DNA of 64,000 bases. Source: Erythrobacter sp. HKB08 (GTDB lineage Bacteria; Pseudomonadota; Alphaproteobacteria; Sphingomonadales; Sphingomonadaceae). Both the position numbers and the translations under genes were made by a program. Below, piece after piece: positions 1 through 64,000 of this stretch (its first letter is position 1; the number at the start of each line of letters is the position of its first letter). The notes under the pieces are model-generated. The model saw only the letters and a list, made by a program, of their open reading frames with translations, made no database searches and was not told the DNA's origin. The stretch is taken from positions 2,463,501 through 2,527,500 of the forward strand of contig NZ_CP035310.1 of NCBI RefSeq assembly GCF_004114695.1, given 5' to 3'.

Positions 1-298
1 AATCGATCGCCCCGGCTTTCATCGCATTGACCGTCTCCGAGGTTCGCGGGTTCTCCGCAATGGCTACGATGGGGAGCCACACATTCGACTTTTCGAGACG
101 GGCTATGAGCAGGGCGATCCCGCCGCCTGCCGGATTGTCCAGGGCTATGATGACCCCCTGGTCGGGCCTGCATGCGGCGAGTTCGGCGAAGTCGGAATAG
201 ACTTCCGCGTGATAGCCGAGGTTGAATGCGATCCTCGCCAGTTCGGCCCTGAGGCGGGTCGATGGATCGAGGAAGTGTATCCTGAAGGGCGTATCCAT
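1..298 (-). CDS. Response regulator receiver domain (FixJ/LuxR-type), 3' part outside window
   Basis: Only the N-terminal 99 or so codons are inside the window; the frame runs open through position 1. The start is the ATG at 298; no in-frame start lies further upstream. The residues fit a receiver fold: a possible phosphoacceptor Asp in IIALDNPAGGG and the alpha-4 signature NAMKAGAID, which is typical of FixJ-like regulators that carry a C-terminal LuxR helix-turn-helix. The pocket looks degenerate: a single acidic residue (Asp11) replaces the usual pair, and the Thr/Ser of beta-4 is replaced in IVAIAENP. No strong Shine-Dalgarno is visible. A perfect inverted repeat lies 44-65 bases upstream of the start. 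The output domain is an inference because it is not in the window. Confidence 0.65.
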   Translation of the reverse strand, partial: MDTPFRIHFLDPSTRLRAELARIAFNLGYHAEVYSDFAELAACRPDQGVIIALDNPAGGGIALLIARLEKSNVWLPIVAIAENPRTSETVNAMKAGAID

Positions 299-341
299 GG
301 CCGGAAGTCTGGCGCAATACGCAACCGCGCTAAATCCGTAG

Positions 342-363
342 TAATACTCATAATGGAGTATTA
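342..363. promoter_or_regulatory. Perfect 8-bp inverted repeat, candidate operator
   Basis: Arms TAATACTC and GAGTATTA are separated by the six bases ATAATG. The site lies in an AT-rich stretch between the response regulator start (298, minus) and the 3' end of the Anbu gene (463). Its dyad symmetry fits a dimeric regulator, and autoregulation of the adjacent LuxR-type gene is the simplest guess. A hairpin terminator is less likely because neither side has a T run or GC-rich stem. It could serve transcription to the left; the gene to the right converges on it. Confidence 0.5.
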
Positions 364-462
364 TCGCCTTGGTTATACTCGCTAATTACGCGATTGCGCC
401 AATCCCGCGACACCGAAGTCGATCTAACTTCACTTAACACGGGAAGTGTTACGACGGGAAAT

Positions 463-1206
463 TCAGCCTTGGTAGAAACTGTAGTCCGGCAAGGAATGAA
501 ATGCCGACTTCAGCGCATCGCCCCAACTGGACGAAATAGCCTGGAAATACTCGTCGTCATGCGAGATTCGGCGCGTGTGGGTCGGCGCATAATCATCCCG
601 TTCGATGACCATGAGATCCAGCGGAAGGCCGACCGAAAGGTTCGCCTTGAGCGTGGAATCGAACGACACCATCAGCAGCTTGACCGCATCCTCGAAGCTC
701 ATGCTGCGATCGTAGCCGCGGATGATGATCGGGCGTCCGTATTTCGTCTCGCCGATCTGGAAGAAGGGCGTGTCGAGGCTCGCTTCGATGAAGTTGCCTT
801 CGGGGTAGATCATGAAGAGGCGCGGCTCCATCCCGGCGATCTGCCCGGCGAGGATGATGGAGGCGGTGAAGCGGCCCTTGCCGTTGCTACCATTGACCTT
901 TTGCCGCTCTTCGATGGTGGACTGCAGCAGCTTGCCGATCTCGCTCGCGACCTGGAACATGGTCGGCGCTTCGAGCAGCGAGTTCTGCCGGTCTTCCGGC
1001 GTCTTGGTGCGTTCTTCGAGCTGGCTGATGACGGCCTGCGTGGTGGCAAGGTTGCCCGCCGTCATGACGGCAATCATGCGCTCGCCCGGCACCTGCCAGT
1101 GGAACATCTTGCGGAACACGGAAATGTTGTCGACGCCCGAATTGGTGCGGGTGTCGCTCATCAGGACGAGCCCCTTATCGAGCATCATGCCGACGCAATA
1201 GGTCAT
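463..1206 (-). CDS. Anbu proteasome-type peptidase
   Basis: A 247-residue member of the proteasome/HslV Ntn-hydrolase fold, of the Anbu (ancestral beta subunit) branch. It begins Met-Thr, so removal of Met exposes the catalytic Thr2. Asp18 in SDTRT and Lys33 match the conserved active-site Asp and Lys of proteasome beta subunits. It is the last gene of a minus-strand set with a transglutaminase-like protein (52 bases upstream), an alpha-E protein and a circularly permuted ATP-grasp. This linkage is the hallmark of Anbu operons and separates it from HslV, which pairs with HslU. The physiological substrate of Anbu is not established. It probably acts in the cytoplasm, as no signal peptide is seen. 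Confidence 0.9.
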   Translation of the reverse strand: MTYCVGMMLDKGLVLMSDTRTNSGVDNISVFRKMFHWQVPGERMIAVMTAGNLATTQAVISQLEERTKTPEDRQNSLLEAPTMFQVASEIGKLLQSTIEERQKVNGSNGKGRFTASIILAGQIAGMEPRLFMIYPEGNFIEASLDTPFFQIGETKYGRPIIIRGYDRSMSFEDAVKLLMVSFDSTLKANLSVGLPLDLMVIERDDYAPTHTRRISHDDEYFQAISSSWGDALKSAFHSLPDYSFYQG

Positions 1207-1258
1207 AATCCGCGAAATCTCCGTTGCTGGCGGCAGGAATGCAGCCCGTGCGGGCCTC

Positions 1259-2074
1259 TTACTGATCTATCTGCTGCTGTTCCACTGCGACGTCGACTTC
1301 GAGTTCGTCCGCCGAGCTTCCGAAGCTGATGCCGGTGATCGGCGCCGCGTCGCGATAATCGAGCCCGGTCGCCACCCGGACATAGCGCGGATCGGGGCTG
1401 ATGCCGTTGGAAATATCGAAGCCGACCCAGCCGAGCCCCTCGATATGCGCTTCAGCCCAGGCGTGGGTGGCATGCTGCTCCACCCGGTCGTTCATCATCA
1501 AATAGCCGCTGACATAGCGCGCCGGGATACCCGCGAGCCGCGAAAGGCCGATGAAGATATGCGCATGATCCTGGCACACACCGCGCCCGCGCTCGGCTGC
1601 TTCCTCGCCGGTGGTGGTGACACCGGTTTCGCCGGTCTTGTACTCGACGCTTTCGGCGATCTTGCGCGACAGCTCGTGCAATTGCGGTAGCGGGTCGGCG
1701 CCTTCGAGATCGATCCCTTCGAGCAGCGCCTTCGATGCCGAGCCCGGCTGTGTCAGTTTGGTCTGTCCGCAGAATGCCCAGAGCGGCAGGTGGCCCGAAT
1801 GCTTGCCGATGACGCCTGCCTTGTCCTCGGTATCCACCAGCCCTTCGCAATTCACCGTTACGACGCTGGCACCGGGTTCAACCGCGATCAGGGTCGTGTG
1901 GTTGAAATGCTGGTCGTCGTATTCGAGTTCGAAATGCGCGTTCTCGTAGGTGATCTTCCACTCGACGATCGATTGCCCCTGCGTCTCCTTGGGCGTGAGG
2001 CGCAGTCGCTGGAGCGCATGCACAACCGGTTCTGCGAAGCGGTAACGGGTCGAATGGCGGACGGAGAGGCGCAT
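1259..2074 (-). CDS. Transglutaminase-like cysteine peptidase family protein
   Basis: A 271-residue protein with an N-terminal beta domain (about 1-85, beginning MRLSVRHSTRYRF) followed by a transglutaminase-core domain. The catalytic triad is visible as Cys167 in RGVCQDHAH, His204 in ATHAWAEAH and Asp220 in GFDISNG. Proteins of this kind in Anbu operons are thought to act as cysteine peptidases or peptide ligases; the substrate is unknown. The start is only three bases from the stop of the alpha-E gene, so translation is probably coupled. It is not the lasso B2 protease: it is about twice as long and belongs to a different subfamily. Confidence 0.88.
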   Translation of the reverse strand: MRLSVRHSTRYRFAEPVVHALQRLRLTPKETQGQSIVEWKITYENAHFELEYDDQHFNHTTLIAVEPGASVVTVNCEGLVDTEDKAGVIGKHSGHLPLWAFCGQTKLTQPGSASKALLEGIDLEGADPLPQLHELSRKIAESVEYKTGETGVTTTGEEAAERGRGVCQDHAHIFIGLSRLAGIPARYVSGYLMMNDRVEQHATHAWAEAHIEGLGWVGFDISNGISPDPRYVRVATGLDYRDAAPITGISFGSSADELEVDVAVEQQQIDQ

Positions 2075-2077
2075 GAT

Positions 2078-3022
2078 CTATCTCAGGAACCGGTAGTCTT
2101 CGCCGATGGCGGCGGCGATCTGCGAATTGGTGCGCATGAAGTCGACGAGGAATTCGTGGAGGCCCTGCTCGAACACGGTTTCGATCGTCAGGTTCGCCAT
2201 GTGCATGTCGGATTCCCGCATCAGCGCGTTGCTCTCGCCTTCCCGGCCGTGAAGCCTCGCGAGCGCGGCAAGCTCGTCGCGCAGGGCCGAATGGCAGAAG
2301 GCGAGGCTGCGCGGAAAACGCTCGTCGAGGACGAGGAACTCGACGATAGCGCGCGCGTCGATCTCGCCCGCATTGAGCCAGCGAAACGCACTGTCGCCCG
2401 AAACCGAGCGCAGCACGTTTTCCCACTGCCCGCGGTCGAGGCTCGACCCGACATAAGAGAGCGAGGGGAGCAGCAGGTAGTATTTGAGGTCGAGGCTCCG
2501 CGCGACGCAGTCCGCCCGCTCGATCAGCGTGCCAGCGCGCGCGAAATGGAAACCCTCGTTTCTCAAGAGCGAGCCATGCATCGCGCCATGTGCCAGCGTG
2601 CCCGCCCGGCGAACCAGCGCGACCACCTCGCCCACGCTGCCCTGCCCGACGGGCTTTGCCAGCGCATCGCGTATCGACATCCAGCTTTCGTTGACGACTT
2701 CCCAAAGCTCGCTGGTGATCGCGCTGCGAACCGCACGGGCGTTGGTCCGGGTATCACCCATCATGCGCAAGACACTCGCGGGGTTGTCCGGGTCGCGCAG
2801 GATGAAGTTCCATGCCTGGTAGCCCGCGTAGGTCCCGTGCTTCGCCTCGTAGGCATCGCGCAGGCCGAAAGCCTCGATGACCGAGCGCCATTCTTCCTCG
2901 GCCGTCGCGAGATCGCGCGTGACCGCCATGCGCAGCCCTGCATCGAGCAGGCGCGCGGTGTTCTCGGCCCGCTCGAGATAACGGAACATCCAGAACAGGC
3001 CATGAGCGGTACGGCCTAGCAT
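2078..3022 (-). CDS. Alpha-E domain protein (DUF403)
   Basis: A 314-residue, largely alpha-helical protein beginning MLGRTAHGLFWMFRYLERAE, the typical opening of the alpha-E family. It has no recognisable catalytic motif. Alpha-E proteins occur almost always with a circularly permuted ATP-grasp, a transglutaminase-like protein and often Anbu, as here. They are proposed partners in ATP-dependent amide or peptide bond formation. It is 16 bases downstream of the ATP-grasp gene and three bases upstream of the transglutaminase gene, so the set is clearly one operon. Biochemical function remains undetermined. Confidence 0.9.
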   Translation of the reverse strand: MLGRTAHGLFWMFRYLERAENTARLLDAGLRMAVTRDLATAEEEWRSVIEAFGLRDAYEAKHGTYAGYQAWNFILRDPDNPASVLRMMGDTRTNARAVRSAITSELWEVVNESWMSIRDALAKPVGQGSVGEVVALVRRAGTLAHGAMHGSLLRNEGFHFARAGTLIERADCVARSLDLKYYLLLPSLSYVGSSLDRGQWENVLRSVSGDSAFRWLNAGEIDARAIVEFLVLDERFPRSLAFCHSALRDELAALARLHGREGESNALMRESDMHMANLTIETVFEQGLHEFLVDFMRTNSQIAAAIGEDYRFLR

Positions 3023-3038
3023 ATGTGCGAGACTCCCC

Positions 3039-4466
3039 TCATTCCTTCAGCACCCAGGTATCCTTGGTCCCGCCACCCTGGCTCGAATTGACGACCAGCG
3101 ATCCCTTTTTGAGCGCGACGCGCGTCAGGCCGCCGGGGGTCACGTCGATCCCGTCGGGCGAGACGAGGACGAAGGGGCGCAGATCGACATGGCGCGGGGC
3201 GAGGCCTTTCTGCGTGAAGATCGGGCAGGTCGAGAGCGAGAGCGTCGGCTGGGCGATGTAATTGTCCGGCTTCGCCTCCAGCTTCTTGCGGAATTCAGCG
3301 ATTTCACGCTTCGAAGACGTCGGGCCGATCAGCATGCCGTAGCCGCCCGAACCGTGGACTTCCTTCACCACCAGTTCCTCGAGATTGTCGAGCACATAGG
3401 CGAGGCTGTCGGCATCGCTGCAGCGCCATGTTTCGACATTGGGCAGCAGCGGCTTCTCGCCGGTATAGAATTCGACGATTTCCGGCATGAAGCTGTAGAT
3501 CGCCTTGTCGTCGCAAATGCCTGCACCCGGCGCGTTGGCGATCGTGATTCCGCCTGAGCGATACACGTCCATGATCCCCGGCACGCCGAGGACGCTATCG
3601 GGATTGAAAGTCAGCGGATCGAGGAATTCGTCGTCTACCCGGCGGTAGATCACGTCGACCGGCTCATATCCCTTGGTGCAGCGCATCTGCACCCGGCCAT
3701 CCTTCACGCGAAGGTCGCTGCCCTCGACGAGCTCTGCACCCATCTGGTCGGCGAGGAAGGCATGCTCGAAATAGGCGCTGTTGTAGATGCCGGGCGTGAG
3801 CACCGCGACATTGGGCTTGTCCGCGCAGCCCTTCGGGGCGCAAGCGGCAAGGCTGCGGGCGAGGCGGCGGGGATAGTCGGAGACAGTCTCAACGCGCACC
3901 TGGCTGAACAGCTCGGGGAACATCGCCATCATGGTTTCGCGATTTTCGAGCATGTAGCTCACGCCCGAAGGCGTGCGGGCGTTGTCTTCCAGCACGAAGA
4001 AGTCGTCCGGCCCGGTGCGCACCAGGTCGACGCCGACGATATGGGTGTAGACGCCGCCTGGCGGGGTAAAGCCGACCATCTCCTGCAGCCAGGCCGCATT
4101 GCCGCGGAAGAGCCGTTCGGGCACGCGGCCAGCGCGGATGATTTCCTGCCGGTGGTAGAGATCGTAAATGAATGCGTTGAGCGCGCTGACCCGCTGTTCG
4201 ATCCCGCGCGTCAGCTTGCGCCATTCGGCGGAGGTGATGATCCGCGGGACCATGTCGAAGGGGATAAGGCGTTCTTCCGCCTCTTCCGCGCCGTAGACAT
4301 TGAAGGTGATGCCGGTCTTGCGGAAGTTCGTCTCCGCGTCCTTGTGCTTGCGCCGTAGCCAGGCAGTTTCCTGGGCCTCCTGCCATTCGCAGTAGCCCTC
4401 ATACGCCGGACGGATCGAACCGTCTTCGGCATACATCTCGTCAAATGCAGAGACCGGTTCTGCCAT
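3039..4466 (-). CDS. Circularly permuted ATP-grasp type 2 protein
   Basis: A 475-residue member of the DUF404/DUF407 circularly permuted ATP-grasp family. Recognisable segments are DDFFVLEDNARTPSGVSYML, IANAPGAGICDDKAIY and VVKEVHGSGGYGMLIGP, the last resembling the glycine-rich nucleotide-binding loop of ATP-grasp ligases. It is expected to activate a carboxylate with ATP for amide bond formation, but the substrate is unknown. As the first gene of the Anbu set it probably carries the operon promoter in the 65 bases before it, unless transcription starts at the alpha/beta hydrolase further upstream. Confidence 0.9.
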   Translation of the reverse strand: MAEPVSAFDEMYAEDGSIRPAYEGYCEWQEAQETAWLRRKHKDAETNFRKTGITFNVYGAEEAEERLIPFDMVPRIITSAEWRKLTRGIEQRVSALNAFIYDLYHRQEIIRAGRVPERLFRGNAAWLQEMVGFTPPGGVYTHIVGVDLVRTGPDDFFVLEDNARTPSGVSYMLENRETMMAMFPELFSQVRVETVSDYPRRLARSLAACAPKGCADKPNVAVLTPGIYNSAYFEHAFLADQMGAELVEGSDLRVKDGRVQMRCTKGYEPVDVIYRRVDDEFLDPLTFNPDSVLGVPGIMDVYRSGGITIANAPGAGICDDKAIYSFMPEIVEFYTGEKPLLPNVETWRCSDADSLAYVLDNLEELVVKEVHGSGGYGMLIGPTSSKREIAEFRKKLEAKPDNYIAQPTLSLSTCPIFTQKGLAPRHVDLRPFVLVSPDGIDVTPGGLTRVALKKGSLVVNSSQGGGTKDTWVLKE

Positions 4467-4531
4467 ATCCTCCCGAAAGCCTGAACTGCGTGCCGACGAA
4501 CCGCGGCAATGAGCCTATTCAATAGCAAGGC

Positions 4532-5305
4532 TCAATCCATTTCAAGTTCCTGAAGGATCGCGTTTATGCATTGGTGGGAGAAGGAAAAGCCCATGTGGGT
4601 GCAGCGAAGGGCGACAGCGCGGTCGCGCTCGCCGGGCTTGCCGCAAGCACTGCGCGGGCTGACGACACCATCGCGCGGGCTCCAGAAGGCGACCGTCTCG
4701 ACCGGCGGCTTCTCGTCGATCGGATTCGCGATGGGTGGCTCGTCGACGCGGTGGCCTGCGATAAACTGGTAGGCGCGCCAACCCCAGTTCGCGCGCGGAT
4801 TGCCAGAGAATGGCGAGCCCATCGTCACCACCTTGGCGACGCAATCGGGGTGCTGCTTGGCAAGCTCGCGTGCGAAAAGTCCGCCGAGGCTCCAACCGAC
4901 CAGCACGACCTTGCGGTCATACCGTTCGGACAGGTCGCACACCCTCTGCGCGAGACCTTCGAGGTTTTCCTTGCTCGGCCCGAGATTGAACCCGTAGCCC
5001 CAGCGCTTCGCCTTGTGGCCCGCCTGCTCGAGCTGTTTCGCTAGATAGCGAAAGCGCAGCGGGTGCGCGCCGAAGCCGGGGATCAGCATGACCGTCTGCG
5101 GCGAACTCGCCTGCGGAATATCGAGCGAGCGGAACTGGCGGCGGACCGGCTCGAACACCCAGCCGAATTCGCCGACGAGGTGGCGCAGCTTGGGCTTTTC
5201 GGCGGGCTCCTCTTCCGGCTCGCGGGCCAGCGCCAGCCGGCGCGAGAGTTCTTCCGCGCTCAAATGCGGCGTGTCACCGCCGAGAAGAGAAGTCTTGATC
5301 GCCAT
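4532..5305 (-). CDS. Alpha/beta hydrolase
   Basis: A 257-residue protein. A charged N-terminal region (about 1-60) precedes an alpha/beta hydrolase core. The nucleophile elbow is GWSLGG with Ser139, and the oxyanion strand is VMLIPGFGAHPLRF. Late catalytic residues are plausible as an Asp in FWSPRDGVVS and a His in CTHMGFSF. No signal peptide or membrane segment is seen. It lies on the same strand as the Anbu operon, 65 bases upstream of the ATP-grasp gene, so it may be co-transcribed. The substrate cannot be read from the sequence; lipase-like or esterase activity is the general expectation. Confidence 0.8.
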   Translation of the reverse strand: MAIKTSLLGGDTPHLSAEELSRRLALAREPEEEPAEKPKLRHLVGEFGWVFEPVRRQFRSLDIPQASSPQTVMLIPGFGAHPLRFRYLAKQLEQAGHKAKRWGYGFNLGPSKENLEGLAQRVCDLSERYDRKVVLVGWSLGGLFARELAKQHPDCVAKVVTMGSPFSGNPRANWGWRAYQFIAGHRVDEPPIANPIDEKPPVETVAFWSPRDGVVSPRSACGKPGERDRAVALRCTHMGFSFSHQCINAILQELEMD

Positions 5306-5412
5306 CTATTCGCAACATTGGCTCCAATGAGCGATCATACAAGGCGTTCCCTTAACACCGTCACAACCCGGCGAGCTTGTCGGTCGGGCGATCGAGGCCC
5401 ATATGGTCCCGC

Positions 5413-7608
<2,196 letters not shown>

Positions 7609-7685
7609 GCGGCGCGGCGAAACCGTCGATTACTCGGCCTGACGGTTAGACACGAGGCACGGCGCGGGAATATTGCCCTTCGACA

Positions 7686-8234
7686 ATGCGAATTCGCCAG
7701 TCCCTCTCCGTGATCCTGCCGGGCTTGCTGCTCGCGGCGTGCCAGCCGCCAGCGACCGACGATTCCGCCGACCGCGGCGCCATGATCGGTCCGGAAGAAG
7801 GGATGGTCGATCCGATCGACTCGCCGGATGTCGAAGGCGCCATCTGGAGCCCGACGAGCGAGCCCGGGCGCTTGCTCTATGGCAAGCCGGGGCAGACCCC
7901 GCTGGCTGCACTCCAATGCCGGACCGAAGACGGCGTGCGCACCATAGAAATCACGCGCTTCGTCATCACCGACAAGGACGCCAAGGCGATCCAGGTATTG
8001 ATCGGCAACGGCCATTCCGAGCGGCTTCCGATCGAGGCGGTGTGGAACGGGCGAGCGTGGATCTGGCAGGCAACCTGGCCGGGCACCACGAGCGATCTTG
8101 AATCGCTCACCGGTCCGCGCGAGGTTGAATGGACGATCCCCGGCGCGGGGAGCCTGATCCTCAATCCGAGCCCGCTTCCGGGGCGCCTGATCGCGCGCTG
8201 TCGCGGGCTTTCTCTACCAGCATCGATGCCGTGA
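7686..8234 (+). CDS. Hypothetical lipoprotein
   Basis: A 182-residue protein with a lipoprotein signal: basic start MRIRQ, hydrophobic stretch and lipobox LLAAC, so Cys19 would be acylated. No Asp follows the Cys, which favours outer-membrane sorting. The mature part is acidic, and I recognise no domain family. It follows uvrB by 77 bases on the same strand. Its 3' end overlaps the 3' end of the convergent dsbD-like gene by 74 bases, so the C-terminal residues are encoded antisense to that gene. The lipobox and continuous frame make it likely to be real; function unknown. Confidence 0.75.
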   Translation: MRIRQSLSVILPGLLLAACQPPATDDSADRGAMIGPEEGMVDPIDSPDVEGAIWSPTSEPGRLLYGKPGQTPLAALQCRTEDGVRTIEITRFVITDKDAKAIQVLIGNGHSERLPIEAVWNGRAWIWQATWPGTTSDLESLTGPREVEWTIPGAGSLILNPSPLPGRLIARCRGLSLPASMP

Positions 8235-10257
8235 GGACCTGCGGCAAGGTTTCCGCCCCCGCGCCCGGCTCGTACCACAGGTAGAGCGGCACGCCCGCAG
8301 CGCCCTGGTCGGCAAGGAATTCGGCAATCTCGGCATCGCGCCGCGTCCAGTCGCCGCGCATGGCGATGACGTCTGCCTGTTCAAAGGCCTCGCGGGTCGC
8401 CTCGCGTTCGATCGCGACGCTTTCGTTGACCTTGCAGGTCAGGCACCAGTCGGCGGTGAACCAGACGAAGACTGGTCGTCCGCTGGCCCTCGCCTCGGCC
8501 AGCGCGGCATCGCTGAATTCGACCGGGTCGTGGATCGACTCGGCCGCTTCGGCCTTGCTGCTCTCGAAGCTCGCGGGAAGCGCGAAGGCGGCGAAGATCG
8601 CGAAAGGCGCGACCACCAGCCAGAATGCCGGCCATGCCAGCTTGCCGCGAGCTTGCAGCTTGCCGACGATGACCAGCGCGAGGAGCAGGCCGAAGACCAG
8701 CACCATCGTCATCAGTCCGAAGCCCTGCCCGCCGACGCGTGCGACGAGCCAGACGAGTGCCAGCGCGGTCAGCCCCATCGGTACCGCCATCAACCGCCGG
8801 AAGCGCTCCATCCACGGGCCCGGGCGCGGCAGGCGCTCGCGCAAGGCGGGAATGAAGGCGATGGCAAGGAAGGGCAGCGCGATGCCCAGGCCGAGCGCTG
8901 CGAAGAGCGCGATCGCATAGGGCACCGGCAGGACCAGCGCAGCACCAAGCGCTGCTGCCATGAACGGCCCCGTGCACGGCGTTGCGACGAAAGCTGCAAG
9001 AAGGCCGGTCGCAAAGGCGCTGGAGGGCTCTCCCGCCTTCGCGATGGAGATGTTCGGCAGTGCGAAGACGCCCGCGAGGTTCGCGGTAATGGCAACCGCA
9101 AGCAACAGCAGCGCGACGACGACCGACGGCTCCTGCAACTGGAACGCCCAGCCGACCTGTTCGCCCCCGGCGCGCAACAGCAAGAGTAACCCGCCGAGTG
9201 CAAGGCAGGCGAGGATCACACCCGCCGCATAGGCCAGCCCCTCCCGGCGCGCCTGGCTCGCGCTTTCGCCAACCCTTGCAAGCGTCAAGGCCTTGAGACT
9301 GAGGATCGGGAACACGCAGGGCAGGATGTTGAGCAGCAATCCGCCGCCCAGCGCGGCGAGCAGCAGCCAGCCCAGTCCCGGCATGTCGCTGCTCATAGGC
9401 CCGAAGCGCTTGCCGAGTTGTGGCACCTCGCCCGGAACCGCGGCAAACGTGACCCCCTCGCCTTCGCGAAAGGAGAGGATACCGCCCAGCTCGTCGGGCA
9501 GCGCAGCGCCTTCCTGCAACGGTATTTCCGCAACCAGCAGGTCGCCCTCGCGGTAATAGGTCTGGACCGCCGCGTACCGGACGAGAGCCGTGTTCTCGAT
9601 GAAGACATGCGGATCGGTGACCTCGAGCGAGGCGGGCATTGGAAATGCGATACGCAGCGCTCCGCGGCCCTGCGCGAAACTGGCCTCGCTATCGAGCAAC
9701 GGCGGGATCGCTCCCTGCCATCCGGCGAAGCGACTGTCACCTTCTCCCGTCCCGCCAACGGCGATCGCCAGTTCGAGCCGGTCGCGCTCGGGGACACAGA
9801 TGATGTCTGTGCAGGCGAGCCACTGCGCATCGAGCGCGATCCGCGCGACGGAACCTGTTTCGGCATCTGCCGGCACGCTGACGGGTATCAGGACCGCGTA
9901 TTCGCCCTTGAATACGTGGTTCATCAGCCCGGAAATTTCGAGCCTCGTCGGCACCGGATAGCGCGGTTCGCCCGCCTGCCAGCCTCCCGGAAGCTCCCAG
10001 TCGAGTTCCATGCCGTACCCCGCATCGCCGGGGTTCTTCCAGTAGCCGTGCCATCCCTCGTCGGGCCGGAAACGGATCGCGAGCAGCAGCTCCTCACCCG
10101 GCTGCACAGGCCCTTCGGCAACGAGCGCGGCTTCGATGTTCGGTTCGGGCGACGGCTGGCCGATCGGCTGCGCAAGGCCGCCATGGGACGACAGCAGCAG
10201 CGCGGCGGCCGCGAGCAGTGAAGCTATCCAGATGGGAAGATGGCGCAGGTTCGGCAT
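8161..10257 (-). CDS. DsbD-family protein-disulfide reductase
   Basis: About 698 residues. A signal peptide (LPIWIASLLAAAALLLSSHGGLAQ) leads to a periplasmic N-terminal domain. Next is a multi-pass membrane domain with conserved cysteines in NILPCVFPILSLKAL and ATPCTGPFMAAALG. The C-terminal thioredoxin-like domain carries WCLTCK (Cys605 and Cys608 from this start). This is the architecture of DsbD/ScsB proteins, which carry electrons from cytoplasmic thioredoxin across the inner membrane to periplasmic disulfide proteins or cytochrome c maturation. The start at 10257 is preceded by GAAAGAG at good spacing; in-frame ATGs at 10272 and 10296 are alternatives. The gene overlaps the convergent lipoprotein gene. 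Confidence 0.88.
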   Translation of the reverse strand: MPNLRHLPIWIASLLAAAALLLSSHGGLAQPIGQPSPEPNIEAALVAEGPVQPGEELLLAIRFRPDEGWHGYWKNPGDAGYGMELDWELPGGWQAGEPRYPVPTRLEISGLMNHVFKGEYAVLIPVSVPADAETGSVARIALDAQWLACTDIICVPERDRLELAIAVGGTGEGDSRFAGWQGAIPPLLDSEASFAQGRGALRIAFPMPASLEVTDPHVFIENTALVRYAAVQTYYREGDLLVAEIPLQEGAALPDELGGILSFREGEGVTFAAVPGEVPQLGKRFGPMSSDMPGLGWLLLAALGGGLLLNILPCVFPILSLKALTLARVGESASQARREGLAYAAGVILACLALGGLLLLLRAGGEQVGWAFQLQEPSVVVALLLLAVAITANLAGVFALPNISIAKAGEPSSAFATGLLAAFVATPCTGPFMAAALGAALVLPVPYAIALFAALGLGIALPFLAIAFIPALRERLPRPGPWMERFRRLMAVPMGLTALALVWLVARVGGQGFGLMTMVLVFGLLLALVIVGKLQARGKLAWPAFWLVVAPFAIFAAFALPASFESSKAEAAESIHDPVEFSDAALAEARASGRPVFVWFTADWCLTCKVNESVAIEREATREAFEQADVIAMRGDWTRRDAEIAEFLADQGAAGVPLYLWYEPGAGAETLPQVLTASMLVEKARDSARSGAPEAGSD

Positions 10258-10321
10258 CGCTCTTTCGGCCATGCGATGTAGATAGGCCGCGTGCAAGGTG
10301 CAACGCCGCGGTTTCGCGCGC

Positions 10322-11461
10322 TCAGGATCGCCTTCCGGTCAGGGTCAGCAGCGGAGTGATCAAGGCAAGCATCGGCAGGCCGCGCTTCGGGAGGGAAACC
10401 TGTCCGATATCCGTAGCGCGCGCGAATTCGCGAAGCAGAGCCGAGCGGCGGTAGCCCTTCCGGCTCACGAGCATCAGGCTGTGCCGCACGCGGGCGGTGA
10501 TGTAGCCGAGCGCATCGGGCTTTACCCCGCCCTCAGGAATGTCGGCAGCGATCAACTCTCTTGCGAGGTCCGCAAGCCGGATCGCTTGCTTTCGCCGTGC
10601 CAATGCTTCGAACGCCGGTGGCATCTCGGTGTCGAGCAATTCTCGCGACAGCCTGAAGGCGGCTCCGGCGAGGTCGTCCAGTCCGTGACGCTCGATCGCC
10701 GAGGCGCATGCGCTCACCTGATCCTGCGAGAGACCGGAAATGATCCGGTCGATATCGACCAGCCACTTGAGCCGCTGCCAACCATGCTTCGCACCGTGAA
10801 CCAGCAGGTACGCGAAGTGCTCGGGCAAATGCAGGATTGGCGGAGACGAGGACGCATCGACATGCTCGCGCCAGTTCTCGTCCAGTGCCGGGAGGAAATT
10901 CGGGTTCTGGACCGTGCGCCAATGCAGGTCGAGCTGGGCGCCGTCGGCCCTGCGGATGTAGGAGCACGCCGAATGCAACCGCATGAAATGCGCGCGCCGT
11001 GTACCCTCGAGCGGGAAGCGCGGGTGGTAGCGCTCGAACCCCATGTCCTGCAGTACGAGGTCCGCCGCGTCGAAATCCGCGCGGTCGATCAGTATGTCGA
11101 GATCGATCATCTCGCGCAGCGATGGCCGCTCGTAGTGACGCTGGGCGACAATCACGCCCTTGAGCGTCACCCACCTGATTTCGCGGACTTCGAAGCGCCG
11201 GGCCAAATCTTGGAGGATGCTCCTGGTAAGGAGAAACCGCGCCGAATTGTTCATTTCCTGCTGCTGCAGGCGCTCGAGCAACGCGTCCGGCAGGATGCCG
11301 CTTGCTGCTGCGCCGTGCCCGACAAGCGCGCCGACCCGGTGACGGTTCACAAGTGCTTCGAACCGGTCCCAATCGATCCCGCCGCGCGCGATATCCTGAG
11401 GGGAACGAGCCGGATTGCGCGCGAGGAATGCGAGGAGGAGATCGAACTCTACCTCGCTCAT
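10322..11461 (-). CDS. Nucleotidyltransferase-fold protein of the lasso-associated type (NTP_transf_5-like)
   Basis: A 379-residue protein resembling the uncharacterised nucleotidyltransferase family found beside lasso and PqqD-type RiPP genes. The motif region is VTLKGVIVAQRHY followed by REMIDLDILID: Lys101-Gly102 with Asp120/Asp122 fits the K-G and D-x-D pattern of this fold. The start at 11461 (MSEVEFDLLLAF) is chosen because the frame upstream of it runs into the divergent promoter region. It is transcribed away from the sulfotransferase gene at 11598 and probably shares the 136-base intergenic region with it. From the pseudomycoidin system, as I recall it, such proteins modify a phosphorylated C-terminus of a lasso peptide. 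That role here is inference. Confidence 0.75.
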   Translation of the reverse strand: MSEVEFDLLLAFLARNPARSPQDIARGGIDWDRFEALVNRHRVGALVGHGAAASGILPDALLERLQQQEMNNSARFLLTRSILQDLARRFEVREIRWVTLKGVIVAQRHYERPSLREMIDLDILIDRADFDAADLVLQDMGFERYHPRFPLEGTRRAHFMRLHSACSYIRRADGAQLDLHWRTVQNPNFLPALDENWREHVDASSSPPILHLPEHFAYLLVHGAKHGWQRLKWLVDIDRIISGLSQDQVSACASAIERHGLDDLAGAAFRLSRELLDTEMPPAFEALARRKQAIRLADLARELIAADIPEGGVKPDALGYITARVRHSLMLVSRKGYRRSALLREFARATDIGQVSLPKRGLPMLALITPLLTLTGRRS

Positions 11462-11597
11462 GGTCGCGCCGCCTGATCGATTCTTCCCCATCTCCAAGGG
11501 CCTGCTTGTGGGACGCCGGGCAATCTGGCAAGCCCCGACGCACGCAACGGGGTCGGGCTCGGCGTGCTGCCGCCCAAGGGGATGAAATCCAGCGAGA

Positions 11598-12416
11598 ATG
11601 ACTAGCGGTATCGCGCAAATCGAGCGGGTCGCGGCGAGCGTGAAGACGCACCTGTTCCTGCTCTGCCCGAACAATAGCGGCTCGACCTATCTGTCGCGCG
11701 CGATTGCGCAGTCGCGCCATGTTTGGTCGCTCGAAAAGGAGGGGCAGCACGTCTTCGGGTTTGCCGGCCCTCATACGCTGGATTCGAAATGGCCGCTGAT
11801 CTGGGCTTCGAGTGATGAAGCACTCGCAGTCTTTGCCGACAGTTCCGCTTTCGACTGGGAACGATCGCGCAAGGCGTGGTACTTCCGGGCGACCGCGAAA
11901 ACGGACGATGCATCGGTCTTCCACACCAAGGCCCCGCCGTTTCTCCTGCATGCGCGCGATCTGAGCGAGACTTTCGAAAATGCGCGCTTTGTCCTGATGG
12001 TGCGCGACCCTTACGCGGCTCTCGAAGGCATCTTGCGGCGAAAGCAGCGGCACAAGACCATCAGTCGCAATCTGGACTTGGCAGAAGCGGGTGCGCGCCA
12101 CCTGCTCAAATGCCTCGAAGTCCAGCGCGCGAATATCGACCTGCTGGGCGAGGCGGCTATCGCCTTCACCTACGAGGAGTTGTGTGCAGGCCCGGAAGAG
12201 ATGGCACGACGCATCGAAGCACTCGTGCCGGCGCTCGACGATCTCGACCTCAGCCAGCGGCTCAGCATTAAGGGCACCTATGACGAACCGCTCCGCAACA
12301 TGAACGAAGAGCAGATCGCGCGTCTTTCGCCCGAAGAGATATCCGCCGCGACCCGCGTCTTCGAGAAGGGACGCGAGCATCTCGAATTCTTCGGTTACGC
12401 ACTGCGCACGGCTTGA
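11598..12416 (+). CDS. Sulfotransferase family protein (first of two)
   Basis: A 272-residue protein with the two PAPS-binding signatures of sulfotransferases. The 5'-phosphosulfate loop is NNSGSTYLSRAI (about 25-36) and the 3'-phosphate segment is RFVLMVRDPYAALEG (about 130-144). It lacks a signal peptide. It opens the plus-strand part of the RiPP cluster, and the next gene starts 43 bases later behind GGAGGG. Members of this family transfer sulfate from PAPS to hydroxyl groups; the acceptor here is unknown, and a tailored peptide is an inference from location. It differs strongly from the second sulfotransferase at 13969, so this is not a recent duplication. Confidence 0.8.
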   Translation: MTSGIAQIERVAASVKTHLFLLCPNNSGSTYLSRAIAQSRHVWSLEKEGQHVFGFAGPHTLDSKWPLIWASSDEALAVFADSSAFDWERSRKAWYFRATAKTDDASVFHTKAPPFLLHARDLSETFENARFVLMVRDPYAALEGILRRKQRHKTISRNLDLAEAGARHLLKCLEVQRANIDLLGEAAIAFTYEELCAGPEEMARRIEALVPALDDLDLSQRLSIKGTYDEPLRNMNEEQIARLSPEEISAATRVFEKGREHLEFFGYALRTA

Positions 12417-12459
12417 CCGTTTCGCGGCGGCTGATACCTCACCGGACAAGGGAGGGAAC

Positions 12460-13059
12460 GTGGTACCCAAAGTCGAAAAACCGCACACGGTCAGACATCT
12501 CGGACCGGTCGCCTACGAGCCGCTGCGCCGTGCAGTAGCGCGCATTTCCGAAGCGACCTGGCAGGCCGAGGACGCGCACAAGGAAAACGACTTCGAAGTC
12601 TTCCACCATACGCGCCACATCATCTTCCGCTTCATCGAGAACAACCGCGACCCGGAAAGCTTCTATGCGACGCCCGCATGGGACGCGTGGAAGGGCCTCT
12701 TGGAACCGGTCATGCGCGAAGCCATCGCGCCCTACGGATTTGCCAGCCCCCGATTTCCAAAGGCTATGCTCGCGCGGCTACAGGCCGGCCACCGGATCGA
12801 CCCGCATTACGACGGGGCGGGGTCGAACCTTCGCGCGCACAAGATCCACGTGCCACTGGTCACCAATCCGGAAGCCGTATTCCTCGTGCGCGACGAGCGT
12901 GTCCATCTCGAAGCCGGCAACGCCTACGAGGTGAACAATATCGTCAGCCACGGCGGCGAGAATCTCGGCGAGGAAGATCGCATCCACCTGATCTTCGAGG
13001 TGTATAATGCCGATTCGGGCGGGCGCACGACAGACCGGGGCGTGCATGCCGAAGTATAG
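12460..13059 (+). CDS. Aspartyl/asparaginyl beta-hydroxylase-like 2OG-Fe(II) oxygenase
   Basis: A 199-residue protein of the AspH type (PF05118-like). The iron site is seen as His116 and Asp118 in DPHYDG and His164 in NIVSHGGEN, with Arg174 in EEDRIHLIFE placed to bind 2-oxoglutarate. The strand KIHVPLVTNPEAVFLV is typical of the family. It has an HxD pair, whereas classical AspH uses only two histidines. The start is GTG at 12460, supported by GGAGGG seven bases before. Located inside the RiPP cluster; hydroxylation of an Asp or Asn in the core peptide (Asp9 or Asn13) is a reasonable but untested guess. Confidence 0.8.
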   Translation: MVPKVEKPHTVRHLGPVAYEPLRRAVARISEATWQAEDAHKENDFEVFHHTRHIIFRFIENNRDPESFYATPAWDAWKGLLEPVMREAIAPYGFASPRFPKAMLARLQAGHRIDPHYDGAGSNLRAHKIHVPLVTNPEAVFLVRDERVHLEAGNAYEVNNIVSHGGENLGEEDRIHLIFEVYNADSGGRTTDRGVHAEV

Positions 13060-13972
13060 GATTTACGGCTTTACCCTGTCTTCCGACATTCCCCTTCCCG
13101 CCATCCCGGAATTCACCGGCGAGGCGGAAGCGGACGCATTCATTCGTGCGGCTTCGATCGAGGAGACCCCCGGGTTCGAGACGAGCTTCCGCAATTGGGA
13201 GGCGGAACCCGGCCGCTTCTTCGCCACCTTCTTCGAAACCGGTCGTTTCCGCGTCTCCAATGGCGACACGATCGAATACGACCGCTTTGCCGAGGCCGAC
13301 GACAGCCAGGTCGTCTCCATCCTGCTCGGCACCTGCATGGCAGCGCTCCTCATGCAGCGCGGGATACTCCCGATCCATTCATGCTCGGTCCTGACCGACA
13401 AGGGCGCGGTTCTGGTGATGGGCATGTCTGGTGCGGGCAAGTCGACCATGCTCGGCGGCCTGCTGTCGCTCGGACTGCCGATGGTGGCGGACGATGTCAC
13501 CGGCCTGATACTGTCCGACGCCGGGCTGCCGCAGGCCCTGCCCGCCTTTCCGGCGACGCGGCTATGGGCGGATTCGCTCAAGCGGCTCGGCCACGAAAGC
13601 GACGGCTTGCCGCAGGTGCGCAGCGACCTTGCGAAATACTACCGGCCGGTCGAGGAATTCCACGACCGGGTCACGCCCATCCGCGCGATTGTCTATCTGC
13701 AGGCGACCAATGCCGAGGAGGAAGAATTCTCCCGGATCGACCCGGCGCTCGGCGTCGAATGCCTGTCGCGCTTCATCCATCGCAAGAATTTCATCGATGG
13801 TATGAAGCTGCGCCCATGGGCCTTCCGCACGGTGGCCAATACAGTTGGGCAAGTGCCGATGTTCCACCTGAAGAGATCCGCGCATTGGATCGATCCGGGC
13901 GAACTCGCACGCCGCATGATCGACGGGATCGAACGGGCAGAAGCCGAAAGCGCCGCCCAGGAACCGGCATGA
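13046..13972 (+). CDS. HPr kinase-like (HprK/PadeK-type) peptide kinase
   Basis: A 308-residue protein resembling HprK-like kinases of lasso peptide clusters. Walker A is GMSGAGKST (126-134), preceded by the family-typical IHSCSVLTDKGAVLVMG with His111, and followed by Asp149-Asp150 in MVADDVTGL. It lacks the N-terminal domain of true HprK and there is no PTS gene nearby. In paeninodin-type systems a homologous kinase phosphorylates the C-terminal Ser of the precursor, and the precursor here also ends in Ser. The ATG at 13046 overlaps the oxygenase gene by 14 bases; the 3' end overlaps the next start as ATGA, indicating coupled translation. Confidence 0.82.
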   Translation: MPKYRIYGFTLSSDIPLPAIPEFTGEAEADAFIRAASIEETPGFETSFRNWEAEPGRFFATFFETGRFRVSNGDTIEYDRFAEADDSQVVSILLGTCMAALLMQRGILPIHSCSVLTDKGAVLVMGMSGAGKSTMLGGLLSLGLPMVADDVTGLILSDAGLPQALPAFPATRLWADSLKRLGHESDGLPQVRSDLAKYYRPVEEFHDRVTPIRAIVYLQATNAEEEEFSRIDPALGVECLSRFIHRKNFIDGMKLRPWAFRTVANTVGQVPMFHLKRSAHWIDPGELARRMIDGIERAEAESAAQEPA

Positions 13973-14826
13973 CCGCGCAGCTCGGCCCGGGACGCTCGAT
14001 CGTCTGGCTCGCCTCCTATCCGAAATCGGGCAGCACCTGGGTCCGCGCCCTGCTGACCGCCTGCCTGTTTCCCGACGAGCCGCTAGATTTGAGCGCGCTG
14101 GTCGGCGGGCCGATCGTGTTTGACCGATCGCTGCTCGACGATCATGCCGCGATCGATTCTGCCGACCTGACATTGGACGCGTTGCTACCCTACCAGTCGG
14201 CATTCCACCGCGCCTTCGCCGCCGAGGGTGATGGCCCAGTTCTCGTGAAAACGCACAGCGCCTTCCGCCGGGCGAGCGACGGGACTGCCCTCTTCCCCAA
14301 GCAGGCGAGCGCGGGTGCCATCCTCATCGTGCGGAACCCGCTCGATATCGTGGCATCCTACGCGCATCACGAAGGCAAGACCGCGGACGCCATTATCGAG
14401 CGCATGGCGGACGAAGAAGCCCGGCAGGACGAATGGCCGGACAAGACAAGCAAGGCCGTCCCGCAATTGCTCGGCAGCTGGTCGACCAATGTCACCTCTT
14501 GGCTCGACCAGGACGAGATACCGCTCCTGTTGGTGCGCTACGAAGACCTGCTTTCCGACCCTGCGGGGCAACTCGATCGCATTACCTCGTTCTGCGGTCT
14601 ATCGATCGATCTTGAGAAACAGGGCGCGGCCACTGATGCAGCCTCTTTCGAACGGCTGAAAAAGGCCGAAGACGATGCCGGCTTTTCGGAGAAGCCGCGT
14701 GCTGGAAAGGCGTTCTTTCGTAAGGGTCGAACCGGAGGCAGCACGCGCGAACTGAACGAGGCGCAAAACCGGCGCATTCTGGAGGATCATGGAGCAGCCA
14801 TGCGCCGGCTGGGATATTCGGGTTGA
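13969..14826 (+). CDS. Sulfotransferase (second of two, classical type)
   Basis: A 285-residue protein close to classical cytosolic sulfotransferases. The 5'-PSB motif is YPKSGSTW (17-24), the 3'-PB segment is AGAILIVRNPLDIVASYAHH (115-134), and the C-terminal RKGRTGGSTRELNE resembles the RKGxxGDW PAPS loop. VKTHSAFRRA contains the usual catalytic-side His (His96). The start overlaps the kinase stop by four bases. It is better conserved in motif structure than the first sulfotransferase. It lies within the RiPP operon, so a hydroxyl of the peptide (Tyr12, Ser4, Thr6) or of an attached sugar is the inferred acceptor. Confidence 0.85.
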   Translation: MTAQLGPGRSIVWLASYPKSGSTWVRALLTACLFPDEPLDLSALVGGPIVFDRSLLDDHAAIDSADLTLDALLPYQSAFHRAFAAEGDGPVLVKTHSAFRRASDGTALFPKQASAGAILIVRNPLDIVASYAHHEGKTADAIIERMADEEARQDEWPDKTSKAVPQLLGSWSTNVTSWLDQDEIPLLLVRYEDLLSDPAGQLDRITSFCGLSIDLEKQGAATDAASFERLKKAEDDAGFSEKPRAGKAFFRKGRTGGSTRELNEAQNRRILEDHGAAMRRLGYSG

Positions 14827-14878
14827 AGCGCCCCCCGACCACTTGCGCAAGACAATCAACGATGGAAGAAACCCGCAC

Positions 14879-15166
14879 ATGAACGACAAGACCATCAAGG
14901 CCGATACGATCGCCACCCGAAACGAGAATGTCCTGTTCAGCGAAGTAGCCGACGGCATCTCGCTGATGGATATCGAGAGCGGCAAATATTTCCATTTCGA
15001 ATCGACCGGCGCGCGCATCTGGCTCAAGCTCGATCCGGGCCGCAGAATCTCGGATCTTTGCGAAAGCCTTCAAGAGGAATTCGAGGTCGAGCCGGAGCAA
15101 TGTCGCGCAGATACAATCGAATTTGTGTCCGAATTATATGGTCTTGGCCTCGTTGAGGTCGCTTGA
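14879..15166 (+). CDS. PqqD-like RiPP leader-binding protein (lasso B1-type)
   Basis: A 95-residue PqqD-fold protein. Typical segments are EVADGISLMDIESGKYFHF, the STGARIWLKLD helix and the hydrophobic C-terminal helix FVSELYGLGLVEVA. PqqD-like domains (RRE) bind the leader of RiPP precursors and present it to the modifying enzymes; in lasso systems this is the B1 protein. It lies 52 bases after the second sulfotransferase and 93 bases before the precursor gene. It stands alone and is not fused to a protease, which matches proteobacterial lasso clusters where B1 and B2 are separate. Confidence 0.88.
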   Translation: MNDKTIKADTIATRNENVLFSEVADGISLMDIESGKYFHFESTGARIWLKLDPGRRISDLCESLQEEFEVEPEQCRADTIEFVSELYGLGLVEVA

Positions 15167-15196
15167 GTCCGATTGCGTTCCAGAATTTTGCCGTGG

Positions 15197-15224
15197 TTGC
15201 ACAACCGGTTAATTCGGGTATAGG
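15197..15224 (+). promoter_or_regulatory. Candidate sigma70 promoter of the RiPP precursor
   Basis: A TTGCAC box and a TATAGG box with a 16-base spacer end 35 bases before the precursor ATG. The surrounding 90 bases are clearly more AT-rich than the genes on either side. The precursor gene could therefore be transcribed separately from the upstream enzymes. The assignment is by eye only. Confidence 0.4.
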
Positions 15225-15259
15225 CATTGTTCACAAGTTAGTTTCTTTGGGGAGAAATT

Positions 15260-15391
15260 ATGAAAACCGACAAGCAGAAAGGCCGCGCGCCCTGGCAAAA
15301 GCCGGCTGTCCGTTCGATCACGCCGGTCAAGCGCACCGCCGCTGGCGCAGTAAGCCGGACGGTTGAAGACGCCTTCTACAACCCTTCCTGA
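15260..15391 (+). CDS. Lasso-type RiPP precursor peptide (43 aa)
   Basis: A 43-residue peptide with the strong ribosome binding site GGGGAG five bases before its ATG. The N-terminal part is basic (MKTDKQKGRAPWQKP), followed by AVRSITPVKRTAA and then the proposed core GAVSRTVEDAFYNPS. With Gly as residue 1, the leader has Trp at -17, Pro at -14 and Val at -12, the positions of the Y-x-x-P-x-L leader motif bound by lasso B1 proteins. Glu8 or Asp9 could close the ring, leaving a 6-7 residue tail ending Tyr-Asn-Pro-Ser. Ala rather than the usual Thr is at -2 (Thr is at -3), so cleavage one residue earlier is possible. It sits between the PqqD-like gene and the cyclase and has its own terminator. 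Confidence 0.8.
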   Translation: MKTDKQKGRAPWQKPAVRSITPVKRTAAGAVSRTVEDAFYNPS

Positions 15392-15440
15392 TCCGCCGTT
15401 TCGGACCGCGTCCGTCTACGGGCGCTGAGGAAATTCGAAG

Positions 15441-15474
15441 AAGGCCCAAGGCGTTTTTGCCGTGGGCCTTTTTT
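15441..15474 (+). terminator. Intrinsic terminator/attenuator between precursor and cyclase
   Basis: Outer arms AAGGCCCA and TGGGCCTT, with an inner GGC/GCC pair around a GTTTTT loop and one A-G mismatch, are followed directly by TTTTC. It lies 50 bases after the precursor stop and 15 bases before the cyclase ATG. Partial read-through would give much precursor and little enzyme, a common RiPP arrangement. Confidence 0.8.
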
Positions 15475-15488
15475 CTTGCCGCTTGCCC

Positions 15489-17138
15489 ATGAAATCGATC
15501 ACTTCACTCATGCCTTTGCAAGGCAGGTTCGCGCGCAACAGCGACCCTTCAGGGCAACTGGAAGTCCTAGCCGACTCCTGCCTTCGGGACCGGGCTGCTC
15601 TGGCGCAGGCGCTCGGTATACCGCCTGACGAGAGCGATGCCGGACTGATCCTCGGAGCCTACAGGCGGTGGGGCGCGGACCTATGTCGTCACCTCCAGGG
15701 TGAGTTTGCCTTCGCGATCCTCGATCGCGGTCAGGGAAGCGTGCTTCTGGGCCGCGACCACATGGGTTTTCGCACGCTCTTCTACACGCAGGACGGCGAA
15801 AGCCTGCTGATCGCGAACGAGCCAGGCAGTCTCGTCGCTTCAAGCAATGCGCCTCAGTTCGACGAGGCCTATGCCGTGATGCAACTACTCGGCGGCCGCC
15901 GGGTCGAAGCGCACAGGACATTCTGGAAAGGTATCGAGCGCCTTCCCGCCGGCCATCATCTGCTCATGCGAGACGGCAATTGGACGCGCGAGCAGTGGTG
16001 GAAACCATTCGAGCAGGTCGCTCGAAGAGACGGCCAGGAAGCGGAGCTGGTCGAACAGGGGCGGGAATTGCTCCAGAGAGCTATCGCGGACAGCATACCG
16101 GCGCAGGGTCGGGTCGGCATTCACGTGACCGGGGGTCTCGATAGCTCAGCAATCCTCGTCATCGGCGATGCGCTCGTCAGGCAAAGCGGGCGGCAGGTTA
16201 CGGGCTATGCATGGCAGGGGCCTTCGGAAACGGAAGAAGGCCCGCGCATCGCTGCAGCTGCGGCCCTGGTCGAGATGGATCTGCGCATTCCGGATCTTTC
16301 CGACCGGGAGTTCGCGGATCTCTGGCGCAGCGACTGGTCTGTCGCGCCATCGCAATGGAACCTGATGCATGAGCTGCCCGTCCAGCGGGATGCCGGCCAA
16401 AACGGCATCTCGACCATCCTGTCGGGCTGGGGCGGCGACGAGGCGATCAGCTTCAATGGCCGCGGAATCCATGCCGAATATCTCGCACAGCTCAAGCTCG
16501 CCGATCTCGCCGCCCTCTCCCCGCATAGTGGCATCAAGGGGCTCGCCAGTTCGCTGCGCGCGGCCTTGAGCGAGTTGCGCGAAGGCCGGCGGAACGAGCT
16601 TGGGGTAGCCCCCGGCACCTTCCTCACCAGCGACGCATTGGCGCAGGTGGATATCCAGCCTGGTCCTGTCATCGACTATAGCAGCTGCCGCACGGCCATG
16701 CGCTCCATCCTCGACACCGGGGCGACCAGCGCCAGGATCGAGGACTGGGCAATCTCGGGCCACGAGCACGGTGTTCGTTACCGCTACCCGATGCTCGACC
16801 GGCGGGTGATGGAATTCGCCTACAGCCTGCCGGGCGAGCTCTTCCGCCAAGGCCCTACGCGGCGCTGGTTTTTTCGCGAAATGATGAAGGGTATCCTGCC
16901 CGAAAACATCCGCTGCGAAACCTCCAAACGGGAGAGACTGCGCACCACGGCCCTCGAGCGGAGGCTGCAGCAATTCTACCGCGGCATAGCGGAGGAGGTC
17001 GAGGACCGGCGCAGCAGCCTGGCGCGCGCGCATTTCTTCGACATGGACAGGCTGATCGCCGCGCTAAGGAACCCGCCGGGGATAGGCGAACCGCAGTTCG
17101 GGCACTTGCGCCGGGCAATCCAGTTCCTGGATATCTGA
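15489..17138 (+). CDS. Asparagine synthetase-like lasso cyclase homologue
   Basis: A 549-residue AsnB-type protein. The N-terminal region (about 1-180) is a degenerate glutaminase domain without an N-terminal catalytic Cys. The C-terminal synthetase domain has the ATP pyrophosphatase loop TGGLDSS (214-220) and LSGWGGDEA (311-319). Loss of the glutaminase Cys with an intact PP-loop is what lasso macrolactam synthetases show: the side-chain carboxylate is adenylated and attacked by the N-terminal amine of the core. The ATG at 15489 is preferred; a GTG at 15462 lies inside the terminator stem, and an ATG at 15510 is also possible. The following gene starts four bases after the stop. Confidence 0.85.
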   Translation: MKSITSLMPLQGRFARNSDPSGQLEVLADSCLRDRAALAQALGIPPDESDAGLILGAYRRWGADLCRHLQGEFAFAILDRGQGSVLLGRDHMGFRTLFYTQDGESLLIANEPGSLVASSNAPQFDEAYAVMQLLGGRRVEAHRTFWKGIERLPAGHHLLMRDGNWTREQWWKPFEQVARRDGQEAELVEQGRELLQRAIADSIPAQGRVGIHVTGGLDSSAILVIGDALVRQSGRQVTGYAWQGPSETEEGPRIAAAAALVEMDLRIPDLSDREFADLWRSDWSVAPSQWNLMHELPVQRDAGQNGISTILSGWGGDEAISFNGRGIHAEYLAQLKLADLAALSPHSGIKGLASSLRAALSELREGRRNELGVAPGTFLTSDALAQVDIQPGPVIDYSSCRTAMRSILDTGATSARIEDWAISGHEHGVRYRYPMLDRRVMEFAYSLPGELFRQGPTRRWFFREMMKGILPENIRCETSKRERLRTTALERRLQQFYRGIAEEVEDRRSSLARAHFFDMDRLIAALRNPPGIGEPQFGHLRRAIQFLDI

Positions 17139-17141
17139 GCG

Positions 17142-18020
17142 ATGACCGGCAGGAGCGCCCCTATCGATCTCTTCACCGTCACCTCCCGGGACTTCGTGCC
17201 CGGAACGCAGGTCATGCTGGAGAGCTTCCTCCAGCAAAACGACTGGTTCGACGGCCGGATCGTCCTCTTGCATGACGACCTAGACGAGACGACCCAGCAC
17301 GACTTCGGCAGGCTTTTCGCAGGTCTCGAATGTCGCACGCCCGCACCTGACCTGTGCGAGCGCGTCGACAGGCTGGTCGCTCAATTCCCAAAGCTGTCAG
17401 GTCGAAAGCGGCGCTTCTATTCGCTCGACCTGTTCGGCGGCGACACCGGCGCAGCTGCGCTTTTCATCGACAGCGATATGATGTTTCGTGGGTCGGTCGA
17501 AAGGGCGCTCGTGTCAGGCGCCCGGATCGCAGCCTGCGGGGACCGGGCGCTTCTGTCCGGCAACACGCGGGACAGCGAAAGCCTCGCGGAGGTCCCTGTG
17601 TCTCGGGAGGTCTCGGAATTCCGAAGCTTCAATGCCGGCTTCATGCTGGTCGCTCCCGAGCTTCGCACGAGCAAGGCCCGCGAAGCCGTCCTCGGGCATC
17701 TCGATCCGGTACGCTGGGCGCGGATTAGCAGCGACCATACCGATCAGGCGGTCCTCAATTCGTGCTTCGGCCAAGAAGTCCATATCCTCGACCCGACATA
17801 CAATTTGATGCTCGGTCACGTGGAGCGAATCGCCGTAGAGCATCGCATTCCCGCACGCGAGGCGATCGGCCTGCATTTCAACGGCCCGGCCAAGCCCTGG
17901 CTATTGGGCGAACAAGTCGAGGCCATGTCACGCAACGCCGACTACGCCTTCGGGCTTGCACAGTGGCACGGCGCCTATCGCCGCTTCCTTGCTCGCAGGG
18001 AAGCTGGACCGACGGGCTAA
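17142..18020 (+). CDS. GT8-like glycosyltransferase
   Basis: A 292-residue protein with features of family 8 glycosyltransferases. The metal-binding DxD is seen in ALFIDSDMMFRG (Asp110, Asp112), followed by FNAGFMLVAPEL, a DQAVLN segment and the C-terminal HFNGPAKPW (245-253) that matches the H-x2-G-x2-KPW signature. No signal peptide or membrane anchor. It begins three bases after the cyclase stop and so belongs to the RiPP transcript; attachment of a sugar to the peptide or its C-terminal phosphate is inferred. Its last four bases overlap the convergent permease-fusion gene. Confidence 0.75.
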   Translation: MTGRSAPIDLFTVTSRDFVPGTQVMLESFLQQNDWFDGRIVLLHDDLDETTQHDFGRLFAGLECRTPAPDLCERVDRLVAQFPKLSGRKRRFYSLDLFGGDTGAAALFIDSDMMFRGSVERALVSGARIAACGDRALLSGNTRDSESLAEVPVSREVSEFRSFNAGFMLVAPELRTSKAREAVLGHLDPVRWARISSDHTDQAVLNSCFGQEVHILDPTYNLMLGHVERIAVEHRIPAREAIGLHFNGPAKPWLLGEQVEAMSRNADYAFGLAQWHGAYRRFLARREAGPTG

Positions 18021-21000
18021 CGGCTTCGGCGAACGATGATTTCGCTGTTCGGGGCGAACTCGCCGTCGATGCTGGTCTTGGCCCCGTCACGCCAGGTTAC
18101 CTCGATCTTCGCGACGCGGGACGCCTTACCGAGGCCGAAGTGTGCCACGGGATCGATCCCGGTCGCGAACCCGCCGCTCTGCCGGATATCGCGTGCACGG
18201 GAAATGCCGTCGTCGGTTGTCACGACGATGCGCGCTCCGATCGCGTCCCGGTTGCCGATATCGTCCTGCAGGCGAACCCACAGCGCGCCGCCAGCCGGTG
18301 CGTCGTTGCGATGGATAATCGGCTGCGTCACCGCCGAGGTACGGATCACGTCCACATCGCCATCGCGATCGTAATCGATCAACGCATAAGTGGTCGAAGG
18401 CACCGTGTCGGACAGGCCGAACCGGTCCTGTGCCTGTACGAAGCCCGCTCCACCCCTGTTGCGATAGTATGTGTTGGGCGTCGTATTGCGATGATAGGCC
18501 ATCCCCGTCGCAACGAAAATGTCCTGCCAACCGTCCTGGTCAAGATCGACGAAGCGCGAATTCCAGCTCCAGCCCGGCTTCGCCACATCGAAACGAGTAG
18601 TCTCGTCGAGGAAGCCAGAGCCAGCTGTGCGCTTGAAGAAGATATTCCGCGCGTTGATGCCGCCGACGTAATCCTGCTCCTCCATGACCTTCTCGGCATT
18701 CGGGAATCGGGGTCTTGCCGCGACCTCACACATTTCCTTCCACTCTGCGCCGTAGGGCACGAGACGATAGCATTCGGACGTTTCCCCGAGGAAACTTGCC
18801 CGAAAACTCAGGCTGCGCGCCGCACACACCCAGCGGTAGAGCGAGTCCTGGATTTCGTCGCAGCGAGAATAGAGCGAGTGGGCTAGGTTGGCGCTGAGAC
18901 TCCTGTTTCTAAGACTGAGGAAGCATTCCCGGCTGTCTCCGGCCTGCATTTCCGCCATTCCGCAATAGCTCATTTCCGGCTCGACCGATTCCACGCGCCA
19001 ACGCGACCATGCGATCTGTGCGACGTAAAATTCATCGATCAGGTCATTGTCGATGTCACCCATGTCGAGGCTCATCGAAGTGCGCGTCAGGTAGGGAACG
19101 ATCCCGTCGGACTTGCGCGCCAGACGGAACTTGCGCTCGCCCTGGTTGAGATAAATCTTGTCTGCGGTGGAAACGTCGTCGCCGATAATCAAGTCGGGTC
19201 GACCATCGCCATCGATATCGGTGATCAACGACGCAAGGCTTTCGCCCGGCACACCGTCGAGCATTTGCGGCGTGAAGCTGCCGCCCTCGTTCCAGAAGAT
19301 GCGGTCCTGCGATGAAAGCAGATAGGGGTTGCCGTTGTTTGCCGTGGTCCCGATGGTCCAGTTCGCAGCGAGTATATCGATATCGCCGTCGCCATCGAGG
19401 TCGGCGAAGCCGGGCGCTCCCACGAGCCCGGCATCGCCATTCGGCAGGTCGGTACGGTCGTTCCAGTCGAAGCGGCCATCGCGGTTCCACAGTATGTGGG
19501 TCCCCCGCATGTAGGACGACACGAAAAGGTCGGGTCGCCGGTCACCATTGAGGTCGCTCAGCATGATTGTCCCGATGAACTGTTCTGCCAACGGGCCGAG
19601 CATGATCGGCACCTCCTGGAAACGTCCACCGATGTTGCGGAAATAGGCGAGCCCCCCTGTCGCGGGTGTACGCGACATGAGAATGTCTACCCAGCCGTCG
19701 CCGTCCGTATCTCCCGATGCGAGGCCCCAGAAGAAGGTATATGGCTCGAGCACTTCGTATCCCGCAGACTGCGGACGAAGGTCGAGTCCCACTTCCGAAC
19801 CGAGCAGCCGGCTGAAGCCGATGTCGGCCCCGGCGCTCGGTGTATTCACCGGTGCTGCCTCGACCACGGAGACGGTGCCTGGTCCTTCGTTCGCGACCGT
19901 TGCTGCAACGGGGCGGTAGGTTATCTCGGGGATTCCGGCCTCATCGAGCGGTGCCAGGCTAGGCTGGCCCGGCGCTCGCTCCATCTGTGTGGTCGGCATC
20001 GAGCTGAGGAAGGCGATATTCGCGTCATGCCGCTCCTCGATGATGGATTTGTCGATCCAGTTCGCCGCAACGCCCAGCACTACCGCCAGCGCCGCGAGCG
20101 ACCCCATCATCGCAGCGGATATTCGCCAGGATATGGCTCGCCCGACAATCATAAACGAATAGACGCTGTAGCAGCCGAGCGCGAACAGCAGCGGCATGAC
20201 ATAGCGCACCGGCCAACCCGCGTTGATGAGAATGACTGCGAGAATGACGTCAAAGGCAATCGGTACCGGCAGGAAGATCGCCACCACGGCAATGAGCGTC
20301 ATTGCGACCAGAATCATGGGGACAGACGTCGGAACACCGATAACCCGGCGGAATTCCTGGAAATCGAAGAAAGTGATGAGGATCGCGCCGAGCGCGCCTG
20401 CCAGCAGCATCAGCGGCACGGTGACCGCGATGATGAATACGAGGTTCCGGCCGAAGGTCCGGGCCAGCCAGACGAAGGCCTTGGGCCAGCTGTCGACGTC
20501 GGACGCGGGCACCGGCAGGGGACGCAGCGCCTCGAGCTTGCGCGCGATCCAGCCGCGGCGATCGTCGACCTGGCCCTGCATCTTCGCGATCGCATCGTCT
20601 TCCAGACCCTTGGGATGGAAAATCCGCGTGAGGATCGGCACGCCGATGAGTACGAAAGCCAGCGCGCCGACCAGCTTGAGCGTCGCGAGATGCAATGGAA
20701 GCAGCGCGAAGGACATGCTCACCACGATCACGTTGAGCGTCGGCGAGGCGATCAGCGCGCTCAGCGTCGTCTCGAGCCGCATTCCGGCACTGTGAAGGCC
20801 GCGCGCAATCGGCGCAGCGCAGTTGACGCACACGCCCAGCGGAGTTCCGATGGCCGCGCCCAGCGCCGCATTGGCGAAACGGTTATTGAATCCGCGGCGC
20901 TCTATCAGCCCGAGCAACGTCAACGCGCAGGCAGCGAAGAGCACGCCGAAGGTCATGCCCTTCCAGTTGGTGTAGATCCAGTTGACCGTGTTTACGGTCA

Positions 21001-21235
21001 GTTCCCAGGCGAAGCTGCTGTTCGGCACCCATTCGAGTATTTCGTCGAAAGCGATACCGCTCATATTGGTATCGCCGCCCATCGCAGCCTTTTCGTTCAG
21101 CGCCGGATAGCGCGACTGGGTCCAGAAATAGGTCGCGATCGCAGCCGTCAGCAGGACCGATAGAACGATCCGCCGATCACGCAGCAGGTTTACGAAAACG
21201 TTGTCCGGCCGGTCGGCCGCAGCGGCAGTTGCCAT
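18017..21235 (-). CDS. Permease fused to FG-GAP/VCBS repeats and an ASPIC/UnbV domain
   Basis: A 1072-residue protein of unusual architecture. About residues 25-400 form a multi-pass permease resembling the ArsP/DUF318 family, with a Cys pair in PLGVCVNCAAPIARGL. About 480-950 hold FG-GAP-like repeats with calcium-type loops such as DTDGDGWVDIL, DLDGDGDIDIL, DIDGDGRPDLI and DYDRDGDVDVI, expected to form a beta-propeller outside the cytoplasm. The last 90 residues look like an ASPIC/UnbV domain (DAIGARIVVTTDDG, VAHFGLGKASRV). Cysteine-rich loops occur around SYCGMAEMQAGDSREC. The whole is one uninterrupted frame. Substrate unknown; it converges on the RiPP operon and need not be related to it. 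Confidence 0.75.
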   Translation of the reverse strand: MATAAAADRPDNVFVNLLRDRRIVLSVLLTAAIATYFWTQSRYPALNEKAAMGGDTNMSGIAFDEILEWVPNSSFAWELTVNTVNWIYTNWKGMTFGVLFAACALTLLGLIERRGFNNRFANAALGAAIGTPLGVCVNCAAPIARGLHSAGMRLETTLSALIASPTLNVIVVSMSFALLPLHLATLKLVGALAFVLIGVPILTRIFHPKGLEDDAIAKMQGQVDDRRGWIARKLEALRPLPVPASDVDSWPKAFVWLARTFGRNLVFIIAVTVPLMLLAGALGAILITFFDFQEFRRVIGVPTSVPMILVAMTLIAVVAIFLPVPIAFDVILAVILINAGWPVRYVMPLLFALGCYSVYSFMIVGRAISWRISAAMMGSLAALAVVLGVAANWIDKSIIEERHDANIAFLSSMPTTQMERAPGQPSLAPLDEAGIPEITYRPVAATVANEGPGTVSVVEAAPVNTPSAGADIGFSRLLGSEVGLDLRPQSAGYEVLEPYTFFWGLASGDTDGDGWVDILMSRTPATGGLAYFRNIGGRFQEVPIMLGPLAEQFIGTIMLSDLNGDRRPDLFVSSYMRGTHILWNRDGRFDWNDRTDLPNGDAGLVGAPGFADLDGDGDIDILAANWTIGTTANNGNPYLLSSQDRIFWNEGGSFTPQMLDGVPGESLASLITDIDGDGRPDLIIGDDVSTADKIYLNQGERKFRLARKSDGIVPYLTRTSMSLDMGDIDNDLIDEFYVAQIAWSRWRVESVEPEMSYCGMAEMQAGDSRECFLSLRNRSLSANLAHSLYSRCDEIQDSLYRWVCAARSLSFRASFLGETSECYRLVPYGAEWKEMCEVAARPRFPNAEKVMEEQDYVGGINARNIFFKRTAGSGFLDETTRFDVAKPGWSWNSRFVDLDQDGWQDIFVATGMAYHRNTTPNTYYRNRGGAGFVQAQDRFGLSDTVPSTTYALIDYDRDGDVDVIRTSAVTQPIIHRNDAPAGGALWVRLQDDIGNRDAIGARIVVTTDDGISRARDIRQSGGFATGIDPVAHFGLGKASRVAKIEVTWRDGAKTSIDGEFAPNSEIIVRRSR

Positions 21236-21380
21236 CTATTCCCCTCACGCCGCGCATGCTGGCGACGCCATCACATATGTCCCGTTAGGCGAAGGTCTAA
21301 GGATGCGACGCGCGGGCCGCAACAGCAATTGCAAACAGCAGGCTTGTCAGTCGGGCTCGCGCAACTCTAGGACGCTTTTC

Positions 21381-22595
21381 ATGGATGAAAAACGCGATCT
21401 GTTGATCCTCGGTGGCGGTCTCGTCGGCATGACGCTTGCCCTCGCCGCTGCGCGCAAGGGCATTTCCAGCCACGTAGTAGACCGGGCCGATCCGGCCGAA
21501 CTGACTGCAGAAGGGTTCGACGGCCGCGCTTCGGCCATTTCGACGGCAAGTTGGAACCTGTTCACGAATATCGGCCTTGCCGACCGGCTCGAGCCGCACG
21601 GCTGCGGCATCGCCTCGATCGCGGTGACCGACCAGATGAAGCCGGGCGAGATCGACTTCACGCCCGAACCGCACGAAGGGACGCTGGGCCGCATGTTCGC
21701 CAACCGCGAACTGCGCCTCGCCCTGTTCGAAGCGGCCAGCGACGAACCGCTGATCGCCTGGCATTCGAAGGCGGAGATCGTCGGGCGCCAGCGCGGCGAG
21801 CACGGCGTCTCGGCACGGCTTGCGGACGGCCGCGAGCTCAACGCATCGCTGATGATCGGCGCGGAGGGTCGCGGCTCGCCCACGCGCGAGGATGCAGGCA
21901 TCTCGATCGCCAAGTGGGACTATAGCCACCGCGCGATCATCACGGGGCTCGTCCACGAAAAGCCGCACGGCAATGTCGCGTGGGAAATCTTCTATCCGGC
22001 CGGCCCCTTCGCTCTGCTCCCCATGCTCGATGGCGAGAATGGCGAGCACCGCAGCGCGCTCGTCTGGACGGTCGACGAGAAGGATGCGGCGGGAACGCTG
22101 AAACTTTCCGATCGCGCGTTCCTTGCCGAGGTCGAGAAGCGCATGGGCGGGCTGTTCGGTGAAATCCGTTCGGTCGGCGCGCGTTCGTCCTATCCGCTCG
22201 GCTTCCACCATACCGCGCGCATCACGGGCGAACGGCTCGCGCTGGTCGGCGATGCGGCGCATGGCATCCACCCCATCGCGGGCCAGGGCCTGAACCTCGG
22301 CCTGCGCGATGTGGGGGCCTTGGTCGAAGTGCTGGCAGACGGCATGCGTCTCGGCCTCGATCCGGGCGATGCGCAGTTGCTGACGCGCTACGAGAACTGG
22401 CGCGGGCTCGATTCCTTCATGGTCGCGCTCGCGACCGACGGCCTCACCCGCCTGTTCGGCATTCCCGGCAAGACGGCATCGGCCATCCGCCGTTTCGGCA
22501 TGGCCGGCGTGCAGCGCATTCCGGTGCTGAAGACGTGGTTCATGGACGAGGCACGCGGCGTCACGGGCGACATGCCCGAGCTACTCTCCGGCTGA
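21381..22595 (+). CDS. UbiH/UbiF-family FAD-dependent hydroxylase
   Basis: A 404-residue class A flavoprotein monooxygenase. The FAD dinucleotide fold is LLILGGGLVGMTLALAAAR near the N-terminus. GRASAIS is the UbiH-family signature, and the second FAD motif is LALVGDAAHGIHPIAGQGLN. It should hydroxylate the aromatic ring of a ubiquinone precursor; which position (C1, C5 or C6) cannot be told from sequence alone in alphaproteobacteria, where UbiH, UbiF, UbiL and UbiM overlap. The start at 21381 (MDEKRDLLILGGG) follows a long non-homologous in-frame extension that I exclude. It is divergent from the permease fusion gene and convergent with the next gene, 14 bases away. Confidence 0.85.
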   Translation: MDEKRDLLILGGGLVGMTLALAAARKGISSHVVDRADPAELTAEGFDGRASAISTASWNLFTNIGLADRLEPHGCGIASIAVTDQMKPGEIDFTPEPHEGTLGRMFANRELRLALFEAASDEPLIAWHSKAEIVGRQRGEHGVSARLADGRELNASLMIGAEGRGSPTREDAGISIAKWDYSHRAIITGLVHEKPHGNVAWEIFYPAGPFALLPMLDGENGEHRSALVWTVDEKDAAGTLKLSDRAFLAEVEKRMGGLFGEIRSVGARSSYPLGFHHTARITGERLALVGDAAHGIHPIAGQGLNLGLRDVGALVEVLADGMRLGLDPGDAQLLTRYENWRGLDSFMVALATDGLTRLFGIPGKTASAIRRFGMAGVQRIPVLKTWFMDEARGVTGDMPELLSG

Positions 22596-22609
22596 GGCCG
22601 AACCTTGAC

Positions 22610-23542
22610 CTAGTTGTTGACGGTTTCCGCGCCGGGGCCGGGTTGTTCGACCCGCTGCCCTTCCCGGTCGCGCAGGCGCGTCGGTTCGAGCACCGCCGAG
22701 GTCTCGATAAGGTCGAGCGCGCGCTGCGTCGAAGCAAAGCGCTTGGCATCGGCAATCCATTCCTCCGCGCTGTCCGCGCCGGGCATGTTCTGCACTTCCT
22801 CGATCGCAGCGCTCACACGCCCGCTTTCGAGGAACAGGCGCGCACGTTCGATCCGGCGCTCGGGCTGCGGCGACGGAGCGGTCTCGCGGCGCACGGTGAA
22901 GATATCGCTCAGCTCGCGCCGGAAACGCTCGAAGGTGAAATCCTCGCTCGTGTTGCGCAGCTGCGGGGCCAGCCCGTCGAGCCGAGCGATCAGCTGGTCG
23001 AGCGTGATCGGATCGCGTGAATTCTCGATGATCGTGGCCACTGCATTGGGCAGCGCATCACCGAAACGCAGGCGCAGCTGGTCGGCGAGATAGCCGAGTT
23101 CGGCCCCGCGCTCGATGGAGCGGCGGGCGGCGAAGGCGATCAACAAGCCCTCGGCCCGCGCGGCATTACCGGATGCGGCCTGTGCCTGGAGATCGAGCCG
23201 GGCAAGACGCTGTTCGGCAGCCGCAAGGCGCTGTTCGAGGCCGCCCTGCTGCTCGGCCACGCGCTCGACCGCTTCGGTCGCCTGTTCGGCAGCACGAACG
23301 GTCGCTTCGGAAGCGGTCGGGCTCGGCGTCGGGCTTGCTCCGGGCGTGGGAGACGCGGTCAGCGCAGCGCTGGGCGCTTCCTCTTCGACCTGCACCGCCT
23401 CTTCATCGGAGGAAAGCGGACCGCCGTCGCGCCATGAGAAATAGCCCACGATCAGCGCCCCGAGCAGGAAGGCGCTCAAAGCGACGCCGAGAATAGCCTG
23501 TATGGAGCCGCTTTTGCGGCGCTTGCGATTGATACTGTCCAT
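22610..23542 (-). CDS. Mitofilin/HemX-like membrane protein downstream of hemD
   Basis: A 310-residue protein: a short basic cytoplasmic N-terminus, one transmembrane segment (about 17-36, AILGVALSAFLLGALIVGYF), an acidic Pro/Ser/Thr-rich linker with PTPGASPTPSPT, a coiled coil (about 85-130, rich in EQRLAAAEQRLARL) and a helical C-terminal domain. This layout and the position directly after hemD match the alphaproteobacterial COG4223/Mic60-like proteins, relatives of mitochondrial mitofilin. The gap to hemD is 46 bases on the same strand. The assignment is by architecture and synteny; sequence in this family is poorly conserved. Confidence 0.7.
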   Translation of the reverse strand: MDSINRKRRKSGSIQAILGVALSAFLLGALIVGYFSWRDGGPLSSDEEAVQVEEEAPSAALTASPTPGASPTPSPTASEATVRAAEQATEAVERVAEQQGGLEQRLAAAEQRLARLDLQAQAASGNAARAEGLLIAFAARRSIERGAELGYLADQLRLRFGDALPNAVATIIENSRDPITLDQLIARLDGLAPQLRNTSEDFTFERFRRELSDIFTVRRETAPSPQPERRIERARLFLESGRVSAAIEEVQNMPGADSAEEWIADAKRFASTQRALDLIETSAVLEPTRLRDREGQRVEQPGPGAETVNN

Positions 23543-23588
23543 CCCGTTCCGTTCTACGACCCGTCATGCGCCATTTTCGGCGCTATTT

Positions 23589-24275
23589 TCAGCCGTTGTT
23601 GCACAGGTCGCGTGCCAAAGCCAACAGGCTCGCATCGTCAGGGGTCGGGGCAATGGCGACCTTTCCCCAGGCGGGACCGGCCAATTCGGCGACCCGTGGG
23701 CCAATCACGGCGAGCTTCAGCCGCGCCCTGTCGATCCCGAGCCGGTCGAATTCCTGTCCGAGCTGTTCGAGCGCGCGGCCCGAGTGGATCAGGCACACGC
23801 CCCCTTCGCGAAGGTCACCAGCCGTCGACTGGTCGAGCGGCTGCGGCGCGCTGCGATAGACCACGACCTCGGCGACCGAGATGTGACCGGGAATATCGAG
23901 ATCGACGCGGTCCTCGCCGCTGAGGCGCAGTAGGCGGATTGGCTTCTTGGGGAGGTTGTCGAGCAGCGCTTGCAGTCCGCCCCTGCCCGTCAATTCGACC
24001 TCGAAACCGCGATCCCTTGCGGCAGCCGCAGTGGCTTCACCTACGGCGAGAACGGGTAATTGGGTGAGCTGGTCCAGTTGCGAACCGCCGTGCCGAAACG
24101 CATTCGCACTGCCCGCAAGTATCGCATCGAAGCCCTTGGAATCGCCGCATTCCCAAGCGACCGGCTCGATGCGAAACAGCGGCTGCCCTGTCATCGCAAG
24201 GCCCAGAGCCTTGCCGCGTTCGATGGTATCCGAAAAGCCCGGTTCGGGGCGGAAGACGAAGACCGGCTCGCTCAT
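23589..24275 (-). CDS. hemD: Uroporphyrinogen-III synthase
   Basis: A 228-residue protein of HemD size. HemD is weakly conserved, but the two-lobed pattern is visible: VFRPEPG near the start, DAILAGSANAFRHG, VLAVGEATAAAARDRGF, and the C-terminal VCLIHSGRALEQL with AVIGPRVAELAG. It converts hydroxymethylbilane to uroporphyrinogen III in tetrapyrrole synthesis. Its start overlaps the end of hemC by four bases, so the two consecutive enzymes are translationally coupled. Two more haem genes (hemN and the cbb3 maturation set) lie later in the window. Confidence 0.88.
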   Translation of the reverse strand: MSEPVFVFRPEPGFSDTIERGKALGLAMTGQPLFRIEPVAWECGDSKGFDAILAGSANAFRHGGSQLDQLTQLPVLAVGEATAAAARDRGFEVELTGRGGLQALLDNLPKKPIRLLRLSGEDRVDLDIPGHISVAEVVVYRSAPQPLDQSTAGDLREGGVCLIHSGRALEQLGQEFDRLGIDRARLKLAVIGPRVAELAGPAWGKVAIAPTPDDASLLALARDLCNNG

Positions 24276-25198
24276 TGCTGGCCGTCGAACAGCTTCCGGA
24301 TCGCGGGCGGGCTCTTGTCGAGCAAATCCTGCGCAAAAGCGTGCATTGCCGCGAAATCGCCTGCTGCGACGTCGATTTCGCCAGCCTGCCTTTCCCGCCC
24401 GTCGGCGCTGAAGATGGCCGCGCGCAGGTGGAAGCTATCACCCCTCTTCTCGCTCAGGACGGCAATCGGGCTGTGGCAGGTGCCGCCCAGACCTTCGAGC
24501 AAGGCGCGCTCGAGCATGACTGCGTCGAACGTCTGCCCATGGTTCACCGCATCGAGCAGGGCGATCGTCGCCCCGTCGTCGAAGCGGCATTCAAGCCCGA
24601 TCGCGCCCTGGGCCGGAGCGGGAAGCCATGTCTCGCTATCCAGCGCAATGCCCACGCTCATACCGAGCCGCGAGAGGCCCGCGGCGGCGAGGAAGGTCGC
24701 ATCCGCCTCGCCCGCATCGAGCTTGCCGAGACGGGTCGCGACATTGCCGCGCATGCCGACGATTTCGCAATCGGGCCTCGCGTGCAGCAACTGCGCCGCG
24801 CGGCGCGGCGCGCTGGTCCCGACGCGCGAGCCGGGGGCCAGCGAGGCGAGGCTCTCGGCGCCGATCAGCACATCGCGCACGTCCTCGCGCGGCAGCATGG
24901 CGGCAATGCGCAGTTCATCGGTACGCAGCGTCTCTACATCCTTCATCGAATGGACCGATACGTCGATGCGTCCTTCTGCGAGCCACGCGTCCAGTTCCTT
25001 GGTCCACAAGGCTTTTCCGCCGATTTCGGCGAGCGGCTGATCCTGGATCTTGTCGCCGCTCGCGACGACCTTGACCAGCTCGACCTGCGCCTTCGACCAG
25101 CCATGCGCCGCGCACAGGCGGTCGCGGGCTTCCTCGGCCTGGGCCAGGGCGAGCGGTGACTGGCGCGTGCCAAGCCGTAGTTTCACATCCGTGCTCAT
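24272..25198 (-). CDS. hemC: Hydroxymethylbilane synthase (porphobilinogen deaminase)
   Basis: A 308-residue HemC. It starts MSTDVKLRLGTRQSPLALAQ, and the dipyrromethane cofactor Cys is Cys241 in GLGGTCHSPIAV. Other conserved segments are GGKALWTKELD, VHSMKDVET, GTSAPRRAAQLL and PAPAQGAIGLEC. It polymerises four porphobilinogen molecules into hydroxymethylbilane, the substrate of the following hemD. The gene is divergent from tsaD; the two starts are only 43 bases apart, so their promoters must overlap. Confidence 0.96.
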   Translation of the reverse strand: MSTDVKLRLGTRQSPLALAQAEEARDRLCAAHGWSKAQVELVKVVASGDKIQDQPLAEIGGKALWTKELDAWLAEGRIDVSVHSMKDVETLRTDELRIAAMLPREDVRDVLIGAESLASLAPGSRVGTSAPRRAAQLLHARPDCEIVGMRGNVATRLGKLDAGEADATFLAAAGLSRLGMSVGIALDSETWLPAPAQGAIGLECRFDDGATIALLDAVNHGQTFDAVMLERALLEGLGGTCHSPIAVLSEKRGDSFHLRAAIFSADGRERQAGEIDVAAGDFAAMHAFAQDLLDKSPPAIRKLFDGQQ

Positions 25199-25241
25199 GC
25201 GGCGCTTGCCCTAGCGAGGCATCTGGTTCAGGGGAAGCGCC

Positions 25242-26276
25242 ATGGCCATCGTTCTCGGCATTGAATCGAGCTGCGACGAGACTGCCGCTGCACTGGTGAC
25301 AGCCCAAGGCGAAATCGTTGCACAACGGATTGCATCGCAGGATGCCGAGCACGCGCCCTATGGAGGGGTCGTGCCGGAGATTGCCGCGCGCGCCCATGCC
25401 GACCGCCTCGCCCCGATGATCGAGGCGGTGATGCAGGACGCGGGTCTCGAACTTTCCGACCTCGACGCGATTGCCGCCACGGCCGGGCCGGGCCTGATCG
25501 GCGGGGTCATGGTCGGCCTCGTCAGCGCGAAGGCTCTCGCGATGGCGGGCGATGTGCCGCTGATCGCGATCAACCATCTCGAAGGGCATGCGCTTTCCCC
25601 GCGCCTTGCCGATCGCGACCTCGAATTTCCCTATGCCCTGCTGCTCGTATCCGGCGGGCATTGCCAGATCCTGCGGGTCGACGGTGTCGGCCAATACCGC
25701 CGCCTAGCAACGACTATCGACGATGCGCTGGGCGAGGCATTCGACAAGACTGCCAAGATACTCGGCCTCGGTTATCCGGGCGGTCCGGCAGTCGAAAAAC
25801 TGGCGCTGGAAGGCGATGCCGCCGCCGTACCGCTCCCCCGCCCGCTCGTCGGCAGCGGGGAGCCGCATTTCTCCTTCGCCGGGCTCAAGAGCGCGGTGCT
25901 GCGCGCCAAGGAAAGCGGGCAATATGCCGACGCCGATATCGCCGCGAGTTTCCAGCAGGCGGCAATCGACTGCATCGAAGATCGCCTGCGCGTATCGCTC
26001 GACGCGATGGGCGAAGTCGGCTCGCTCGTCGTTGCGGGCGGCGTGGCGGCCAATCGTTCGGTGCGCGCAAGCCTTGAAGCGCTGGCGGAAGCACACGGAA
26101 TGCGTTTCGTCGCACCGCCGCTTGCGCTGTGCACCGACAATGCCGCAATGATCGCCTGGGCGGGCGTGGAACGGCTGGGTTCGGGCCAGTCGGACCCGCT
26201 CGACGTGGCTGCGCGACCGCGCTGGCCGCTCGATCCGGATGCCGAGCCGGTGCGCGGCGCGGGTTACAAGGCCTGA
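25242..26276 (+). CDS. tsaD: tRNA N6-adenosine threonylcarbamoyltransferase
   Basis: A 344-residue TsaD of the Kae1/YgjD family, which transfers threonylcarbamoyl to A37 of ANN-decoding tRNAs with TsaB and TsaE. It opens [16 protein letters not shown]. The metal ligands lie in [13 protein letters not shown], and the nucleotide-binding segments include [32 protein letters not shown] and [12 protein letters not shown]. The hemC-tsaD-gpsA arrangement is a common alphaproteobacterial neighbourhood. gpsA follows after 11 bases. Confidence 0.96.
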
Positions 26277-26287
26277 GGGGGGCATAG

Positions 26288-27265
26288 ATGGCCGTAATCG
26301 GAGTTCTCGGCGCTGGTGCATGGGGCACGGCCCTTGCACAGATGCTCGCCAGCGATGGCCGCGATGTGCTGCTGTGGGCGCGCGAGCCCGAAGTGGTCGA
26401 GCAGGTCAATTCCGGCCACCGCAACGAGCTTTTCCTGCCGAGCGCGGAGCTTGCACCGACGATCCGGGCAACCGGCGACCTGTCGGACTTGGGCAGCATC
26501 GATATCCTCCTGGCGGTTACCCCTGCGCAGCATCTCGGCGCGGTTCTCACCTCCCTGCCCTCGCAGCCGCGCGACCTCGTGCTTTGCAGCAAGGGGATCG
26601 AGGCATCGAGCGGCCAGATGATGAACGAGGTCGCAGCCGAAGCCTCGCCCGACAGCGCCATCGCCATCCTTTCTGGTCCGACATTCGCGCACGAAGTTGC
26701 CGCGGGCCTGCCGACTGCCGTCACCCTCGCCTGCAGCGGCGGCGAGGAGCAGTGGGCGCGGCTTTCGCCCGAAATCGCCCGGCCGCAGTTCCGCCCTTAC
26801 TATTCCGACGACGTGGTCGGTGCGGAGATCGGCGGTGCAGTGAAGAACGTCCTCGCGATCGCCTGCGGCGTGGTCGACGGGCTGAATCTCGGCCAGAACG
26901 CTCGCGCTGCCCTGATTGCTCGCGGCTATGCGGAAATGCAGCGCTTCGGCGACGCGCTGGGCGCGCAGCGCGAAACGCTTGCGGGGCTGTGCGGGCTCGG
27001 CGACCTCGTCCTGACATGCTCGTCGACGTCGAGCCGCAACTTCTCGCTCGGCAAGGCACTGGGCGAAGGGCAATCGGCCGAAGCGCTGATGGCGGATCGC
27101 CGCACAGTGGCGGAAGGCGCGCACACGGCGCCGGTACTCCTCAAACTCGCGCAGCAGCACGAGATCGCCATGCCGATCGTCGAAGCGGTCAACGAACTCC
27201 TGTCAGGCTCCAACGCGCAGTCGGTCGTCTCCGGCCTGCTGTCCCGGCCGTTGAGGGCCGAATAG
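26288..27265 (+). CDS. gpsA: Glycerol-3-phosphate dehydrogenase [NAD(P)+]
   Basis: A 325-residue GpsA. The N-terminal Rossmann motif is VLGAGAWGTALAQMLA, and the catalytic domain has GGAVKNVLAIACG, the conserved Lys and LAGLCGLGDLVLTCSS. It reduces dihydroxyacetone phosphate to sn-glycerol-3-phosphate for phospholipid synthesis. It is in an operon with tsaD upstream (11-base gap) and a flippase gene downstream (7-base gap). Confidence 0.96.
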   Translation: MAVIGVLGAGAWGTALAQMLASDGRDVLLWAREPEVVEQVNSGHRNELFLPSAELAPTIRATGDLSDLGSIDILLAVTPAQHLGAVLTSLPSQPRDLVLCSKGIEASSGQMMNEVAAEASPDSAIAILSGPTFAHEVAAGLPTAVTLACSGGEEQWARLSPEIARPQFRPYYSDDVVGAEIGGAVKNVLAIACGVVDGLNLGQNARAALIARGYAEMQRFGDALGAQRETLAGLCGLGDLVLTCSSTSSRNFSLGKALGEGQSAEALMADRRTVAEGAHTAPVLLKLAQQHEIAMPIVEAVNELLSGSNAQSVVSGLLSRPLRAE

Positions 27266-27272
27266 GCGGATC

Positions 27273-28763
27273 ATGGCGGCCGAAGGAACCAACCAGGGCG
27301 ATATCGAAGCGCTTGCCAAGGGTGGACGGACCAATGTGTTCGGCTTTCTCCTGCGCCTCGCCGCGCGCCTGCCGTTCCTGTTCATTGCCGGTCGCCTTTA
27401 CGGGGCCGACGCGCTCGGCCGCTTCGCTTCCGCGCTTGTCGTGGTCGAGCTGGTAGCGCTCATCTGCTCGCTCGGCGAGAAACGCGGCCTTGCCCAGCGG
27501 CTGACCGACCGAGACGACGATCCGGCCAATGTCGTGTTCGACGGCCTGCTGCTCGCGCTGATCTTTTCAGGGCTAGCCGCGGTATTCTTCTGGTTCGTGC
27601 CCGCGCCGCTGTTTCCGGCGGGCGAGTACGACTACCTCGACAAGTTCATCGTCCTCGCGATCCCCGGTTACGCGCTGACGGAGATCGTGCTCGCCGCGCA
27701 GGCCTATCGCTACGACATCGCGACCACCGTCCGCGCACGCGCCGTGGTGGAGCCGTGGTCGATCTCGATCCTCGCCGGCGTGTTCTTCTACTGGATCCCG
27801 GGAAGTGGGCTCGAGATGGCCTATCTCGCGTCGATCTACGCCGGATTGCTGACGGGGCTGTGGACCTTCCTGCGCACCTACGGCCTGCCCACTGCATGGA
27901 AGCCGGACCCGCTCGCAATGGCGCGCCAGACCTGGCGGGCGCTGCCCCTGGCGACAGCGGATGCGGTCGAGTGGGGCACGCGCCGCGTCGACATCTTCAT
28001 CCTCGGCCTGTTCGCGGCGCCGGCTGCGGTCGGCGTCTATTACATCGCCCAGCAGGTCGCGAGCCTGCCGCAGAAGCTCAAGACCAGCTTCGAGCCGATC
28101 CTCGGCCCGGTCATCACGCGCAACCTGAAGGAAGGCAACAAGAAGGCGATTGCCGAGCAGCTGTGCCTCGTCGGCTTCTGGATCATCGCGGCGCAGGCCG
28201 GAATTGCGCTGGCGCTGGGCGTGCCGGGCGAGGCGGTGATGGGTCTCGTCGGTCCGAACTTCGTCGGTGGTACGGGTGCGCTGGCTTTCCTGCTTGCGGC
28301 AGAGGTCATTGCGGCGACCGCGGTCGTGTCGGAAGCGGCGCTGGTCTATGTTGCGCGGGTCCGCAATTTGTGGATCTCGATCGCGACCATCGCATTCCAG
28401 GGCGCGCTGACCGTCGGCCTCATCCTCTTGGTGGAATCGCTCGGCTATGGCGAGCCGTACAAGGCGGCAGCAGCGGCGCTTGCCCTTGCCATCGCGCTCG
28501 GCACGGCATCGCTGGTCAAGGCATGGCTGATTTCGCGCATCCTCGGCCACACGGTCAACAACTGGCGCTGGGCGCTGGTCTGGGCGTCCGGTCCCGCGAT
28601 CGTCGTCGGCTTCGCGGCAACGCAGCTTCCCGAGTGGGCCGAGCTGATCTTCGGCATCCCGGCGATCCTGTTCGTTTACGGCTGGGTCATCTGGCACAAG
28701 GGCTTTGGCCCGGAAGAGCGGATGCTGTTCAAGAAAAGCATGGGCGGCCCGGAAGAAGGCTAG
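27273..28763 (+). CDS. Polysaccharide/oligosaccharide flippase (MOP superfamily)
   Basis: A 496-residue integral membrane protein with roughly 12-14 hydrophobic segments and no signal peptide, resembling Wzx/RfbX-type flippases of the MOP/MATE superfamily. The first segment region is FGFLLRLAARLPFLFIAGRL with the following LGRFASALVVVELVAL, typical of these proteins. It presumably moves a lipid-linked glycan across the inner membrane. No glycosyltransferase cluster is adjacent; its position after gpsA, seven bases away, points to a housekeeping envelope role. Substrate unknown. Confidence 0.82.
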   Translation: MAAEGTNQGDIEALAKGGRTNVFGFLLRLAARLPFLFIAGRLYGADALGRFASALVVVELVALICSLGEKRGLAQRLTDRDDDPANVVFDGLLLALIFSGLAAVFFWFVPAPLFPAGEYDYLDKFIVLAIPGYALTEIVLAAQAYRYDIATTVRARAVVEPWSISILAGVFFYWIPGSGLEMAYLASIYAGLLTGLWTFLRTYGLPTAWKPDPLAMARQTWRALPLATADAVEWGTRRVDIFILGLFAAPAAVGVYYIAQQVASLPQKLKTSFEPILGPVITRNLKEGNKKAIAEQLCLVGFWIIAAQAGIALALGVPGEAVMGLVGPNFVGGTGALAFLLAAEVIAATAVVSEAALVYVARVRNLWISIATIAFQGALTVGLILLVESLGYGEPYKAAAAALALAIALGTASLVKAWLISRILGHTVNNWRWALVWASGPAIVVGFAATQLPEWAELIFGIPAILFVYGWVIWHKGFGPEERMLFKKSMGGPEEG

Positions 28764-28767
28764 CTTC

Positions 28768-28794
28768 CTGAACGAACAGGAACTTAGCGTTCAG
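28768..28794. repeat. Inverted repeat after the flippase gene
   Basis: Arms CTGAACG and CGTTCAG are perfect over seven bases with a 13-base spacer, four bases after the flippase stop. No T run follows. It may be a weak hairpin at the 3' end of the tsaD-gpsA-flippase transcript or an operator for the VWA gene at 28852. Confidence 0.35.
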
Positions 28795-28851
28795 TAGGCA
28801 TTAACTGCGCCAACTCGACCTTTTGCATGGGACTGCAAAGGGAGTGAGGCA

Positions 28852-30579
28852 ATGCAGGCATCGCGTCTGGTTTTCGCTATTTCGATGGTCGCGCTGGTAT
28901 CGGGCTGCGCAACACAAGAGACGCAGGACGTCGCATCGACCAAAGGCCAACCCGAAGCCTACGCCCCGCCGCCCGCGCCTACCCCGCCACCCAACAGGGT
29001 GGTCGTTACCGGATCGCGCATCCAGAACGGAGCCGCGCGCACCGCGCTCGCGCCGACCCAGGGCTTCGTCCAGGCCGACGCTGCTGAAGCCACTGCCGCC
29101 GATCCCGACAGCCCGAGTGCCATGCCCGGATATCGCTATTTCCCGCCGGTATTCGTCGCCACCGATCCAGGCCGCGAACAGTATGACGGCGAAGAAGTCT
29201 CGCCGGTCAGGATCGCCACGGCCGAGCCGGTTTCCACCTTCTCGGTCGATGTCGATACCGGTGCCTATGCCAATACCCGCCGATTCCTGACGCAGGGCCA
29301 GATGCCTCCGCGCGCAGCTGTGCGGACCGAGGAACTGATCAACTACTTCCGCTACGACTACGCGCTTCCCGACAGCCGGGAGATGCCGTTCAGCGTCTCG
29401 ACCGACATGGCGGTGACGCCGTGGAACCCGGAGACCCGGCTGATGCGGATCGGGCTGCGCGGATACGAAATGCCGGAAGACAGCCGCCCGCCGGCGAACC
29501 TCGTCTTCCTGCTCGACGTATCGGGCTCGATGAACAGTCCCGACAAGCTGCCCCTGGTACGCACCGCCATGCGCGGTCTCGTCAACCAGCTGGGCAAACG
29601 CGACCGTGTCTCCATCGTCGTCTATGCCGGAGCAGCCGGCCTCGTCCTCGATGCGACGAGCAACCCGTCCGAAATCAAGAACGCGATCGACGATCTGCGC
29701 GCGGGCGGCTCGACCGCTGGCGGCGCCGGTATCGAACTCGCCTACCGCGTTGCCGAAGCGAACCGGATCGACGGCGGGGTCAACCGCGTGATCCTCGCGA
29801 CCGACGGGGACTTCAACGTAGGTGTGTCCGACCGCGACCGCCTCGTCGAACTGATCGAGGAAAAGCGCGAGACCGGAATCACGCTGACCACGCTCGGCTT
29901 CGGCACGGGCAACTACAATGAAGCGCTGATGGAGCAGCTCGCCAATCACGGAAACGGCAATTACGCCTACATCGACAGCGCGCTCGAGGCTCGCAAGGTG
30001 CTCGGCGAGGAGATGGGCGCAACGCTCTTCACCATTGCCAAGGACGTGAAGATCCAGGTCGAGTTCAATCCCGCCGTCGTCAGCCAGTATCGCCTGATCG
30101 GCTATGAGAACCGTGCGCTGCGCGAAGAGGACTTCAGCAATGACGCGGTCGATGCAGGCGATATCGGAGCCGGTCACCAGGTCACCGCGATCTACGAAAT
30201 CGTCCCTGCCGGTTCGACCGGATGGATCGAGAAGCGCCGCTACGAGGACGCCGTGCCGCAGACGGCCTTTGACAAGGCGGAGGAAGCCGCCTTCGTGAAG
30301 CTGCGCTACAAGCTGCCGGACGGAGAGAAATCGCGCCTCGTCCAGAGCGCTATTCCTGCCTCGATGCTGCGGGACGCCCGTGCGCCGAAGGGCGACTTCG
30401 CCTTCGCCGTCGCGGTTGCCGCCTTCGGGCAGAAGCTGCGCGACGACAAGCTGATGGGCGAGTTCGACTACGACGACATCGTGCGCATGTCCGGCGGCCA
30501 GAAAGACTTCTACCGCCAGGAATTCCGCAAGCTGGTCGGCGTGGCGGAGGGAATGGACGCCGTTCGCAAAGGCGGCTGA
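28852..30579 (+). CDS. VWA-domain lipoprotein (YfbK-like)
   Basis: A 575-residue protein. The lipoprotein signal ends in VSGCAT (Cys19 region), followed by a Pro-rich stretch and the segment VVVTGSRIQNGAARTAL. A von Willebrand N-domain (about 95-200, TFSVDVDTGAYANTRRFL) precedes the VWA domain with the MIDAS motif FLLDVSGSMNSPDKL (about 218-232) and a DUF3520-type C-terminal domain. It belongs to the YfbK-like family, of unsettled function. The start is supported by GGGAGTGAGG upstream. An isolated gene with its own promoter region of 88 bases. Confidence 0.88.
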   Translation: MQASRLVFAISMVALVSGCATQETQDVASTKGQPEAYAPPPAPTPPPNRVVVTGSRIQNGAARTALAPTQGFVQADAAEATAADPDSPSAMPGYRYFPPVFVATDPGREQYDGEEVSPVRIATAEPVSTFSVDVDTGAYANTRRFLTQGQMPPRAAVRTEELINYFRYDYALPDSREMPFSVSTDMAVTPWNPETRLMRIGLRGYEMPEDSRPPANLVFLLDVSGSMNSPDKLPLVRTAMRGLVNQLGKRDRVSIVVYAGAAGLVLDATSNPSEIKNAIDDLRAGGSTAGGAGIELAYRVAEANRIDGGVNRVILATDGDFNVGVSDRDRLVELIEEKRETGITLTTLGFGTGNYNEALMEQLANHGNGNYAYIDSALEARKVLGEEMGATLFTIAKDVKIQVEFNPAVVSQYRLIGYENRALREEDFSNDAVDAGDIGAGHQVTAIYEIVPAGSTGWIEKRRYEDAVPQTAFDKAEEAAFVKLRYKLPDGEKSRLVQSAIPASMLRDARAPKGDFAFAVAVAAFGQKLRDDKLMGEFDYDDIVRMSGGQKDFYRQEFRKLVGVAEGMDAVRKGG

Positions 30580-30634
30580 CGAAAGCGGGCAAACCCCTCT
30601 TTTCGCATGCGTCCGGCATGGCTAAAGCACCGCC

Positions 30635-31378
30635 ATGTCCGTCCGGCCTTCACTCGCGATCATCATCGGCGCCATCGTTTGCGCGGTTGCCGCGCTGGGT
30701 TCCGCGCGCTCATCCCAGGACGCGTTGGCGCAGCGCCTGGCACAAGGTGCCGCAGCCGCCTTGGAGGAAGCCGGGACACCGGTTGTGGAAGCCGACTTCG
30801 GTTTGGGCGAAGGCAAATCGCCGACCCGCCATCCCATCCTGCGCGGCGGCGAAGAGTTGACCGAACAGGACCGCGCCAAGGCAGCGCGCGCCGTTGCCCG
30901 CGTTCGCGGCGTCGGCGGTGTCGTCTGGAGCGACGGCACGATCCAGGCGGAGAGCGACGAGGAAGTTTTCGCCCCGACCCATTGCCAGGACGATGTCGAA
31001 GCGCTGCTGCGCGCCCGCACGATCCGCTTCGAGGAATCCTCCGCCGAGATCGAGGCCGCCAGCCGCGAGCTGGTCGACGAGGTCGCGACCGCGCTGCGCC
31101 CCTGCCTCGGCAGCATCATCGCGGTCACCGGCCACACCGACGCATCCGGCCCTGAGCCGGGCAATATCGCCCTGTCGCTCGACCGCGCCCGGGCCGTTCG
31201 CGAGGCACTGGTGAGCCGGGGCATCCCGCGCGACGGCCTGCGCGCTCGCGGTGTCGGATCGAGCGAGCCGGTCGAAGGCCTCGACCCGTCGGACCCGGCC
31301 AACCGCCGTATCGAATTTTCCGTCATTTCGACGGTTCCGCTCACCCCGACACCTGTCGACACGCCGGGAGCACGCTGA
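30635..31378 (+). CDS. OmpA-family peptidoglycan-binding protein
   Basis: A 247-residue protein. An N-terminal hydrophobic segment (LAIIIGAIVCAVAALGSA) can act as signal or anchor, followed by a region with BON-like character (KAARAVARVRGVGGVVWSDG). The OmpA-like domain covers about 125-240, with IIAVTGHTDASGPEPGN and the ending NRRIEFSVIS, the usual site for binding diaminopimelate of peptidoglycan. The stop overlaps the ATG of the following 35-residue gene (TGATG), so they are co-translated. It likely links envelope and cell wall. Confidence 0.85.
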   Translation: MSVRPSLAIIIGAIVCAVAALGSARSSQDALAQRLAQGAAAALEEAGTPVVEADFGLGEGKSPTRHPILRGGEELTEQDRAKAARAVARVRGVGGVVWSDGTIQAESDEEVFAPTHCQDDVEALLRARTIRFEESSAEIEAASRELVDEVATALRPCLGSIIAVTGHTDASGPEPGNIALSLDRARAVREALVSRGIPRDGLRARGVGSSEPVEGLDPSDPANRRIEFSVISTVPLTPTPVDTPGAR

Positions 31379-31485
31379 TGCCGATCTGGTTCGAAGTCGT
31401 TGTGCTCGCCCTGCTCGCCTATGCGGCGGGCCTTGCGATCGGGTGGGGCCTGTGGGGCCGTGACGACGAGACACGAGGAGACTGA
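31378..31485 (+). CDS. 35-residue single-pass membrane peptide
   Basis: The small frame begins MPIWFEVVVLALLAYAAGLA and ends GLWGRDDETRGD: one hydrophobic helix (about 4-28) and a charged tail. The ATG overlaps the OmpA-family stop, and a six-base space leads to the next ATG. The tight placement and the clear membrane-helix pattern argue that it is translated. Its GRDDETRGD tail is probably cytoplasmic. No family recognised; it may assist the neighbouring membrane-anchored HhH protein. Confidence 0.6.
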   Translation: MPIWFEVVVLALLAYAAGLAIGWGLWGRDDETRGD

Positions 31486-31490
31486 TACCC

Positions 31491-31982
31491 ATGCCCGAAC
31501 TGCTCGAAACCTATTGGCCGGTGCTAGTCGCCGCGCTCGTTATCGGGATCGTCATTGCCTGGTACATCTTCGTCGCCTCGCGCCGTACGCGGGTCGAGAC
31601 GGACAAGACCGACGTGCTCGACGAGGGCAAGGGCCCGGCGGCGCGCAACCAGGCACTGATCGACGCGGCACCCGCCGCTTCGACGCCGCCGCAGCCGGTT
31701 GCCGAACCCTCTCCGGTACCTGTACCGGCGGCAAGCACCGACGACGGGGACGACCTCACCCGCATCAAGGGCGTCGGCCCCAAGCTGCGGGATTTGCTGG
31801 CGACGCTCGGCGTAACCCGGTTCGAGCAGATTGCGGGTTGGAGCGATGCGGACATCGCCGAAATCGACGCCAAGCTGGGCCGTTTCGAAGGCCGCATCGA
31901 GCGCGACAACTGGGTCGCCCAGGCCAAGTTCCTCGCTGCCGGCGACACGCAGGGTTACGAGAGCCAGTTCGGCCGGATGTAG
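31491..31982 (+). CDS. Membrane-anchored helix-hairpin-helix protein
   Basis: A 163-residue protein: an N-terminal transmembrane helix (about 9-29, PVLVAALVIGIVIAWYIFVA), an Ala/Pro-rich linker, and a helix-hairpin-helix domain (about 88-150) with LTRIKGVGPKLRDLLATLGV and FEQIAGWSDADIAEID. This second part resembles the extra domain seen in alphaproteobacterial NuoE and ribosomal/photosynthetic accessory proteins, where it may bind protein or nucleic acid. It is last in the run of OmpA protein, membrane peptide and HhH protein. Function not known. Confidence 0.75.
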   Translation: MPELLETYWPVLVAALVIGIVIAWYIFVASRRTRVETDKTDVLDEGKGPAARNQALIDAAPAASTPPQPVAEPSPVPVPAASTDDGDDLTRIKGVGPKLRDLLATLGVTRFEQIAGWSDADIAEIDAKLGRFEGRIERDNWVAQAKFLAAGDTQGYESQFGRM

Positions 31983-32051
31983 CTTGCCGGAACGAAATCG
32001 CGTTTCGCCCATTTCATTTCTCAGGGACGCCGAGGGATGAAGGGGAGAGCC

Positions 32052-32405
32052 ATGTCGATTCCACGCGTACTCGTCGCAGAAGACGAGTTCATTGTTGCCC
32101 ACGATCTTTGCGATACCGTGTCCGAAGCGGGTTTCGCGATCGAGGGTCCGCACCCGAACATTTCGTCTGCCATGCTGGCGCTTCAGAAGCACCGGCCCGA
32201 CCTCGCCATCCTCGACGTGCAGCTCGATGACGGGGACGTTTTCCCGCTGGCTGAAAAGCTCATGGCGGAGAATGTGCCGATCATCTTCCACTCGGGCAAT
32301 TACTCGGCGGAGGAAATGAAGCAGCGTTATCCCGATGCGATCGCCTGCTCGAAACCCTGCCCGCCGAACGAGATCATCGACAAGGTCCAGCAGGCCCTCG
32401 CCTGA
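32052..32405 (+). CDS. Single-domain response regulator (CheY-like)
   Basis: A 117-residue stand-alone receiver. The acidic pair is in [13 protein letters not shown], the phosphoacceptor Asp in [11 protein letters not shown], the Ser in IIFHSGN and the conserved Lys in CSKPCPP, so the phosphorylation pocket is complete. The start at 32052 (MSIPRV) follows AGGGGAGA; an in-frame ATG at 32037 would put that ribosome site inside the gene. No histidine kinase is adjacent. Such regulators often partner HWE-type kinases in Sphingomonadales stress signalling, but that is only a general expectation. Confidence 0.88.
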
Positions 32406-32503
32406 CCCCGACCAAGCGTCGCGATTTTCGCTCAGGTCGCATCTGGCCTGATCTCCTGCTCTGCTCTATCCCCTTCGCAAAACATGCGAGATGGGAGAAT
32501 CTG

Positions 32504-34441
<1,938 letters not shown>

Positions 34442-34451
34442 CCACGCTGCC

Positions 34452-34895
34452 ATGCCCAAGCTGAAAACCATGGCCTCCATGCCGCGCGCCGAGTGGGCGG
34501 GCTATGCGGAGGCGATGGCTTGCCTGCTGTGGGCGCGGCTGCTGGTGCTCCTCGTGCCGCTCAAGCATTGGCGCAAACACATCGCCGACGGGATCGAGGC
34601 GAAAGGGACTTTGGAGCCGTTGGACGAGAGCGAGCGCGAGGCGGTGAAGCTGGTCGCCCGCTCGATATCACGGGCAGTTCGCAACACTCCGGTCGAACTC
34701 ATCTGCCTGCCGCAGGCGCTTGCAGCGCGCTGGATGCTCGCCCGGCGCGGGGTTGCGACGCAGCTTTACCTCGGCACACGGATGGCGGCGGAAGAGGACC
34801 GCGAATTCCACGCCTGGCTCAAGGCCGGGCGGACATGGGTGACCGGCCACTGCGACGAGGAAAATTTCGTCACTTTCGAGCGTCGCACTGCCTGA
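34452..34895 (+). CDS. Lasso peptide B2-type leader protease homologue (isolated)
   Basis: A 147-residue protein of the transglutaminase-core-3 family, that is, lasso peptide biosynthesis B2 proteins. The N-terminal helical region [22 protein letters not shown] precedes the peptidase core with Cys85 in [18 protein letters not shown] and His120 in EFHAWLKAG, followed by [13 protein letters not shown]. Length and motif spacing match B2. B2 cuts the leader from a lasso precursor. It is not next to the precursor or cyclase (15-17 kb) but behind acs, ten bases after its stop and without a clear ribosome site of its own, suggesting coupled translation. It may serve the RiPP cluster in trans or be a domesticated relic. 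Confidence 0.8.
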
Positions 34896-34960
34896 CGAAT
34901 GGTTGCCCTCAGCCCCGCAAATGGGCATTGGGCGGGCAAACGATAACGCAGGAGAATACC

Positions 34961-36144
<1,184 letters not shown>

Positions 36145-36145
<1 letters not shown>

Positions 36146-36792
36146 TGAAGCTTTACGGCTACTACCGCAGCTCGACGAGCTTCCGCCTGCGCATCGCGCT
36201 CGAACTCAAGGGGCTGGAATACGAGAATATTCCGGTCAACCTGCTGCAGTCCGAGCAGAAGGCGAAGGACTTCACCAGCCGCAACGCTTTCGGCAGCGTG
36301 CCGATGCTCGAAGCGGACGGGCGCGACCGGGCGCAATCGATGGCGCTCATCGAGTGGCTCGACGAAGCCTACCCAGAGCCTGCACTGCTGCCGACGGATA
36401 TCGAAGACCGCTACACCGCGCGCGAACTGGCCTATGCCATCGCGACCGAGCTGCACGCGCCGCTAAACCTGCCGATCCTCAAGTACCTCGGCAGCGAATA
36501 CGGCAAGTCGCAGGAAGAGATCGGCGAATGGTACCGCCACTGGCTCGCCCGCACGCTCGACCCGCTGGAGAAGCGGCTGGAGCAGGTCGGCAGCGGCGAT
36601 TTCCTGTTCGACGGGCCCGGCTTCTTCGAGGTCTGCCTGCTGCCGCAGATGTACAACGCGCGCCGCTTCTCATTCGACTTTTCAGACAAGCCGCGCATGG
36701 AGCGGATCGAGCGGGCCTGCCTTGCCCTGCCCGCCTTCCAGCGCGCCCACCCCGATAACCAGCCGGACAACCCCGAAAGGACGGCCCAATGA
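36145..36792 (+). CDS. maiA: Maleylacetoacetate isomerase (zeta-class GST)
   Basis: A 215-residue zeta-class glutathione S-transferase. The N-terminal thioredoxin-like domain opens KLYGYYRSSTSFRLRIAL, with the Ser-Ser/Thr motif that binds glutathione. The helical domain follows from about residue 85. The enzyme isomerises maleylacetoacetate to fumarylacetoacetate in tyrosine and homogentisate breakdown, and the next gene encodes an FAH-family hydrolase, which supports the assignment. The start overlaps the end of gcdH by one base; the end overlaps the next start as ATGA. Confidence 0.88.
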
Positions 36793-37799
36793 AACTCGCA
36801 TCGCTCAACGATGGAACCCGCGACGGCAAGCTCGTCGTCGTGTCCAAGGACATCACCCGCTACTGCGCGGCGGACAATATCGCGCCGACCATGCAATATG
36901 CGCTCGACAACTGGGACGAGGTCGCGCCGAAACTCGACGCGCTCTACCGCGATGTCGAGCACCAGACGGTCCCTTGCGAGCGTTTCCACGAACGCGAGGC
37001 GCACTCCCCGCTGCCGCGCGCCTACCAGTGGGCCGACGGCTCGGCCTACATCAATCACGTCGAACTGGTGCGCAAGGCGCGCGGTGCCGAGGTGCCGGAG
37101 AGCTTCTACCACGACCCGCTGATGTACCAGGGCGGCAGCGACGATTTCCTGCCCCCGCGCGGTGACATTCCGCTCAAGGACACTGCATGGGGCTGCGACA
37201 TGGAAGGCGAGATCGCCTGCATCACCGACGATGTGCCGATGGGCACCTCGCCCGAAGATGCGGCCGGTCACATCAAGCTGCTGATGCTCGTCAACGACGT
37301 CTCGCTTCGCGGCCTCATCCCGGGCGAACTCGCAAAGGGCTTCGGCTTCTTCCAGTCCAAGCCCGCCACCGCTTTCTCGCCCGTTGCCGTCACGCCTGAC
37401 GAGCTGGGCGATGCCTGGCAGAACAGCGTCATCGCCCACCCGCTCAAGGTCGATTACAACGGCGAGCCGTTCGGCCGCGCGGAAGTGGCGGAGGATGCGA
37501 CCTTCAACCTCGCCGATCTGGTCTCGCATGCGGCCAAGACCCGCAACCTCGGCGCGGGCGCGATCATCGGGTCGGGTACGATCTCGAACAAGGGCGAAGA
37601 CGGCGGCCCCGGCAAGCCGGTCAGCGAAGGCGGCGCAGGCTACAGCTGCATCGCGGAAATCCGCATGATCGAGACGATCTACGACGGCGAGCCCAAGACC
37701 CGTTTCATGGCACCGGGCGATACCGTGCGCATCTGGATGGACGACGAACACGGCCATTCGATCTTCGGTGCGATCGAACAGAAGGTCGTCCAGGCCTGA
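36789..37799 (+). CDS. Fumarylacetoacetate hydrolase family protein
   Basis: A 336-residue protein of the FAH superfamily. The metal site is suggested by DMEGEIACITDD and LLMLVNDVSLRGLI, and the family core contains FQSKPATAFSPVAV and GAIIGSGTISNKGED. It hydrolyses a C-C bond in a dioxo acid; placed behind maiA, fumarylacetoacetate cleavage to fumarate and acetoacetate is the likely reaction. It is shorter than classical eukaryotic FAH, as usual for bacterial homologues. It ends the gcdH-maiA-FAH operon before a strong bidirectional terminator. Confidence 0.85.
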   Translation: MKLASLNDGTRDGKLVVVSKDITRYCAADNIAPTMQYALDNWDEVAPKLDALYRDVEHQTVPCERFHEREAHSPLPRAYQWADGSAYINHVELVRKARGAEVPESFYHDPLMYQGGSDDFLPPRGDIPLKDTAWGCDMEGEIACITDDVPMGTSPEDAAGHIKLLMLVNDVSLRGLIPGELAKGFGFFQSKPATAFSPVAVTPDELGDAWQNSVIAHPLKVDYNGEPFGRAEVAEDATFNLADLVSHAAKTRNLGAGAIIGSGTISNKGEDGGPGKPVSEGGAGYSCIAEIRMIETIYDGEPKTRFMAPGDTVRIWMDDEHGHSIFGAIEQKVVQA

Positions 37800-37815
37800 T
37801 CATCGCGAGGGCATG

Positions 37816-37853
37816 AAAAAAGGGCGCGGGGGTCTCGCTCCCCGCGCCCTTTT
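37816..37853. terminator. Strong bidirectional intrinsic terminator
   Basis: A perfect 11-bp stem AGGGCGCGGGG / CCCCGCGCCCT around the loop GTCTCGCT, with AAAAA before it and TTT after it. It lies between the convergent FAH-family gene and ompW and can stop transcription from both sides. Confidence 0.92.
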
Positions 37854-37867
37854 GCTTGCGTCAGGCC

Positions 37868-38536
37868 TCAAAAACGGAGGGAAAGGCCCGCGCTCACAAC
37901 CCAAGGGTCGATCTTGTGTTCGGTCTCGATGGCGAGCGTATTGCCGGCAAACCAGCGCGCAGTCGTGTCGACGAAATAGCGCTTGGCATCGATGCTGAAG
38001 CCGAGGCCGTTCTCGTTGAGCGGCACGTCGACGCCCGCCTGCACGGCAAGGCCCAGCTCGTTGGACATGTCGAAGTCGGTCACTCCGAGCGGCAGGGTGG
38101 CAGCACCCGGCTGTTCGTCGATCCAGATGAAATAGGTCGGACCTGCGCCGACGTAGGGCTTGATGCCGCCGGCATCGAAATGGAGCTTGGCGGTCACCGT
38201 AGCCGGAATGACCTTGGCATCGGACACCAGCTCGGCGCCCGGCAGGCCGGTCGTGCCGTCGACATCGTGCTGCGTGACGCAGCAGATCGTCTCGATCGAG
38301 AAGTTGTCGGTGACGAAGTATTCGATCGCGACCGTGGGGACGATATTGTCATTCGCCTTGGTCTGCGTGTTCGCGGGCAGGCCGACGATGTCGGTGCGCA
38401 CATCGGTGATCTTGCCGTCAGGCAGGACCCCGGTGACGAACAGTTTCGCCTGGAAATCACCGGCTTCGGCACGCGCGGCCGCCGGGGCCGACAGCATGGC
38501 GACGGCTGCGATCGCAGTCGAAAGATACAGTTTCAT
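37868..38536 (-). CDS. ompW: OmpW-family outer membrane protein
   Basis: About 222 residues from the start at 38536 (MKLYLSTAIAAVAMLSAPAAARA, a clear signal peptide ending before EAGDF). The mature part is an eight-strand beta-barrel of OmpW type: VTGVLPDG, VPTVAIEYFVTDNFSIE, KPYVGAGPTYFIW, and a C-terminal LSLRF ending in aromatic Phe, the outer-membrane assembly signal. A CC pair occurs in IETICCVTQHD, at the usual variable loop. In many proteobacteria ompW is controlled by FNR and oxygen; here an FNR-type box lies about 94 bases upstream. Confidence 0.88.
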   Translation of the reverse strand: MKLYLSTAIAAVAMLSAPAAARAEAGDFQAKLFVTGVLPDGKITDVRTDIVGLPANTQTKANDNIVPTVAIEYFVTDNFSIETICCVTQHDVDGTTGLPGAELVSDAKVIPATVTAKLHFDAGGIKPYVGAGPTYFIWIDEQPGAATLPLGVTDFDMSNELGLAVQAGVDVPLNENGLGFSIDAKRYFVDTTARWFAGNTLAIETEHKIDPWVVSAGLSLRF

Positions 38537-38629
38537 CTCATGTCTTCCCAGCGCCGCAGCGGTCACACTGTGTGACCCAGGGTGATTGCGGCGTCGGAGC
38601 CTGAATGGCGGATTCGCAAAGGCCGTTCA

Positions 38630-38643
38630 TTGATCCGCGTCAA
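38630..38643. promoter_or_regulatory. FNR/FixK-type box between ompW and the Crp/Fnr gene
   Basis: TTGAT-CCGC-GTCAA matches the FNR/Anr/FixK consensus TTGAT-N4-ATCAA at nine of ten positions. Its centre is about 63 bases upstream of the Crp/Fnr ATG and 100 bases upstream of the ompW ATG, so it could control either or both genes. Confidence 0.75.
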
Positions 38644-38699
38644 AGACAGCAAAGCTTTTCCGGACCATCTGCATCCCATCGAGCCAGGGGCAGGAGGCC

Positions 38700-39488
38700 A
38701 TGGGAACACGCAGCGCATTCGAAACATTCATGCGGTCGGCATTCGGCCTCGAGCCGGGGTGTCGGCTGGGCGCCGCGCTTGAACCGCTGTCCCGGACCTG
38801 CCCGATCGAGAAGGGCCAGACCGCCGATCTCGACCGTTCGATCGACCTCATTGCCTACATCGCGGGCGGTTCGACCAAGCTGGTCGCGAAGGCCTCCGAC
38901 AACCGCGAGCAGATCGTCGCCTTCCACTTCGGCGGCGACCTCGTCTCGATCCCGAAAGAGGCGCTCCACAGCTATCGCCTGACGGGCCTGGAAGCGGGGG
39001 AACTGCTCTATTTCCCGGCTCGCGAATTCTTCGACCAGACGGCTTCCGAAGCGAGCGTCGCGCGCGCGCTTCACGACCGTTTGCGCACGGCGCTGCATCG
39101 TTGCCGCGACAAGGCGGTTGGGCTCGGTCGCAAGACCGCGCAGGAGCGTCTGGCCGATTTCCTCCTCATCATGTGCGAGCGCGTGGGCGTTCATTCAGGC
39201 CGTGCCTGCCGGCTCGACCTGCCCATGTCGCGCAAGGACATCGGCGACTCGCTCGGCCTCACGATCGAGACGGTCAGCCGCCAGCTCGGCGTGCTGCGCG
39301 AAGTGGGGCTGATCGAGACGCAGGGCCGCTCCGGTATCCTCATTCGCAACCTCGACGAACTGGCGGCGATCGCCGGCCATTTCGCGGGCGATGCACCCGA
39401 AAAGGCGAAAGCCTCAAGATTTGACGCAGATCAATGCAGCGGTTCCGCCCGGGGCCTAGCGACGACCTCGACAGGAGGGTCATACTGA
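38700..39488 (+). CDS. Crp/Fnr-family transcriptional regulator of the cbb3 locus
   Basis: A 262-residue regulator with an N-terminal effector domain (about 25-145) and a Crp-type helix-turn-helix (about 175-230). The recognition helix region [20 protein letters not shown] carries E-x-x-S-R, the set of contacts that reads TTGAT half sites. Cys21 and Cys34 are near the N-terminus, but a full four-Cys FNR iron-sulfur set is not evident, so oxygen sensing by a cluster is uncertain. The ATG at 38700 has AGGAGG just before it. It has one FNR-type box upstream and another inside its 3' end; the stop overlaps the ccoN ATG by one base. Confidence 0.88.
39421..39434. promoter_or_regulatory. FNR/FixK-type box upstream of ccoN
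   Basis: TTGAC-GCAG-ATCAA differs from the consensus at one position. It is embedded in the last codons of the Crp/Fnr gene and centred about 60 bases before the ccoN ATG, a fitting distance for direct activation of the cco operon. Confidence 0.78.
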
Positions 39489-41137
39489 TGGAAGCGGTAC
39501 TCGGCCGGATCGGCCTCTGGTTTCTGATTTTGCTGGCGGCGATTGCAGCCATGCTGGGCGCGGCGGACAGCGGGTTCGCGGCGCATATGGTCATTATCGC
39601 GCTGCTCGCGCTCGTGATGATCGTCTTGAGCGCCAACCGGTACGATCCGGTCGCCAAGGCGCAGAGCATCCTCGGCATGCCGCCGGGGCCTTCGCGTTAT
39701 GACGACGATCCCATCCGCTGGGGCGTCATCGCGACGATGTTCTGGGGCCTCGCCGGCCTACTCGCCGGCGTATTCATCGCGCTCCAGTTGACCTTCCCGC
39801 AGCTCAATTTCGAGCCCTACCTCAACTTCGGACGCCTGCGCCCGCTGCATACTTCGGCAGTGATCTTCGCATTCGGCGGGAACGCGCTGCTCGCAACGAG
39901 CTACTACGTCGTCCAGCGCACCTGCCGCACGACACTCGCGTTTCCCAAGCTCGCCCGCTTCGTCTTCTGGGGCTACCAGCTGTTCATCGTGCTGGCGGCG
40001 ACCGGCTACCTGCTCGGCATCACCCAGTCGAAGGAATATGCGGAGCCCGAGTGGTACGTCGACCTGTGGCTGACGATCGTGTGGGTGAGCTACCTGATCG
40101 TCTTCGTCGGCACGATCCTGCGCCGTCACGAACCGCATATCTACGTCGCCAACTGGTTCTACCTCGCCTTCATCGTCACCGTGGCGATGCTGCACGTGGT
40201 CAACAACCTGGCGATGCCGGTCAGCCTGCTCGGTTCGCGCAGCTACTCCGCTTTCGCCGGGGTTCAGGATGCGCTGACGCAGTGGTGGTACGGCCATAAC
40301 GCGGTCGGCTTCTTCCTCACCGCGGGCTTCCTCGCGATGATGTACTACTTCGTGCCGAAACAGGCCGAGCGACCGATCTACAGCTATCGCCTGTCGATCA
40401 TCCACTTCTGGTCGCTGATCTTCCTCTACATCTGGGCAGGTCCGCACCACCTTCACTACACGGCCCTGCCGGACTGGGCGCAGACGCTCGGCATGGTGTT
40501 CTCGATCATGCTGTGGATGCCCAGCTGGGGCGGCATGATCAACGGCCTGATGACGCTCAACGGCGCATGGGACAAGGTCCGCACCGACCCGATCATCCGC
40601 ATGATGGTCCTCGCGCTCGCCTTCTACGGGATGAGCACCTTCGAAGGCCCGATGCTGTCGATCAAGTCGGTCAACAGCCTGTCACACTACACCGACTGGA
40701 CCATCGGCCACGTCCACTCCGGCGCACTTGGCTGGAACGGCATGATCACCTTCGCCTGCGTCTACTTCCTCGTGCCCCGCCTGTGGAAGCGCGAGCGGCT
40801 GTACTCGGTGCGGATGATCAACTGGCACTTCTGGCTCGCGACGCTCGGCATCGTTTTCTACGCCGCCAGCATGTGGGTCGCAGGCGTGACCCAGGGCCTG
40901 ATGTGGCGCGAATACGGGGCCGACGGATACCTGGTGAACAGCTTCGTCGATACGGTCGCGGCGCTGCACCCGATGTATCTCGCCCGTGCCTTCGGCGGCC
41001 TGCTCTACCTCTCGGGCGCGGTCATCATGACCTACAACATCTGGATGACCATCGCCGGCAAGCTGCGCGATGAAGCTCCGATGGGCGTCTCCACCTACGA
41101 CGAAGCGGCCGACCGTCCGCTCGCTCCGGCAGAATAA
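39488..41137 (+). CDS. ccoN: cbb3-type cytochrome c oxidase subunit I
   Basis: A 549-residue catalytic subunit with at least 12 transmembrane helices. Haem and Cu ligands are visible: [47 protein letters not shown] and the paired histidines of [14 protein letters not shown]. It reduces oxygen to water with high affinity at the cytoplasmic membrane. The N-terminal 45 residues form an extra hydrophobic segment. The ATG at 39488 overlaps the regulator stop; AGGAGGG nine bases upstream is a strong ribosome site. Confidence 0.97.
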
Positions 41138-41161
41138 GCGCGAAAGGCAGGATTGCTTCCC

Positions 41162-41908
41162 ATGAGCATGACGGAAAAGCACAAGAAGCTTGAACGCAAC
41201 GTCACCCTGCTGGGTGCAGCGACACTGGTCACCGTTGCCATCGGCGGCGTGGTCGAAATCGCCCCGCTGTTCTGGATCGACAACACGATCGAGGAAGTCG
41301 AAGGCGTGCGGCCCTACAGCCCGCTCGAGCAGGCCGGGCGCGACATCTACATCCGTGAGGGGTGCTACACCTGTCACAGCCAGATGATCCGCCCGTTCCG
41401 AGACGAGGTCGAACGCTACGGCCATTACAGCCTCGCGGCGGAAAGCATGTACGACCACCCGTTCCAGTGGGGATCGAAGCGCACCGGGCCCGACCTGGCG
41501 CGCGTCGGCGGGCGCTATTCGGATGAATGGCACGTGCAGCACCTCGAGAACCCGCAGGCGGTCGTGCCCGAGAGCATCATGCCGCAATACGGCTTCCTCA
41601 AGGACAACGAGCTCAAGGTGAAGGACGCCGGCGCAATGCTGACCGCCCTTCGCCGCGTGGGCGTGCCCTATTCCGACGAGGATATCGAGCAGGCCAATAG
41701 CGACCTCATCGCCCAGGCCGACCCCGATCTCGACGCGGGCAACCTGGAGGAACGCTATCCGAAGGCGCAGATCCGCGACTTCGACGGCAATCCCAACAAG
41801 GTCAGCGAGATGGATGCCCTGCTCGCCTATCTCCAGATGCTCGGCACGCTGGTCGATGTAAACAGCGCCGCGGCACAGGAAGAACTCGCCGAGGAGAAGG
41901 GCCGATGA
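41162..41908 (+). CDS. ccoO: cbb3-type cytochrome c oxidase subunit II (mono-haem)
   Basis: A 248-residue membrane-anchored monohaem cytochrome c. An N-terminal helix (about 15-32) is followed by the haem motif CYTCH (68-72) in a context [15 protein letters not shown], and the axial Met is probably in [11 protein letters not shown]. It passes electrons from CcoP to CcoN. The start gives [11 protein letters not shown]; the stop overlaps the ccoQ start by four bases. Confidence 0.96.
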
Positions 41909-42069
41909 CCTTCTATGACGCATTCCGCCACTTCGCCGACAGCTACGGGCTGGCGCTGATTTTCACGCTCTACCTCGTGCTGTGCGGCTGGGCGTTCCTG
42001 CCCGGCTCGCACAAGCGCAACCACTCGGCAGCCAATTCGATCTTCGAGGACCAAGACCATGGCGAATAA
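41905..42069 (+). CDS. ccoQ: cbb3 oxidase small subunit CcoQ
   Basis: A 54-residue peptide beginning [20 protein letters not shown] with one transmembrane helix and a polar tail ending EDQDHGE. Size, single helix, and position between ccoO and ccoP identify it as CcoQ, which stabilises the oxidase complex. It overlaps ccoO by four bases and ccoP by eleven. Confidence 0.93.
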
Positions 42070-42994
42070 GACCGACGACAAGCGGATCGACCAGCCGACG
42101 GGCACCGAATTCGTCGGCCACGAATGGGACGGCATCGAGGAGCTCAACACGCCCCTGCCGCGCTGGTGGCTGTGGACCTTCTACGCGACCATCCTGTTCT
42201 CGGTCGGCTATGTCGTGGCCTACCCCGCCTGGCCGATGATCGAGAAGGGCACCGAGGGGATGCTCGGCTGGTCCAGCCGCGGCGAGCTCGCCAAGGAAAT
42301 GGATGCCGCCGACATGGCGCGCCAGTCTTTCAAGGAGCAGCTGGCGGCGATCGACGTGGTCAAGCTGCGCGACAATCCGGAACTGTTCCAGCAGGCCGCA
42401 GCGGGCGGACAGGCCGCTTTTCGCGTGAACTGCATCCAGTGTCACGGCTCGGGCGGCGCGGGCAACCAGCGTCTCGGCTATCCGAACCTCAACGACGATG
42501 CCTGGATCTGGGGCGGTACGCTGGAGGACATCCACTACACGATCAGCCACGGTATCCGGCAGCCGGTGGACAATGAGGAACGCCAGAGCGTCATGCCGCC
42601 GTTCGCCGGCGCATTCGACAGCGGCCAGCTGAATTCGCTCGTCGACCATGTCCTGTCGCTCAGCGGCAAGGCGCAGTCCAATCCGGTCGGAGCGCAGCTC
42701 TATGCCGACAACTGCGTCGCCTGCCACGGTGCGCAGGGCCAGGGCGATACGGCTCAGGGTGCACCGCGCCTCAATGACGCGATCTGGCTGCGCGGCGGCA
42801 CGCGCGACGACATCAAGGCGCAGATCCTTAATCCGAAGATGGGCGCCATGCCCGCCTGGCAGGATCGCCTCGACGCGCCGACGATCAAGATGCTGACCGC
42901 CTATGTCTATTCGCTCGGGGGAGGCGAAGAGCCGGCTGCAGAGCCGATCATGTCCACCGAAAACCCCGAGGTAGCGGACGATGCCGCCGAATGA
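42059..42994 (+). CDS. ccoP: cbb3-type cytochrome c oxidase subunit III (di-haem)
   Basis: A 311-residue membrane-anchored cytochrome. One helix (about 36-56, WWLWTFYATILFSVGYVVAY) is followed by two haem c motifs, CIQCH (125-129) and CVACH (219-223), with candidate axial Met residues in SVMPPFAG and GAMPAWQ. It accepts electrons from soluble cytochrome c. The gene overlaps ccoQ by 11 and ccoG by 14 bases, so the whole oxidase is translated from a tightly coupled message. Confidence 0.96.
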   Translation: MANKTDDKRIDQPTGTEFVGHEWDGIEELNTPLPRWWLWTFYATILFSVGYVVAYPAWPMIEKGTEGMLGWSSRGELAKEMDAADMARQSFKEQLAAIDVVKLRDNPELFQQAAAGGQAAFRVNCIQCHGSGGAGNQRLGYPNLNDDAWIWGGTLEDIHYTISHGIRQPVDNEERQSVMPPFAGAFDSGQLNSLVDHVLSLSGKAQSNPVGAQLYADNCVACHGAQGQGDTAQGAPRLNDAIWLRGGTRDDIKAQILNPKMGAMPAWQDRLDAPTIKMLTAYVYSLGGGEEPAAEPIMSTENPEVADDAAE

Positions 42995-44498
42995 CGAGAC
43001 CCTGTCGAGTGCAGTAGCGGAGCCCGAGGCGGCGACCCAGCGGCACACGCCGCAGGAGCCGCCTCGCCAGCACCTGCCGGAAAAGCTCTACGAAGCGCGC
43101 AAGCAGGTCCACAACAAGCGGATCGACGGGCCATTCCGCCGCTTCAAGTGGTTCGTCATGATCGTCACGCTGGCGATCTACTACATGACGCCGTGGCTGC
43201 GCTGGGATCGCGGCCCCTATGCGCCGGACCAGGCGGTTCTGGTCGATCTGGCCAACCGCCGTTTTTACATGTTCGGCATCGAGATCTGGCCGCACGAATT
43301 CTATTTCGTCGCCGGCCTGCTCATCATGGCGGGAATCGGGCTGTTCCTCGTCACCAGCGCCGTCGGGCGCGCATGGTGCGGCTATGCCTGCCCGCAGACC
43401 GTCTGGACCGACGTGTTCCAGCATATCGACCGCCTCGTCGATGGCGACCGCAATGCGCGCTACCGGCTCGACAAGGCGCCGTGGGGCCCGGGCAAGATCG
43501 CCCGGCGCGGCTTCAAATGGTCGATCTACCTGCTGATCAGCTTCGTCACCGGCGGCGCATGGATTCTCTATTTCGCCGACGCACCGACGCTCTTTCGTGA
43601 CTTCTTCGCATTCGAGGCCGCGCCGGTCGCCTATGCGACGGTCGCGATCCTGACCGCGACGACCTTCATCTTCGGCGGCTTCATGCGCGAGCAGGTTTGC
43701 ATCTACATGTGCCCCTGGCCGCGCATCCAGACTGCGATGCTCGACGAGAAGTCGCTCATCGTCACTTACAAGGACTGGCGCGGCGAACCGCGCGGCAGCG
43801 TCAAGAAGGCGGAAAAGAACCCCGGCCAGTTCGGCGACTGCATCGACTGCATGCAATGCGTCCAGGTCTGTCCGACGGGGATCGATATTCGCGAAGGCCC
43901 GCAAATCGGCTGCATCACCTGCGCGCTGTGCATCGATGCCTGCGACAAGATCATGAAGGACATCGGTCGCCCGCGCGGGCTGATCGACTATGCAACGCTG
44001 GAGGATTGCGAGCGCGAAGCGGCGGGCGGCGAAGCGCGGCCTCCGTGGAAGGCGCTGTTGCATGTCCGCACGCTGATTTATTTCGCCGTCTGGGGCGGTA
44101 TCGGCGCGGCGCTGTTGTTCGCGCTCGGCGTGCGCTCGCACACCGACCTCACCGTCTCGCCCGACCGCAACCCGCCCTACATGCTGATGAGCGACGGTTC
44201 GATCCGCAATTCCTACACGCTCAAGCTGCGCAACATGGAAAGCCGCCCGCGCGACATGGCGGTATCTGTTGCCGGACTGCCGAATGGTGTATTCTGGACC
44301 GACACGATCGACCGCGGCGAAGCGGCAGCGCGCCAGACGATCACCGTCCCGGCAGACGCGACGCGCACGGTGCGCGCCTATGTGATGGCCCCGTCGGACA
44401 GCGCGGCACAGAATTTCACCTTCACCCTCACCTCGCTCGACGAGCAGGCGGAGAGCGACACGGTCGAAACCCGCTTCACCACCCCGGGAGAGCAATGA
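42981..44498 (+). CDS. ccoG: Cytochrome c oxidase accessory protein CcoG (RdxA/FixG)
   Basis: A 505-residue membrane iron-sulfur protein with several transmembrane helices. Cysteine motifs are WCGYACPQTVW, CIYMCPWPR and the ferredoxin-type CIDCMQCVQVCP with CITCALCIDACD, followed by an immunoglobulin-like C-terminal domain. CcoG reduces copper(II) on its way to the CuB site of the cbb3 oxidase. It overlaps ccoP by 14 bases and fixH by four bases. Confidence 0.95.
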   Translation: MPPNDETLSSAVAEPEAATQRHTPQEPPRQHLPEKLYEARKQVHNKRIDGPFRRFKWFVMIVTLAIYYMTPWLRWDRGPYAPDQAVLVDLANRRFYMFGIEIWPHEFYFVAGLLIMAGIGLFLVTSAVGRAWCGYACPQTVWTDVFQHIDRLVDGDRNARYRLDKAPWGPGKIARRGFKWSIYLLISFVTGGAWILYFADAPTLFRDFFAFEAAPVAYATVAILTATTFIFGGFMREQVCIYMCPWPRIQTAMLDEKSLIVTYKDWRGEPRGSVKKAEKNPGQFGDCIDCMQCVQVCPTGIDIREGPQIGCITCALCIDACDKIMKDIGRPRGLIDYATLEDCEREAAGGEARPPWKALLHVRTLIYFAVWGGIGAALLFALGVRSHTDLTVSPDRNPPYMLMSDGSIRNSYTLKLRNMESRPRDMAVSVAGLPNGVFWTDTIDRGEAAARQTITVPADATRTVRAYVMAPSDSAAQNFTFTLTSLDEQAESDTVETRFTTPGEQ

Positions 44499-44944
44499 TG
44501 CAACGCGAATTTACCGGCAGGCACATGGCCATGGTGATGGTCGGCGGCTTTTCCATCGTGGTCGGGGTCAATTTCGCCATGGCGGCAGCCGCGACCAACG
44601 GCTTCGGCGGGGTGATCGTGAAGAACTCCTACGTCGCGAGCCAGAAGTACAACGGCTGGCTCGAGGAAGCCCGCGAGCAGGAAGCGCTCGGCTGGTCGGC
44701 AGAAGTTGCGCGAGTCGAAGGCGGCCAGCTCTCCGCACTGACCGAAGGCGTGCCCGCAGGTGCCGAAGTGCGCGCCGAGCTGCGCCGACCGATCGGCAAG
44801 CCGGAAATGACCAATGTGACGCTCGTCGAAACGGGCAAAGGCAGCTTCTCGAGCGCAGAGGCCATCCCGGGCGGTCGCTGGATCGTGCGCCTGCACATCG
44901 GGGCGGGAAGCGACGACTGGGCGCGGGAATACCGCATCCCGTGA
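44495..44944 (+). CDS. ccoH: FixH/CcoH-family cbb3 assembly protein
   Basis: A 149-residue protein with one N-terminal transmembrane helix (about 12-32, MAMVMVGGFSIVVGVNFAM) and a periplasmic domain. SYVASQKYNGWLEEAREQEALGW is split by the family-typical SYVASQKYN pattern of FixH. FixH/CcoH helps assemble the oxidase together with the copper ATPase CcoI. Two consecutive ATG codons open the gene; the stop overlaps the ccoI start by four bases. Confidence 0.9.
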   Translation: MMQREFTGRHMAMVMVGGFSIVVGVNFAMAAAATNGFGGVIVKNSYVASQKYNGWLEEAREQEALGWSAEVARVEGGQLSALTEGVPAGAEVRAELRRPIGKPEMTNVTLVETGKGSFSSAEAIPGGRWIVRLHIGAGSDDWAREYRIP

Positions 44945-47064
44945 CCGCGCACGTAACTCTCGACCCCGCATCGGGCACCTCTCTGGTCGACACGCGACTG
45001 ACTGTGCCCGGCATGCGCTGCGCAGGGTGCATTGCGAAGATCGAACGCGGCCTGTCGGAAATGCACGGGGTCGAGGCGGCACGGGTCAATTTCTCCGCCA
45101 AGCGGGTCGCGGTTCGCCATGACCCGGCAATCGGCGAGGACGAGTTGGTCGACGCGCTGCTGCACCTTGGCTTCGAAGCGCAAGCGGTATCGGAGAACCC
45201 GCTTGCCGAAGACCAGGGCGAGACGAAGAAGCTGATCCGCGCCCTCGCCGTCGCAGGCTTCGGCATGATGAACATCATGCTGCTGTCGGTCAGCGTGTGG
45301 TCGGGTGCGGGCGGCGTCACGAAAGAGATGTTCCACTGGCTTTCCGCCGTGATCGCCATTCCGGTGGTCGCCTATAGCGGGCAGCCGTTCTTCTCCTCCG
45401 CCCTGATGGCGCTGCGCTATCGCCGCACCAACATGGACGTGCCGATTTCCATCGGCGTGCTCCTCGCAACCGCGCTTAGCGTCTACGAGACGCTCACGGC
45501 AGGCGAACATGCCTATTTCGACGGTGCGGTCATGCTGCTGTTCTTCCTGCTCGCCGGCCGGACGCTCGATGCCTCGATGCGCAGCCGCACGCGTGCCGGC
45601 ATCGGCGCACTGCTCGGGCGCATGGGGAGAAGCGCCGGGATCATCCAGCCCGACGGCTCGATCAAGCGGGTCGAGGCGGCCGATATCCAGCCCGGCATGG
45701 TCATGCTCGTCGCGGCGGGAGAAGCGCTCGCAGCGGACGGGCGCGTGATCGAGGGCGCAAGTTCGATCGACAATGCCATGCTGACCGGCGAAAGCGCGCC
45801 GGATGCGGTCGAGATCGGGGACATGGTCCATGCCGGCGCGATCAACCTGCTCAATCCCGTGCGGGTCGAAGTGACGGCGGCATCGGGCGATACCGTCATC
45901 GCGGAGATCGCGCGGCTGATGGACGAGGCGGGCCAGTCGCGCAGCCGCTACGTGCGCATCGCCGACCGCGTTTCGCGCCTCTACGCGCCTGCCGTGCATT
46001 CGCTGTCGGCGCTGGCCTTTGCCGGGTGGATGATCGCCGGGGCCGGCTGGCACCAGTCGCTCATCATCGCTATCGCCGTGCTCATAATCACCTGCCCATG
46101 TGCATTGGGCCTTGCGGTTCCTGCGGCGCAGGTGGTCGCAAGCAATGCCCTCCTCAAGCGGGGGCTGCTGGTGAAAGACGGCAGCGCGCTCGAACGGCTG
46201 GCCGAGGTCGACACAGTCGTCTTCGACAAGACCGGCACTCTGACGCTCGGGGAACCGCGCGCAGACCTTGGTGGCCTGTCGAGCGAGGATCGCGCGATCG
46301 CCTATGCGCTGGCCCAGACCAGCCGCCATCCGCTGAGCCGCGGCCTCGCCCGCACGCTGGCCGCAGCCGGCGTCACGCCCGCCGACCTTTCCGATGTGTC
46401 GGAAACCGGCGGCAAGGGTGTCAGCGGCAGGTTGGGCGAGATGCCGGTAAGCCTCGAGAGGCCTCTCACTGCCCAGGCCACCATGGCCGTCGACCTCGTT
46501 GTCGGCGAGCGGCGCAGCACCATCGGTTTCAGCGACCCGCTGCGCCCCGATGCGGCCGAGGCACTGAGCAAGCTCGGCGTCATGGGGCTTTCCTCGCAGA
46601 TCATGTCTGGCGACAGCAGCCGCGCGGTCGAAAAGGTGGCGGACGAACTTGGCCTCGAATGGGCCGGTGCGCAGAACCCTGCAGAGAAACTGGAACGGCT
46701 CGAGGGGATGAAATCCGGCGGGCACAAACCGCTGATGGTCGGGGATGGCCTGAACGACGGCCCTGCCCTTGCCGCCGCCCACGCCTCGATCGCCCCCGGC
46801 ACGGCCAGCGATGCAAGCCAGCAAGCGGCCGATGCGGTCTTCGTCGGCGACCGCCTCATGCCTGTCGCCATGTCGATCAAGGTTGCACGCCGAACGATGG
46901 ACATCGTGCGCCAGAACTTCGCCTTCGCGGTGATCTACAACGTCTGCGCAATCCCCCTCGCTTTGTTCGGGATGGTCACGCCGATGGTCGCGGCCATCGC
47001 CATGTCGATGAGCTCGATCATCGTGGTCGGCAATTCGCTACGCCTTGCAGGAGCTGCCAAATGA
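44941..47064 (+). CDS. ccoI: Copper-translocating P-type ATPase CcoI (FixI/CopA2)
   Basis: A 707-residue P1B-type ATPase. The N-terminal metal-binding domain carries GMRCAGC (Cys27, Cys30). Eight transmembrane helices include the ion site CPC in ITCPCALGLAVPAAQ. The phosphorylation motif is DKTGTLTLGEP, and the hinge is VGDGLNDGPALAAA. It exports copper to the periplasm for loading of CuB in CcoN. It is placed between ccoH and ccoS with four-base overlaps on both sides; GTG is the start codon. Confidence 0.95.
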   Translation: MTAHVTLDPASGTSLVDTRLTVPGMRCAGCIAKIERGLSEMHGVEAARVNFSAKRVAVRHDPAIGEDELVDALLHLGFEAQAVSENPLAEDQGETKKLIRALAVAGFGMMNIMLLSVSVWSGAGGVTKEMFHWLSAVIAIPVVAYSGQPFFSSALMALRYRRTNMDVPISIGVLLATALSVYETLTAGEHAYFDGAVMLLFFLLAGRTLDASMRSRTRAGIGALLGRMGRSAGIIQPDGSIKRVEAADIQPGMVMLVAAGEALAADGRVIEGASSIDNAMLTGESAPDAVEIGDMVHAGAINLLNPVRVEVTAASGDTVIAEIARLMDEAGQSRSRYVRIADRVSRLYAPAVHSLSALAFAGWMIAGAGWHQSLIIAIAVLIITCPCALGLAVPAAQVVASNALLKRGLLVKDGSALERLAEVDTVVFDKTGTLTLGEPRADLGGLSSEDRAIAYALAQTSRHPLSRGLARTLAAAGVTPADLSDVSETGGKGVSGRLGEMPVSLERPLTAQATMAVDLVVGERRSTIGFSDPLRPDAAEALSKLGVMGLSSQIMSGDSSRAVEKVADELGLEWAGAQNPAEKLERLEGMKSGGHKPLMVGDGLNDGPALAAAHASIAPGTASDASQQAADAVFVGDRLMPVAMSIKVARRTMDIVRQNFAFAVIYNVCAIPLALFGMVTPMVAAIAMSMSSIIVVGNSLRLAGAAK

Positions 47065-47213
47065 GCGTCCTTGCCTACCTGATCCCCATCGCGCTCGGCA
47101 TGGGCGCGGCTGGCCTTGCCTTCTTCTTCTGGGCCATGCGCGACGGCCAGTTCGAGGATCTCGACGGCGCCGCCAACCGCATCCTGATCGACGACGAGGA
47201 CATGGAAGGATGA
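47061..47213 (+). CDS. ccoS: cbb3-type oxidase assembly protein CcoS
   Basis: A 50-residue peptide: one transmembrane helix (MSVLAYLIPIALGMGAAGLA and onward to FFFWAMRDGQ) followed by the conserved tail FEDLDGAANRILIDDED. This pattern is diagnostic for CcoS, needed for haem and copper insertion into the cbb3 oxidase. It overlaps ccoI by four bases and the next small gene by four bases. Confidence 0.95.
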   Translation: MSVLAYLIPIALGMGAAGLAFFFWAMRDGQFEDLDGAANRILIDDEDMEG

Positions 47214-47440
47214 TCGGCAAGCTCGCCGCGATCGCCGTCCTTGCGCCGCTCGTCCTGCCGACCCAGCCGGTAGAGGCATCGGGCCTTGTAGCCGAGCTGT
47301 GCGGTGGCGGTTCGATCGTACTGCCGATCGATCTTCCGGCTGACGAACCTGCGCCGTGCAACGAAAAAGCGTGCCACGCGGCGCAATGCCGCAAGAAATT
47401 TGATCCAGCGCAAGGACGCACTGCCGACCCGCTCGCATAA
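47210..47440 (+). CDS. 76-residue exported Cys-containing protein in the cco operon
   Basis: The frame starts with an ATG overlapping the ccoS stop (ATGA) and ends nine bases before hemN. A signal peptide is likely: MIGKLAAIAVLAPLVLPTQP with a cut near VEASG. The mature part is about 50 residues with four Cys: one in AELCGGG, then PCNEKACHAAQCRKK. The C-x4-C-x3-C arrangement, with a His next to the second Cys, could bind copper or haem, or form disulfides. I recognise no named family. Its position among oxidase assembly genes suggests a role in metal or haem delivery; this is inference. Confidence 0.72.
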   Translation: MIGKLAAIAVLAPLVLPTQPVEASGLVAELCGGGSIVLPIDLPADEPAPCNEKACHAAQCRKKFDPAQGRTADPLA

Positions 47441-47448
47441 GCCCTCGC

Positions 47449-48762
47449 ATGTGGCCTTATCATCCCGACCTGCTCGCGACGCCCGTCCCGCGTTACACCA
47501 GCTATCCCACCGCAGCCGAGTTCGACGCGATCGATCCAGCTGCCTATCGTAACGCGCTGGAAGACGTGTCGGGCGACGTTTCGCTCTACGTCCACATCCC
47601 GTTTTGCGAGAAAATCTGTTTCTACTGCGGCTGCAATACCGGCGCGGCGGGGCGCAGCCAGCGCCTGCAGAGCTATCTCACCGCGCTGCATCGCGAAATC
47701 GCGACCGTTGCGCAGCTTCTCCCGTCCTCGACGCGGGTCAGCCGCATCTCGTTCGGCGGAGGCAGCCCCAATGCGATTGCGAGCGACGATTTTGTAGGCC
47801 TCGTCGATACGCTCGCAGCGCATTTCGCGCTCGCCGACCCGGTAATTTCGACCGAACTCGACCCACGCGGAATGACCGAGGAATGGCGCGATGCCCTCGC
47901 ACAGGTCGGGGTGACGCGCGCGAGCATGGGCGTGCAGACTTTCGCCCCACATTGCCAGGAAGCGATCGGCCGGGTGCAGGATGAGGAACTGATCGTCCGC
48001 AGCACCGACTGGCTGCGCGAGGCAGGCGTGACCTCGCTCAATTTCGATCTCATGTACGGCCTGCCGGGACAGAGCGAAGACAACCTGATGGACAGCCTGC
48101 ACCGCACACGCGTGCTCGGTGCGGACCGGGTGGCGCTGTTCGGCTACGCCCATGTCCCCCACATCGTGCCCCGCCAGCGTGTCATCGACGATAGCCAGCT
48201 GCCCGGACAGGAAGAGCGCTTCGCAATGGCGGCGGCCGGCTACCGCTATTTCTGCACCCACGGCTATGTTCCGGTCGGCTTCGACCATTTCGCCAAGCCG
48301 GGCGGCGATCCGCTGGCCCATGCCGCGCTCGAAGGCCGGGTGAAGCGCAACTTCCAGGGGTTCACCGACGACGATGCGCCGGTTCTCATCGGGCTCGGCA
48401 GTTCAGCGATCAGCAGTTTTCCCGGCCTGCTGGTGCAGAACGAGAAGAACTCGGGCCGTTATCGCATGCTCGCAAGCGAAGGGCTGCTGGCCGGCAATCG
48501 CGGCATCGCCCGGTCGGCCGACGATCGCTATCGCGGCGCCGTGATCGAGCAATTGCTGTGCCAGGGCCGCGCGCGGATCGGTTCGCGGCTCGCGGCCGAA
48601 TGCAGCGGGGCGCTCGCTCCTTTCATCGAACGCGGGCTCGCTTCGCTCGACGAAGAATGGGTGACGCTTCTGCCCGAGGGCCTGCCCTATGCGCGCACGA
48701 TCGCGGCGTTGTTCGATCCGTACCGGAGGCAATCCGGCAGGCGCTTCAGTTCTGCGGTCTAG
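47449..48762 (+). CDS. hemN: Oxygen-independent coproporphyrinogen III oxidase
   Basis: A 437-residue radical SAM enzyme. The cluster motif is CEKICFYCGC (Cys53, Cys57, Cys60 for the iron-sulfur cluster, plus Cys62), the HemN-type CxxxCxxCxC. RYTSYPTAAEF near the N-terminus and NFQGFTDDDAPVLIGLG are typical. It decarboxylates coproporphyrinogen III without oxygen, which fits expression with a low-oxygen oxidase. It follows the cco genes with a nine-base gap and ends the operon. Confidence 0.95.
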   Translation: MWPYHPDLLATPVPRYTSYPTAAEFDAIDPAAYRNALEDVSGDVSLYVHIPFCEKICFYCGCNTGAAGRSQRLQSYLTALHREIATVAQLLPSSTRVSRISFGGGSPNAIASDDFVGLVDTLAAHFALADPVISTELDPRGMTEEWRDALAQVGVTRASMGVQTFAPHCQEAIGRVQDEELIVRSTDWLREAGVTSLNFDLMYGLPGQSEDNLMDSLHRTRVLGADRVALFGYAHVPHIVPRQRVIDDSQLPGQEERFAMAAAGYRYFCTHGYVPVGFDHFAKPGGDPLAHAALEGRVKRNFQGFTDDDAPVLIGLGSSAISSFPGLLVQNEKNSGRYRMLASEGLLAGNRGIARSADDRYRGAVIEQLLCQGRARIGSRLAAECSGALAPFIERGLASLDEEWVTLLPEGLPYARTIAALFDPYRRQSGRRFSSAV

Positions 48763-48837
48763 ATTTCGCGACCCGGGCGTTCCTGCACCCTGAGCCAAGC
48801 GATTGAAGCGAACCCGAAAGGCCCCCGCGCCTGATCG

Positions 48838-49188
48838 TTAGCGGGCAGCCATCCGCTCGGAGCCGAACGAGCCGTTGTCGAGCATCTTGAGCGCGAGCCG
48901 TGCCAGATGCCGCGAATCCTTCCACTCGCCTTCCGAAGTCTCGAGCGACATCCGGTCCTCGCACTCCATCGCGGCAGTGAAGAGCTTGCGCGCCTCCTCG
49001 GTCCGGCCCTGCCTTGCATGCGCGATACCGAGGTTGATCAGCCGCGCCGGATCGCTCTTCTCGAGCGTTTCGTTGCCTTCGATAGTCTGGATAGCCGCGG
49101 CATCGCGCCCGTCCATCAACTCGTCATAGCCGACCTGGGTCGCTGCGGGCGTCATCAGCGCGACTGCTGCCAAGGATGCGATCATCAT
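48838..49188 (-). CDS. Secreted TPR-like hypothetical protein
   Basis: A 116-residue protein with a probable signal peptide (MMIASLAAVALMTPAATQ) and one or two tetratricopeptide-like helical pairs: DPARLINLGIAHARQGRTEE followed by ARKLFTAAMECEDR. No enzyme motif. The second part (EWKDSRHLARLALKMLDNG) is seen in similar small periplasmic proteins of Sphingomonadales, where the function is unknown. It converges on hemN and is divergent from the lipoprotein gene at 49516. Confidence 0.7.
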   Translation of the reverse strand: MMIASLAAVALMTPAATQVGYDELMDGRDAAAIQTIEGNETLEKSDPARLINLGIAHARQGRTEEARKLFTAAMECEDRMSLETSEGEWKDSRHLARLALKMLDNGSFGSERMAAR

Positions 49189-49254
49189 TCCAACTCTCCC
49201 AAACGTAGGGACAGAATGTGATCGCGAGAGCTCGACTGCAACAAAAATGAAACA

Positions 49255-49272
49255 TTGTCATTTAAATGTAAC
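49255..49272 (+). promoter_or_regulatory. Pho-box-like direct repeat 1
   Basis: TTGTCAT-TTAA-ATGTAAC has the 7-4-7 layout and 11-base period of PhoB sites (consensus CTGTCAT-N4-CTGTCAT). The first half matches at six of seven positions, the second at four. It lies about 250 bases before the lipoprotein gene at 49516 and 66-84 bases before the divergent TPR gene start. Confidence 0.3.
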
Positions 49273-49351
49273 TTTCGCGCGTCGTATCCCGTCTTTTCAA
49301 TGATTTAGACTGTAACATTTCGCAGCGCCTTCCGAGTGCGAGACGTCATGT

Positions 49352-49369
49352 TTGTCAGCCTTCGGTCAT
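49352..49369 (+). promoter_or_regulatory. Pho-box-like direct repeat 2
   Basis: TTGTCAG-CCTT-CGGTCAT has the same 7-4-7 layout, with five and six of seven matches to the PhoB half site. It lies about 150 bases before the lipoprotein gene. Confidence 0.3.
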
Positions 49370-49515
49370 CTTTCGACATAAACGCACAAACTGTCTCGGG
49401 ATCGTAATCCTGCAACGAAAGAGTCTCGCACCGGTCATAGCGCCCCTCTCGCGCACTCAATCGCGCCCTTTTTGATTTCAATCCGATTTCTCGGTTTTTG
49501 AGGGGACCGCTCGCT

Positions 49516-51099
49516 GTGAAAACTATCCATCGTTCACTCGTTCTTGGTGCAAGCGCGCTGGCACTGGCCAGCTGCGGCGCCGATGAAATTGCTTCGCCCG
49601 GCACGGGCGGCAACATCACGATCAACAACCCCGCCCCGTCGCCCACTCCGAGCCCGACGCCGACCAGCAGCGCTCAGGCAACTGCGGCGGCCGACTGTCC
49701 GTTCGTTTCGGACCCGCAGGGCCTCACCAATCGCGGCACGATCAGCGGCCCGACGGGCTCCTACCGCCTCTGCCAGCTTCCGGCGCGCTTCAACCGCTCC
49801 TCGCAGCTGCAGTTCACCGACGCTTCGAACGCGGTCATCTACCTGATCGACGGCCAGGTCGATGTCGGCACCGACGGTGGCCCGGCAGCCGACGGCTCGG
49901 ACGGTCTTACCGACACCAATGTTACCCTGACGATCGAGCCGGGCGTCATCCTCGCCGGTCTCGACGGTTCGTACCTGAACGTGAACCGCGGCAACCAGAT
50001 TCAGGCCAACGGAACCGCCGCCCGCCCGATCATCTTCACCAGCCAGCAGAACATTCGCGGCGAGAATGACGAGAACTCCTCGGGCGACTGGGGCGGCCTC
50101 ATCATCAACGGCCGCGCCCCGATCACCGACTGTCTTTCGAACACCGCGACGCCGGGCAGCGTGAACTGCGAGCGCGAAGTCGAAGGCACCACCACCCCGC
50201 CGCGTTACGGCGGCAACGTGCCGACCGACAGTTCGGGCAGCGTCCGTTTCGTCCAGCTGCGTTACTCGGGCACGGTCCTATCCAACGGTGACGAGCTGCA
50301 GGCCCTGACCACCGGTGGTGTCGGCTCGGGTACGACCTTCGAGAACATCATGTCGTACAACAGTGCGGACGACGGCGTCGAATTCTTCGGCGGCGTGGTC
50401 AACATGAAAGGCCTCGTCGTGGTCGGCGCAGAAGACGACTCGATCGACACCGACACCGGCGTGAAGGCTACCCTTCAGTACGTCGTGGCGGCACAGCGTC
50501 CGAACGTCGGCGACACGATCATCGAGGCCGACTCCTCAAACACGCTCGAAGAGAACACCCCGCGCCAGAACACGCTGATTTCGAACGCGACCTTCATCCA
50601 GCGCAAGAACGACGACCAGGTCGTCCGCATTCGCGGCCGTGCCGACTACTCGCTGTTCAACACGATCATCGTCGACGCTTCGTCGAACGGTACGCCGTGC
50701 CTGCGCGTCGACACGATCGAGACGCTGACCCGCGCTGCCAATGCCGGCCTCGACGAAGCCGGTCCGGTTCGATTCGAATCGGTCGTGCTCGACTGCGGCA
50801 CCCCGTTCCGCGACGGTAGCGGCACGACCGCTGCAGGCGTCCAGGCACAGTTCGATGCCGGTTCGAACACCAACTCGAACTACACCAACACGCTGACGAT
50901 GACCTACCTGCCCGGCTCGAACGAGCAGGCGCTGGTCGCCTTCGATCCGACGAGCATCTCCAGCTACTTCGACAACGCCGGCTTCGTCGGTGCTGCGGGC
51001 GCGAACGATACGCGCTTCGAAGGCTGGACCTGCGACTCCACGACGATCGCGTTCGGCAACAACAGCGGCGATTGCGGCTCGCTGCCGGTCTACTCCTGA
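49516..51099 (+). CDS. Surface lipoprotein with beta-helix-like repeats, partner of a TonB receptor
   Basis: About 527 residues from the GTG at 49516. The lipoprotein signal is VKTIHRSLVLGASALALASC with the acylated Cys at about 20. A Pro/Ser/Thr linker (PSPTPSPTPTSS) leads to a repetitive Gly/Asn/Asp-rich domain with segments such as IEPGVILAGLDGSYL, GDWGGLIINGRAPI, RFVQLRYSGTVL and DGVEFFGGVVNMKG, which suggest a right-handed parallel beta-helix. Several Cys occur, including four likely disulfide partners. The TonB-dependent receptor gene follows after 113 bases with a hairpin between. The pair resembles a SusD/SusC-like surface capture and uptake unit, but it is not SusD by sequence. Ligand unknown. 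Confidence 0.72.
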   Translation: MKTIHRSLVLGASALALASCGADEIASPGTGGNITINNPAPSPTPSPTPTSSAQATAAADCPFVSDPQGLTNRGTISGPTGSYRLCQLPARFNRSSQLQFTDASNAVIYLIDGQVDVGTDGGPAADGSDGLTDTNVTLTIEPGVILAGLDGSYLNVNRGNQIQANGTAARPIIFTSQQNIRGENDENSSGDWGGLIINGRAPITDCLSNTATPGSVNCEREVEGTTTPPRYGGNVPTDSSGSVRFVQLRYSGTVLSNGDELQALTTGGVGSGTTFENIMSYNSADDGVEFFGGVVNMKGLVVVGAEDDSIDTDTGVKATLQYVVAAQRPNVGDTIIEADSSNTLEENTPRQNTLISNATFIQRKNDDQVVRIRGRADYSLFNTIIVDASSNGTPCLRVDTIETLTRAANAGLDEAGPVRFESVVLDCGTPFRDGSGTTAAGVQAQFDAGSNTNSNYTNTLTMTYLPGSNEQALVAFDPTSISSYFDNAGFVGAAGANDTRFEGWTCDSTTIAFGNNSGDCGSLPVYS

Positions 51100-51110
51100 T
51101 CGCAAACCCG

Positions 51111-51144
51111 GGGGAGGCTGGCCCGTTTCCGGGTCGGCCTCCCC
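51111..51144 (+). terminator. Intercistronic GC-rich stem-loop
   Basis: Arms GGGGAGGCTGGCCCG and CGGGTCGGCCTCCCC pair over 15 positions with two irregular pairs and the loop TTTC. No T run follows, so full termination is unlikely. It may protect the lipoprotein message or attenuate receptor expression. Confidence 0.55.
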
Positions 51145-51212
51145 TCGCACATCTGCCGGTGACGCATCGGCAGGACACGAAATTTCGGACCTAGATAGAG
51201 GGGTCTTTCAGA

Positions 51213-53900
51213 ATGAAGACTGGCAAGCAGTTGGCGGGGCTGCTCCTGCTTTCGACGGCTCTCACCTTCCCGGGCATTGCATATGCGCAGGATGAGCAGC
51301 CGGAAGAAACGCAAGAGGAAACGGCTGCACCTGACGAGGAGATCGAGGCGGAAGAGGATTTCGACCAGCCGGAGATTTCCATCCCGGGCGGCGCGATCGT
51401 CGTCACCGGTCGCCGCAATCGCGATGTGACCCGCAGTTCCCCGCAGGTCGTCTCGGTTCTCTCGACCGAAGACATCGCGCGTGCAGGCGATGGCGACATC
51501 GCAGGCGCGCTCAGCCGTACCACCGGCCTTTCGGTCGTCGGCAATGGCAACGTCTTCGTTCGCGGCCTTGGCGACCGCTACTCGCTCGCGCTCCTGAACG
51601 GCCTGCCGCTGCCTTCGCCGCAGCCGCTTAGCCGCGTCGTCCCACTAGACATCTTCCCGACGAACATCATCGCATCCTCGTTGGTCCAGAAGACCTACTC
51701 GGCAAACTTCCCGGGCGAATTCGGCGGCGGCGTCATCAACCTGACGACCCGTGCGGTTCCCGAGGAAAGCTTCCTCAAGATCAGCGCCGGGATCAGCGGC
51801 GACACGATTACGACCTTCAGCAACGGCCTCGACTATTACGGGTCGGATTACGACTGGTCCGGCTTCGACGATGGCACGCGCGACGTGCCCCCTGCGCTCC
51901 AGGCCTTCTTCGACAGCGGCCTGCGCATCGGCGACCTGTCGACTGCCGAACAGGGCAACATCGTCAAGCAGCTGGGCAATCCCAATCTCGTGCTCCTCCA
52001 GAAAGTCGACGACATCCGTCCGAACTTCTCGGGCGGGATTACCGCCGGCACCGCCTTCGACGTCGGCGCCGATGGCCGTCTCGGCATCGTTGCGACCGCA
52101 TCGCTCAGCAACAAGCTGCGCACCAAGGTTATCACCTCGCAGAACCCGTTCACCACGGACCTGCAGCTCGACCGCGATTCGAAGAACTTCGTCACCGACA
52201 ACCGCATTCTCGCCAACGCGATGCTCGGTTTCGGCCTCGAGATCGGCGACCACCAGTTCCGCTGGACCAACCTGTTCATCCGCGACACACTCAAGCAAAG
52301 CGGTCTTGGCTTTGGCGAGCTGCTGCTCGATGGCGACAGCCTGATCACCCAGAACACCGGCTGGTACGAGCGCCAGCTCCTCGACACGCAGCTGGTGAGC
52401 GAGCTCGAGTTCGGTGACCTCTCGATCGACCTGCGCGGCGGCTTCGCCCAGACGCAGCGCGAGGCGCCCTACGAATACGAGTTCGTCTATGTCCGGACCA
52501 ACCAGTCCAACCAGGACACGGGCGATATCTACATCAACATGCTCGACCGCCAGCGCGGCAGCGCGTCGGTCGCCTTCTCCGAGCTCCAGGAAGACCTGTG
52601 GTACGGCGGCATCGACGTCAGCTATCCGCTGACCGACTGGCTCACCACGACGGTCGGCTATGCCTACACCGACACGAGCCGCCTGTCGGAACGCCGCCTG
52701 TTCCTGATCGACGGCGACAATATCCCGCCGGGCGTGGGCGCACTGCGCCCCGACCTGCTGCTGGGCGACGCGGTCATCGAATATTTCGGCATCGGGCTGA
52801 CCGAGCCGACACAGACCGATCCGGCTTTCCAGGCGGACCTCGAAATCCACGCGGCTTATGTCAAGGCGTTCATCGAACCGGCATTCGGGATCAGTCTCGA
52901 CCTGGGCGTACGCTACGAGGATGCGACACAGTCGGTCGCGACGGTCCAGCGCTTCGATAATCCGTTCGTTTCGCTCGCCAATACGCTGATCGCCAACGAT
53001 TACTTCCTGCCCGGCGCGACGCTGACGTGGGAAGCGACCGATGCGCTCCAGCTGCGTGCCAGTGCCTCGAAGACGATCGCCCGCCCGCAGTTCCGCGAGC
53101 TGATCTTCCAGCCGTTCACCGATCCGGACAACCAGCGCCAGTACATCGGCAACCCTGCCCTGCAGGACTCCAAGCTGTTCAACGCGGAAGCGCGCGCCGA
53201 ATACTACTTCGGGCGTGGCAACCGCGTCTCGCTCGCCGGTTTCTACAAGGAAATCGAAAACCCGATCGAACCCTATGTCTCGATCGGTGCGGACACGAGC
53301 TTCACGACCCGCTTCGCAAATGCGCCGACGGCAGAGCTCTACGGTGCCGAGCTGGAGTTCCAGTACACCCAGCCTCTGGCAGATTGGGGCGGCCGCGGCT
53401 GGCTCGAGACGAAACAGATCATCTTCGTCACCAACTACACCTACACCCAGTCGGAGCTGAAGGTTGCAGCCGGCGACACCACGCGGATCTTCACCGCCGG
53501 TGTCGGCGCGCTGGAAACCGATGCGACGCTGTTCTTCGATGATGGCGACCCGCTCACCGGGCAGTCCGACCATCTCGTCAACCTCCAGCTCGGCTTCGAG
53601 GACGAGGACGAGGACAGGCTGCAGCAGTTCACCTTCCTCATGTCCTATGCGAGCGAGCGCGTGACCCGCCGCGGTACGGCCGGCCTCCCCGACATTGTCG
53701 GGGATCCGGGCTTCAACCTCGACTTCGTCGCACGCCAGGGCGTGAAAATCGCCAAGGTTCCGCTCGAATTGAAGTTCGAAGCCCGCAACATCTTCGGGCG
53801 CGGCAATTTCGAGTTCCAGCAGGTCGATACGAATCGCATCGAGATCAACACATACGACGTCGGAACAACCTTCAGCTTCTCGGTCTCCGCCGAGTTCTGA
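51213..53900 (+). CDS. TonB-dependent outer membrane receptor
   Basis: An 895-residue receptor. The signal peptide MKTGKQLAGLLLLSTALTFP ends near AYAQ, followed by a very acidic stretch (EEDFDQPEIS) and the TonB-box-like GGAIVVTGRRNRDV. The plug domain includes IAGALSRTTGLSVVGNGNVF and VRGLGDRYSLALLNGLPLP. A long beta-barrel follows and ends in Phe (FSFSVSAEF). It should import a substrate energised by TonB-ExbBD. It is paired with the lipoprotein upstream and followed by a strong terminator. The substrate is not readable from sequence. Confidence 0.92.
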   Translation: MKTGKQLAGLLLLSTALTFPGIAYAQDEQPEETQEETAAPDEEIEAEEDFDQPEISIPGGAIVVTGRRNRDVTRSSPQVVSVLSTEDIARAGDGDIAGALSRTTGLSVVGNGNVFVRGLGDRYSLALLNGLPLPSPQPLSRVVPLDIFPTNIIASSLVQKTYSANFPGEFGGGVINLTTRAVPEESFLKISAGISGDTITTFSNGLDYYGSDYDWSGFDDGTRDVPPALQAFFDSGLRIGDLSTAEQGNIVKQLGNPNLVLLQKVDDIRPNFSGGITAGTAFDVGADGRLGIVATASLSNKLRTKVITSQNPFTTDLQLDRDSKNFVTDNRILANAMLGFGLEIGDHQFRWTNLFIRDTLKQSGLGFGELLLDGDSLITQNTGWYERQLLDTQLVSELEFGDLSIDLRGGFAQTQREAPYEYEFVYVRTNQSNQDTGDIYINMLDRQRGSASVAFSELQEDLWYGGIDVSYPLTDWLTTTVGYAYTDTSRLSERRLFLIDGDNIPPGVGALRPDLLLGDAVIEYFGIGLTEPTQTDPAFQADLEIHAAYVKAFIEPAFGISLDLGVRYEDATQSVATVQRFDNPFVSLANTLIANDYFLPGATLTWEATDALQLRASASKTIARPQFRELIFQPFTDPDNQRQYIGNPALQDSKLFNAEARAEYYFGRGNRVSLAGFYKEIENPIEPYVSIGADTSFTTRFANAPTAELYGAELEFQYTQPLADWGGRGWLETKQIIFVTNYTYTQSELKVAAGDTTRIFTAGVGALETDATLFFDDGDPLTGQSDHLVNLQLGFEDEDEDRLQQFTFLMSYASERVTRRGTAGLPDIVGDPGFNLDFVARQGVKIAKVPLELKFEARNIFGRGNFEFQQVDTNRIEINTYDVGTTFSFSVSAEF

Positions 53901-53923
53901 TGCACTCCGGCAACCGCCCAAAA

Positions 53924-53963
53924 GAAAGGGGCCGCTCTCGCAAGAGGGCGGCCCTTCTTCTTT
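53924..53963. terminator. Bidirectional intrinsic terminator after the TonB receptor
   Basis: Arms GGGCCGCTCTC and GAGGGCGGCCC (one wobble pair) around a GCAA tetraloop, with AAAGAAA before and TTCTTCTTT after. It separates the receptor gene from the convergent response regulator gene. Confidence 0.88.
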
Positions 53964-53982
53964 GGTCCGACGAGTTTCGTGC

Positions 53983-54657
53983 TCAGGGCAGGTCGAAAAC
54001 GTAGCCCATCGAGCGGATCGTGCGCAGCGGATTGCCGCCACCTGCATCGCGGATGGCACGGCGCAAACGCCCGATCCAGACATCGACCGTGCGTTCGTCG
54101 ATGCTCACTTCGCTTTTGCCCAGCCCCGCGATCAAATCCTCGCGCGAGAGCACGCGGTTCGGGTTCTCGGCGAGGAAGCGCAGCAGGCGGAATTCATTGG
54201 GCCTGAGGTCGATCGGCGCGCCCGCCCAGCAGGCACGCAGGGCAGGCATGTCTATGACGAGGTCGCCCTGTACGAAACGGCTCCCGACGCTGTGGCCGGA
54301 CTGGCCGGACTGCAATGCAAGAACCCGGTCGAGCACTTCGGTACGGCCCACAGGCCCGACCATGTAATCGTCCGCTCCGGCCTTGAGAGCACGGCGGCGG
54401 TCTTCCGCGTCGTCCTCGTCGAGGATGAGCGTGACATGCGCTTCGCTGGTGCGCGGATCGGCCCGCAGGCGGCGGCACATTTCCAGCCCTGCAAGATCAT
54501 CCATCACCCAGTCGACGAAAGCCCATATCGGGCCTTCGATAAGGCGCCGGGGTCCATCCGGTCCGAGCGCGACGAAAACGAACTCGCAGCCGTCGTGCGT
54601 AAACGGCTCGAACCCCTCAACTGCACGGTTGGTCATCAGGATATTGACGACAGACAT
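53983..54657 (-). CDS. Atypical winged-helix (OmpR/PhoB-type) response regulator
   Basis: A 224-residue protein with an N-terminal receiver-like domain (about 1-120) and a C-terminal winged helix (about 130-224) with RPNEFRLLRFLAENPNRVLS, RTVDVWIGRLRRAI and LRTIRSMGYVFDLP. A possible phosphoacceptor is Asp49 in AFVDWVMDDLAGLE. The N-terminal acidic pair is missing, the Thr/Ser of beta-4 is Asp80, and the Lys of beta-5 is Gly101 (YMVGPVGR), so phosphorylation-dependent switching is doubtful. No kinase gene adjoins. It is flanked by two TonB receptor genes and may regulate one of them without phosphorylation. Confidence 0.85.
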   Translation of the reverse strand: MSVVNILMTNRAVEGFEPFTHDGCEFVFVALGPDGPRRLIEGPIWAFVDWVMDDLAGLEMCRRLRADPRTSEAHVTLILDEDDAEDRRRALKAGADDYMVGPVGRTEVLDRVLALQSGQSGHSVGSRFVQGDLVIDMPALRACWAGAPIDLRPNEFRLLRFLAENPNRVLSREDLIAGLGKSEVSIDERTVDVWIGRLRRAIRDAGGGNPLRTIRSMGYVFDLP

Positions 54658-54760
54658 TCGGCAAAGCCCCTTTCTTCGCCGATGCTTTTGCCGCCGTCAT
54701 ATGACCTGTTTGTGACTCCGCGCGAGCTTATCCAATCTCTTTCGGGAACAATCGGTTGCA

Positions 54761-54796
54761 AAGAGAAAGGCCCGGCGCATCGCTGCACCGGGCCTT
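54761..54796 (-). terminator. Terminator after the second TonB receptor
   Basis: Arms AAGGCCCGG and CCGGGCCTT around a 12-base loop; on the minus strand the stem is followed by the T-rich TCTCTTTGC. It lies 25 bases after the receptor stop. Confidence 0.8.
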
Positions 54797-54820
54797 CCCG
54801 AAGTCATATCGCTTTTCGCC

Positions 54821-57793
54821 TTAGAAGCGGGTGCGCAGACCCAGGCGATAGTTGCGACCGATGGCGTTGCCGATGAACGGGTTGTAGCCCAGCGGCAGCT
54901 GCGCTTCGGCAGGTTCTGCATCGGTGAAGTTCTCGACCGATGCCTGCAGCTGCGTTTCGAAACCGCCCAGGTCGAGGTCGATCGTCAGCGCGATGTCGTG
55001 CTGCGTGTAGGAACCGCTGTCGACACCGAAGTCCGTCGGGCCCTGCGATGTCGAGAAGCAGGGGTTACGGTTGATACAGCGATCGTCGGTCACGCCGTCG
55101 ATGTGCACGATCGAGTAACGCAGGTTGAACATGTCGTAGGCGAGGTTGACGAAACCGTTGGCACGCCATTCCGGAACCGTGTTCGGGTCGCGGAAGTAGT
55201 TGCCGAAGCCGATTGCGTCGTAAGCCTCTTCGACGACGACACCCTGGAGTTCGAAGTCGTCGAACTCGTAGTCGAGGTTCCAGACCGCGTTACCGCCGAA
55301 GCTCAGGTCGACCATGTCGCCAAGCGGCATGTTGACCGTCAGCGCGAAGTCGAGGCCGGCGATCTTCACATCGGGGCCGTTGACCCAGTCGGTACGAACG
55401 CGGCTGATGTCGAGACCGGTCGTCGTGCCCTGGATACACTGGTTGTTGCTGAAGGTAACCAGGTTGACCAGCGGGCTCGAACAGTCGACCGGCGCTGCGC
55501 CCGTCGTCTGGCCGTTACCGACGAAGCTGGCGATCGCATCGCCCGGCGTCGTGGTGATCCGGTCCTCGAGATCGATCGACCAGTAGTCGACGCTGAAGGT
55601 CAGGTCGCCTGCACCCAGCGGCACGTTGAAGATACCGCCGATGTTGTAGGTGAAGGCGCTTTCCGGGCCGAGGTCGGTCGGGTTGCCGAAGATGTCGAGC
55701 GACTTGTAGTTGCCGCCCGCAGCCGTGAAGCCCTGCAGCGCGGTGACCGAAATCGGTGCCACCTGCGAGGGGATCGGACCGCGGAAGGTCGTGCCGACCG
55801 AACCGCGCAGGGTGAACCAGTCGGTCGCCTCGAAGCGGAACGAGCCCTTCGGGTTGACCGTCGAGCCGACTGCACCGCCGTAATCTTCGAAGCGGATGGC
55901 CGCCTGCACTTCCAGCCTGTCGGTGACCGGCAGCTGGAGTTCGCCGAAGATTGCGTAGACGTTCTGGCTGACATCGACCGGTCGCGAGCCGCCGAGGAAG
56001 ATGAACGGTCCGACGCCCTCGGTCGTGGTACCGACGCAGCTCTGGTCGCCCTCGATGAAGCACGGGTTGATGTTGAGGTTCGATTCGTCCTGGACCGGAC
56101 GGCTATTGAAGTTGGTGTCGCGGTACTGCGCACCGATCGCGAATGCCACCGGGCCGCCGCCCAGTTCAAAGCCGGTTTCGCCGGAGAGGACCATGTCGAA
56201 CACGACCTGCGATTCCTCTTCGACCGTGCCGTTGGGAACCTGCAGCCAGCGGACCAACTCTTCGCTGTTTTCCGCACCCGGTACGTAGAACGGGTTGGAA
56301 AGACCGAGCGCCGGGTTGGACGGGCCAGCGTTCACGAAGGGGTTGAACCAGAGACAGCCATTGGCCCCTGCGGTGGTACCCGTACAGTTCGGACCGCCGA
56401 AGCCGTTGAGCGCTGCCTGCAGGCGGCTACCCACGATGCCCGGCGCCCATGCGGTACGGTCGGAATCCCAGAAGGTACCGTCGATATCGAGGGTCAGTGT
56501 GTCGCTCAGCTCGATGTCGAAGCCGCCGCTTACGCGGAACGCTTCGTTGCTGGCAAAGCCAGTACCCGAACCGCGCTCGGGATCGAGCGGGTTGCCGAGA
56601 TAGCCGAAGGGACGGAACAGCACGTTGGTGACGCGCACGATCGGCGAAGTCGCCGTGCTGGCCGGAAGACCCTGCTGGGCAAGGAATGCGGATACGCCCG
56701 GGTTGTTCGGCGAAGTGGTGAAGGCCGAAAGGAAGCCCGAACCGTTCGGTCCCTGCGTCGGCGGGAAAGCCGGCGAGTAGTTGAGCGATTCAAGGTCGCT
56801 GCGAGCATAGAGCGCATCGGCCGTGAAGGTCACCTTGTCCGACAGATCGGCGGTGAACTGGGCGAAGACCTGGTAGCGGTCCTCGTCCTCGACGATGTTG
56901 TCGTAGGGAATGTAGGTGAAGCGGCAGATGCCGCCGTCCTGGAAACCGCCGAGGTCGTTACATCCGCGATCCGGGCGCGTCTGGGTGCTGAGGCCGGTCG
57001 GGGTGAGATAGGTCACAGCGACCAGGCCCGGTGTCGAAAGCGCCGAATAGGCCGACGGGTTCGTGGCGTAATCGAGCTGCGTGAAGTCGCGTGCGGTCGT
57101 CGCGAGTTCGGAACGGTGCTGCCAGCCCGCGCCGACCACGATGTTCGCCGCGCCAGCCTCGATACCGGCCAGCGCGCTGACCGAATAGTCGTCGTCCGAG
57201 CCGTCGATGAAGGTGTAGTCCGCCTGCAGCTCGACGCCGGTGAAGCGATTGCGCGTGATGAAGTTGGCAACACCCGCGATCGCGTCGGAACCGTAGGTCG
57301 TGCCTGCGCCGTCCTTCAGGATTTCGACGCGCTCGAGCGCGAAGAGCGGGATCAGCTGCGTGTCGACGAAGCCGGCACCCGGAGTGAGGATGGTGCGCTT
57401 GCCGTTGAGCAGCACGAGGGTGCGCTGCGGGCCGAGCCCGCGAAGGTTGATCGAGCCGACGCCCTGGAAGCCCTGCGCGGCGGTCGAGAACTGGTTGGTA
57501 TCGCCGAGGACGGCACCGACCGAGGGAAGTTCCTTGATGAATTCGAGCGGGCTGTCGACGCCCTGCTTGGCCAGGTCCTCGCTGGTGAACACATCCACGG
57601 GAAGCGCCGCATCTTCCGGCGTGCCGCGGATCAGCGACCCGGTAACGACGATCTGGCGGTTGTTAATCGGCTCGTCCGCGGCGGCATCCGCCGAGGCATT
57701 TTCCTGCGCCATGGCAGGGTTGGCCAGAGCCAGACCTGCTACAAGTGCAGGCACGGCACAGCCGTAGCGCAGAACGCTGATCGCTTTCATCAA
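54821..57793 (-). CDS. TonB-dependent outer membrane receptor
   Basis: A 990-residue receptor. The signal peptide is in MKAISVLRYGCAVPALVAGL through NPAMAQ; a TonB-box-like NRQIVVTGSLIRGTP follows. The plug has VFTSEDLAKQGVDSPLEFIK and INLRGLGPQRTLVLLNGKRT. The barrel ends in RLGLRTRF with terminal Phe. A cluster of Cys in loops (CNDLGGFQDGGICRF, CFIEGDQSC) suggests extracellular disulfides. It is transcribed away from a secreted carboxylesterase gene, with which it shares a 358-base promoter region. The substrate is unknown; an ester-bearing nutrient is a guess from the neighbours. Confidence 0.92.
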   Translation of the reverse strand: MMKAISVLRYGCAVPALVAGLALANPAMAQENASADAAADEPINNRQIVVTGSLIRGTPEDAALPVDVFTSEDLAKQGVDSPLEFIKELPSVGAVLGDTNQFSTAAQGFQGVGSINLRGLGPQRTLVLLNGKRTILTPGAGFVDTQLIPLFALERVEILKDGAGTTYGSDAIAGVANFITRNRFTGVELQADYTFIDGSDDDYSVSALAGIEAGAANIVVGAGWQHRSELATTARDFTQLDYATNPSAYSALSTPGLVAVTYLTPTGLSTQTRPDRGCNDLGGFQDGGICRFTYIPYDNIVEDEDRYQVFAQFTADLSDKVTFTADALYARSDLESLNYSPAFPPTQGPNGSGFLSAFTTSPNNPGVSAFLAQQGLPASTATSPIVRVTNVLFRPFGYLGNPLDPERGSGTGFASNEAFRVSGGFDIELSDTLTLDIDGTFWDSDRTAWAPGIVGSRLQAALNGFGGPNCTGTTAGANGCLWFNPFVNAGPSNPALGLSNPFYVPGAENSEELVRWLQVPNGTVEEESQVVFDMVLSGETGFELGGGPVAFAIGAQYRDTNFNSRPVQDESNLNINPCFIEGDQSCVGTTTEGVGPFIFLGGSRPVDVSQNVYAIFGELQLPVTDRLEVQAAIRFEDYGGAVGSTVNPKGSFRFEATDWFTLRGSVGTTFRGPIPSQVAPISVTALQGFTAAGGNYKSLDIFGNPTDLGPESAFTYNIGGIFNVPLGAGDLTFSVDYWSIDLEDRITTTPGDAIASFVGNGQTTGAAPVDCSSPLVNLVTFSNNQCIQGTTTGLDISRVRTDWVNGPDVKIAGLDFALTVNMPLGDMVDLSFGGNAVWNLDYEFDDFELQGVVVEEAYDAIGFGNYFRDPNTVPEWRANGFVNLAYDMFNLRYSIVHIDGVTDDRCINRNPCFSTSQGPTDFGVDSGSYTQHDIALTIDLDLGGFETQLQASVENFTDAEPAEAQLPLGYNPFIGNAIGRNYRLGLRTRF

Positions 57794-58151
57794 TCCTCTC
57801 CCACTTTTGGCCGCTCTATCGGCGGCATACCCAGTAATCGAATTACTGCGTGTGAAAGGACCTTGCTGTCAAGGCGCTATCCACGCATCTTTTGAACAGA
57901 GCGCCCCGCATGCGACCAAAAAACCACAGGTTTCCCGCTTCTCGAAATTCGGGAATTCGTAGCGGAATGCGGCCCGGCGGCGCCGATAGCGGGGCGAACA
58001 CCTTCGAATTGGCAGCCTGCACGCGCAACCAGCGTCGACGCTTGCCCGACCGCCATCATACCTGATATTCGAATTTTCGCCGCTAATGGATCGAGTCCCG
58101 ATTTATCGCGCTCCGGTCCGCAACCGCGGCAAGCAGGAATTGGGGAGAGAC
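57794..58151. other. 358-base divergent promoter region
   Basis: No gene is seen. It separates the TonB receptor (minus) from the carboxylesterase (plus). It contains a perfect inverted repeat close to the receptor start, a TTCGAAATTCGGGAATTCG stretch of overlapping short palindromes near 57940-57960, and the ribosome binding site GGGGAGA just before 58152. Confidence 0.55.
57832..57848. promoter_or_regulatory. Perfect inverted repeat, candidate operator of the TonB receptor
   Basis: CAGTAAT-CGA-ATTACTG has seven-base perfect arms and a three-base centre. It ends 39 bases upstream of the receptor start, where a bound dimer would cover the promoter or 5' leader. There is no T run, so a terminator is unlikely. 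Confidence 0.5.
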
Positions 58152-59759
58152 ATGATGAAGGCCGAGCTTTTCGCTGCAACGATTTTGGTCGGTTCGACGA
58201 TTGCGACGGCTCCAGCCGCCCTTGCCGATGCGCCCGGAGCGACCCCGGTGGTCGAAACGGAAGCCGGCAAGGTCCAGGGGCTGGAGGACGACGGTGTCGA
58301 TGCATATCTCGGCATTCGCTATGCATCCCCGCCCGTCGGAGACCTGCGTTTCCAGCCGCCGATCCCCGCCGATGAGTGGCAGGGAATTGCCGATGCCACC
58401 GGCCACGGCGCGCCCTGCATGCAGCTCTACACGCCGAGCGGTCCCAATACGACAGAGCTGACGCGCCAGATCCAGGGCATCTTCCCGACCGGCACCGAAG
58501 AGAAGATCGACAACGAGGACTGCCTGTTCCTCAATGTATGGACGCCCGATGCGAGCAGCGGGAGCCGGCCGGTGATGGTCTGGTTTCATGGCGGCGGATA
58601 CGCCTACGGCTCGGGCAGTTGGCCTGCCTATGACGGGCGCAACCTGGCCGAGAAAGGCGATGTCGTCGTCGTGACGGTGAACCATCGCCTCAACGCTTTC
58701 GGCTATCTCAATCTCGCCGAGGCGTTCGGCGATGAGTTCGACGCGTCGGGCAATGTCGGCAATCTCGACCTCGTGCGCTCGCTCGAATGGGTGCGCGACA
58801 ACATTGCCAATTTCGGCGGCGACCCCAACAATGTGACGATCATGGGCGAGTCCGGCGGCGGCTCGAAGGTGAGCCATTTGATGGCGATGCCTTTGGCGGA
58901 CGGGCTGTTCCACAAGGCGATCGTCCAGTCAGGCCCCGGCGTGACCAGCGGCAAACCGGAGGAAGCTGCCGAGTATGCCGCGAAAATTCTCGAGGCTGCC
59001 GGCATCGAGACGGTCGAGCAGTTGCAGGCCTATCCGGCGGAAGACCTGCTCCTCGCCGTCCGGCGCGCGACACCTGCCGGTAGCGGTTTCGGGCGCGGAC
59101 CGAGCCTTGGGCCGATTGCCGACGGGACGATCCTGCCGCGCGATCCCTTCCTGCCCGCAGCGCCGGAACAGTCGCGCGATGTGCCGCTGATGATCGGCTA
59201 CAACAAGGACGAGATGACGCTCTTCCTTGCCTCGCAGCCGTGGTTCGGACGGATCGACGATGCGCAACTCGACGGCATGGCGGCGATGATGGGCGACGGC
59301 GCGAAGGAAGCGGTTGCCGCATACCGCGCAATGTACCCGGACTACTCGCCGACCCATATCGCGAGCGCGGCCATGGGCGGGCGTTTCGTGCGCGGCACCT
59401 ACATTCTCGCCGACCAGCAGAGCCGCACCGCCGAAGCGCCGGTCTATGTCTATCGCCTGACCTGGGAAACGCCGGTCGCCGGAGGCTTGCTCAAGTCGCC
59501 GCACACGCTCGATATCCCGCTGATGTTCGACAATGCAGAGGAATCCGCGGCCCTTGTCGGCACCGGCGAGGATGCGGCGACCATGGCCGAGATGATGAGC
59601 GATGCCTGGATTGCCTTCGCGAAAACGGGCACGCCCTCCAGCGCCCTGCTTCCCGAGTGGACGCCCTACACTGCCGATAGCCGGATGGTCATGGAGCTCG
59701 ATGTCGAGCCGCGCATGGTCGACGATCCGGAAGCGAGCATCCGGACCATCGGCCAGTAG
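58152..59759 (+). CDS. Exported type B carboxylesterase
   Basis: About 535 residues. The signal peptide MMKAELFAATILVGSTIATA ends near ALADA. The oxyanion loop is WFHGGGYAYG (HGGG at 146-149), the nucleophile elbow MGESGGGSK has Ser234, NEDCLFLNVWTP is the type B signature, and the acid/His pair is plausible in the C-terminal half (LLKSPHTLDIPLMF contains the conserved His). It hydrolyses esters in the periplasm or outside. The start at 58152 is supported by GGGGAGAGAC. Divergent from a TonB receptor and followed by an MFS transporter on the other strand, it looks like part of a catabolic set. Confidence 0.88.
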   Translation: MMKAELFAATILVGSTIATAPAALADAPGATPVVETEAGKVQGLEDDGVDAYLGIRYASPPVGDLRFQPPIPADEWQGIADATGHGAPCMQLYTPSGPNTTELTRQIQGIFPTGTEEKIDNEDCLFLNVWTPDASSGSRPVMVWFHGGGYAYGSGSWPAYDGRNLAEKGDVVVVTVNHRLNAFGYLNLAEAFGDEFDASGNVGNLDLVRSLEWVRDNIANFGGDPNNVTIMGESGGGSKVSHLMAMPLADGLFHKAIVQSGPGVTSGKPEEAAEYAAKILEAAGIETVEQLQAYPAEDLLLAVRRATPAGSGFGRGPSLGPIADGTILPRDPFLPAAPEQSRDVPLMIGYNKDEMTLFLASQPWFGRIDDAQLDGMAAMMGDGAKEAVAAYRAMYPDYSPTHIASAAMGGRFVRGTYILADQQSRTAEAPVYVYRLTWETPVAGGLLKSPHTLDIPLMFDNAEESAALVGTGEDAATMAEMMSDAWIAFAKTGTPSSALLPEWTPYTADSRMVMELDVEPRMVDDPEASIRTIGQ

Positions 59760-59765
59760 CGCGGA

Positions 59766-61058
59766 TCAGGCAGCGGCCTGCTTGCGCAGCGCGACGCTCG
59801 CACGCCAATAGGCGAAGATCGCGAGCGGCGTGAACGAGGCGATGATCAACAGCGCATAGCGCAGCGACTGCTCGCCATAGGCAGGCTCGAGCATGTCGGA
59901 GAAGACGCCGACCATGGTCGGGCCGATGCCGAGACCAATCAGGTTGATGATCAGCAACGTCACTGCCGCCCAGACTGCGCGCATCTTGAGCGGCGCGAGC
60001 GTCTGGATCATGGCGAAGGTCGGTCCGAGGTAGCAGGACTGGAAAAGCACGGCGATGAAGTACATGCCGACCGCCATCCACGCGCCCTCGACCCAATAGA
60101 AGGCGAGCAGGAAGGGCAGCGCCAGCAGCTTGAGCCCGGCAATCATCAGCGGCTGCGCCTGCATCCCGTATCGCTCCGACAGGCGGTTGGCGAGCCAGCC
60201 GCTACCGAGCCCGCTCGCAACGCCCGCAAGGGCGAGCAACGGTGCGACGATATTGCCGACCTGCAGCGTATTCAGCCCGAATAAGCGGATCAGGTAGGAC
60301 GGCGTCCAGCCGGTAAGCGCGTAGCCGATCATCGAGGTCAGCGTGACGCCCGCGACGAGCCAAACGGCAGCCCGGTTCGCGAAAATGGTGCGGAAACCGT
60401 CCCATACCGATGGCTGGTCCTCGCTCTCGACCGCGCCGGGCTCCGCCTTGCGCATCGGTTCGGTGGCGAAGAGCTTGACGATGACGGCGAGTATCACGCC
60501 GGGAAGGCCGATCGCGATGAACGCGGTCCGCCAGTCGAAGAAGTAAGTCAGGTTACCGCCGAAAATCTGTCCGGCCGCAGCGCCAAGCGTGACGCCGAGC
60601 GAATAGATCGAAAGCGCGAGCGCGCGCTTTTCCGCAGGGTACAGGTCGGCGATGATCGAGTGGCTCGGCGGGCTCGACCCGGCCTCGCCAATCCCGACAC
60701 CGATGCGCGCCAAGAGGAGCTGGATGAAGTTCGTCGCGAGCCCGCAGGCCGCCGTCATCGCGCTCCACGTCGCCAGCGCTGCCGAGATGATGTTCACGCG
60801 GTTCATCCGGTCGGCCAATGCCGCAACCGGGATGCCCAGCGTCGCATAGAAGATGGCGAAGGCGAAGCCCGACAGCAGGCCGAGCTGCGTGTCGGTCAGC
60901 AGCAGGTCCGCCTTGATGTCCTCCAGCAGGATCGCGAGGATCTGCCGGTCCATGTAGCTGAAGAAATAGGTCACGGTGAGCAGGAACAGCGTCACCTGCC
61001 GTGCGCGCGGAGAAACCTCCTGGTGGGTTCCGGGCACGGTGGCCGATTGTGTGGTCAT
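59766..61058 (-). CDS. MFS transporter (spinster-type)
   Basis: A 430-residue transporter with about 12 transmembrane helices. The N-terminal QVTLFLLTVTYFFSYMDRQI and the loop ALADRMNRVNIIS (the A-motif variant between helices 2 and 3) match MFS proteins of the spinster-like group common in Sphingomonadales catabolic islands. GIGEAGSSPPSHSIIADLYP is another conserved stretch. It probably imports or exports a hydrophobic carboxylate in the inner membrane. It converges on the esterase gene (six bases) and lies 77 bases downstream of the beta-oxidation gene on the same strand. Confidence 0.85.
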   Translation of the reverse strand: MTTQSATVPGTHQEVSPRARQVTLFLLTVTYFFSYMDRQILAILLEDIKADLLLTDTQLGLLSGFAFAIFYATLGIPVAALADRMNRVNIISAALATWSAMTAACGLATNFIQLLLARIGVGIGEAGSSPPSHSIIADLYPAEKRALALSIYSLGVTLGAAAGQIFGGNLTYFFDWRTAFIAIGLPGVILAVIVKLFATEPMRKAEPGAVESEDQPSVWDGFRTIFANRAAVWLVAGVTLTSMIGYALTGWTPSYLIRLFGLNTLQVGNIVAPLLALAGVASGLGSGWLANRLSERYGMQAQPLMIAGLKLLALPFLLAFYWVEGAWMAVGMYFIAVLFQSCYLGPTFAMIQTLAPLKMRAVWAAVTLLIINLIGLGIGPTMVGVFSDMLEPAYGEQSLRYALLIIASFTPLAIFAYWRASVALRKQAAA

Positions 61059-61135
61059 TAGTCTCTCCCGCGGGCTCCGGCTGTCTTCACCGGATGCCCG
61101 CCCAATCCTTCAGCTTCGTCGGCTCAGGCCGTTCG

Positions 61136-63172
61136 TCAGTTGAACGTCTCGCCGGCATCGGCCTTGCGGCGCAGGTAATCGCTCACCTCGAGCCCGTGCT
61201 TTTCGAGCCCCTCGACCACAGTGTCCAGTCCGATCGTATCGGCCCAGAACATCGGTCCGCCGGTATAGAGCGGCCAGCCGTAGCCGTTGATCCACACGAC
61301 ATCGATATCGCTCGCGCGCTGGGCCATGCCCTCGTCGAGGATTTTCGCGCCCTCGTTGACCATCGGGTAGAGCAGGCGCTCGCGGATTTCGTCCTTCGAG
61401 ATTTCGCGCGGCGTCTTGCCCTCCTTCGCGGCGAAGTCGGCGATGATCTGCTTCACCTCGTCCGACGGCGTGCGATTGCGCGCTTCATCGTAGTCGTAGA
61501 AGCCCTTGCCGTTCTTCTGGCCGAACCTCTCGGCCGCACACAGCGCCTCGCGCACGGTGGTCACCTTGCTCGGGTCGCGGTGCCAACCGATGTCGATCCC
61601 GGCGAGATCGGCCATCTGGAACGGCCCCATCGGGAAGCCGAACTCAAGCAGCACGTCGTCGACGTCCCAGTAATTCGCGCCTTCCATGATCAGCGCATTG
61701 GCCTGCTCCTGCCGCTTGGACAGCATGCGGTTGCCGATGAAGCCCGGGCAGACGCCCGAAACGGCCGCGACCTTGCCGATTTTCTTGGACAGCTTCATCA
61801 CCGTCGCGAGGACATCGTCACGCGTTTTTGCACCGCGCACGACTTCCAGCAGCTTCATGACGTTCGCCGGCGAGAAGAAGTGCATGCCGACGACATAGCC
61901 AGGCCGCTTGGTCGCCGTGGCGATCTCGTCGATATCGAGATAGCTGGTGTTCGACGCGAGGATCGCGCCGTCCTTCACCGTCTCGTCCAGCGTGGCGAAG
62001 ACCTGCTTCTTCACGTCCATGTTCTCGTACACGGCCTCGATCACGAGATCGCAGTCGGCAAGGTCGGCATAGTCGAGCGTCGGGGTCAGCAGGCCCATCG
62101 CCTGGTCGACCTGCTCCATGCTCATCCGGCCCTTCTTCGCCGTGCGCTCGTAATTCTTGCGCATGACGCCGGTGCCGCGATCGAGCGCTTCCTGCTTCAT
62201 TTCGAGGATGGTCACCGGGATGCCGGCAGACAGGAAGTTCATCGCGATCCCGCCACCCATGGTGCCTGCACCGATGATGCCGACCTTCTTGATCGGGATG
62301 AGCGGCGTATCGGCGGGCACATCGTCGATCTTGTTCGCCGCGCGTTCGGCGAAGAAGTAGTGGCGCATGGCCTTTGACTGCGTGCCTTCCATCAGCTTCA
62401 GGAATAGCTCGCGCTCGCGCTTCACGCCTTCGGCGTAAGGCAGTTCGCCAGCCGCCTTGACGGATTCGATCGCCGCATTGGGCGCGTCGAAACCGCGCAT
62501 CCGGCGGCCGTGCTTGGCGCGAAATTCGTCGAACAGTCCGGGGTTCTTCACACCGTCCTGGTTGGCCGTTCCTTCCGATGCACGCGGGACCGGCTGGCCG
62601 ATCTTCGACTTGGCGAAGGCAATCGCGTCCGCTTCGAGGCTGTCTTCGCCGACGATTTCATCGACCAGCCCGATGGCCTTGGCCTTGCTCGCAGGGATCG
62701 GGTTGCCGACCGCGACGAGCGGTAGAGCGGCCTCGGCACCAACAAGGCGCGGGAGGCGCTGCGTACCTGCGGCGCCCGGGATCAGGCCGAGCTTGACTTC
62801 GGGCAGGCCCAGCTTCGCGCTCGGCACGGCGACGCGGTAGTGGCAGGCAAGCGCGACTTCGCACCCGCCGCCGAGCGCGGTCCCGTGGATCGCGGCGACG
62901 ACCGGCTTGTCGCTCGCTTCCATCTTGTCGAGCGCTTCGGGCAGGCTCGGGCCCTGCGGCGGCTTGCCGAATTCGGTGATGTCGGCACCTGCGAAGAAGG
63001 TGCGTCCGTCGCAGCGAATGACGACGGCTTCCACGCTGTCGTCGCCAAGCGCTTCTTCGATACCGTCGGCAAGACCCTGCCGCACGGCCTGGCCGAGTGC
63101 GTTGACCGGCGGATTGTCGGAAATGATCACCAGCACGTTGTCGTGGCGCTCGGTGCGAATGGGGGAGGTCAT
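61136..63172 (-). CDS. Bifunctional enoyl-CoA hydratase/3-hydroxyacyl-CoA dehydrogenase
   Basis: A 678-residue FadJ/FadB-like enzyme. The crotonase domain (about 1-190) has [18 protein letters not shown] and [20 protein letters not shown], with the two catalytic glutamates Glu105 and Glu125. The dehydrogenase part begins with the NAD motif [20 protein letters not shown] (301-310) and contains [20 protein letters not shown]. It carries out the hydration and NAD-linked oxidation steps of beta-oxidation. The start at 63172 is supported by AAGGAG; the longer open frame upstream overlaps the serine hydrolase gene and is not real. No thiolase is in the window. Confidence 0.93.
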
Positions 63173-63183
63173 GGTTTGCTCCT

Positions 63184-64000
63184 TCAGGCGTAGCTGTCTG
63201 TGAGGGCCGAATAGATCAGCGTCTTGAGCTGTCGGCGGATGGGATAGGTCGAGGACGGATAGACCTGCGTCATGAAGGTCATGGTGATCCGCTCGAGAGG
63301 ATCGACGAAGAAGGCGGTCGAATAGGCACCGCCCCAGTAGAACTCGCCCATGCTCGAAGGCATCAGCGTCTTCGCCGGATCGATGACCATGGCAAAGCCG
63401 AGGCCGAAACCGGTCCCGGCATTGTTGGCCTCGGAAAACAGGCTGCTCGACATTTCGGTCAGGTCGCGATTGTCGGGCAGGTGGTTGGTCCGCATCAGGC
63501 GAACCGTCTTGGGGCTGAGGATGCGTGCACCGTCGAGCTCGCCGCCGTTCAGCAGCATGCTCGTGAAGCGGTCGTAATCTGCAATCGTGCCGACGAGCCC
63601 GCCGCCACCGCTGTCGAACGTGCCCGGCTGGTTCAGCTTGCTCGTCGCGCCCGCATTGATCATGCGCGGCGCATCGCCCGGACGATAGGCATAGGCATCG
63701 ACGAGGCGGTGCGATTGCCCCTCCGCGACACCGAAGCGCGTATCCTTCATGCCAAGCGGATCGAAGATGTGCTTCTCGAAATACTCGCCGAGCCGCATCC
63801 CGCTGATCCGCTCCACCGCGATGCCGAGGACGTCGGTCGAGACCGAGTAGTTCCACCCCTGCCCCGGTGCGAATTCGAGCGGCAGCTTCGACAGCTTGGC
63901 CACGAATTCGTCGGAATCGAGATGGTCGCGCGCGAAGTCGAAATTGAACTCGCGGTAGACCGCATCAATGTTGTTGCGGTTCTGCAGGCCGTAGGTGAGG
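63184..64000 (-). CDS. Serine hydrolase of the beta-lactamase/EstB family, 5' end outside window
   Basis: The frame is open through position 64000, giving the last 271 residues; the S-x-x-K motif would lie upstream and is not seen. The second motif is Y-S-V in [16 protein letters not shown], where class C beta-lactamases have Y-x-N, as in EstB-like esterases. [17 protein letters not shown] and [15 protein letters not shown] (the region replacing KTG) also fit the family. An internal Met near 63903 is not the start. It lies 11 bases upstream of the beta-oxidation gene on the same strand and forms an operon with it. Ester or lactone hydrolysis is the expected activity. Confidence 0.82.

Follow-up and report, generated by a model that had tools for sequence, protein, structure and literature searches.

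Gene content and genomic setting

The window analyzed here, a 64,000-nucleotide stretch of a genome from the genus Parerythrobacter, contains an 11-kb island flanked by dsbD and ubiH. Of the 13 loci with the next-nearest ubiH, 11 have these two genes directly adjacent, with the slot empty. All nine genes listed for positions 10322-18020 in an earlier note were found, in the order given and with overlaps or short gaps between them: a nucleotidyltransferase gene on the opposite strand, followed by genes for a sulfotransferase, an AspH-like oxygenase, an HprK-like kinase, a second sulfotransferase, a PqqD-like B1 protein, the precursor, a cyclase and a GT8-family glycosyltransferase. That list nevertheless missed two genes, encoding an FG-GAP protein at the other end of the island and a B2-type peptidase outside it. 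By sequence, the locus comprises a B1-A-C core whose precursor is conserved, an FG-GAP permease fusion and six tailoring genes that look intact, with B2 elsewhere.

A search with the cyclase at E 1e-30 returned matches in 12 of 249 family genomes and none on plasmids. Seven of these genomes (window counted) are close, with 30-51% identity to the window protein and tailoring genes around the cyclase. The description of the tailoring set as unusually large was borne out, with six candidate genes conserved over several Sphingomonadales genera, and the proposed comparison of gene order showed the set recurring around close cyclases in several genera of this order. A promoter and terminator scan returned about as many sites as in shuffled sequence. 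The precursor-cyclase spacer holds a terminator-like stem-loop with a T-run (15437-15474, plus strand; fold energy z -2.8, for the whole 97-nt spacer against mononucleotide shuffles), which was not among the sites of the terminator scan.

Candidate tailoring enzymes

The nucleotidyltransferase-fold protein at one end of the island (10322-11461, minus strand; NTP_transf_5, PF14907, E 2e-46) is a candidate for hexosyl- or nucleotidyl-transfer onto phosphoserine. The first sulfotransferase, ST1, is of the Sulfotransfer_3 type (11598-12416, plus strand; PF13469, E 1e-12), with PAPS-type motifs recognized by eye. Genes for both proteins occur in six of the seven family genomes with a close cyclase, and the GT8 gene (17142-18020, plus strand; Glyco_transf_8, PF01501, E 2e-15) occurs in all seven, window counted. 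For the AspH-family Fe(II)/2-oxoglutarate oxygenase (12460-13059, plus strand; Asp_Arg_Hydrox, PF05118, E 1e-11), all 19 aligned sequences share H116, D118, H164 and R174.

The HprK-like peptide kinase (13046-13972, plus strand) matched HprK models weakly and under every family cut-off (top model HprK_rel_B, 5e-5); by eye, it carries the H, GxxGxGKS and DD elements, and among 19 aligned sequences G131, K132 and S133 are invariant and H111 and D149 nearly so. It has the H, Walker K/S and DD residues that mark the kinases of phosphorylated lasso peptides, as defined from literature passages on lasso kinases. Adjoining the kinase gene is that of the second sulfotransferase, ST2, of the Sulfotransfer_1 type (13969-14826, plus strand; PF00685, E 3e-23; K94, H96, R122 and S130 invariant, 17/17 aligned). 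By reading of the loci, the same adjacency holds at 30 of the 31 distinct loci that have both genes, in four phyla (exception L074). Lasso peptide sulfation by the island enzymes is a prediction.

Precursor peptide and leader processing

The 43-residue frame proposed between the PqqD-like gene and the cyclase gene (15260-15391, plus strand) proved to be real and conserved in relatives. Its leader has a WQKP motif and Thr(-2), a likely core is AGAVSRTVEDAFYNPS, and Ala1 and Glu9 would close the ring, in keeping with the leader Thr(-2) and the ring acid at positions 7-9 of lasso precursors. A core of 15 residues, the alternative start that puts Gly1 and Glu8 in the ring, had been proposed; the core may instead have 16 residues (Ala1, Glu9, Thr at -2). 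The calculated neutral mass of the macrolactam is 1664.78 for 16 residues or 1593.74 for 15. The frame is no product of chance: it sits between pqqD and the cyclase gene in two congeners too, its last 36 codons have a dN/dS of 0.08-0.14 (with dS >1, near saturation), and five other named genera have AspH-type loci with WxxP-leader precursors. Relatives that keep the tailoring genes but never a precursor-like frame, the pattern named in the earlier note as fatal to a lasso assignment, were not what we found: a precursor is present at 19 of 20 distinct AspH-type loci (AspH score >200 bits; window counted), Pontixanthobacter luteolus being the only one at which none was found.

C-terminal features were counted in 75 precursors curated by eye, including those of nine loci with no kinase hit (L097, L114, L115, L121, L127, L135, L137, L144 and L148), of L111 and L086, and further precursors of L085, L093, L102 and L112; loci without a clear precursor, among them L076, L087, L088, L089, L090, L092, L098, L107, L113 and L140, were excluded. 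The window precursor ends in Ser, as in the phosphorylated-lasso subgroup. However, this residue discriminates kinase loci poorly, since it ends 48 of 49 precursors from strong-kinase loci (the exception, which has Thr there, comes from the second cluster of L102), 5 of 12 from weak-kinase loci and also 13 of 14 from loci with no kinase hit. At AspH-type loci, the C-terminal Ser and a Tyr close to it are retained in every one of the 23 precursors counted; a Tyr within the last seven residues is found in 23/23 of these versus 9/52 others, or 7/7 versus 3/24 after crude thinning to one per name group. Fisher p-values for these Ser and Tyr associations are inflated by shared descent, and since the AspH loci form one clade in the tree, their association with Tyr carries no independent weight. 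Restriction of AspH to Asp or Asn targets is disfavored because two of 18 AspH rows offer neither in the last 12 residues, and in L073 the entire core, read by eye, is free of both. The tail Tyr is the best candidate site for decoration by AspH, the sulfotransferases and GT8. A role as a steric plug could, however, explain why it is conserved.

The PqqD-like B1 protein, a RiPP recognition element (14879-15166, plus strand; PF05402, E 4e-18), has lasso_PqqD_Bac as its top NCBIfam model (E 3e-15, under its cut-off). Absence of B2 from the genome was rejected, as one PF13471 match, the only one, was found 17 kb away, although its linkage to the island is weak (34452-34895, plus strand; Transglut_core3, E 4e-17; start codon picked by eye). 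Its neighbors, named by eye, are acs on the 5' side and an acyl-CoA dehydrogenase gene on the 3' side, and B2 is directly 3' of acs also in P. lutipelagi and P. lacustris. It may serve some function other than leader cleavage, because homologs in two further genomes (G058 and G197) adjoin acs or the acyl-CoA dehydrogenase gene where no clear lasso cyclase was seen.

Cyclase

The product of 15489-17138 (plus strand) is a lasso-type macrolactam cyclase, N-terminally shortened and lacking the glutaminase Cys. It matches Asn_synthase (6e-23) and GATase_7 (3e-15); an asparagine synthase model slightly outscores the lasso model, both below cut-off, and NF033535 is matched, also below cut-off, by 7/7 aligned orthologs. 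The Cys of the N-terminal MCG motif typical of asparagine synthetases is missing from the window cyclase and present in both AsnB proteins of the genome, two true asparagine synthetases from which the cyclase lies apart. Grouping of the cyclase homologs with true asparagine synthetases, which the earlier note had likewise set against its own reading, is not what the tree recovered: AspH-type cyclases form one clade (100/99) and MCG asparagine synthetases another (100/100), and the window protein groups with cyclases of B1/B2-bearing loci, apart from six MCG-type asparagine synthetases.

FG-GAP fusion and export

The other end of the island is occupied by a fusion of an ArsP_1-like permease, an FG-GAP beta-propeller and an UnbV/ASPIC domain (18017-21235, minus strand; Pfam). 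Its predicted structure (AF2 pLDDT 78.6, pTM 0.75) has CRTAC1 as best PDB match, and a lectin is among the matches. The fusion was detected in 14 of 249 family genomes, and in 11 of 15 carriers a lasso-type cyclase gene is no more than 10 kb away from it. The four carriers without a nearby cyclase are G023, G037, G089 and G314; neighborhoods of G023 and G089 were read for about 20-30 kb on each side, and that of G037 is limited by a 19.6-kb contig. The dsbD-ubiH slot and the co-distribution with lasso-type cyclases imply that the gene is part of the same insertion, and a chance neighbor was rejected on these grounds.

ABC exporters are common, but not universal, in lasso clusters. None was found in the island, and the nearest homolog in the genome is 32% identical and located elsewhere, while Pontixanthobacter CEM42, P. 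luteolus and Sphingorhabdus soli carry one inside their own islands. Replacement of the exporter by the FG-GAP protein is unsupported because these three have both genes.

Comparison with known lasso peptide systems

The island has the RiPP recognition element and lasso-clade AsnB-like cyclase of lasso clusters, and its closest known parallels include phosphorylated types. As described, the paeninodin/pseudomycoidin-type clusters of Bacillota share with it the split B1/B2, the cyclase, the HprK-like kinase, the C-terminal Ser and the WxxP leader, and several also have a nucleotidyltransferase; the island adds the AspH oxygenase, two sulfotransferases, GT8 and the permease/FG-GAP protein, is proteobacterial, and lacks an ABC exporter. 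In the sections available of one account, WxxP is nearly invariant among paeninodin-like precursors, paeninodins are confined to Bacillota, and lasso peptides of the paeninodin type are stated to have no known biological role (PMC13381572). The SyanK cluster of Sphingobium yanoikuyae is a lasso cluster from the same order, Sphingomonadales, and its HprK-like kinase (poly)phosphorylates a C-terminal Ser; it is set apart by its description rather than its sequence, the passages on it mentioning no AspH, sulfotransferase or GT8 gene. The Bsf cluster of Bradymonas sediminis also combines a kinase, a nucleotidyltransferase and B1/B2/C, and has at its border an FG-GAP repeat protein that its authors presumed uninvolved. 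As reported there, it differs in its seven ORFs, its ABC transporter, the lack of sulfotransferase or AspH, a kinase that acts on Ser3 and a precursor that ends in Asp (PMC10368454).

The novelty claimed in the earlier note stands for the combination of tailoring steps but not for each of them. Phosphorylation of the C-terminal Ser and its hexosylation, with the sugar carried by the phosphate, have precedents in the portions consulted of PMC8498205 and PMC9266682. For canucin A, an Fe/2OG oxygenase is described as hydroxylating the lasso precursor with the assistance of B1, although CanE targets a C-terminal Asp whereas the island precursor ends in Ser. Some Firmicutes clusters have a putative sulfotransferase gene beside the lasso genes (Zhu 2016, as cited in PMC8498205), but in that excerpt a single gene is mentioned and no product is given, whereas the island has two, conserved over genera. 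Searches of open-access papers turned up no sulfated lasso peptide. A 2026 review (PMC13352647) reports, in its accessible text, lasso peptides with multiple unique modifications and names no sulfated example there ('sulfo' words absent, 'sulfat' once, in a reference). Two sulfotransferases within a six-enzyme combination suggest a kind of lasso peptide that is so far undescribed.

Proposed biosynthesis and alternative explanations

We consider it likely that the island encodes a phosphorylated-type (HprK/nucleotidyltransferase) lasso peptide with an extended tailoring set, and a new version of the phosphorylated lasso family is the best reading of its genes. B1 would bind the WxxP leader and present the precursor, the HprK-like enzyme would place phosphate on the C-terminal Ser, and onto this phosphate the nucleotidyltransferase-fold enzyme would transfer a nucleotide or hexose. 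Hydroxylation of the tail, with the conserved Tyr or a residue next to it as the likeliest site, would fall to the AspH-like oxygenase, and the two sulfotransferases and GT8 would add sulfate and sugar to the tail or to an attached sugar. The unlinked B2 would cleave after Thr-Ala, the cyclase would link Ala1 to Glu9, and the permease/FG-GAP protein would act as a dedicated membrane partner in export, binding or immunity. The product is probably a lasso peptide that carries modifications from as many as six enzymes, two of them sulfate-adding. A bolder version, conceivable but rather doubtful, is that this is the first sulfated lasso peptide, with AspH repurposed from Asp/Asn to the conserved tail Tyr, the sulfotransferases and GT8 loading the tail next to a C-terminal Ser that bears phosphate and hexose, and the permease/FG-GAP propeller representing a new class of lasso transporter or receptor.

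Glycans are common substrates of the sulfotransferase, GT8 and FG-GAP families, and a lectin is among the matches to the FG-GAP model, so that these proteins might serve a cell-surface sugar, leaving the peptide to be modified by the kinase and nucleotidyltransferase only. This is unlikely given the ST2-kinase adjacency across phyla, and GT8 is the only polysaccharide-type gene seen inside the island. An unthreaded or linear phosphopeptide, decorated like the linear polyphosphorylated peptides or only macrocyclized and never a lasso, appears improbable: the kinase, nucleotidyltransferase and RRE are common to both systems as described in part of PMC13381572, and three AspH-type cores (L078, L120 and L146) have no acid at positions 7-10, but the linear family lacks the macrolactam cyclase that is present and conserved here, Glu9 is present in the window core, and in most relatives an acid falls at 8-10, numbered from Thr(-2), with three rows (L071, L073 and L091) corrected by eye.

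Decay of the cluster, with the exporter and its own B2 lost and the product no longer made in Parerythrobacter, would account for the unlinked B2, for the missing ABC exporter when compared with CEM42, P. luteolus and S. soli, and for the partial island without cyclase in G037. We regard it as very improbable, however, as the frames are open in three congeners, catalytic residues are retained and the precursor is under purifying selection. Finally, the same gene run has appeared in another context. In the part of PMC10040529 available, clusters 1738-1748 of Table 2, a Pontixanthobacter halotolerance list, match the island (B2, nucleotidyltransferase, ABC, sulfotransferase, AspH, hypothetical, sulfotransferase, PqqD, AsnB-like, glycosyltransferase) and are listed as co-occurring with halotolerance; the genes are discussed as osmotolerance factors, the AsnB-like one under osmolytes, and 'biosynthetic gene' has no hits in the main text. 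A genuine asparagine synthetase within an osmolyte or halotolerance locus is almost certainly the wrong reading of the cyclase: this identity was rejected on the missing glutaminase Cys, the tree position and the two true asparagine synthetases in the genome.

Implications

The lasso peptide reading offers an alternative account of genes discussed as halotolerance factors in the available text of PMC10040529. Six tailoring genes kept through deep divergence in one clade, together with the permease/propeller gene in several genera, suggest that selection acts on a specific product of high charge. Lasso sulfation, and action of the AspH family beyond Asp/Asn, become testable in cultured strains, where the role of the lasso product is likewise open to test.

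Gene content and setting of the island

All nine genes that the earlier note placed in a lasso-type cluster (window 10322-18020) are present, in the place and order described, and their close packing was confirmed: the kinase and sulfotransferase ST2 genes overlap by 4 bases, the AspH-like oxygenase gene overlaps that of the kinase, and 3 bases separate the cyclase and GT8 glycosyltransferase genes. Every island protein has an above-threshold Pfam family except the precursor and the kinase, which domain-model matches suggest is a divergent HprK-like protein. The source genome is a single contig of 2.75 Mb, and the family search included two congeners, Parerythrobacter lutipelagi and P. lacustris.

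The interval between dsbD and ubiH holds the gene run in Parerythrobacter, Pontixanthobacter CEM42 and P. luteolus. A ubiH match was obtained in 32 of 59 relatives searched, and 30 loci were read with 1.5-kb flanks; ubiH neighbours the FG-GAP gene (a permease/FG-GAP/UnbV fusion, window 18017-21235) in three of these, the Parerythrobacter, dsbD directly in 11, and neither in 16. This adjacency of dsbD and ubiH in relatives (11 of the 13 next-nearest loci), together with the FG-GAP gene beside ubiH in Parerythrobacter, therefore sets the ends of the inserted segment at the nucleotidyltransferase gene on one side and the FG-GAP gene on the other. The same slot in G037 (locus L054) contains only genes for a leader peptidase (B2), a nucleotidyltransferase and an ABC exporter; this partial island lacks a cyclase, and the FG-GAP gene of that genome is on a different contig.

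The FG-GAP gene is carried by 14 of 249 family genomes and by 3 of 398 in the phylum sample, only one of which (G314) lies outside the family. It occurs no more than 10 kb from a lasso-type cyclase in 11 of 15 carriers; no such cyclase was found within that distance in G023, G037, G089 or G314, and a cyclase search of G314 at E 1e-20 gave no match. In a Verrucomicrobiia MAG found via its cyclase (L130), the FG-GAP gene is about 4 kb from that cyclase, and several Sphingopyxis loci had none in the flanks read. Its predicted structure comprises a membrane part made of helices, a beta-propeller interrupted by a helical segment rich in cysteine, and a UnbV end, and the top match of this model among solved structures was CRTAC1 (E 3.5e-16). 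An FG-GAP protein bordering a Bradymonas lasso cluster was presumed uninvolved by its authors, in the part of that paper considered here (PMC10368454).

Precursor and cyclase

The 43-residue frame has a counterpart in the pqqD-cyclase interval of both congeners, and the ratio of computed dN and dS over its last 36 codons was 0.14, 0.08 and 0.13 for the three Parerythrobacter pairs. The earlier note had held that relatives keeping the tailoring genes and never a precursor would speak against a lasso product; 19 of the 20 distinct loci of AspH type (lasso loci with an AspH-like gene above 200 bits) yielded a precursor, and these came from Parerythrobacter, Pontixanthobacter, Sphingorhabdus, Sphingomonas, Sphingopyxis, Citromicrobium and gammaproteobacterial MAGs. 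In P. luteolus (L051/L076) no precursor frame was found near these genes, although the cyclase and all tailoring genes are there. The leader motif WxxP, described as nearly invariant in paeninodin-like precursors in the part of PMC13381572 consulted, is present in all 20 parsed rows. The window core would be AGAVSRTVEDAFYNPS, with Glu9, if Thr is at -2. A strong stem-loop with a T-run occupies the precursor-cyclase spacer (window 15437-15474), and P. lutipelagi, P. lacustris and CEM42 likewise have stem-loops 3' of their precursor genes; the corresponding Sphingorhabdus soli spacer folded no better than shuffles.

Other precursor arrangements were also observed. Two AspH-bearing loci (L120:11882-12199 and L146:11742-11993) have their core acids near positions 15-17, with no acid among residues 7-10, which may reflect a different ring or cut site. 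In Pseudomonadales MAGs (L085:815-7555 and L086), one cyclase is ringed by several unlike precursors, four in L085, with two kinases, AspH and ST2. A Halomonas locus (L102:11589-12913) has a second cyclase and kinase with a precursor-like frame whose last residue is Thr, not Ser.

The other objection foreseen, that the cyclase might group with true asparagine synthetases, was not borne out by a 52-row tree: one clade (100/99) united the cyclase of L084 with the 17 of AspH type and was nested in a group, itself of weak support, made up of cyclases from loci bearing B1 (PqqD-like) and B2 genes, and the six asparagine synthetases of MCG type, among them this genome's own two, fell in a separate clade (100/100). 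The tree is not clean: two lasso-type cyclases, from G087 and G168, cluster with three AsnB-like rows of unassigned class, and a number of long branches were flagged. The window cyclase scored 161.7 bits against the asparagine synthase model and 154.9 against the lasso cyclase model, both below cut-off; the lasso and asparagine synthase scores were 247.7 and 161.7 for S. soli, and 322.9 and 177.5 for P. rizhaonensis. Elsewhere in this genome, outside the window (L183:11578-15289), an ABC exporter gene comes immediately after an AsnB-like ORF of unassigned class; this exporter is the genome's nearest homologue (32%) of the Pontixanthobacter cluster exporter, and the pair is a possible second peptide or amide system.

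Tailoring enzymes and probable leader peptidase

By manual reading of the 31 distinct loci with both genes, ST2 adjoins that of the kinase in 30 (the exception is L074), and such neighbours occur in Alpha- and Gammaproteobacteria, Chloroflexi, Acidobacteria and Opitutaceae. Residues H116, D118, H164 and R174 of AspH are kept in 19/19 sequences, and K94, H96, R122 and S130 of ST2 in 17/17. Among 75 precursors, whose Tyr and Ser counts share descent among loci, Tyr lies within the last seven residues of 23/23 from AspH loci versus 9/52 others; 12 of 18 AspH rows have it at -4, and all 18 end in Ser. Since the AspH loci form one clade, this pattern represents conservation within a diverged clade rather than repeated gain, and Tyr may be kept as an aromatic plug. 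A C-terminal Ser ends 48/49 precursors of strong-kinase loci, 5/12 of weak-kinase loci and 13/14 where no kinase matched; it fits the precedent of phosphorylation at this residue but, being common also without a kinase match, is no proof of the site.

The gene list of the earlier note lacked a B2 gene, and one was found at window 34452-34895, the single PF13471 match of the genome (E 4e-17), flanked by two genes identified by eye, acs and one for an acyl-CoA dehydrogenase. By gene coordinates, the distance between B2 homologue and cyclase ranges from about 1 kb in P. rizhaonensis to 17-18 kb in P. lutipelagi, with intermediate values of about 7 kb (CEM42 and P. luteolus) and about 8 kb (P. lacustris and S. 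soli). Homologues also adjoin acs in G058, precede the acyl-CoA dehydrogenase gene in G197 and lie close to this run of genes in both G078 and G062; the top cyclase-profile scores of these four genomes were 95-133 bits, compared with 197 and 232 for G016 and G087, whose cyclases are lasso-type; from these scores, the low matches are tentatively read as asparagine-synthetase-like. Such homologues at the same housekeeping genes, in genomes without a clear lasso cyclase, count against a dedicated role. The B2 proteins of Parerythrobacter, of four Pontixanthobacter-type loci and of these four genomes form one clade (99/96) with no resolution within it. Overall, the gene at 34452-34895 is likely the leader peptidase of the cluster. 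Orphan B2-type genes resembling PF13471 (L055, L056, L057 and L060) were observed near these housekeeping genes in relatives for which no clear lasso cyclase was seen.

Relation to known lasso peptides

Known lasso modifications include C-terminal Ser phosphorylation, a hexose on that phosphate and Asp hydroxylation, among others described in the parts of PMC8498205 and PMC9266682 considered; the former also notes a sulfotransferase gene in some Firmicutes clusters. In a 2026 review (PMC13352647), "sulfo" is absent and "sulfat" appears once, in a reference, and no paper listed by open-access literature searches was seen to report a sulfated lasso peptide. The gene run as such has been published before, in a table of Pontixanthobacter genes linked to halotolerance (PMC10040529). 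The cluster is probably a variant of the known phosphorylated lasso type.
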